Virus record (IMG/VR): IMGVR_UViG_3300034375_006997
Location: 1-26,739 of that record
DNA: 26,739 nt
Strand: one strand, 5' to 3'
DNA from: a virus
Position 1 is the stretch's first letter; each line of letters opens with the position of its first letter. Position numbers and translations under genes: made by a program. The notes beneath the pieces were generated by a model. The model worked only from the letters and a program-made list of their open reading frames with translations. It was not told the DNA's origin and searched no databases. Shown here piece by piece: positions 1 through 26,739 of the stretch.

Positions 1-1
1 T

Positions 2-199
2 CCAAACCCTGTGGCTAGAACCTTGAGTGTAAGGTCTAGCAATCCTGTAACCATCGAAGTTTACAATTCTATCGGGGCGCTTGTCGTTCCGCAAACTACT
101 GATAATGAGGTTGATATGTCTGGAATGCCAGTGGGGTTATATCAAGTTGTTATCAGGCATGACGGTAGATCCATCGTAAAAAACATATCAAAACAATGA
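2..199 (+). CDS. C-terminal end of a T9SS-secreted protein (5' end outside window)
   Basis: The reading frame is open from the left edge, so this is the tail of a longer gene; the GTG at 11 is inside it. The visible part begins P-N-P-V, the usual opening of a type A T9SS sorting domain, and ends with the matching pattern G-L-Y-x-V, a short turn, then a Lys-rich last strand (IVKNISKQ). In Bacteroidota this domain sends proteins through the type IX secretion machinery to the cell surface, where it is normally cleaved. The stop overlaps the next start as ATGA (196-199), so the two genes are co-translated. That a phage gene carries this tag is unusual. The function of the missing upstream part cannot be judged. 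Confidence 0.75.
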   Translation, partial: PNPVARTLSVRSSNPVTIEVYNSIGALVVPQTTDNEVDMSGMPVGLYQVVIRHDGRSIVKNISKQ

Positions 200-1431
200 G
201 ACACTTAGTTCTCGCACTGGCTTTAATCTCTACCGCAGCCTCTGCTCAGCCAGACCTGATCGTACAGGACCTGTATACCGACAGCCTATGTCTTGGTCCC
301 AACCCTTACTTTTCTGTATACTTCACGATCGCAAACATCGGTGACGAAACTTGCGAGTACTATTGCTACGAGAAGAACGGAATTGAGGTGTGCCCCGACA
401 CCACAATATTCGACTGGTCACTAGACCCCAACGAAGCCAGATACTACTCGTTGGGGTGGCTGAACTATGACGGGTTCGGACAGCCATACACAATCGAGGT
501 TGTCAATGCTGTAGGTGAGGTCAACACGCTGAACAATGATTCAACGATGATCGTCCCAGACGCGCACATTTGCGAAGAGATGCTTAACGTTGATCTTGCG
601 ATTGACACCGTGCTTTACAACACAGGCTGTGACGAATACGGTCCTTACTTAGAGCCTAGCATATACATGACCAACCTTGGGACAGACGACATCACAGAGC
701 TGTGCATCAAGTTTCAGGTCTTGGGTCAAACCAATGACACGGTTTGTTTTACTGGTCAGAGCTATCTCCCGCTTGAGTCTGGGGACAACGCAGTGCAGGA
801 ATGGCCCAAGCTCTACGTAGACGGAGTATTGAGCCTGCATTTACTGGATGTAAACGGACCATCACCTTTCTCTTGGCTGGACTTCGGTATAGACGAGTGG
901 ACCTACAACAATACATATGTGGAGGTCTTGCCTACCCTTTCTAGCTCGTGGTGTGTTTCTGGATGCACAGACGAGACAGCGTGTAACTACGTGGCAGAAG
1001 CCGCCGTGGATGACGGTGGGTGCGAATACCCAGAGTTGTACTACGACTGTGACGGGGAGTGCGAGTACGACACTGATGAAGATGGAATCTGCGACCAGCT
1101 TGAAATCCCTGGCTGCACCGATCCGCTGGCAGACAACTACAACGAAGATGCCACGGATGACGATGGTACTTGTGAGTACACAACAAACTTTGTCACAGAA
1201 GTGTACAGCGTAAACGACCTGAACGTCTACCCCAACCCATTCGATGACGTGATCTACGTATCCACTCTACCTGGCTCCTTGTGTAGAGTGAGAGACCTAA
1301 ACGGAAAGGTTGTAATCGAAAGAACGATGTCAGCCGTCATCGGCATGCACTCCTTGGAGAACGGTGTGTACTTGGTTGACTGGATGGTAGAGGGTAAGGT
1401 TATTCTTACTAAAAAGATTTTGAAGAGATGA
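196..1431 (+). CDS. Secreted Cys-rich protein with T9SS sorting domain
   Basis: 411 aa. Residues 1-18 form a signal peptide with an A-S-A cleavage site. The middle has extracellular-type beta-rich segments (PDLIVQDLY...NIGDETC, resembling CARDB/adhesion modules) with many paired cysteines. Two copies of the acidic GCTD-x-x-A-C/D-NY-x(3)-A-x-DDG-x-CEY repeat follow near residues 255-280 and 305-328, a module common in secreted proteins of marine Bacteroidota. The C-terminus is a T9SS sorting domain starting LNVYPNPF and ending GVYLV...KKILKR. The protein is therefore predicted to pass the inner membrane by Sec and the outer membrane by the host T9SS. It may be displayed on the infected cell or be virion-associated. 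It overlaps both neighbours by ATGA. Confidence 0.8.
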   Translation: MRHLVLALALISTAASAQPDLIVQDLYTDSLCLGPNPYFSVYFTIANIGDETCEYYCYEKNGIEVCPDTTIFDWSLDPNEARYYSLGWLNYDGFGQPYTIEVVNAVGEVNTLNNDSTMIVPDAHICEEMLNVDLAIDTVLYNTGCDEYGPYLEPSIYMTNLGTDDITELCIKFQVLGQTNDTVCFTGQSYLPLESGDNAVQEWPKLYVDGVLSLHLLDVNGPSPFSWLDFGIDEWTYNNTYVEVLPTLSSSWCVSGCTDETACNYVAEAAVDDGGCEYPELYYDCDGECEYDTDEDGICDQLEIPGCTDPLADNYNEDATDDDGTCEYTTNFVTEVYSVNDLNVYPNPFDDVIYVSTLPGSLCRVRDLNGKVVIERTMSAVIGMHSLENGVYLVDWMVEGKVILTKKILKR

Positions 1432-2468
1432 GGTTGATTCTTGCTTTGGTTCTTTGTCTTTTGAGCTGCGAAGCACAAGCGCAGTTCCTGAAGAAGACAT
1501 TTAAGTTTGCTACGTTCTACACAGCGTTCAGCGGAAACAACTCCGTGTCTGACGTAGATGTATACTCCGTAGCTAACGGACCATTGCAAGTAGACGTCAT
1601 CGAGACGCCCTTCGACTACTCGCTCACAGCAGGCGTAAGAAAGATCGCTAGGTTCTCATACGAGAACAGAGCCAACAACTTCTACAGCGGCAACGAGCAG
1701 TCATACAGCGACGCGGCTACGATCGGAAAGGTCAAGGGGTTTGAGTTTCTGTTCCAGGGGTCGTACCAAAGGCAACAGGGTGTGGAGTTCCTCAACCAGG
1801 ACCACTTCCTCAGATACGTAGCCAAGAACTGGATTGCCAAAGTAGAGTACTTGCAGGACGGCTTTGCAGACGTCAGCTACTTCGAGGGTTCGCAGAGAGG
1901 CAGGCTGAACCTAGGCAAGAAGCTTTCGCTCAACCTCGGCGTAGTGCAGAGGCTGTCCGAGCCATACGGGTATAATCCGCTCGCAGACTGGACGCTAGCA
2001 AACAACAGCATTCACTACACGCAACTGGCTATCGAAGAGGGATACAGCGTAGACTTTGACTCTGGCGAGTTCCTCAACCCTGATGGCGACGTAGTTGCAG
2101 AGAACGTACAGGTATGGGAGTCTGTGGTAATACCACAAGTTTTGAGCGACTACACAGCTCGCAAGCGAAACGAACTGCCCAGCCAGTGGAACTACTCCCT
2201 GATCGCAGGCTTTGACTTCTATCACTTTACGCAGGACTTCTGGCTGCACAGCTGGGCCAACGTATTGCCATATCACTTGGAATCAGACAGCGAATACTCT
2301 TATCAAAACTTCTTGGATGGCGACCAGTGGATCGACTACTCAGGCGGATTGATATTTGGATGGAAACTAAACAAGAGCCTGGGGATGTTCCTCGAAGGCA
2401 GATACCATAAGTACTGGAACAGAGAGTGGCACAACTTCTCTGTCGGTTTGAACTACGTAATTATTTGA
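1428..2468 (+). CDS. Outer-membrane beta-barrel-like protein
   Basis: 346 aa. The N-terminus is a hydrophobic signal peptide with AQA-Q, a possible signal peptidase I site; an LLSC motif just before it could instead be a lipobox, so lipoprotein is an alternative. The rest is rich in alternating hydrophobic/polar strands with many Tyr, Trp and Phe, and ends in a strand FSVGLNYVII, as in outer-membrane barrels. No enzyme motif is seen. It starts by ATGA overlap with the secreted protein and is followed after 1 nt by a holin-like gene. A role at the host outer membrane (superinfection exclusion, lysis or adsorption) is inference from location and architecture. Confidence 0.6.
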   Translation: MRLILALVLCLLSCEAQAQFLKKTFKFATFYTAFSGNNSVSDVDVYSVANGPLQVDVIETPFDYSLTAGVRKIARFSYENRANNFYSGNEQSYSDAATIGKVKGFEFLFQGSYQRQQGVEFLNQDHFLRYVAKNWIAKVEYLQDGFADVSYFEGSQRGRLNLGKKLSLNLGVVQRLSEPYGYNPLADWTLANNSIHYTQLAIEEGYSVDFDSGEFLNPDGDVVAENVQVWESVVIPQVLSDYTARKRNELPSQWNYSLIAGFDFYHFTQDFWLHSWANVLPYHLESDSEYSYQNFLDGDQWIDYSGGLIFGWKLNKSLGMFLEGRYHKYWNREWHNFSVGLNYVII

Positions 2469-2469
2469 T

Positions 2470-2754
2470 ATGGCAAAAGAACTGAACGAGGATACTGGAT
2501 TTCACGTAAGCGTCAAGACGCTTGCAGGGATTGGCGCTGGCATGGCAGCCGTAATCAGCATGTGGTTCGTATTACAGGCGGACATTGCAGAAGCGAAGGA
2601 GTTGCCCGTGCCACCAGACCCAGAGATCACCCGCATGGAATTCGACATGAAGGACCAACTTATTCGACAAACGATTATGTCCACGCAAGAAGACGTGACT
2701 GAGATCAAGGAGGACATGAAGCGTATCGAAGAGAAAATAGATAAACTACGATGA
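2470..2754 (+). CDS. Holin-like small membrane protein with coiled coil
   Basis: 94 aa. One hydrophobic stretch (about residues 17-35, LAGIGAGMAAVISMWFVL) is followed by an acidic linker and a C-terminal heptad-like segment (TQEDVTEIKEDMKRIEEKIDKL) predicted to form a coiled coil. This one-helix plus coiled-coil plan is shared by XhlA-type lysis proteins and some phage membrane adaptors. It lies between an outer-membrane-like and a thioredoxin-like gene, 1 nt after the former, which fits a lysis/envelope module. Holin is the best guess, not proven; a membrane-anchored oligomeric scaffold is an alternative. Confidence 0.5.
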   Translation: MAKELNEDTGFHVSVKTLAGIGAGMAAVISMWFVLQADIAEAKELPVPPDPEITRMEFDMKDQLIRQTIMSTQEDVTEIKEDMKRIEEKIDKLR

Positions 2755-2757
2755 AGA

Positions 2758-3123
2758 ATGAAAACTCTTGCAACTGTATTATTTGCGTTATTGTCGGCCA
2801 CTGCGTTTGTGGCTGTTGTAACGGCTGAGGAATCAGACGTCTGTGAGTCTGGTATCTGCGTCGTAGAATTCAACGCAGCGTTCAACGCACAGAATAGCGT
2901 AGAATGGATTGACAAGCTTAGTGACTGCGAGGTTGCTAGGATTGACATCCTTGAACGCCCCGACATGCAGAAGGAACACAACATCGTTGTTGTCCCTACC
3001 ATCATCGTCTTCAACGAAGGCGAAGAAGAAAAGCGCTTCCAGGCCAACATCATGATGACTGTCGATGCTACCAAGAAGGATGTTCAGGGTGTCATCGATG
3101 AGATTATCTTGAGCTCGTTCTAA
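2758..3123 (+). CDS. Exported thioredoxin-fold protein lacking the active-site cysteines
   Basis: 121 aa. Residues 1-23 are a signal peptide (cleavage after VTA). The body follows thioredoxin: first core strand and active-site helix (CVVEFNAAFNAQNSVEW), a second strand VARIDI, then the cis-proline strand VVVPTIIVF. Aligned on the strand and helix, the CGPC site reads NAQN, so both catalytic cysteines are asparagine and redox activity is not expected. Two other cysteines (CESGIC) sit just before the core strand. It is the last + strand gene before the convergent terminator. It may act as a periplasmic chaperone, inhibitor or decoy; this is inference. Confidence 0.6.
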   Translation: MKTLATVLFALLSATAFVAVVTAEESDVCESGICVVEFNAAFNAQNSVEWIDKLSDCEVARIDILERPDMQKEHNIVVVPTIIVFNEGEEEKRFQANIMMTVDATKKDVQGVIDEIILSSF

Positions 3124-3130
3124 ACGAAGA

Positions 3131-3148
3131 AAGGGGCCGAAGCCCCTT
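3131..3148 (-). terminator. Hairpin terminator between convergent operons
   Basis: Perfect 7-bp stem AAGGGGC/GCCCCTT with a 4-nt loop. Read on the - strand the loop is the very stable UUCG tetraloop closed by C-G, and TTTCTTCGTTT follows, so it can end the leftward replication operon. On the + strand it lies 7 nt after the thioredoxin-like stop, where the downstream tract is weaker. It probably serves both directions. Confidence 0.7.
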
Positions 3149-3200
3149 CCCGTCTAGATAATACAGCTGGGATATCCAGCATTGGTCAAACCGCTTCATG

Positions 3201-3353
3201 TCAGAAGTTGTATAGGTGACACTCGCAGTTCTTTCTGCCACACTTGTAGCATCTGCCTTCACGATCCATCTTTTTCATGTATCGCGGCCATCCAAACTTG
3301 TCCATGTACCAGTCGAAGATGTCCTCGATGAGTAGCTTTATCTTACTGGGCAT
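3201..3353 (-). CDS. Small Cys-rich, possibly zinc-binding protein
   Basis: 50 aa. The N-terminal half is amphipathic (MPSKIKLLIEDIFDWYMDKF); the C-terminal half carries C-Y-K-C at 35-38 and C-E-C-H at 43-46, enough ligands for one zinc site. The start overlaps the last 16 nt of the RNR gene, with an AGGAG sequence 3 nt before the ATG. It is the last gene of the leftward operon, ahead of the terminator at 3131-3148. Function unknown. Coupling to RNR allows a link to reductase or DNA metabolism, but nothing proves it. Confidence 0.6.
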   Translation of the reverse strand: MPSKIKLLIEDIFDWYMDKFGWPRYMKKMDREGRCYKCGRKNCECHLYNF

Positions 3354-5230
3354 GCTCCTGTATCGCAATCCATGATCTCTACCTCGTCCATGTCAATCTG
3401 TTCGAGGCTTGTGATCGGTGTTACATCTTTGCGCATCTCCAAGTAAGTGCCTTCGTCGATCTCTTCGAGAGGTGCCTGCTTGAATCCGTGCTCGTTGTGG
3501 AGCAAGAACGAAACAGACTTGACTTGCTTGTAGTTGAGCGCCAACCATTCCTTGATTTCATCCAGCTCCTCCTTGCGGTAGTAGATGGTCACGGACACAG
3601 CGTTGTCTGACCACTCGGCTTGCAATCGCTTGATGACTTCGAGCTGGTCGATAGCCGTCATGTCCTGAGCAAACGTCGTACCCTTCGGGAACTTACAAGG
3701 GAAGCTGACTACGATGGTAGACTTGTCCTCGGTTCCGTCGAAGTTCAGCACGTACTCCACAGGGTACCCGTGCTTCCTGGCGGCATGTGCCAGACTGCTA
3801 TCAGCTGACATGCGGATTCGTCTAATGTAGTATTCGCTGTATCCTGGGTGAGCTCCTGGTGTAACGCCAGCAAGTAGACTAAGCGTTCCAGAAGGCTTGA
3901 CTGTTGTAAGTTTAATGGATGCTGGAAATCCTGCCAGTCTAGAGTATTCTTTGTCATAGTTTCGAATGTAGTTGTAGCAACCGTCCAACCAGCTACGCTG
4001 CTCTTCGGTAGCCTGAAGATAACCAGTAACGCCGATACCCATACGCATGTTCTTGTGAACGATGTCCTCGGTCTCCTTGATAGCACACTTGATTGCAAGG
4101 CTGTGCTTGTTGATGCGGTACAAGTAGCGAGCCACCTTGAGCAACTCGTCGTAGCTCTCGATGTTCGGCAGGTAAATCTCTGCAAGGCAGCACGTCTCGA
4201 AGTTGGCAAGCGACTGCTCAGCACACGGGTTGAATCCCTGTACGTCAGGATCAGGGTACTCCACTTCGAAGGTACGCCCCATACGACGTGATGCATCTAA
4301 GTTGATGAGACCATAAGGTTCTCCGTTACCGTTGTATCCCTCCCAAAACTCTTCAGGAAGCTCAGAGATATCAGAACAGATTACGGAGTTGTTGGACATA
4401 GCCCTCCAGTTCGGGATGCCACCGAGGTCCCATCGCTTGGCTCGCAGGTACTCGATATCGTCGCAGTCACCCAATGCAATCTGCGCTGATCGACGGACGT
4501 TACCAGCGACAACAATCTTGCCGATGATGTTCATAATGTCCAGACAATCAATAGGTTGCAGGCGTTTACCTGAAGCTTTATTTAGGATGTTGTTGATCTC
4601 ACCCATGCCCCATACGAGGTCTTCGGGACCAGAGGCTGTTCCTCCAAATCCTTTGATGGCTGAGCCCTTGGATCGGATGAGGTGAGCAGCGTAAGTGAAG
4701 CTCTCTCCTGTTACGAACGAAGCTTCCAGCACACGGCGCAGCAACTCTACCCATCCCTCGCGGCTGTCAGGCACGATGAAGTCTGCATCGTTTGCGTCTA
4801 CACGCTCAATGTTTACGCGGTTCTTCACCTTCGGGAGCTGGTATACATTCTCCCGCTGGATGTTGAAGCCTACGCCTGAGCCGAGCATAAGCATCTCGAA
4901 TGCCCAGGTGAATGGACGGATGGGATCATCAACTACTACGAAGGCGCAGTTCTGAAGTGACGGCAGACCCAAGCGGTCCACGGTCTTGGTACCTAGTTGC
5001 CAGAGGAATCGCCCTGCAACAGTACCCTTCAGCCCCATCATAATCTCTTTGAGTTCAGCCTCTTCGTGCTTCTCAAACCCCACGTTTAGTTGCTCTCGGC
5101 AAGAATCGATTACGCGGTCAACAGTGTCTTCCCACTCTTCGGTCTTACCGTTTTCTAGTTCTCTGGAATAGGTACGCTTATACACAGCATACCCTACCTC
5201 GCCCCAAGGGACAAGTGAAGGATCGTACAT
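3338..5230 (-). CDS. nrdJ: Adenosylcobalamin-dependent (class II) ribonucleotide reductase, monomeric type
   Basis: 630 aa. Reduces ribonucleotides to deoxyribonucleotides using a radical made from adenosylcobalamin, supplying DNA precursors. Residues match the Lactobacillus leichmannii triphosphate reductase pattern: C95 (QNCAF) and C347 as the substrate-reducing pair, N334-P-C336-A-E338 as the thiyl radical and acid/base site, GGTASGPEDL at 196-205, and a C-terminal C622-x4-C627 pair (CDTGAC) that re-reduces the active site. C336 to C347 has the same 11-residue spacing as C408 to C419 in that enzyme. It is shorter than the usual ~740 aa but not visibly broken. The phage would depend on host or environmental B12. 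It opens the segment after a 43-nt gap and overlaps a small Cys protein. Confidence 0.93.
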   Translation of the reverse strand: MYDPSLVPWGEVGYAVYKRTYSRELENGKTEEWEDTVDRVIDSCREQLNVGFEKHEEAELKEIMMGLKGTVAGRFLWQLGTKTVDRLGLPSLQNCAFVVVDDPIRPFTWAFEMLMLGSGVGFNIQRENVYQLPKVKNRVNIERVDANDADFIVPDSREGWVELLRRVLEASFVTGESFTYAAHLIRSKGSAIKGFGGTASGPEDLVWGMGEINNILNKASGKRLQPIDCLDIMNIIGKIVVAGNVRRSAQIALGDCDDIEYLRAKRWDLGGIPNWRAMSNNSVICSDISELPEEFWEGYNGNGEPYGLINLDASRRMGRTFEVEYPDPDVQGFNPCAEQSLANFETCCLAEIYLPNIESYDELLKVARYLYRINKHSLAIKCAIKETEDIVHKNMRMGIGVTGYLQATEEQRSWLDGCYNYIRNYDKEYSRLAGFPASIKLTTVKPSGTLSLLAGVTPGAHPGYSEYYIRRIRMSADSSLAHAARKHGYPVEYVLNFDGTEDKSTIVVSFPCKFPKGTTFAQDMTAIDQLEVIKRLQAEWSDNAVSVTIYYRKEELDEIKEWLALNYKQVKSVSFLLHNEHGFKQAPLEEIDEGTYLEMRKDVTPITSLEQIDMDEVEIMDCDTGACPVR

Positions 5231-5273
5231 GATTTAATGTTTTATGGTTAAAAAAAAGGGACAGCTAAGATAG

Positions 5274-5771
5274 TCAAAACTCCTTAGAATAATCCCATAC
5301 TCTGTATGAATCTAACAGCTTGATATCCAATAAGTTCAGCCTGGTTATCACGTCTGCTCGATCCTTGCGGGTGTACTTTTTCTTGTATGCGTCGCGCTTG
5401 TTCGACACGAACACATCTTCGACTGTGCTCTCGCAATAATCTCTTAGGTCCTCGCGGTCTACCACGCTGAACCCACCCTCCTCTGGCATGTCGAAGGCGA
5501 TGATTTTAGCACCGCCATACATCCATCCTGGATTGCCTGCTACGTTCTTGAACTCACACCATATCTCGTCGGGGAGGTTGTTGCCCTTTACGTCTACTCC
5601 CCAAGTGCTGGTGCCGCTATGTGCAAGCCAGTAATCGATATGCAGGTGCATGTCATCTTTTCGGCTACCCTTGGTTACTTGGAAGCCTAGCTTTTCTGCC
5701 GCTCGGATGAAGCGAACCTCAGCTACCCTCCCCGTCGCCGAAGAGTATTTCCGCCTGTTCTGACTGATCAT
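5274..5771 (-). CDS. PD-(D/E)XK-family nuclease
   Basis: 165 aa. The pattern E18 (GRVAEVRF) - D46 (HIDYWL) - D60-V-K62-G (WGVDVKGNN) is the core of PD-(D/E)XK nucleases: a glutamate in the first helix, an aspartate on a strand, and D-x-K. A hydrophobic strand (GAKIIAFDM) follows. Substrate cannot be told; Holliday-junction or single-strand/double-strand border cleavage are usual for such phage proteins. The ATG lies 53 nt inside the upstream gene, a large overlap, but no better start is visible downstream and E18 must be included. Confidence 0.7.
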   Translation of the reverse strand: MISQNRRKYSSATGRVAEVRFIRAAEKLGFQVTKGSRKDDMHLHIDYWLAHSGTSTWGVDVKGNNLPDEIWCEFKNVAGNPGWMYGGAKIIAFDMPEEGGFSVVDREDLRDYCESTVEDVFVSNKRDAYKKKYTRKDRADVITRLNLLDIKLLDSYRVWDYSKEF

Positions 5772-6000
5772 AGTTGGCCTCGAAATGTTGGTACGAAGCC
5801 TCCTTGATAAGGTCGAGTTCGTGGTTAATGATTACTCTCGCTACTGTAATCATGTTAGCCACGATTCCAGGGTTAATGCACGGACCCCCATCTTCGTCGT
5901 GCAAATCCTCGTAAAACTCAGTGATGTAGTTGTGCAGGCGTAAGCATGCCATGCTGTAGCTATCACTTAGCTGCTTTTTTGTTAGATCTCTTTTTGCCAT
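5719..6000 (-). CDS. Hypothetical phage protein
   Basis: 93 aa, mainly helical and acidic toward the C-terminus (EQAEILFGDGEGS). No family recognised. It starts 38 nt inside the endonuclease I-like gene and ends 53 nt inside the next nuclease, so the three are translated as a tightly overlapped set. Its position between two nucleases suggests DNA metabolism or a regulatory partner, but this is only context. Confidence 0.65.
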   Translation of the reverse strand: MAKRDLTKKQLSDSYSMACLRLHNYITEFYEDLHDEDGGPCINPGIVANMITVARVIINHELDLIKEASYQHFEANYDQSEQAEILFGDGEGS

Positions 6001-6448
6001 ATCCTAGTTCTTTTAGTTTCGCTATCGCTTGCTCCACCTGGTGTTTGTTTTTGCAGATGAAGAGAGCTGGGACTGGTTCTCCTGAGTCTATCAAGTGACG
6101 AAGGAACAGCTTCCACCGCATCGGGAAATCATGATGCGAAGGAGTGTACCCTTTGGTTTCGATTACCCACTCTCCGTTTGGTCCTACGAAGTCGGGTGTG
6201 TATTTGATTGGAAGGACTATCGAATCTGTTCGGTCCGACAGGTCTTTCTTCTTGGCAGTCATCTTCCAGTATGGACCAGGGTATTTGAACTTATCTACGA
6301 GCATGTATTCATGTGTCTCGTAGGTAAATTTTAGCCCCGATTCAGCTAAAAGATCAGCGCATGTCTTCTCTAAACCGCTCTTATACTTACCTAATGAACG
6401 TTTCTTAGCTGACTTACGCCGTGGAGTCCCCTTTGTTTGTCGCTTCAC
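5963..6448 (-). CDS. T7 endonuclease I-like Holliday junction resolvase
   Basis: 161 aa from a GTG start. A basic N-terminus (KRQTKGTPRRKSAKKR) is followed by YKSGLE with E27, then YTPDF with D86, then VIETKG with E97 and K99. E-(PD)-ExK with a short gap between D and E matches T7 gp3 (E20, D55, E65, K67 in T7). Such enzymes cut branched DNA, debranching concatemers before packaging. The C-terminal end is again Lys-rich. A TAACTTTG promoter-like -7 box lies 5 nt before the GTG. Confidence 0.75.
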   Translation of the reverse strand: MKRQTKGTPRRKSAKKRSLGKYKSGLEKTCADLLAESGLKFTYETHEYMLVDKFKYPGPYWKMTAKKKDLSDRTDSIVLPIKYTPDFVGPNGEWVIETKGYTPSHHDFPMRWKLFLRHLIDSGEPVPALFICKNKHQVEQAIAKLKELGYGKKRSNKKAAK

Positions 6449-6453
6449 TAAAG

Positions 6454-6461
6454 CAAAGTTA
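6454..6461 (-). promoter_or_regulatory. Possible -7 box before the resolvase gene
   Basis: On the - strand TAACTTTG matches the Bacteroidota -7 consensus TAnnTTTG and is followed 5 nt later by the GTG start. The same short-leader geometry is seen at 20167 and 20513. No TTTG element is present 20 nt upstream, so this is tentative. Confidence 0.3.
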
Positions 6462-6465
6462 CAGC

Positions 6466-8283
6466 TTAATTCTGTAAAAACGACGTGTTAACGGGAAAGT
6501 TTATGTAATCCTGCTTACCACCCTCTAAATCAACAGATTCAAACAACATCTTCTGTGTCTTCCACACTCGGAAGGCTGTTCTTGATGTGTTCATTTCGAA
6601 CCGAATTGGGTCGTCGAGTGATGTGGGCTCACCACCCGTCTCTACATCACGCACCTTTCGGACGTGAAACTCAGTGACTTTACGCTGAGCGTGATCAGGG
6701 TGTTGAACCTTGCGGTGAATAGTGATGAAGCAGTCGGCACGGTTGACGAACTTACCGCCACCTTCCGTGTCCTCCGCATACGGAGCTACAGGCAAACCGT
6801 CGTCACCCTTGCGGCGTTGCGCCTCGGTGACAGCATGCATGTTGAGCCACACAGCTACGTTGTTTGCGGTAGAGAACGTAAGGAACTCCGATGCAGCTTC
6901 GTAGTGGTAGTCGTGAGTGCCGATGTTGCTGTTACCCATGTCTAGCTTGAGGCTGTTGTACGGGTCTACAAATACAGCATCCACTTCTTGTTGCTTAAGA
7001 ATCTTTTCGAGGAAGACAATGATGTCTGAGTAGCTGTACACTTGCTTGTTGCTGATCACGGTGAAGTGTTCGCCTACCCACTCGTATGCTCGCTTCCTCT
7101 CCATGTGGTTCATGGAAGAGATAGGTTTGTTCATAGCGAACTGAATCAGCGACATCTTCAGGGAGGCCGTGCGGTTCTCCGAAGAGTACACCACCCACTT
7201 CCATCCGTGGCGGATAGCTGCGTTTACCATGAGGTACAGTACCATAGTGGTCTTACCCACGTTACTGTGTCCGTTGACGATAGTGAACTCCTTCTTGTAT
7301 CGGAAGTACTTGTCCATCTCAGCATCACCAGTGTCCAGACCTACAGGTATGCGACCGTTTGCGTAGTCATCAATCCAACGGAAGTCCTCGTCATCGGAAG
7401 AGATGAAGGACATGTCGCCGTCGTTGATGAGCAGCTCACGCTGTGCCTTGCGCTCGTCATCGATGGTGGTACGGATAGGGTCTTGCTTACCCTTCTCCAT
7501 CGCCTCCTTGATCGTGCGAACAGCCTGTTGCTCGTCGTCTACGTCACGCTTGAGAATCTCACGGGTGAGCACACGGACCACCTCGTCCTCCTCCATACGC
7601 CCAGCAGCCACGTATCCACCGCAAAGCTTTGCAGCCCGCAACAGCGTGTTGTGCTTCTCTCCGTCAGAACACTGACGAATCATACGCGCAGCCAGGTTGA
7701 GCTTCAGGTAGTCTGTGAACTCCCCTGCCTTGGATACAGCCACCTGTGACTCGCTCTTCTCGGTAGCGAATGCACCGAAGGTTGCTGACTCTTCGTTTAC
7801 GATGAGGTCAGGGTCGTATGACTCGAAGCATGCACGGGATTCGTTGATGCCCGACTCGTCTACTTCGAGGTCGTACTGCTTGTTGAAGTATGTGCGTAGC
7901 GCACGGAAGTGATCACGATGGCGTTCAGGGTTGCTTATCTTGACAAGCGCCTTAAGTCCGTCACCACTTGGAGAAACCCAACAGCTATAGACATAAGGAT
8001 CCGTGGATAGAAGCGCCTTGGATGCCGCAACATCAATGTGGTCGAAGTCAAGTACAATGAATTGGCTGTGCTTCGTAAGCGCCTCATCATTACGTGCTTC
8101 AAATTCCCCTGAGAAGAGGACGACAGGTAGCTTCTTTTTGAAATCTTTTGAGCCATTGCGTACCGCTTCAATCAATGTTTGAGACTTCCCCTCCTTGATT
8201 CTCTTCAGGGCAGTCGCTAACTGAATCACATGTGCATGTTCCTTGTTCTTTTTGAAGACATCTTGGAATATCGTGACTTTCAT
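6466..8283 (-). CDS. Primase-helicase fusion: BT4734/VirE-N-type primase plus DnaB-like helicase
   Basis: 605 aa. Residues 1-165 match the BT4734-like (VirE N-terminal) archaeo-eukaryotic primase type: VLDFDHID with D79/D81 as metal ligands, SPSGDGLKALVKI at 104-116, and CFESYDPDLIVN at 152-163. Residues 300-600 are a RecA-fold hexameric helicase: GHSNVGKTT Walker A with K344, SSEN with E370, Walker B VFVD440, NMHA with H483, and an arginine-finger region VRKVRDVETGG near 541-551. One protein would prime and unwind at the phage fork. The N-terminal domain type is typical of Bacteroidota elements. The ATG at 8283 is supported by the domain starting at residue 2. The upstream DUF3310 gene overlaps by 116 nt. 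Confidence 0.9.
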   Translation of the reverse strand: MKVTIFQDVFKKNKEHAHVIQLATALKRIKEGKSQTLIEAVRNGSKDFKKKLPVVLFSGEFEARNDEALTKHSQFIVLDFDHIDVAASKALLSTDPYVYSCWVSPSGDGLKALVKISNPERHRDHFRALRTYFNKQYDLEVDESGINESRACFESYDPDLIVNEESATFGAFATEKSESQVAVSKAGEFTDYLKLNLAARMIRQCSDGEKHNTLLRAAKLCGGYVAAGRMEEDEVVRVLTREILKRDVDDEQQAVRTIKEAMEKGKQDPIRTTIDDERKAQRELLINDGDMSFISSDDEDFRWIDDYANGRIPVGLDTGDAEMDKYFRYKKEFTIVNGHSNVGKTTMVLYLMVNAAIRHGWKWVVYSSENRTASLKMSLIQFAMNKPISSMNHMERKRAYEWVGEHFTVISNKQVYSYSDIIVFLEKILKQQEVDAVFVDPYNSLKLDMGNSNIGTHDYHYEAASEFLTFSTANNVAVWLNMHAVTEAQRRKGDDGLPVAPYAEDTEGGGKFVNRADCFITIHRKVQHPDHAQRKVTEFHVRKVRDVETGGEPTSLDDPIRFEMNTSRTAFRVWKTQKMLFESVDLEGGKQDYINFPVNTSFLQN

Positions 8284-8491
8284 TGTAGTGGTATTCGAGT
8301 AGTAGGTTGAGATAATGGATTGCTTTTAGAACGTCTTCCTTCCCATTCTTGTGGGCGTGTCTGCACACGTATTTGATTACGTTCCCTTCGATGAACGGTA
8401 TACCATTGGCAGCTATGAATTCAGTTGGCTGAATCTTCATATGCTTGTAATGCTCCCCGCCTATCTGTTTATCGCTGTGTTTGTTTGACAT
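8168..8491 (-). CDS. DUF3310-family protein
   Basis: 107 aa. The signature is clear: IGGEHYKHMKIQPTEFIAAN (residues 10-29), EGNVIKYVCRHAHKNGKEDVLKA and HYLNLLLEYHY. This small helical family is widespread in phages, usually beside nucleotide or replication genes; its biochemical role is not settled. The domain ends near residue 70, exactly where the primase-helicase starts, so residues 71-107 are an extension read in another frame of that gene. The tail holds C-T-C and may be a lost stop. It overlaps the 84-aa gene upstream by 23 nt. Confidence 0.8.
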   Translation of the reverse strand: MSNKHSDKQIGGEHYKHMKIQPTEFIAANGIPFIEGNVIKYVCRHAHKNGKEDVLKAIHYLNLLLEYHYNESHDIPRCLQKEQGTCTCDSVSDCPEENQGGEVSNID

Positions 8492-8723
8492 CTACAGTGG
8501 TTCCTATTTGTTTGATAGTCTCGACCTTATCGATGATGATGGTACGCTGCTTTGCCTTGGGGGTGAGCAGCTCCTGATCGAGCCTGTACATGGTGTGGTC
8601 ATCGTGCTTCATGATGTCCCTAGGGTTGTCATATGTGCTGACAATCCACACATCTCTTGTCTGCGGGTGCTTGTTCTTGATGAACGTAGCCTTCCCAGTC
8701 ATGTAGTAAATCGGTTTGCCCAT
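8469..8723 (-). CDS. Hypothetical phage protein
   Basis: 84 aa starting at the ATG at 8723 (MGKPIYYMTGKATFIKNKHP). A longer frame is open upstream to 8969, but that part is the shadow of the SSB-like gene and crosses the terminator hairpin, so the inner start is chosen. No family recognised: a beta-rich start, then a Lys/Ile-rich end. It lies directly after a terminator and before DUF3310, which it overlaps by 23 nt. Confidence 0.6.
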   Translation of the reverse strand: MGKPIYYMTGKATFIKNKHPQTRDVWIVSTYDNPRDIMKHDDHTMYRLDQELLTPKAKQRTIIIDKVETIKQIGTTVDVKQTQR

Positions 8724-8739
8724 AGCTTGAGGGAAAGAA

Positions 8740-8768
8740 AAGGGGTGAGACTTGCGCCTGCACCCCTT
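8740..8768 (-). terminator. Rho-independent terminator after the SSB-like gene
   Basis: On the - strand AAGGGGTG pairs perfectly with CACCCCTT (8 bp, 13-nt loop) and TTCTTTCCC follows. It begins 22 nt after the SSB-like stop. Partial read-through would give SSB in excess over the downstream replication genes. Confidence 0.7.
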
Positions 8769-8790
8769 CCCCACATGAATAACTCTTATA

Positions 8791-9096
8791 CTAGAACGGG
8801 ATAGTTTCGGTATCCTCTGTTTTAGCCGTGTTGTTTCGACGCTCCTGCGCCGCTTCGCTGTTCGGGTCCCACACGCTGAGGCATGCTTTGCCGTTCTTCG
8901 ACATGAAGAGACGGAATCGAACGTTACCACCCTGACCATTAGCATCACGCTTGGTGGTGTATTGGTCAATGCAATCCTTCAGCTCGTTGTCCTTGAGGCG
9001 GAAAGACCACCCCATCAAATCGCCGTTGTCATTGTAGCTAGGCTCATCTGCCCAGCCTACGAGAACACTCTCGTACTTCTTGTTTTGATCACTCAT
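8791..9096 (-). CDS. SSB-like protein with acidic tip
   Basis: 101 aa. The protein ends in an acidic/polar tail finishing T-E-T-I-P-F, like the D-x-I-P-F tip with which bacterial and phage single-strand-binding proteins recruit partners. The body is short and strand-rich (KYESVLVGW, GWSFRL, NVRFRLFMSKNGKACLSVW), compatible with one OB fold, but the classic SSB signature is not clear. Gene context (helicase, exonuclease, annealing protein) supports the call. It is bracketed by hairpins at 8740-8768 and 9150-9173, so it may be a separately expressed unit. Confidence 0.5.
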   Translation of the reverse strand: MSDQNKKYESVLVGWADEPSYNDNGDLMGWSFRLKDNELKDCIDQYTTKRDANGQGGNVRFRLFMSKNGKACLSVWDPNSEAAQERRNNTAKTEDTETIPF

Positions 9097-9149
9097 TGGA
9101 TTAATGAATTAAAAATTAAAATAAAGGTTTGTAAAAATAAGGTGTAAAT

Positions 9150-9173
9150 GGCTAGCGCAACAAGCGCAGAGCC
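9150..9173 (-). terminator. Hairpin between exonuclease and SSB-like gene
   Basis: On the - strand GGC-TCT-GCGC, a 5-nt loop, then GCGC-TA-GCC forms an interrupted stem, followed by ATTTACACCTTATTTTT. It begins 20 nt after the exonuclease stop. It could be a weak terminator or an mRNA processing/stability element; the SSB leader of about 50 AT-rich nt lies just downstream. Confidence 0.45.
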
Positions 9174-9192
9174 AAACATTTTTGATAGTCGC

Positions 9193-9978
9193 TTAAACTT
9201 CATACTGCAAGTAGTCTTTTACTGGGTCGTAATCCTCTCGTAAAAACTGTCGGATACGGTTCACAGCATCGTTAAACTTCATCTCGCCAGTGAATAGCGT
9301 TTCGTCGCTACACTTTACGAGAGCGGGAAGATACGGGTAGGTTTTCTCCTGTACCACCCAATAGAAATCCTTCATGCCAAATACCTTACAGTAGATGTAT
9401 GCTTGGATATCATACGAAAAGTCTCGCACTGCATAGCGGAACTTCTCCGCACTACGCGCTGACTTACTGTCGCTGATGAAACCATCACCGAGGCAGTCGA
9501 GGAATCCCTTGACCTCAACACCGTTGAGCTCTTCAAGGAATCCCACCTGGTAGTCTCCCGCCAGGTATGTGTCTAGTAAGCCGCAGGTAGCGAGGCGGTC
9601 GATCATGTCGTTCGCCATCTGCCAGTCATCACTAGAGACAATCGTCCTGCCTTCTTCGAGGGCCTCCGTCTTCATGGCTGCAACAACAGCCTTGTATTCA
9701 GAGGTCATCGATGGTTTCTTGGCATTGCGAGCCTTGTCAGATAGGCGTGATAGCACCTGACTGTCAGACATCACAATGTATTTTTCGAATGCTTGCTCAC
9801 GTTCAAACAGCAGCATATCGTACAGTGTGCCAAAGTCTAGCGCATCAGACTTGTACTTCAGCTCTCCCTTCATGTATCGGTCGAACTGCGCCATGTCGCC
9901 CAACGCCTGCTTCAGCGAGGAGTACGACAGGTGTGACTTGCCGTACCGTTCTTGTAGTTGTTCAGATAATGTCATCAT
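9193..9978 (-). CDS. RecE-like PD-(D/E)XK exonuclease
   Basis: 261 aa. N-terminal LSYSSLKQAL and LDFGTLYDMLLFE (48-60) resemble the start of phage RecE/Cas4-type exonucleases. The catalytic core is VEVKGFLD161 - D170-S-K172 - YDIQAYIY (Q192), the G-x-x-D...D-x-K...Q-x-x-x-Y arrangement of this family. It would resect double-stranded DNA to expose single strands for the annealing protein encoded two genes upstream. It overlaps the preceding gene by 17 nt. Two adjacent ATGs (9978, 9975) are possible starts. Confidence 0.75.
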   Translation of the reverse strand: MMTLSEQLQERYGKSHLSYSSLKQALGDMAQFDRYMKGELKYKSDALDFGTLYDMLLFEREQAFEKYIVMSDSQVLSRLSDKARNAKKPSMTSEYKAVVAAMKTEALEEGRTIVSSDDWQMANDMIDRLATCGLLDTYLAGDYQVGFLEELNGVEVKGFLDCLGDGFISDSKSARSAEKFRYAVRDFSYDIQAYIYCKVFGMKDFYWVVQEKTYPYLPALVKCSDETLFTGEMKFNDAVNRIRQFLREDYDPVKDYLQYEV

Positions 9979-10303
9979 CGTATACTGGTGTTCCGTCTTC
10001 GTGAGTGTATTCGTATGTCTCGATCTCCGCCCATTGCAGTGGAGTATCTGCTGTCATCCAAAACTTCTTGCCCTTCTTGTTGATGAAGAACTCAGCGATA
10101 TCAAACTCCGTAGGGGAGTCTGGATGTTTGACGAAGAACAACCCCGAAAACTCAGGGTTGCCATCCATCTCTGTGTCCATCCAGTACTTGGGTAGCTTGG
10201 CATTGAGGCAGTGTCTACGAAACTCCGAGAACTGTTTATGGTTGGTGCGCCTGCGGTCTAGTTCAGTATACCACGCTACACCGTTCCATCTCATCTTGGT
10301 CAT
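9962..10303 (-). CDS. Hypothetical protein between annealing protein and exonuclease
   Basis: 113 aa, rich in Trp and Tyr (NGVAWYTEL, PKYWMDTEMDG, GKKFWMTADTPLQW) with an acidic end (DGTPVYDDDII). No family recognised. It starts by an ATGA overlap with the annealing protein and ends 17 nt inside the exonuclease gene. The position suggests a role in recombination, but no motif supports one. Confidence 0.65.
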   Translation of the reverse strand: MTKMRWNGVAWYTELDRRRTNHKQFSEFRRHCLNAKLPKYWMDTEMDGNPEFSGLFFVKHPDSPTEFDIAEFFINKKGKKFWMTADTPLQWAEIETYEYTHEDGTPVYDDDII

Positions 10304-10854
10304 CGTACAAACTTCTTGAGACCCGCCACTTGCTTCTCAGTGAGGGAAGACTCGTACTTGTCCATGATGCTGTTGAATGCTTTCTTCTTGTCGGTCTGCG
10401 ACTTGATGTATGCAACAGCCTTGTCCATGATGTTTACAGGCGGCTCCGTGTCGAGCTTCTCTTGTACCTGCTTGACCTTCTTGGACGTCGTGCTTTCTTG
10501 CTTGGCGATGGCGTCCGTGACTTCATTAGCTGACGCAATAGAAGTGTCGATTCCGATTCCAAGCATAGCGAGGGCTCGCCCGATCGCTGAAGTCTCGCAG
10601 TTCTCAACGTAGCTGGTCTTGTTGATGTTGGATGCACCTTGCACTTCGTGTGCATGTCCAGTGGCAATAACACGTCCAGAAGCATCTGCGATGGTTGCCT
10701 TGCAGACACATTGTTCTGAATCAAGGGCAGGGAACTCAGACATGATTGTCCAGTTCTTGTACTGCTCCTCTTGACGGAAGTACTTGATACGTTCGTTGAC
10801 TTCGACATACTGCTTGCCACGGATGTTGGTTGTTTTGAATTTGTAGTTAGACAT
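10300..10854 (-). CDS. Probable single-strand DNA annealing protein (Rad52/Erf-like)
   Basis: 184 aa. Residues 12-118 hold GKQYVEVNERIKYFR, NWTIMSE, a two-strand unit KATIADASGRVIATGHA, then NKTSYVENCETSAIGRALAML followed by GIGIDTSIASANEV. The T-S-A-I-G-R-A-L helix and the following G-I-G resemble the conserved part of phage annealing proteins of the Rad52/Erf superfamily. Residues 119-184 are a charged linker and helical tail. Its neighbour two genes downstream is the RecE-like exonuclease, the classic partner. Exact subfamily is uncertain. It overlaps the DnaA-like gene by 8 nt. Confidence 0.55.
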   Translation of the reverse strand: MSNYKFKTTNIRGKQYVEVNERIKYFRQEEQYKNWTIMSEFPALDSEQCVCKATIADASGRVIATGHAHEVQGASNINKTSYVENCETSAIGRALAMLGIGIDTSIASANEVTDAIAKQESTTSKKVKQVQEKLDTEPPVNIMDKAVAYIKSQTDKKKAFNSIMDKYESSLTEKQVAGLKKFVR

Positions 10855-11239
10855 GGGTAACTTTATTTGATTGAATTGTTTCTTCTAGTTTTTGTTGCAC
10901 TCGTTTTAGTCTGGCTATGCTCGCCTTCACGGATTTAAGCTTGGATTGCCAAGCCTTGTACCTTAGCGTCTCCCCACACAGTCGCACAGCAGCTATGTAG
11001 TTTTTCTCATAGCCAGGCCATGTGGCAAGGTTAGCTTCATGCTTACCTGTGTGGTGAATCACAGTACTGTGATCGGAGTCGAAAAGTTTTGCTATTGATG
11101 TTGTCGTCAGGTCGTTCTGACGCATGGCGGTCATCATCGCCGCTCGTGCTTTTACTTGTTCTTGGTGTCTTGTTCTATCAGGTTTGAGTCCAAGTACATG
11201 GTAGTACTCTTTCAGTATTTGTTTTCCTTCGTTGTGCAT
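10847..11239 (-). CDS. DnaA domain IV-like DNA-binding protein
   Basis: 130 aa. Residues 24-70 look like the DNA-binding domain IV of bacterial DnaA: a basic helix (QVKARAAMMTAMRQ), a helix-turn-helix (TTTSIAKLF) and the signature D56-H-S-T-V-I-H62 followed by a basic helix. In DnaA the D-H-T-T-V-x-H motif reads DnaA boxes. No AAA+ ATPase is present; instead a Lys-rich helical tail (about 90-125) probably forms a coiled coil. It may mark the phage origin or compete with host DnaA. DnaA-box-like sites occur at 19445-19464. It heads the recombination genes after a 114-nt structured gap. Confidence 0.7.
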   Translation of the reverse strand: MHNEGKQILKEYYHVLGLKPDRTRHQEQVKARAAMMTAMRQNDLTTTSIAKLFDSDHSTVIHHTGKHEANLATWPGYEKNYIAAVRLCGETLRYKAWQSKLKSVKASIARLKRVQQKLEETIQSNKVTHV

Positions 11240-11315
11240 TCAAATGTAGGTTTTAAGTTTCAATAATCCAAAGAAGAGAGGGACTTTGTTTCTCATCGCT
11301 CTCTAACAGGCGCGT

Positions 11316-11368
11316 TGCAGGATCTCCCTGCACACCATACGCCCCTCTCCCTGTCAGCGTTCTGACAG
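11316..11368 (-). other. Structured gap before the DnaA-like gene
   Basis: Two perfect hairpins lie in or at the edge of the 114-nt gap: TGCAGG/CCTGCA with a 5-nt loop (11316-11332) and CTGTCAG/CTGACAG with a 4-nt loop (11351-11368), the latter crossing the stop of the upstream gene. Neither is followed by a T tract, so attenuation, RNA processing or a protein-binding site are as likely as termination. No gene longer than about 18 codons is seen here. Confidence 0.45.
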
Positions 11369-11677
11369 TGCTATGTGATACGATGTAAGTATTTCGTAGA
11401 ACTTTACATAGTGATGCATAGATTCTGATACATCGCACAGTCCGTCAGCAAGCTTGGCCTTGGTGACCCCCTCTTCGATGAGGTCGTTGGCTAGGTCTCT
11501 CGCAATGTCTGGGAACTGCATGAGGTATTGTGATACATCATTGTTGAGCCATGTGTCGATGTCATCAGTCACGATGTCATCCATGGCGTACATAGCGGCG
11601 AGCTGTTCAGGCTGCTCGCCTCCTTTGGATTTTTCTTTAATCACTTGAATTGCTTTTTCATTCGTCATCACATTCAT
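11354..11677 (-). CDS. Hypothetical protein, last gene of the small-gene train
   Basis: 107 aa, helical and acidic (MYAMDDIVTDDIDTWL, FPDIARDLANDLIEEGV). A second ATG at 11668 (codon 4) would shorten the overlap with the previous gene from 20 to 11 nt. No family recognised. The stop is part of a perfect hairpin (11351-11368). Confidence 0.65.
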   Translation of the reverse strand: MNVMTNEKAIQVIKEKSKGGEQPEQLAAMYAMDDIVTDDIDTWLNNDVSQYLMQFPDIARDLANDLIEEGVTKAKLADGLCDVSESMHHYVKFYEILTSYHIALSER

Positions 11678-12071
11678 GGTTTCCTGTTAGTACAAATATG
11701 CTACGGTTGTCGGTCATAAGGATTTCGAACTTCTCATCGTTCATGATGTTGCTGTACCTGTCCGTCCAGTTAGGGTTGTTACGTGGGTTGAAGCGCACAT
11801 AGTAGTCGTTCTCACATGGTTTAACTAGGTCGGCAGTACCCAACACTTGCAGCTCCTTGCACTCCACCCAAGCACATACAGTCTTGCATGCACCGTCATG
11901 GATTTTCTTTGATGTGCCTAACTGCACCTTGAGCTTTGCGTCAAACATGGCAAGCTGATACTCATTTGGTTCGAAGTACTGTATAAGGTCGCTTCCATCG
12001 CTGACCAAAGTCTTCACTTGCCACTTCATAAAGTTTTCTCCTCGTCCGAGGTGGAATCTAATTTTGTACAT
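11658..12071 (-). CDS. Hypothetical phage protein
   Basis: 137 aa. The N-terminus IRFHLGRGENFMKWQVK looks like a conserved strand-turn-strand motif of small phage proteins, and a copy of the cassette leader (CAAAACTCTC) lies directly before this ATG; both support the start at 12071. An inner ATG at 12029 has GAGGAG upstream and ATGA overlap with the 50-aa frame, so it is the alternative. Cys residues (CKTVCAWVEC) cluster near the middle. Function unknown. Confidence 0.65.
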   Translation of the reverse strand: MYKIRFHLGRGENFMKWQVKTLVSDGSDLIQYFEPNEYQLAMFDAKLKVQLGTSKKIHDGACKTVCAWVECKELQVLGTADLVKPCENDYYVRFNPRNNPNWTDRYSNIMNDEKFEILMTDNRSIFVLTGNHECDDE

Positions 12072-12178
12072 GAGAGTTTTGATTGGTAATTAATTTTTAC
12101 TTGGTTGTAGATGTGTTGCATCCACTCGTTGTAATCCTTCGCGGGATCTTCATTCGCGCTTGACCGTACACAAATCAT
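12026..12178 (-). CDS. Possible small protein
   Basis: 50 aa. It starts by a TGATG overlap with the preceding stop; the first part (SANEDPAKDYNEWMQHIYNQ) looks like normal acidic/helical protein, the rest overlaps the next gene for 46 nt and may be a fortuitous extension. The clean stop/start junction is the main support. Function unknown. Confidence 0.4.
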   Translation of the reverse strand: MICVRSSANEDPAKDYNEWMQHIYNQVKINYQSKLSCTKLDSTSDEEKTL

Positions 12179-12327
12179 CACATTTCATCGAAGACAACCA
12201 TGCTGTCTTCTTCTCGTGGTGTGTTCTGCACAATAGTCTGTGCTTGTTCTCGTGTGAGATTCTCGATGAGAGTTTTAGGCTTCTTGTTCCAGTCGCGGAA
12301 CACGCGGTATACTGCGTAGTTGTTCAT
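12178..12327 (-). CDS. Small hypothetical protein
   Basis: 49 aa (MNNYAVYRVFRDWNKKPKTL..., ending VVFDEM). ATGA overlap with the 55-aa gene before it and TGATG with the one after it. Strand-helix composition, no known motif. Confidence 0.6.
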   Translation of the reverse strand: MNNYAVYRVFRDWNKKPKTLIENLTREQAQTIVQNTPREEDSMVVFDEM

Positions 12328-12491
12328 GTTGTAATTGAATTAAGGATTTGATTTGCTTGTACTAAGGCATACGTTTGCCGTTGTGTGTTGGTGCCTGAGC
12401 GTTGTGGCTTCGGCAGTTTGACGTCCAAGGGGACTGTGAACTTGTCGTCCCCTCTCATTATTGCGTTTGCTATTCGTTGTTGTAATGTCAT
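12324..12491 (-). CDS. Small hypothetical protein
   Basis: 55 aa. An N-terminal helix (LQQRIANAIMRGDDKF) is followed by a basic, Pro/Gln-rich middle (VKLPKPQRSGTNTQRQ) and a short C-terminal helix. Joined by ATGA overlaps at both ends. Function unknown. Confidence 0.6.
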   Translation of the reverse strand: MTLQQRIANAIMRGDDKFTVPLDVKLPKPQRSGTNTQRQTYALVQANQILNSITT

Positions 12492-12559
12492 AATTCTAAG
12501 TATTCGATGTAGTCAATGTATTCGAGGCCATACAGGTCTTGCAGTTGTTCGATTGTCAT
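12488..12559 (-). CDS. 23-aa micro-protein
   Basis: 23 aa: MTIEQLQDLYGLEYIDYIEY then LEL. Acidic and aromatic, with five Tyr/Leu-containing repeats of about four residues. It is the shortest link of the chain, with ATGA overlaps on both sides, which is the evidence that it is translated. It may exist only to keep ribosomes moving or may be a true micro-peptide. Confidence 0.5.
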   Translation of the reverse strand: MTIEQLQDLYGLEYIDYIEYLEL

Positions 12560-13080
12560 GATTTAAATTCTACGGGTTGAGATGGGAGATGCATCTTTGG
12601 AAGTTTGAAGTAGTAGATGCAGAGGTCGTCGGCATCGAACATGGCGGCACCTCCATACCATACGTCGCGGACAAACTCGTGGAATACCTCGACATCGAAG
12701 GTGTCAGCAACAGCCTCTTGTCGTTCGCACAAGTCCTTGATGACAGCCATGTCAGTCGGTAGGTAGTCACCATCGTATGGGGCTTCACAGTTCATCTGGT
12801 CCCACACGAAGTACTCTCGGACGTCTTTGTTCTCAGGCCACGTAGGTTTGAGTTCAATGATTTTGAGAATCTCCTGCTCACCCTCGTCAGCATCCATAGT
12901 GATGATGTCCTGCATGCCATCCGTAGTGCTTGTGACTTCTTCGTAGCGGCACATGAGGGACTCCAAGGTTTTGCGCTTGGCTTCCATAGCCTTGTCCAGG
13001 TCGTTGAACCATCGGACTGTGGTGTCGGAGTAACCTTCGGCTAATCCACATACACCGTGTAATAATGCATAGTATTTCAT
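12556..13080 (-). CDS. Hypothetical protein heading the fifth cassette
   Basis: 174 aa, acidic, mixed helix/strand. The start KYYALLHGVCGLAEGYSDT and the C-terminal VWYGGAAMFDADDLCIYYFKL are hydrophobic segments; the middle is strongly acidic. No family recognised. It is the first gene after a strong promoter (13105-13136), with the leader CAAAACTCTAACACATG directly at the start. Confidence 0.7.
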   Translation of the reverse strand: MKYYALLHGVCGLAEGYSDTTVRWFNDLDKAMEAKRKTLESLMCRYEEVTSTTDGMQDIITMDADEGEQEILKIIELKPTWPENKDVREYFVWDQMNCEAPYDGDYLPTDMAVIKDLCERQEAVADTFDVEVFHEFVRDVWYGGAAMFDADDLCIYYFKLPKMHLPSQPVEFKS

Positions 13081-13104
13081 GTGTTAGAGTTTTGAATTGT
13101 TCGA

Positions 13105-13136
13105 CAAAGATATGATGAGGAATCCGTTATTCCAAA
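13105..13136 (-). promoter_or_regulatory. Bacteroidota-type promoter for the fifth cassette
   Basis: On the - strand TTTG (13136-13133), exactly 20 nt, then TATCTTTG (13112-13105). This matches the -33 TTTG / -7 TAnnTTTG consensus of Bacteroidota primary sigma factor. The -33 box is part of a longer AAATAAATTTGGA shared with the promoters at 15422 and 17858. The -7 box ends 24 nt before the ATG at 13080. Confidence 0.8.
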
Positions 13137-13137
13137 T

Positions 13138-13539
13138 TTATTTTGCAATTGACTGATTATCAACCCTTAAGACGATGTGGTCAATGTAGTCATCCATCAG
13201 GTCAGATAGCCCGCCGTCCTGATCGAACTGTACATACCCAAGCAACTTGGTCTTGAGCCTGTCTACATTCAAGCCTGCGAACTCCTCGATGTCATCGAAG
13301 TATTCGTTCCACCATGGGTTGATTGAGTAATCCGTGTAGTACTCCTCGTCCTCGTCCATCTCTTCTACTTGGTTTACGATGTTACCCGCTCCGTTGTTGA
13401 AGATGTCGTAGTTGATTTTGGCAATGGCTCGCATGGCGTTGCCTTCTGCTGTGTCCGCCCGCCCGCTTTCGGGTACGAGGTTCTTCCAGTGCTTGTGAAA
13501 CAGGTCTTGGTATTGACCCTCTCCGTTCCAGTATTTCAT
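13138..13539 (-). CDS. Hypothetical acidic protein
   Basis: 133 aa from the ATG at 13539, which overlaps the preceding stop as ATGA; the longer open frame to 13746 is the shadow of the zinc-ribbon gene. Very acidic (QVEEMDEDEEYYTDYS, EYFDDIEEFAG) with aromatic residues and an aliphatic C-terminus. The 3' end abuts the promoter of the next cassette. Function unknown. Confidence 0.65.
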   Translation of the reverse strand: MKYWNGEGQYQDLFHKHWKNLVPESGRADTAEGNAMRAIAKINYDIFNNGAGNIVNQVEEMDEDEEYYTDYSINPWWNEYFDDIEEFAGLNVDRLKTKLLGYVQFDQDGGLSDLMDDYIDHIVLRVDNQSIAK

Positions 13540-13736
13540 TGTTTTGATGGTATTTGAATGTTGTCCTGTTCGAAAAACACGAGGCTGTAATGCTCGTCCC
13601 ACGTAGTACCGCAGTTGTGGCACTTGACGTCGAAGTACACAGCATCGGGGTCGTACTGGTCTTTCAGCTTGCTGTAACTGATGTGGCTGTCGGACTTGCA
13701 GTTCGGGCATACGCCTTGTAGTGGGTCTTTTATCAT
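13536..13736 (-). CDS. Small zinc-ribbon protein
   Basis: 66 aa. Two knuckles, C-P-N-C near residue 10-13 and C-H-N-C-G near 39-43, about 25 residues apart with strand-forming sequence between, form a typical zinc ribbon. Such small phage proteins often bind nucleic acid or host polymerase; which is unknown here. ATGA overlaps at both ends. Confidence 0.7.
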   Translation of the reverse strand: MIKDPLQGVCPNCKSDSHISYSKLKDQYDPDAVYFDVKCHNCGTTWDEHYSLVFFEQDNIQIPSKQ

Positions 13737-13933
13737 CGTTCGTCAATTATTTCTTGCACTTCTTGTGTGATGAAGGCTTCGAGCCTGTCAACCAGTTCTT
13801 CTATCTCATCCCTGTTCAGAATCTTATTCTGATTGGAGAGCACGTCTATCAGTTTCCAGTACGCACCAGTATCGCTGAATGCGCTGCTGATTTCGAGCGT
13901 GAGGTCTTGTAGGTTGAGGTCTTCAGTTATCAT
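13733..13933 (-). CDS. Small acidic helical protein
   Basis: 66 aa, almost all helix-forming, with Leu heptads (LNLQDLTLEISSAF, IEELVDRLEAFITQEV) suggesting self-association. ATGA overlaps at both ends. Function unknown. Confidence 0.65.
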   Translation of the reverse strand: MITEDLNLQDLTLEISSAFSDTGAYWKLIDVLSNQNKILNRDEIEELVDRLEAFITQEVQEIIDER

Positions 13934-14154
13934 TTCTCGTTGTGGTTGATGGCGGTGAGCCGTAGTTCGTGCATCTCTTTGTAATCAAAAGCGTCCATTG
14001 GGTTGGATGTAGTGTTGTCGAATCGATTCCATGAGATAGCGTCAAACGTAAAGTCATACAGGTCTTCGTGGAGGGAGGTATCATGCACCTCGATTACTAC
14101 GGATGCATCATCGGGGTATCCCGCCATCAGGTCAATTAGTTCTTTCTTTGTCAT
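13930..14154 (-). CDS. Small hypothetical protein
   Basis: 74 aa. Starts MTKKELIDLMAGYPDDASVV, a helix then a strand IEVHDTS; it resembles the short ELI-x-x-L-x-x-YPDD pattern seen in many small phage and plasmid proteins of unknown role. ATGA overlaps at both ends. Confidence 0.65.
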   Translation of the reverse strand: MTKKELIDLMAGYPDDASVVIEVHDTSLHEDLYDFTFDAISWNRFDNTTSNPMDAFDYKEMHELRLTAINHNEK

Positions 14155-14318
14155 AGTCGTGGTAAAAAGTGTTCGTCATTAGCCAAGATTCCTGCAATGT
14201 CATGCACGAGATCAATGGAGCGTATGTTCGTGTCAGTGTCGTTGGCTGTGTTAGCCACACGCTCTGCCCACTGACGGAGGATTTCAAATTGTTCGTATGT
14301 CATAGTGTTGTTCATCAT
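14151..14318 (-). CDS. Small helical protein
   Basis: 55 aa (MMNNTMTYEQFEILRQW...). Helical, with a repeated T-N-x-T-D pattern in the middle. Three in-frame ATGs are possible (14318, 14315, 14303); 14318 is chosen because it gives the ATGA overlap used throughout the chain. Function unknown. Confidence 0.6.
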   Translation of the reverse strand: MMNNTMTYEQFEILRQWAERVANTANDTDTNIRSIDLVHDIAGILANDEHFLPRL

Positions 14319-14476
14319 ATGTTTGAGATTGTAAAGCCAAGGTCATCAGCGTAGTAGTCATACCCATACGCCTCTTGGAGTTCGTCTTTCTGATTGTATC
14401 GGTCATACACTACGCCCTCGTTGGTAAACGTGACGAGTATGTACTCACCGTTTGGGAGGTTGAGTTGTCGTGTCAT
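14315..14476 (-). CDS. Small beta-type protein
   Basis: 53 aa. Begins with strand-turn-strand (LNLPNGEYILVTFTNEGVVYD), then a Tyr/Asp-rich acidic segment (YGYDYYADDLG). ATGA overlaps at both ends. Function unknown. Confidence 0.6.
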   Translation of the reverse strand: MTRQLNLPNGEYILVTFTNEGVVYDRYNQKDELQEAYGYDYYADDLGFTISNI

Positions 14477-14628
14477 TCCTTAAAGAGTTCTTCAATGTTG
14501 TCAAAGTCACGCACGATTTCGATTGGTACGTGGTAGTAGGTATTGGTTACGGGGTCTATCCAAGTTTCGATTTCACCTGCATAGGTTTCTTCGAAGAATT
14601 CGAGTCGGGCAATGATTTCGTCGTTCAT
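14473..14628 (-). CDS. Small acidic protein
   Basis: 51 aa, acidic helix (LEFFEETYAGEIETWI) then a short strand (YYHVPIEIV) and an acidic helix. ATGA overlaps at both ends. Function unknown. Confidence 0.6.
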   Translation of the reverse strand: MNDEIIARLEFFEETYAGEIETWIDPVTNTYYHVPIEIVRDFDNIEELFKE

Positions 14629-14771
14629 GATTTGATGTATTCAGTTGGAATAAAGTATGCTTGCGATTCACCGATTGAATCGTAGTCGGCAAGGACAGCG
14701 TGGTCATCAAACCATGCCTCGTCCATGTATGTCTGTGATTCAGGCCACAGCACCAGAGTGTATGTATCCAT
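14625..14771 (-). CDS. Small hypothetical protein heading the fourth cassette
   Basis: 48 aa (MDTYTLVLWPESQTYMDEAW...). Aromatic and acidic. It opens a cassette: the leader CAAAACTCTAACACATG directly precedes it and is identical to the leader at 13080, although no promoter box is seen nearby. ATGA overlap with the next gene. Confidence 0.6.
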   Translation of the reverse strand: MDTYTLVLWPESQTYMDEAWFDDHAVLADYDSIGESQAYFIPTEYIKS

Positions 14772-15025
14772 GTGTTAGAGTTTTGAGTTAATACGTTCGG
14801 CTTTGTTTATCCCTTCTATCCACGCTTTCGCGCTCAGTGGTCCTGGTATCGACTTAGCCCACCTACCAGATTTAATGGTGAGTACCGTTGTAGCAAAGGG
14901 TGGAATCGAACCACCACATCTCTCACGCTCGTTGCCATAAGCCCTCGGTAAAGGGTAGAAGGAACGTATGTTGAGATGCACACACCAATCCACAGCCTCC
15001 TGTAGCCAGTGTCAATGCTATGTAG
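14772..15025 (-). other. Gap with a lone T-arm-like hairpin
   Basis: About 250 nt without a convincing gene. On the - strand it holds GGTGG-TTCGATT-CCACC (14899-14915), a perfect tRNA T-arm with a canonical loop, but no matching 5' acceptor strand, D-arm or anticodon arm is found. A 72-codon frame (14775-14993) crosses it; its C-terminal half (SIPGPLSAKAWIEGINKAER) could be real protein, but the first half reads through the T-arm, so it is not called. The leader of the next cassette is at the 3' end. Confidence 0.4.
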
Positions 15026-15385
15026 TTATTCCGCCAACCAGTCGTCGATGGTTCTCGACAACTCCAGTCGTTGTCGCGCATCCAGTTCTATCGCGCTTGC
15101 CATTTTCGTGGCGAACCATTGGTGGAACTGCTTCTCTTCATCATCGAAGCATCCATACGTCTGATTACGCAGGGTAACTCGGTTGCCGTTTGAATCCGTA
15201 GCTACGAGGTACGCAACCGTGGATGTTTCGCCAGTGTGTGCGCTGATTTGGTGGCGGTATTCGATAGCCACGGGTATGTTGTTCGTGGTGGTAGTCATCA
15301 CTGAGTCGTTGCGCTCAGGAGTCATGCCAGTAACGATGAGTTTATCCCAAGAAGTCAGGAAGTCGGTAAGTGTGGGTAATGCCAT
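15026..15385 (-). CDS. Hypothetical protein, single-gene third cassette
   Basis: 119 aa. Central strand-rich segment (NIPVAIEYRHQISAHTGETSTVAYLVATD) flanked by helices; C-terminal helix ARQRLELSRTIDDWLAE. Preceded by promoter 15422-15453 and a leader variant (AAATCTTTAACACATG). It is followed by the gene-poor stretch with the T-arm-like hairpin. Function unknown. Confidence 0.7.
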   Translation of the reverse strand: MALPTLTDFLTSWDKLIVTGMTPERNDSVMTTTTNNIPVAIEYRHQISAHTGETSTVAYLVATDSNGNRVTLRNQTYGCFDDEEKQFHQWFATKMASAIELDARQRLELSRTIDDWLAE

Positions 15386-15421
15386 GTGTTAAAGATTTAG
15401 ATGATGTCGTTGTTGACACCG

Positions 15422-15453
15422 CAAAGATAAGACAGAGTTTTCGTTTTTCCAAA
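15422..15453 (-). promoter_or_regulatory. Bacteroidota-type promoter for the third cassette
   Basis: On the - strand TTTG (15453-15450), 20 nt, TATCTTTG (15429-15422), with the same AAATAAATTTGGA upstream part as at 13105 and 17858. The upstream gene's 3' end (15455) touches the -33 region. Confidence 0.8.
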
Positions 15454-15454
15454 T

Positions 15455-15721
15455 TTATTTTGTAACTGACTGGTTTTCAGTAGGTTGGACAAGGCCATCA
15501 ACTTGGTAAGAGTAGCACCAATGTCCGTTGTTCAGGGTCAGTACGTAATGCTCATCCAAGCCCACAGCATCCACCTCATCCCCGTACTTTTCGTTCGGGC
15601 CTTGCGTCTGCTCGATTGCGATTACCTCTGCGATGCGCTGTCCGTCGCGCCCCCATGACCCACGGTATAGCACCTTTGAGCCTTTGCGAATGATTCGCGT
15701 GTTGAAGATTGATGTGTTCAT
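15455..15721 (-). CDS. Small beta-rich protein
   Basis: 88 aa. The segment GSKVLYRGSWGRDGQRIAEVIAIE resembles an SH3/KOW-type small barrel, followed by VLTLNNGHWCYSY and a polar tail. It may bind nucleic acid or be structural; family not recognised. ATGA overlap with the preceding gene; its end abuts the next promoter. Confidence 0.65.
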   Translation of the reverse strand: MNTSIFNTRIIRKGSKVLYRGSWGRDGQRIAEVIAIEQTQGPNEKYGDEVDAVGLDEHYVLTLNNGHWCYSYQVDGLVQPTENQSVTK

Positions 15722-15849
15722 TGTTGTTCGTTAAAAATTTCACTTACGTATTCCAGTTCCTCGATGGTCATCTCGTAGACCTGTTCGCGAGTCATCTCCA
15801 GTTGCTCGCCGTACTTCTCGTACATATAATCCCATACTGTGTTGCTCAT
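15718..15849 (-). CDS. Small acidic helical protein
   Basis: 43 aa from the ATG at 15849 (MSNTVWDYMYEKYGEQ...). Helical, Glu-rich with regular Met/Tyr spacing. The longer frame upstream to 15957 is a shadow of the neighbour. ATGA overlaps at both ends. Function unknown. Confidence 0.6.
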   Translation of the reverse strand: MSNTVWDYMYEKYGEQLEMTREQVYEMTIEELEYVSEIFNEQQ

Positions 15850-16028
15850 TGTTCGTCGATGTAAAGTTCGTCCAGTGGCATACCCGTCTTGCGCTCGATG
15901 TATGCGATAAAATTTTCCATATGGGCTTCGTCGTTGAAGACCTTGCGCACCACCCATCCCGCTGAGGGATTGGGCGATGACCAGTGGCTGCGGTAGCCAT
16001 TGTCGAATTGTAGTGTTGCTTTAATCAT
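15846..16028 (-). CDS. Small hypothetical protein
   Basis: 60 aa. Starts with a strand (IKATLQFDNGYRSHW), then GWVVRKVFNDEAHMENFIAYIE, a pattern of a small alpha/beta protein. It overlaps the preceding stop by 8 nt and the following start by ATGA. Function unknown. Confidence 0.65.
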   Translation of the reverse strand: MIKATLQFDNGYRSHWSSPNPSAGWVVRKVFNDEAHMENFIAYIERKTGMPLDELYIDEQ

Positions 16029-16311
16029 TTTCCTTCAGGTATTCGTCTATGATTTGGTAGGCTGTTTTGTCGTCGTTCAGGTACTCGTGACGATGCCCTG
16101 ACCAGTACGCGGCATTGCGTAGCGTTTCCACGCCGCTGTTGAACTTTGGCTTCGGGGTCAGGTCAAACCGTGTGCCCTTGAAGGCATCTTCGAGGATTCT
16201 TGTGTTGCCATTATCGGCTCTCAAGTATGCGTCGATCAGCGCTTCCTCGAAGCCGCCCGCTGTCTTGCGCCGTTCGTACAGCGCGTCAATGTGTTGTTGT
16301 GTTTTCATCAT
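16021..16311 (-). CDS. Hypothetical protein
   Basis: 96 aa from the ATG at 16311, which makes the ATGA overlap; a TTG at 16326 is in frame but would overlap more. Helical start (QQHIDALYERRKTAGGFEEALIDAYL), then GVETLRNAAYWSGHRHEYL and an acidic end. Function unknown. Confidence 0.65.
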   Translation of the reverse strand: MMKTQQHIDALYERRKTAGGFEEALIDAYLRADNGNTRILEDAFKGTRFDLTPKPKFNSGVETLRNAAYWSGHRHEYLNDDKTAYQIIDEYLKEND

Positions 16312-16436
16312 TTGTTGTTTTTCCAAGTTTCATATGCAAATTCAATTGCCTCGTTGATTGACTCCGCTTCCTCGCGGGTGATGGTATACCCTTCCTGAGC
16401 GTATACCTCTATGATGGCGTTGATTTTTTCGCTCAT
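16308..16436 (-). CDS. Small acidic helical protein
   Basis: 42 aa (MSEKINAIIEVYAQEGYTIT, then REEAESINEAIEFAYETW). A single amphipathic helical hairpin is likely. ATGA overlaps at both ends. Function unknown. Confidence 0.6.
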   Translation of the reverse strand: MSEKINAIIEVYAQEGYTITREEAESINEAIEFAYETWKNNK

Positions 16437-16579
16437 AGGAATGTCACTTTTTTGGTTTCGTATCCATCATCACCGATTGCCACCAAGTGGCGCAACAGGT
16501 CTTCATAGTCAGCGAACGTGCGAACGTAGTTGTTCTCGCAGTTGACCGCCTCGTTGTATGTGTGTAGCATTACTTTCAT
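16433..16579 (-). CDS. Small hypothetical protein
   Basis: 48 aa from the ATG at 16579 (MKVMLHTYNEAVNCENNYVR...), ending GYETKKVTFL. The longer frame to 16726 is a shadow of the next gene upstream. ATGA overlaps at both ends. Function unknown. Confidence 0.6.
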   Translation of the reverse strand: MKVMLHTYNEAVNCENNYVRTFADYEDLLRHLVAIGDDGYETKKVTFL

Positions 16580-16734
16580 TGATTTTCTGTTTTGATTTCG
16601 TCCCATATTTGCACACGGCTCCACCAGTGCTGCGCTCGCATCCATTCCTGTTGAGTTGCACCTGATGCAATCTTCACCCAATTCCCCCCGTATGCGCCAC
16701 GCTCGGCTCGTCCGTACATTATCCAATTTTCCAT
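16576..16734 (-). CDS. Small Trp-rich protein
   Basis: 52 aa with six tryptophans (MENWIMYGRAERGAYGGNWV, QEWMRAQHWWSRVQIW). Starts by TAATG overlap with the preceding gene, ends by ATGA with the next. Trp density suggests a compact fold or membrane-interface binding. Function unknown. Confidence 0.6.
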   Translation of the reverse strand: MENWIMYGRAERGAYGGNWVKIASGATQQEWMRAQHWWSRVQIWDEIKTENQ

Positions 16735-17153
16735 TATGCTCCAGTATTTACAAAGATTTCACGTTCAGCTTCGAGGTCGTAGATGGCACGCTCCTTGCGC
16801 TTCGCAGCGATTTCGAGCGGGACTTTGAACGACTTTACGTTGTCGTATAGGTTACACAGGTCGAAGACAATTTTGTTTCCGTCCTCTACCCACATACCCA
16901 TCACTGCGCTGCCGTTCTCATTCAGTTCCATCTGCGCTTGCAAGTGGAAGCGGTTGTACATATGCTTGAAGGCAGATTCGTTGTCCATACCAATGGACTT
17001 CTCAGGCACTACGCCACCGACTACGAAGCCCTTGTTAGGGATGTAGTATTTTGTTTCGCCGTCCTCGTATACGAGAGCGATTGAGCATCCGCCGAACAGC
17101 ATAGTCCGACCGTAAGCGAAGCACATAGCTTCGTCGAAAGAAAGATATTTCAT
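16734..17153 (-). CDS. Hypothetical protein heading the second cassette
   Basis: 139 aa. Beta-rich first part (ALVYEDGETKYYIPNKGFVVGGVVP), a middle helix, and a basic C-terminal helix (EIAAKRKERAIYDLEAEREIF). The start is preceded by the leader variant TTTCAAAATCTTTTTCAATG, lying 20 nt after the tRNA-like element rather than after a promoter. Function unknown. Confidence 0.7.
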   Translation of the reverse strand: MKYLSFDEAMCFAYGRTMLFGGCSIALVYEDGETKYYIPNKGFVVGGVVPEKSIGMDNESAFKHMYNRFHLQAQMELNENGSAVMGMWVEDGNKIVFDLCNLYDNVKSFKVPLEIAAKRKERAIYDLEAEREIFVNTGA

Positions 17154-17173
17154 TGAAAAAGATTTTGAAATTA

Positions 17174-17255
17174 GAGCGGCTCAGGGATTCGAACCCTGCG
17201 ACACTGACCTCCACTCCCGTTCCCCGTGCACTGGGTACTTGGGCAGGCAGCCGCT
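17174..17255 (-). ncRNA. tRNA-like element (perfect acceptor stem and T-arm, no canonical anticodon arm)
   Basis: 82 nt. The ends form a perfect 7-bp acceptor-like stem (AGCGGCT/AGCCGCT) stacked directly on a perfect 5-bp T-stem with a canonical loop (CAGGG-TTCGAAT-CCCTG). The 50 nt between them give no standard D-arm. The nearest anticodon-arm candidate has loop AGTGCAC, with G instead of U33, so decoding is unlikely. It lies between the first and second small-gene cassettes, 20 nt before the ATG at 17153. RNase P/RNase Z recognise the acceptor/T-arm half, so mRNA processing is a plausible role. A decayed tRNA gene is the alternative. Confidence 0.5.
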
Positions 17256-17265
17256 GTGTGATTGC

Positions 17266-17412
17266 TCAGAAGTTCTGAAAGTCAATCGAAGTATTTTGAG
17301 CGAAGGCTGCACCAACAAGGCGGCAGCCCTCGTAGTCGCGGATGTGATCGAAGTACGTATACGCATCCACCATCTCGTCCACGCTGAATTCGAGGAAGTG
17401 GTTGTACATCAT
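17266..17412 (-). CDS. Small hypothetical protein, last of the first cassette
   Basis: 48 aa (MMYNHFLEFSVDEMVDAYTY...). Acidic, aromatic; C-terminal AAFAQNTSIDFQNF. Two adjacent ATGs; 17412 gives the ATGA overlap. Its stop is 10 nt before the tRNA-like element. Function unknown. Confidence 0.6.
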   Translation of the reverse strand: MMYNHFLEFSVDEMVDAYTYFDHIRDYEGCRLVGAAFAQNTSIDFQNF

Positions 17413-17585
17413 CCAAGGATTTTAGTTAGGACATCGGTAATGGCATCTTGCAACATCCAAGTGCCTTCGGTGTACTCGCCGTTCACGTCCTCCAGTACGT
17501 CCTCATCGAGGAGTGTGGGAGCGTTGTCGAGCAAGTAGTCCGTGACCTCAATAGCCACGTCGCGGATTTGGTCTTTGTCCATCAT
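17409..17585 (-). CDS. Small acidic helical protein
   Basis: 58 aa (MMDKDQIRDVAIEVTDYLLD..., LLDEDVLEDVNGEY). Helical and acidic. ATGA overlaps at both ends; adjacent ATGs at 17585 and 17582. Function unknown. Confidence 0.6.
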   Translation of the reverse strand: MMDKDQIRDVAIEVTDYLLDNAPTLLDEDVLEDVNGEYTEGTWMLQDAITDVLTKILG

Positions 17586-17659
17586 CGGTTCAGCTTTAGG
17601 GATTCATCCATCACGTAGGTAGTAGCCACCACGTAGGCGGCCATAATTGCGACCACCAT
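17582..17659 (-). CDS. 25-aa single-helix membrane micro-protein
   Basis: 25 aa: a hydrophobic run (MVVAIMAAYVVATTYV) then a short polar end (MDESLKLNR). It is long enough for one membrane helix. TAATG overlap with the preceding stop and ATGA with the next start support translation. Could insert into the host inner membrane; inference. Confidence 0.5.
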   Translation of the reverse strand: MVVAIMAAYVVATTYVMDESLKLNR

Positions 17660-17820
17660 TATGCAGTAGCAATTAAGTCCTCCAATCGCATCTGCTCGTC
17701 ACAGGAGAGCAGGTCGAACTCCGCCGTGCAGGTGACGGCAGAACCGAGGAGTTGAACATCGTTGAACAAGGCCGAAGCCATTTGCGCTTTCTTGCGCTCT
17801 GTGTTTGTGCTGTTATGCAT
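17659..17820 (-). CDS. Small hypothetical protein heading the first cassette
   Basis: 53 aa from the ATG at 17820, next to the leader TCAAAATCTCTTACTGATG and downstream of promoter 17858-17889. Contains two Cys (VTCTAEFDLLSCDEQ) and a C-terminal helix. The frame is open further upstream but that would cross the promoter. Function unknown. Confidence 0.6.
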   Translation of the reverse strand: MHNSTNTERKKAQMASALFNDVQLLGSAVTCTAEFDLLSCDEQMRLEDLIATA

Positions 17821-17857
17821 CAGTAAGAGATTTTGAGTTTGGCAGAATTGCCGACAA

Positions 17858-17889
17858 CAAAGATAGGGCAAAGAATCCCTAAATCCAAA
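17858..17889 (-). promoter_or_regulatory. Bacteroidota-type promoter for the first cassette
   Basis: On the - strand TTTG (17889-17886), 20 nt, TATCTTTG (17865-17858), with the AAATAAATTTGGA upstream part. The same spacing and flank occur at 13105 and 15422. It lies just past the stop of the 95-aa gene (17899). Confidence 0.8.
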
Positions 17890-17898
17890 TTTATTTTT

Positions 17899-18186
17899 TT
17901 ACCCTTTAGGGTAGAGTTCCATTTCTTCATCGAAATCATCGACTACTTCGAGCATCTGCCACGTCAGCCCGTCCGCACTCCAGCTTACGGCAGTGTGCGA
18001 TTCACACGCTGGCTCGAACACGTAGTCCGCGCTCTCGCACTCACACACATAGCAGACCTCGTCCTGCACCATCATCGAGGCCGCCCACTCGCAGGCCGCC
18101 TCCTCGTCCACGAAGTTCCGCTTGCAGCGAAACTCTCCACGCTCTTCACCGAAGGTGAAGACAAAAGCAAAAATTGGATTCATCAT
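17899..18186 (-). CDS. Cys-rich acidic hypothetical protein
   Basis: 95 aa. Strand-rich start (NPIFAFVFTFGEERGEF), Cys at several sites including C-Y-V-C-E-C, then VSWSADGLTWQMLEVVDDFDEE. Could bind zinc. The gene carries at least two hairpins of the large array (18143-18161 inside it, 18185-18201 at its start). Two adjacent ATGs (18186, 18183). Function unknown. Confidence 0.65.
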   Translation of the reverse strand: MMNPIFAFVFTFGEERGEFRCKRNFVDEEAACEWAASMMVQDEVCYVCECESADYVFEPACESHTAVSWSADGLTWQMLEVVDDFDEEMELYPKG

Positions 18187-18223
18187 AAATCTTTGATTTA
18201 TAGGGTTTAACTAAAACTTCGTT

Positions 18224-18949
18224 TTAAACTGCGGGAGCAAAGGATGGCTCTAACATCGGATTTCCAGAGGAAATCAGCGCCTCTGCCTCCAGACGCTCTT
18301 GCTCCAAGCGAGCGGAGCGGAGTCGAGCCATTGCCTCCTCTGGCGACTCTCCTGGAAGGAGAGTCAGCTTCATTTGTTCCTTCTTTCGAACCTTCGGTTC
18401 GACGATCTGAACCTCTTTACGAGGTTCAAAAGGTTGAGCCTCGCCACCGTCAACTGCGTTGACGACTTTGGTTTTCTGAACCTTGCCAACTTTGTTGGCA
18501 GTAGCTGTCTTAGCTTGAGTTAACTCAAGCCCAGCAGTTGACGACCTTTTAGGTCGTCGAACTGCCTTCTTGTTCTTCTTCGAAGAACGAGCAGCCTCTC
18601 TCTCCTCTTGGAGGAGAGCATGAAGCTCCTTGTTCAGAACGGAACGTTCTGACCTTTTCAACTTCTTACCAGAGGTAAGAACAGCCTCAATCTCAGCCTT
18701 ACGGCTGGACTTCGACTTCGACTTCGAAGCCTTTGGCTTCGCCTTAGAAGCCTTCGGCTTCTTCTTAGACTTCGAAGCCTTCGGCTTCGGCTGCTCCTTC
18801 GGAGCATCGATGGAGTCGATAAACTCCGACAACGAAGCTAAAGCTTCGAGGCAGCACTGCTTCTTAGAAGCAGAAGGGTTGAACACAAAGCTGTTAACAG
18901 CTTTCTTAGCTGCCTTCAGCAGCTCTGAGTGGTTGGTGGTTTTTGCCAT
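18224..18949 (-). CDS. Lysine-rich, histone-like protein in the hairpin array
   Basis: 241 aa. Residues 1-48 form a helical head (HSELLKAAKKAVNSF, CCLEALASLSEFIDSI). About 53-90 is a low-complexity basic tract of K-P-K-A-S-K units like histone H1 tails. Two more charged helical blocks follow (residues ~90-150 and ~200-228, EEAMARLRSARLEQERLEAE). It probably coats or condenses nucleic acid. The DNA is the odd part: about 25 perfect short inverted repeats run through the coding sequence. A 23-bp hairpin lies just before the start (18956-19014). No promoter box is obvious. The reading frame is supported by the way hairpin centres avoid one codon position. Confidence 0.65.
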   Translation of the reverse strand: MAKTTNHSELLKAAKKAVNSFVFNPSASKKQCCLEALASLSEFIDSIDAPKEQPKPKASKSKKKPKASKAKPKASKSKSKSSRKAEIEAVLTSGKKLKRSERSVLNKELHALLQEEREAARSSKKNKKAVRRPKRSSTAGLELTQAKTATANKVGKVQKTKVVNAVDGGEAQPFEPRKEVQIVEPKVRKKEQMKLTLLPGESPEEAMARLRSARLEQERLEAEALISSGNPMLEPSFAPAV

Positions 18950-18955
18950 CCTTGT

Positions 18956-19014
18956 TAGATATTAAGAGTAAATAAAGAATTCACAGAATTCATTCTTTAT
19001 TTACTCTATATCTA
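18956..19014 (-). promoter_or_regulatory. Long leader hairpin before the lysine-rich gene
   Basis: AGAGTAAATAAAGAAT pairs perfectly with its complement (18965-18980 with 18992-19007, 16 bp, 11-nt loop). TAGATAT/ATATCTA adds 7 bp outside after a 2-nt bulge. The loop edge carries two GAATTC copies. It ends 7 nt before the start codon at 18949, so in mRNA it would sit against the ribosome site and could control translation; as DNA it could extrude a cruciform. Confidence 0.65.
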
Positions 19015-19152
19015 CTTCCTCCAATTCCTGCGGTATCAGCAAGCTGATACTCATACGATTGGTAGCCAAACATATGAGCATCAAAGATGCTTCAGCGCGT
19101 TTGGAAGTGAGCCTTCAGGATTGATGGCGAAGGGTTAAACCAAAGGTTTAAA

Positions 19153-19233
19153 GAGGGGATTGTCAGATGGTGGCTTTCAACTACTTACGTAGTTTAGCTT
19201 AAAGCAGTTTCTAACCAAGCCACTCAATCCCTC
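19153..19233. ncRNA. Nested long-range stem structure
   Basis: GAGG(G)GATTG at 19153-19162 pairs with CAATCCCTC at 19225-19233, and GTGGCTT (19170-19176) pairs with AAGCCAC (19217-19223). Between them sits the hairpin AACTAC/GTAGTT (19179-19194). The order of pairing is nested, as in a folded RNA of about 81 nt; the strand of transcription is unknown. No gene overlaps it. Confidence 0.45.
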
Positions 19234-19444
19234 TGATTATCAGTTAGTTAACTGATATCAGCTGTTAACTTCGTAGAAGTTACTTCTCACGTCGCAGCTT
19301 TGAAAAAGCTGAAAGTTTTGCTAAAACCCTGAGCGCATTATGCCCACGGGGTTTGCGGAATCGATTTCGGGTTCGAGGACAAAACGCTAGTAGGTGTAGA
19401 GAATCCCCACGATCTGTATTACAAACCCCTTTTTTAAGGCTGGT

Positions 19445-19464
19445 TTATCCACGCGATATCCACA
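19445..19464 (+). promoter_or_regulatory. Two DnaA-box-like sites
   Basis: TTATCCACG (19445-19453) and ATATCCACA (19456-19464) each differ by one base from the DnaA box TTATCCACA. They point the same way and start 11 bp apart, one helical turn. They lie in the gene-free divergent region next to an AT-rich stretch. The phage encodes a protein with a DnaA domain IV-like reader (10847-11239). Confidence 0.55.
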
Positions 19465-19713
19465 AAACGCCTATTTACTCTGGTGTAACATGCTGTTGCT
19501 CAGTAAGCTAATTGTATTTACTTCAAGCAGATTCTAGGATTTGACTTTCTAAAAAAAAAGCTGTAACTTCGCCCAAGCTATGTTAGCGATAAAGCTTCGA
19601 AGCTGTTTTTACTACGAAGCTATCAAAAGAGAGTGCGTATGTACGCACAAAACGGACACTTCTAAGCGTCATTCAAGCATATGAAGCTGTGAGAGGCGCA
19701 AAAACTGTTTTAT

Positions 19714-19721
19714 TATCTTTG
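19714..19721 (+). promoter_or_regulatory. -7 promoter box for the rightward genes
   Basis: TATCTTTG, an exact match to the Bacteroidota -7 element, followed 4 nt later by the ATG at 19726. No TTTG lies 20 nt upstream, so another activator or a different polymerase factor may be needed. The mRNA would have almost no leader. Confidence 0.55.
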
Positions 19722-19725
19722 TGAC

Positions 19726-19965
19726 ATGAGACCAAAGAAGAGATCCGTAGAAAAAGGCATGTATACCGTTGAGGTAGACGGAGAAGAGTACCTTATTAAA
19801 GGGAAGAAGGTCACCAAGAAGGGTAAGAACAAGACTGTTGTCAAGTTCAAGGCTAAAGGTGACGGCGAGAGCTCACCTATTAAGCGTATCAACGACAAGT
19901 TGGTGATGAAGAACGGTCTTGTCAAGAAGAACAAGAAGAGAACCAAGTTCGTAAAGAAGAAGTAA
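19726..19965 (+). CDS. Small lysine-rich protein
   Basis: 79 aa with about 24 lysines. A short strand-rich part in the middle (MYTVEVDGEEYLIKGKKV) is flanked by basic tails and ends in a K/R-rich run. Likely binds DNA or RNA, or neutralises packaged DNA. First gene of the rightward set, 4 nt after a -7 box; its stop overlaps the next start as TAATG. Confidence 0.65.
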   Translation: MRPKKRSVEKGMYTVEVDGEEYLIKGKKVTKKGKNKTVVKFKAKGDGESSPIKRINDKLVMKNGLVKKNKKRTKFVKKK

Positions 19966-20165
19966 TGCCTACTATTCGAAAGAAAGCCCGACAGATTGCC
20001 CGCAAAGCGGTAGAACGCCAGAAAGCTGTTGCTAAGAACTTGAAGAAGACGGACAGATCTGCTGGTAGGGCGTTGATGAAGAGGGTGAGGGAGGACAAGA
20101 GGCGCATCAAGAAGAACTACATCCAGACCCGCAAGGATATCAAAAAACAGCTTAAGAAGAAATAA
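19965..20165 (+). CDS. Small Arg/Lys-rich helical protein
   Basis: 66 aa with about 17 Lys and 11 Arg, all helix-forming (RKKARQIARKAVERQKAVAK...). Strongly basic helix suggests nucleic-acid binding or a DNA-condensing virion component. TAATG overlap with the preceding gene. Function unknown. Confidence 0.65.
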   Translation: MPTIRKKARQIARKAVERQKAVAKNLKKTDRSAGRALMKRVREDKRRIKKNYIQTRKDIKKQLKKK

Positions 20166-20166
20166 G

Positions 20167-20174
20167 TATATTTG
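20167..20174 (+). promoter_or_regulatory. -7 promoter box with short leader
   Basis: TATATTTG, matching TAnnTTTG, then CGTT and the ATG at 20179. The 12 bases ATATTTGCGTTATG-like block recurs before 20525. No clear -33 box. Confidence 0.45.
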
Positions 20175-20178
20175 CGTT

Positions 20179-20511
20179 ATGAAAGCCAAGAAAAAAAAGA
20201 CGTTTATTCACGGTCAGAACACGTCTACAATTAGAACTGACGAGGACGGTAGGAAGTTCGTTTGGTATGCTGGCTCTGACGGAACAACAGCAAAAGCATC
20301 AGATGAGAAGTGGAGTAAGATCCCAGGTGCTAAAAAGATTTACGGAACGGAAAAGCAACTCAAAAAAAAGTCGGAGGGAAACAACAACCGCATATTAACT
20401 GACGACTACATGCACAAGGTGAAGAAGGGTAAAGATGGTAGCATGAAGTTTGCCAAGAACAACATGAGAATGAGGGTAGCTTCTGCGTTAAGATCCGCCT
20501 TAAATAGATAA
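20179..20511 (+). CDS. Basic protein with an FVWYAG module
   Basis: 110 aa. After a Lys-rich start (MKAKKKKTF) comes RTDEDGRKFVWYAGSDG, then W-x-x-I-P-G-A-K-K-I-Y-G and DDYMHKV...DGSM. The same order (FVWYAG, SD-x-x-W, A-x-K-x-YG, DD-x-Y-I, DGS-Y) is present in the next gene, so the two share a domain. The C-terminus is basic helical. Probably virion-associated; role unknown. Confidence 0.65.
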   Translation: MKAKKKKTFIHGQNTSTIRTDEDGRKFVWYAGSDGTTAKASDEKWSKIPGAKKIYGTEKQLKKKSEGNNNRILTDDYMHKVKKGKDGSMKFAKNNMRMRVASALRSALNR

Positions 20512-20512
20512 G

Positions 20513-20520
20513 AATATTTG
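20513..20520 (+). promoter_or_regulatory. -7 promoter-like box
   Basis: AATATTTG followed by CGTT and the ATG at 20525, the same layout as at 20167. First base departs from TAnnTTTG. Confidence 0.35.
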
Positions 20521-20524
20521 CGTT

Positions 20525-21730
20525 ATGCCAAGACCAATGAAAGCCAACACCAGAAGATCTTTTAAAGGAGAGGGATCGAGAACTGGAAAAAATAACCCAA
20601 ATTATGACCCGCTTCGTCGTGCGACTGATCGCGTTATAAGAGAAAGAGAAGCATCTGGGGACCCGTATCCAACAAAGGGTTCTTTTGAAGATCAACAGAG
20701 ATATCGTCTAGAGAGTCAAGCCATTGCTAGAGAAAAAGGTTATTTTCTTCCTTCCATGCCTAGAAGAGAGCTGACTTCTATTGAAAGCGAATCACGAAAA
20801 ACAATAAGACGTCCCAGCTACGAGCAAGGCGGCAGATTCCCAAGCAACAATCTTGGTGAACGTATGTACGCTCAAGAGGCTTCTGAAATCAGGAGCGACG
20901 ACAAAGGAACCTTTGTATGGTATGCAGGAGACGCCGATGGTTTATCACTAGGTTCTTCAGATCAAGAATGGAAAGATGCAGGTGCCGTGAAGGTTTACGG
21001 TGATTTCAGCAAGTATGTTTTCCCGAAAGGTCTCGGACTTGACGACATGATCAAGGATGACCATGATTACATTATTCGTCCCACTGAAGACGGTTCATAC
21101 GAGCTCGACGAAGAACAAACTCAGGCACAGGCTGGGATGGAGGACGGGTTCAATATGGCTGAAGAGGTGCAGTATGACGACAGAGGTACAGCGAAAGACC
21201 TTTTAGAAAGACTGAACAGAGTCAATCCAAGAAGCGGTGAAAGAGAAATGGCTGGTGAAGCTAGAGGCGGTATGGGTGCATCAGCTACTGAAGATCTTTT
21301 GGAGAGATTGGGGCAATACAAGCGTAACGCCTACGGCAATAAGTACGAGCAGGGCGGCATGGTCGCAAAAAAAAAAGGCTCAACTATTAAGATAGCGGGT
21401 CAGTACGCTGTTGACTCTATCAAAACCACCCCAGAAGGTAACCAATACGTAAGTATGGAGCTGCCTGACGGTAAAGTAGTACCAGTATTTGGTGACTGGG
21501 AGACATACGGTAACCCAGATAGAGAGCGCCGCATTGAAGACTTGGACTACATTATCTACCCGCTCGGTGACGGTACCTATGCTCTCGATGCTGCTGAAGC
21601 TGAAGCGGAGATGCTGAGAGACGAAGCAAGAGGTGTGGCAGAGCAAGCTGGACCAAACGTTGAAGATCTGCTGCAAGAGCTGAACCAGAGATCCAGCACG
21701 AGAGGCATGAGACCAGTAAGAAGACAGTAA
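20525..21730 (+). CDS. Probable virion protein with internal repeats
   Basis: 401 aa. Basic N-terminus (MKANTRRSFKGEG). Residues ~120-200 carry the FVWYAG module shared with the previous gene and end DDHDYIIRPTEDGSYELD. Residues ~280-355 carry a second, diverged copy that ends EDLDYIIYPLGDGTYALD. Between and after them lie repeats of T-x-DLLERL (three times, last as VEDLLQEL) and two YEQGG motifs followed by basic turns. Modular repeats of this kind suggest a head-decoration, scaffold or injected protein. No enzyme motif. Located between basic small proteins and the endolysin. Confidence 0.6.
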   Translation: MPRPMKANTRRSFKGEGSRTGKNNPNYDPLRRATDRVIREREASGDPYPTKGSFEDQQRYRLESQAIAREKGYFLPSMPRRELTSIESESRKTIRRPSYEQGGRFPSNNLGERMYAQEASEIRSDDKGTFVWYAGDADGLSLGSSDQEWKDAGAVKVYGDFSKYVFPKGLGLDDMIKDDHDYIIRPTEDGSYELDEEQTQAQAGMEDGFNMAEEVQYDDRGTAKDLLERLNRVNPRSGEREMAGEARGGMGASATEDLLERLGQYKRNAYGNKYEQGGMVAKKKGSTIKIAGQYAVDSIKTTPEGNQYVSMELPDGKVVPVFGDWETYGNPDRERRIEDLDYIIYPLGDGTYALDAAEAEAEMLRDEARGVAEQAGPNVEDLLQELNQRSSTRGMRPVRRQ

Positions 21731-21868
21731 TTGGGTAGCAAGAACTACTTCAATCCTAAATTAAAACGAATCAACCCTGCTTGGGTAGCAAATAAAAATG
21801 CAGTTAAGCAAAAACCTATCGCTGAAGGAGGTCGTAAAGTCAAACACGGCCAGCCGCCTCGGTATTGA
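21731..21868 (+). CDS. Possible small basic protein overlapping the endolysin start
   Basis: 45 aa from a TTG start directly after the previous stop (GSKNYFNPKLKRINPAWVAN..., ending KVKHGQPPRY). It covers the otherwise empty 67-nt gap and runs 71 nt into the endolysin gene in another frame. An 11-bp direct repeat TTGGGTAGCAA occurs at 21731 and 21781. Composition looks protein-like, but start codon and overlap make it doubtful. Confidence 0.3.
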   Translation: MGSKNYFNPKLKRINPAWVANKNAVKQKPIAEGGRKVKHGQPPRY

Positions 21869-22268
21869 CAATACCCCAGAGGACTGGGAGATCGAAAACC
21901 TCAAGGCTGTAGCAGAGAATGTGTTCCAACCAATCCGCGATCACTTCGGTGTACCTATCGCCGTGAGCTCTGGATATAGGGGCAAGCAGCTAAACAAAGC
22001 TATCGGGGGGAGCAAGTACTCTCAGCATATGGTGGGGGAGGCACTCGACCTGGATGCCGACGTGTTCGGTCGCATCACGAATGCAGATATCTTCAACTTC
22101 GTAAAAGACAACCTGGTGTGGGACCAGATGATCTGGGAGTTCGGTGATGACGAAGAACCCAACTGGGTACATATCTCATATAAATCTGTAGGGAGAAACC
22201 GCAAGCAGATCAAACGCGCCCGCAGAGACGAGAAGAACAGAGTATACTATACTGTAGAGAATGCCTAA
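21798..22268 (+). CDS. M15-type peptidoglycan peptidase (endolysin)
   Basis: 156 aa. The start (NLSLKEVVKSNTASRLGIDN) and core match phage M15A D-Ala-D-Ala-type peptidases: SSGYRGKQLNKAIGG (58-71), S-Q-H77-M-V-G-E-A-L-D84 and W-V-H125-I-S-Y, giving the His/Asp/His zinc site. It would cut the peptide cross-links of the host cell wall at lysis or during entry. No signal peptide, so a holin or another exit route is needed. The C-terminus is basic (RNRKQIKRARRDEK). Confidence 0.88.
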   Translation: MQLSKNLSLKEVVKSNTASRLGIDNTPEDWEIENLKAVAENVFQPIRDHFGVPIAVSSGYRGKQLNKAIGGSKYSQHMVGEALDLDADVFGRITNADIFNFVKDNLVWDQMIWEFGDDEEPNWVHISYKSVGRNRKQIKRARRDEKNRVYYTVENA

Positions 22269-22395
22269 GCAAGTAAATAACTTCGCCCCAGAAGCCAACA
22301 AGGTTAGCCGACCAGGGGTACACGCTAAGACGAAGACGTCGAGCAACAAGAACAGCAAGAACTACAAGAAGTCTTACAGAGGCCAGGGCCGCTAA
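22261..22395 (+). CDS. Small basic phage protein
   Basis: 44 aa: FAPEANKVSRPGVHAKTKTS then a Lys/Asn/Ser-rich run ending YRGQGR. The RPGVHAKTKTS...KNYKK-x-YRGQGR pattern looks like a conserved small protein of Bacteroidota phages near lysis/packaging genes, though this is from memory of the pattern, not a search. It overlaps the endolysin by 8 nt and converges with the regulator gene by 4 nt. Confidence 0.65.
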   Translation: MPKQVNNFAPEANKVSRPGVHAKTKTSSNKNSKNYKKSYRGQGR

Positions 22396-22811
22396 AGTGA
22401 GTTGTAGAAACGCTGCACCGCTAGCCTACCTTTCTGCGACATCGCATAACGAACTCTGTAGTTATATTTTGTTTCATCACGGAACAGATGATCCTCTAGA
22501 CTCTGAGAAGGAGTAAGTTTATCGAAATGCTTGTACAGGTAACCCGATAGAGCCAGGGGATAAATCATTCTGTCGGCTAGGTTCTTCCTGTTCATTCCGT
22601 ATTCGGAAGCAACGTAGTCTATCGTAAAAAACTCTAGGTCGTACAAGAACAGCAGGAGCTGTAAATATGACTTAGTAAGATCCTGATTGCTTTCCAGAAA
22701 GTCGTTAGTAGCGCTTCTTAAGTTCTTTAGGTGGTTGTGCTTTACGTATTTCTCTGGTAGTTTAGAGAACTCACGAAACAATCTAGTTTTTCTAACAGCT
22801 GATTTCGGCAT
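22392..22811 (-). CDS. Winged-helix (MarR-like) regulator candidate
   Basis: 139 aa, the only - strand gene among the rightward set. A long N-terminal helix region is followed by SYLQLLLFLYDLEFFTIDYV, a helix-turn-helix (VASEYGMNRKNLADRMIYPL), a wing region, and YAMSQKGRLAVQRFY, the L-S-x-K-G-x-x-x-x-x-x-x end of MarR-type proteins. It likely binds DNA as a dimer. Its divergent position beside the box at 22825 fits control of the following + strand genes. A single-gene regulator of late expression is inference. Confidence 0.6.
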   Translation of the reverse strand: MPKSAVRKTRLFREFSKLPEKYVKHNHLKNLRSATNDFLESNQDLTKSYLQLLLFLYDLEFFTIDYVASEYGMNRKNLADRMIYPLALSGYLYKHFDKLTPSQSLEDHLFRDETKYNYRVRYAMSQKGRLAVQRFYNSL

Positions 22812-22824
22812 TGCTATTCTGTCG

Positions 22825-22832
22825 TATATTTG
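22825..22832 (+). promoter_or_regulatory. -7 promoter box
   Basis: TATATTTG, matching TAnnTTTG, 19 nt before the ATG at 22852 and 14 nt upstream of the divergent regulator's start. No clear TTTG 20 nt upstream. Likely start point for the terminase-side genes. Confidence 0.5.
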
Positions 22833-22851
22833 AAGTAAACAAATTTACATC

Positions 22852-23154
22852 ATGGATTCCAAGACCACCCTCTTCTTCGCCGAAATGTACTCACTCGTCA
22901 AGAAGATGGAGGAGGTAATCGACGACTTCGGAATGAAGGACCAGACGCTAGCCTCTATTGTCGTGGGAGTTATCGACTTCGATGAAATTGAACACGGCGA
23001 CACAGAAGCCGAAATGAAAACCATGTACAGCTTTAACCTGCAAAGCAGGCAAGAGCTAGAAGCTGTCAAGGACGTTATGGATAGCGCGTACAAAGAAGAA
23101 GACGATATCGACCTCGACGACCTGCTGGGTGACTTGGGCATATCACTAAACTAA
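22852..23154 (+). CDS. Acidic helical hypothetical protein
   Basis: 100 aa, helical and strongly acidic at the end (EEDDIDLDDLLGDLGISLN). No family recognised. First gene after the regulator gap; its TAA overlaps the next ATG by 1 nt (TAATG). Confidence 0.65.
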   Translation: MDSKTTLFFAEMYSLVKKMEEVIDDFGMKDQTLASIVVGVIDFDEIEHGDTEAEMKTMYSFNLQSRQELEAVKDVMDSAYKEEDDIDLDDLLGDLGISLN

Positions 23155-23390
23155 TGGAAGGACTTATTAGAAAGATCGTCATCGGCAAAGAGCCGAAAGA
23201 CGGCATGGCGTACTATATCGGTATGCGAGCAGGACGCGGAGAAGTGTCTGCTATTTTGGAAGATGACTACCATCTTCATAAATTTGGCAAGAAAAGATAT
23301 CTCATCTATATCGAAAACGATGAAGGCACCCTTCTTTGGAAGAGTGTAGACGAGATGCCTTGCATGCTAGAATTCGATTTAAATTTTTAA
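23154..23390 (+). CDS. Small hypothetical protein
   Basis: 78 aa, strand-rich (GLIRKIVIGKEPKDGMAYYIG, KKRYLIYIENDEGTLLWKSV). Looks like a small beta protein. Starts by 1-nt overlap; the next gene follows after 3 nt. Function unknown. Confidence 0.65.
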   Translation: MEGLIRKIVIGKEPKDGMAYYIGMRAGRGEVSAILEDDYHLHKFGKKRYLIYIENDEGTLLWKSVDEMPCMLEFDLNF

Positions 23391-23393
23391 TTA

Positions 23394-23978
23394 ATGAAAA
23401 CGTTTGACTTGTTCGTTGTTGAGATCAACAAACGGATAAACGACATTATGAAAACCGAGAGCGGACTAGAGCTCTACATAGACAACAGATTCAATGAATT
23501 CCAAAACAGAACCACAGAAGCGCCCGTCGTGGCGGTCCCGTTTAAATACGATACTGGAGTCGAAGTGGGTGACACTTTGTACTTCCACCATCTCGTTGTT
23601 GTTAACGATGGTCAGCCTCTTACTGGTGAGGATAATCACTATCTTGTACGCTTCGATCCTGATAACACCGTTAACAACCAGGCTATTGCTTACAAGTCTG
23701 CAAAGACTGGGGACGTACATCCGCTGGCGGGCTGGTCACTTCTCGAACGAGTGGAAGAAAGAGAAGAGAAACAGTCTGATATTATCGACGTTGTTAAACT
23801 CAAAGACAGCCCTGTCACGAAAGGGAAGGTCTCTTTTACTCCGCCTTGGGTGGAAGAGCTAGGGCTCGAAGTGGGAGACGTAGTTGGGTTCCGAAAGAAC
23901 ATGGACTACAGGATTACAATTGAAGAAAAAGAATACTATCGGGTCCGAGCAGAAGACTTGATGTACAAAGAAATTTAA
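23394..23978 (+). CDS. GroES-like co-chaperonin, apparently two GroES-type folds
   Basis: 194 aa. The C-terminal part reads like a GroES end: LGLEVGDVVGFRKNMDYRI (157-174), TIEEKEYYRVRAEDLM, matching V-K-V-G-D-x-V-x-F...I-D-x-x-E-Y-L-I-x-x-E-x-D-I. An earlier segment repeats the pattern: LELYI, PVVAVPFKYDTGVEVGDTLYF (45-64), a loop, then WSLLERV. So two related small barrels seem joined by an acidic linker (119-130). It would cap host GroEL to fold virion proteins, as T4 gp31 does, or replace GroES. The mobile GroEL-binding loop is not clear, so client or partner is uncertain. Confidence 0.55.
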   Translation: MKTFDLFVVEINKRINDIMKTESGLELYIDNRFNEFQNRTTEAPVVAVPFKYDTGVEVGDTLYFHHLVVVNDGQPLTGEDNHYLVRFDPDNTVNNQAIAYKSAKTGDVHPLAGWSLLERVEEREEKQSDIIDVVKLKDSPVTKGKVSFTPPWVEELGLEVGDVVGFRKNMDYRITIEEKEYYRVRAEDLMYKEI

Positions 23979-23979
23979 T

Positions 23980-24243
23980 ATGTTTAGCAGAGAAGAAATC
24001 TTTGCCCTCCTTTCTGACGAAGGGGCAATGCTTGCCGACGGTTTTGACGCGGCTGTAATCGGAATCACATTTGGAGTAAACATGGTGGCTGTATACAGCG
24101 TTCAGGGGTGCCTTGATATTTTGATGGAGGAGGACGAAATGAGCTTTACAGACGCCCTCGAATACTTCGAGTACAACATGGCTGGAGCTTACGTCGGAGA
24201 GAAGACCCCTATCTTTGTGTACGATGTCCAGGAAGACGCATAA
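23980..24243 (+). CDS. Conserved-type phage hypothetical protein
   Basis: 87 aa. Pattern DGFDAAVIGITFG, VAVYSVQGCLDILMEEDEMSFTDALEYFEYN then MAGAYVGEKTPIFV. This arrangement is common in small phage proteins near terminase genes; no biochemical role is known to me. Starts 1 nt after the GroES-like gene and overlaps the next by 20 nt. Confidence 0.7.
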   Translation: MFSREEIFALLSDEGAMLADGFDAAVIGITFGVNMVAVYSVQGCLDILMEEDEMSFTDALEYFEYNMAGAYVGEKTPIFVYDVQEDA

Positions 24244-24520
24244 GTTTACGACCATCAGTGCTGCCGAGCGCCTCATGTCCAGCATGGAGGTAGCCATCAA
24301 CAACATGATCGAAGAGGTGAAGAAGCCTGTCGATCCTGAAGCTGGTGGGTCTGCTCGGAAAGCAGAACTACAGTCTATTAAACAGACGGCTATCGATTGC
24401 AAAGAACTTCTGGTAGAGCGCCAGAGGCTAGAACAAATGGTTAAAGATCTCAGAGACAATGGAGAAATCGAACAAGAAAAAGATTACTCAGGCGGATTCG
24501 CCGAGCGCTTCTCAAAATAA
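24224..24520 (+). CDS. Helical protein, possible small terminase subunit or coiled-coil adaptor
   Basis: 98 aa from the ATG at 24224. Helical throughout: SAAERLMSSMEVAINNMIEEV, then a Pro/Gly-rich turn, then a long coiled coil (KAELQSIKQTAIDCKELLVE...LEQMVKDLRD). No helix-turn-helix is evident. Position upstream of the large terminase and size allow a small-subunit role, but the motif support is weak. Confidence 0.5.
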   Translation: MSRKTHKFTTISAAERLMSSMEVAINNMIEEVKKPVDPEAGGSARKAELQSIKQTAIDCKELLVERQRLEQMVKDLRDNGEIEQEKDYSGGFAERFSK

Positions 24521-24623
24521 CGCTAGTGGATTGATCTACTGGGATGACTATGACTTTGACAATCAGGACAGTACAACAGATTACCTAGAAATAAACATAT
24601 GCACCCGTAGCTCAGCTGGATAG
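24459..24623 (+). CDS. Possible small protein running into the tRNA gene
   Basis: 54 aa ([20 protein letters not shown]..., [23 protein letters not shown]). It starts inside the preceding gene and its stop lies inside the tRNA-Arg, 23 nt past its first base. The acidic middle fills an 80-nt gap that has no other feature, which supports it, but overlap with a tRNA is unusual. Confidence 0.4.
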
Positions 24624-24674
24624 AGCATCTGCCTTCTAAGCAGACGGTCACAGGTTCGAGTCCTGTCGGGTGTA
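24601..24674 (+). tRNA. tRNA-Arg (anticodon UCU)
   Basis: 74 nt with a full cloverleaf: acceptor GCACCCG/CGGGTGT (one G-U), D-arm GCTC...GAGC, anticodon arm TCTGC-CTTCTAA-GCAGA with anticodon TCT, T-arm ACAGG-TTCGAGT-CCTGT, discriminator A. CCA is not encoded. It reads AGA codons, which are frequent in the phage genes seen here. Confidence 0.95.
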
Positions 24675-24691
24675 CGAATTAAATTAAAAAC

Positions 24692-24880
24692 ATGCCAGAC
24701 TTACATTGCCCAGAATGTGGTGCGGAGCGCTTTGAGCGAAACCTCACTATGAAAGTAAAAGACGGAAAGACCTACTACGTAGAGGGTCAGTGCGAATGTG
24801 GGGCTCAGATGGAGCTCACTAACCCCAAGACAGGAGCTCCAGGGTTTGGTAAGATGGGAAGATTTGGTAGAAGTTACTGA
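24692..24880 (+). CDS. Small zinc-ribbon protein
   Basis: 62 aa. C-P-E-C near 6-9 and C-E-C-G near 34-37 with strand-forming sequence between form a zinc ribbon; a Gly-rich basic tail (GAPGFGKMGRFGRSY) follows. TGATG overlap with the terminase suggests co-translation and a role near packaging or transcription. No specific family. Confidence 0.7.
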   Translation: MPDLHCPECGAERFERNLTMKVKDGKTYYVEGQCECGAQMELTNPKTGAPGFGKMGRFGRSY

Positions 24881-26739
24881 TGTCCGTGCTTCTTGACATA
24901 GACGGTTATGAAACTAAAGGGATTAAGATCGACCCTAACGATACAGAGGGAGAGATCATGGAGCTCCATGGGCTACTCGTTGTACTCCCAAAGAAACCAA
25001 AGCGATCGGAGATTCTCTTCCATGAAAAGCCAAAGGCAATGCAGATGTGGGAACGCATTGCTATGCCCGAAGAACTGCAAAGGATTCGCAGTATGGATGA
25101 GTGGCTCGAAAAGCCTGCCGAGTTTCGAAAGAAGTTTCGTTCTTACATCGAACAAGAGTTTCAGCGTAGGCGCGACGGTGTGTGGTTTTACAATAATGGG
25201 GTCCCTACGTATATTACAGGGAGACACTATATGTTTCTACAATGGTCTAAAATTGATATCGGATACCCATCATACCTCGCTTTCCAAAGGGAAATCTTTC
25301 TCCACATGGCTGCTTGCGAAGCTGATCCCCGTTGTTTCGGTCAGCTATATACTAAGTGTCGTCGTTCTGGCTACACTAATGTATGCTCTGCTGTCCTTGT
25401 TGACGAGGCTAGTCAAGTTAAAGAGAAGCTTCTGGGCATTCAGTCAAAGACTGGTAAAGACGCTCAGGAAAACATCTTTATGAAGAAAGTAGTTGCGATC
25501 TTCCGCAGCTACCCCTTCTTCTTCAAGCCTATCCAGGACGGTACTACCAACCCCCGTATGGAGCTGGCGTTCCGTGAGCCATCTAAGCGTATCACGAAGA
25601 ACAACAAGACGTCTCAGCGAGGCGACGCCCTTAACAGCGTCATCAATTGGAAGAACACCACGAATAACGCATACGATGGTGAGAAGCTACATATGCTGTA
25701 CCTCGATGAGGCAGGCAAATGGGAGAAGCCTACCGATATCCGAGAAGCATGGCGTATCGAGCGTACATGTCTTATCGTAGGTAAGCGCGTAGTGGGCAAG
25801 GCGCTGGTAGGGAGCACGGTAAACCCTATGGATAAAGGCGGCGAGGAGTACAAAGGCTTGTGGCAGGATTCCGACCCCAATGAGAGAAACAACAACGGAA
25901 GAACAAGGTCGGGGCTGTACAGAATATTCATCCCAGCCTACGAAGCACTAGAAGGCTTCTTTGACCAGTACGGGAATGCTGTTGTGGACGACCCAGAAAA
26001 AGAAATCATTGGAGTTGACGGGGAGGTTGTAGACCAGGGTAGCCGTAAGTATTTAAAGAACGAACGGCACTCCTTCAAAGATGACCCTTCGGAACTAAAC
26101 GAAATCATTCGTCAGTTCCCGTTTACTGAGGATGAAGCTTTTAGAGATAGCATCCAGGGCAGTCTATTTAATATCGGTAAGATCTATCAGCAGATAGAAT
26201 ATAACGATAACCTGTACCCTAACCCCGTGGTGCAGGGCAACTTCATCTGGAGAAAGAAAGACGAAGAGGTGGCTTTTTCCCCAGATCCAAACGGCAGGTT
26301 CCGTGTGGCTTGGTTACCGCCAGACCACCTGAGAAACAAGAAGGCTGACGAACGGGGGAAACGCATAGCTCCTAACGCGCATATCGGCGTTGGAGGGGTT
26401 GACTCCTATGACCTTGATGCCACAGTAGACGGAAGGGGTTCGAAGGGTGCGCTACATATGTACAATAAGTTTAGCATGGATGCACCAGCCAACATGTTCG
26501 TAGTGGAGTATGCTTCGCGTCCAGATCTGGCTAGCATCTTTTATGAAGACGTGTTGATGTGTGCGTTTTTCTACGGGTATCCGCTGCTTATAGAGAACAA
26601 CAAGTACGGGATTGCAAGGTACTTTGAATCAAGGGGTTACGACGGTTACTTAATGGATCGCCCAGAACACCTCAAGAATCCTAATTCTTCAAGTAACGTC
26701 CGAACTAAGGGTATCCCCTCGAACTCTCAGGATGTGATT
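24880..26739 (+). CDS. terL: Large terminase subunit (3' end outside window)
   Basis: 620 codons open to the right edge without a stop. It drives DNA into the prohead and cuts it. ATPase part: a Walker A-like site Y-T-K-C-R-R-S-G-Y-T near 157-166 and Walker B L-Y-L-D-E at 273-277, followed by the coupling region (VGSTVNPMDKGGEEYKGLW, ~310-330). RNase H-type nuclease: G-V-D508-S-Y-D begins the catalytic strand and L-I-E572-N-N-K-Y-G carries the next acidic residue; the final one is expected outside the window. The Walker A lysine of GK[ST] is tyrosine here; the basic K-C-R-R before it may serve. Starts by TGATG overlap with the zinc-ribbon gene. Confidence 0.9.
   Translation, partial: MSVLLDIDGYETKGIKIDPNDTEGEIMELHGLLVVLPKKPKRSEILFHEKPKAMQMWERIAMPEELQRIRSMDEWLEKPAEFRKKFRSYIEQEFQRRRDGVWFYNNGVPTYITGRHYMFLQWSKIDIGYPSYLAFQREIFLHMAACEADPRCFGQLYTKCRRSGYTNVCSAVLVDEASQVKEKLLGIQSKTGKDAQENIFMKKVVAIFRSYPFFFKPIQDGTTNPRMELAFREPSKRITKNNKTSQRGDALNSVINWKNTTNNAYDGEKLHMLYLDEAGKWEKPTDIREAWRIERTCLIVGKRVVGKALVGSTVNPMDKGGEEYKGLWQDSDPNERNNNGRTRSGLYRIFIPAYEALEGFFDQYGNAVVDDPEKEIIGVDGEVVDQGSRKYLKNERHSFKDDPSELNEIIRQFPFTEDEAFRDSIQGSLFNIGKIYQQIEYNDNLYPNPVVQGNFIWRKKDEEVAFSPDPNGRFRVAWLPPDHLRNKKADERGKRIAPNAHIGVGGVDSYDLDATVDGRGSKGALHMYNKFSMDAPANMFVVEYASRPDLASIFYEDVLMCAFFYGYPLLIENNKYGIARYFESRGYDGYLMDRPEHLKNPNSSSNVRTKGIPSNSQDVI

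Follow-up and report, generated by a model that had tools for sequence, protein, structure and literature searches.

The DNA analyzed here is a 26.7-kb virus record, referred to in full as the window, in which the region from 18143 to 19648 was analyzed as an array of short, perfect hairpins. The leftward early arm of this phage encodes a class II-like ribonucleotide reductase, a T7 endonuclease I-like junction resolvase (5963..6448, minus strand; PF05367, E = 1.2e-8), a BT4734/DnaB primase-helicase, exonuclease VIII, and a protein with a DnaA C-terminal domain. The best match of the primase in a cultured phage is to Maribacter phage Panino (34% identity), and most of its other matches are to phages of Flavobacterium, Cellulophaga, and Nonlabens; these matches point to Bacteroidota as the probable hosts. 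No comparable array is present in Panino, which by its primase is the closest of the cultured phages. The phages that carry the array form an uncultured family, with hosts probably among the Bacteroidota.

The array-bearing gene (18224..18949, minus strand) encodes a 241-aa protein rich in lysine, alanine, and serine, in which helices are linked by disordered stretches. The product belongs to no known family; its AlphaFold model is of low confidence (mean pLDDT 68, pTM 0.25), and a PDB fold search with this model gave no match. The reading frame is conserved at 44 to 89% amino acid identity in approximately 27 relatives, which are the usable loci from our scans and all come from IMG/VR; none were found in the genome contigs or cultured phages searched. 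Adjoining the array, downstream of this gene, is a gene for a 95-aa acidic protein (17899-18186). It is present in most array-rich relatives and absent from the loci L066, L067, L070, and L059; despite its absence from some array-poor relatives, we rejected it as a partner of the array, because it is missing from L059 and present in L065.

At the left end of the array (18143..18226), the hairpin TCTTCACC[gaa]GGTGAAGA lies inside the next gene, ATAAATC[ttt]GATTTAT overlaps the start codon of that gene, and TAAAAC[ttc]GTTTTA falls within the same interval. Relatives have other perfect stems at these positions, including some relatives in which the next gene is not homologous. The coding part (18259..18924) contains 20 perfect hairpins with stems of 6 to 9 bp and loops of 2 to 5 nt, and these stems differ from one another except for three copies of GAAGCC. 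Just 5' of the start codon of the array gene, direct reading reveals a 16-bp long inverted repeat with an inner GAATTC..GAATTC (18965..19007), which is kept in homologues with altered arms. The noncoding part (19033..19311) contributes seven perfect hairpins, and at the position of an outlying hairpin, GTGCGTA[tg]TACGCAC (19633..19648), relatives have different perfect stems instead.

The hairpin array is real and strong. With perfect stems of at least 6 bp and loops of 2 to 8 nt, the window contains 74 nonoverlapping hairpins, 33 of them between 18143 and 19648, and the density is not matched elsewhere, the rest of the window carrying only approximately 1.5 per kb. The initial annotation had reported more than 35 hairpins here; the array itself is confirmed, and the strict count is lower, at 31 to 33. 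It had also put the chance expectation for hairpins with a 7-bp stem and a 3-nt loop at about 0.1 in 1.5 kb; the mean in 500 dinucleotide shuffles was 0.146 (maximum, 3), 19 were observed, and the other 25.2 kb of the window contain one. The excess survives codon-preserving shuffles as well, with 17 hairpins (7 bp, loop of 2 to 3 nt) in the gene from 18949 to 18224 versus 0.41 in 300 shuffles (maximum, 4), and the 450 nt upstream of the gene hold 5 versus 0.07 in dinucleotide shuffles. Folded as single-stranded DNA, 591 nt of the array gene reach a z score of -13.7 relative to shuffled sequence. The succession about every 20 to 40 nt that was first described also needs a small correction: we found no regular spacing, and the coefficient of variation of the gaps (0.70 to 0.91) is near the value of approximately 0.95 for random placement. 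No repeat sequence is shared among the stems of the array or those of relatives, in agreement with the earlier view that this is not REP, CRISPR, or iteron DNA.

The array is located where the transcription arms diverge, as had been noted, and is bounded by promoter-like elements, with TATCTTTG at 17858 leftward and at 19714 rightward. The rightward element (19714..19726, plus strand) closes the divergent region on its right side. Its end lies four bases ahead of the ATG with which the rightward genes begin, and the mRNA of the first of these genes is therefore probably leaderless. The left boundary is the promoter-like pair TAAATTTG/TATCTTTG of the leftward operon (17858..17893, minus strand). 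Between these lie two DnaA-box-like sites, TTATCCACG and ATATCCACA (19445..19464, plus strand), each one mismatch from TTWTNCACA; the strict pattern is not present at this place in the window itself. Perfect boxes occur near the corresponding place in approximately 10 relatives, with 15 in 15.4 kb of upstream stretches versus 5 in 311 kb elsewhere, an enrichment of approximately 60-fold. GC and AT skew change sign at approximately 19.0 to 19.7 kb, a flip that divergent transcription alone could produce. A cluster of boxes at the skew switch, as looked for at a DnaA-dependent origin, is thus found in relatives and in imperfect form in the window. A possible initiator is the DnaA C-terminal helix-turn-helix protein encoded at 10847..11239 (minus strand), which matches PF08299 at E = 2.5e-7 and 31.1 bits against a cut-off of 31.5. 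From these sequence features, we predict that a replication origin likely lies just to the right of the array, and the hairpin- or cruciform-rich origin region proposed in the initial annotation fits both the DnaA boxes and the skew flip.

In every array-rich locus the hairpin peak has the same position, and the presence of the array is specific to lineages. Stems of at least 7 bp within the gene number 16 to 19 in the clade of the window, 8 to 15 in L049 to L056, 5 to 7 in L057 to L063, 3 to 4 in L064 to L067, and 1 in L070. The L070 contig, which is also that of L030, encodes a primase approximately 80% identical to that of the window. This array-less relative retains the same gene, with motifs such as GLEQAQA and ATANKVGKV, and the upstream elements, and the codons of its gene form no such hairpins. 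Since L070 has the gene without the array, the array is not indispensable to this type of phage. Endonuclease I was rejected as the factor deciding array presence because it is also encoded by this relative, and nothing that we found in L070, with its similar primase and the same endonuclease I, explains why it lacks the array.

In the clade of the window, approximately 40 hairpin loci were compared across 11 genomes; the stems differ, and nearly all of them are perfect in each genome. One locus reads GTGCGTA[ca]TACGCAC, GTTTGCA[ct]TGCAAAC, GTTTGTC[cca]GACAAAC, or GTTGTATT[tc]AATACAAC in different genomes. Stems broken by unpaired changes in relatives had been named as the observation that would speak against the array, and we found the opposite: the arms change together and intermediates are rare, as is expected of template switching. 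In pairwise alignments, among which related genomes are not independent, two-sided versus one-sided changes at 10 to 20% nonstem divergence numbered 138 versus 71 and 492 versus 163. When distinct single-pair events at interior stem positions 2 to 6 were counted, 30 were two-sided (15 transitions and 15 transversions) and 24 were one-sided (2 G.T, 4 A.C, and 18 other); one-sided changes fall mostly at the end of the stem (position 7). In noncoding DNA, the rate of two-sided change per pair is 0.55 to 0.71 of the nonstem rate per base (10 to 25% divergence), and within the gene the ratio is approximately 0.25 to 0.3. This is the outcome expected of coupled arms whose letters can change almost freely outside the gene; stems in the gene are partly constrained by the encoded protein. 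The noncoding rate is close to the prediction of arm copying and high for slow compensation via a broken intermediate. One palindrome was also exchanged for another by multiple bases at once, TGTTTGCtctGCAAACA versus TGTTTGCtctGCTTTCA (forms CTCTGCTttcAGCAGAG), with three right-arm changes at 11% divergence. Clear examples of this kind are single, and there is no overall excess of multi-base changes limited to one arm, for which reason we rejected one-arm creation events. Loop inversions between AA and TT with identical arms, seen at nine stem sequences, are suggestive, although loop composition alone makes such pairs common.

Perfect arms, paired drift, the lack of a wobble stage, palindrome switches, and lineage-specific gain and loss form the pattern that template switching, or repair copied from the opposite arm, would leave, and they suggest such a process here; the initial annotation had not raised it. 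We consider it somewhat probable that the array is a set of origin-proximal DNA hairpins in which template switching or hairpin-templated repair couples the two arms, and which may be selected for a folded-DNA role. In this divergently transcribed, origin-proximal region, the DNA would often be single-stranded or strongly underwound and would fold into stems of 7 to 8 bp with loops of 2 to 3 nt. If one arm mutated, the folded strand would offer the other arm as the template for DNA synthesis or repair, through template switching or hairpin-templated repair, and the pair would therefore be either restored or changed on both sides. Stems would in this way stay perfect while their letters drift, and chance mini-palindromes could grow to 7 to 8 bp until the region was nearly full. 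Folding of the hairpins in vivo and the template-switch mechanism are what we infer from this pattern, and the mechanism would explain stems that are perfect yet different without sequence-specific recognition. Template switching has published precedent as a process that creates and maintains perfect stems (PMC8794818, PMC8604942), and counterparts of arm copying have been described in yeast, rRNA genes, and nematomorph mitochondria (PMC8794818, PMC8604942, PMC6649704). The folded array is possibly also selected for a job, such as absorbing negative supercoils or positioning replication proteins.

Selection alone could keep the stems perfect if a folded DNA array, as single-strand hairpins or cruciforms, had a necessary role either at the origin or in the interval separating the divergent promoters, for example, to bind a structure-specific replication protein or to absorb negative supercoils; the paired changes would then be ordinary compensation. 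In large phage populations, double mutations can become fixed with no intermediate being seen, and such selection would be consistent with the narrow stem length (of 197 stems that reach 7 bp or more, 195 measure 7 to 9 bp), the short loops and pyrimidine-purine closing, and the confinement of the array to one stretch beside the probable origin. It would also suit the persistence of the array in relatives with 44 to 63% protein identity and the perfect stem kept at the start of the downstream gene even where an unrelated gene takes its place. However, the same gene and upstream elements occur in a relative that has no array, spacing is not regular, and two-sided changes in noncoding DNA, half of them transversions, proceed at approximately 0.6 of the nonstem rate, a rapid pace for compensation that has to pass through broken stems. 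We regard selection acting by itself as rather unlikely.

Stem and loop preferences bear on whether the folded molecule is DNA or RNA. Loops of 3 nt (88) and 2 nt (67) together account for 155 of the 197 distinct stems, loops of 0 or 1 nt are rare (17), and C or T stands immediately 5' of the loop in 174, giving a pyrimidine-purine closing pair; the background has flat loop lengths and C or T in 58 of 127. GNA and TNC loops are equally frequent, so that loop features mark no single strand, and the loop sequences of the 197 stems have no strand bias; GAA loops with C-G closing are common. Loopless perfect palindromes are not favored, which argues against ordinary dimer-binding sites, and operators of dimeric proteins were rejected given the lack of a shared half-site and of any preference for loops of 0 or 1 nt. 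Tolerance of G.U pairs is absent on either strand. Because of this absence, the dominance of 2- to 3-nt loops, and the pyrimidine-purine closing pair, we interpret the stems as DNA hairpins and not as structured RNA. The latter, offered as a possible role in the initial annotation, would take the form of a leftward transcript of the gene and its leader acting as a multi-hairpin regulator, decoy, or nuclease shield, and the RNA fold is indeed far better than that of shuffled sequence (z = -11.2), with one hairpin overlapping a start codon. This is nevertheless improbable: scanned near-perfect stems had 12 G.T, 7 A.C, and 27 other mismatches against the 197 perfect stems, interior one-sided changes were likewise mostly neither G.T (2) nor A.C (4) but other (18), 2-nt loops, a size that does not form as such in RNA, are common, and an Rfam search of the window returned only a tRNA and no RNA family for the array.

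Promoters of the N4 virion RNA polymerase are hairpins with a short stem (5 to 7 bp) and a 3-nt loop. Despite the resemblance in format and the common GAA loops closed by C-G, we give very little credence to hairpin promoters, or primase or packaging signals, recognized by a single phage enzyme, like the hairpin-reading polymerase once suggested for this array, because the loops are mixed and without strand bias, stems and loops have no common signal, flanks vary with no shared sequence, approximately 30 sites lie within 1.2 kb and mostly inside a gene, and no such polymerase was seen in the window.

Coding palindromes are known from mitochondrial genes of Nematomorpha, for which template switching has been proposed (PMC6649704). 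Like the array, they are perfect inverted repeats within genes, their arms encode conserved protein and stay identical, and they are gained and lost between species. The nematomorph palindromes reach 284 bp and are mitochondrial (PMC6649704), whereas the stems of the phage array are of 7 to 8 bp with 2- to 3-nt loops, are dense, extend into noncoding DNA, and lie beside a probable origin. Template-switch homogenization of short inverted repeats shares with the array two-sided changes, perfect arms, and multi-base palindrome switches (PMC8604942, PMC8794818), but it is known as scattered single events, whereas here a whole 1.2-kb tract is filled with stems. N4 promoters are also short-stem, 3-nt-loop DNA hairpins of a double-stranded DNA phage (PMC4496689), but they are few, have conserved loops and flanks, and serve one enzyme, in contrast to approximately 30 hairpins with no common sequence. 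The DGR target site is likewise a DNA hairpin or cruciform that acts as a structure in a phage-borne system (PMC3240598); it is one hairpin beside the variable repeat, and no DGR was recognized in the annotation of the window.

Judged by titles and abstracts, the open-access literature yielded no published description of such a phage array. The pattern that the array shows is a variant of the concerted evolution of inverted repeats, and a functional element of this sort would be new. We raise only tentatively the idea that a sequence-independent DNA-hairpin array beside a phage origin represents a new class of cis element, one that would work by folding, either through cruciform extrusion or on strands left exposed, with copying between the arms keeping it perfect inside a protein-coding gene. 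The array is a natural record of hairpin-arm coevolution, in which dozens of independent stems can be followed through many genomes and set against a relative that has no array. It makes a debated point directly testable, namely, whether stems acquire their compensatory changes through one mutation after another or through template switching. A functional fold would, in addition, make the array a DNA signal of structure alone, located at a phage origin and overlapping a gene.

Several further features of the window were observed. A very conserved element upstream of the array gene (19551-19610) ends in a run of nine T's in the sense of the gene and is possibly a small-RNA terminator. The rightward arm opens with three consecutive small, very lysine-rich proteins (19726-20511), and the genes at this place vary among relatives. 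A phage gene at 196-1431 has a Por_Secre_tail domain, the type IX secretion sorting signal of Bacteroidota. Three similar promoter-like cassettes precede leftward genes on the minus strand (17845-17925, 15409-15489, and 13092-13172), each laid out as AAAATAAATTTGGA followed approximately 20 bp on by TATCTTTG, and the cassette at 17845-17925 is itself preceded by a TACCCTttAGGGTA hairpin with an A-run.
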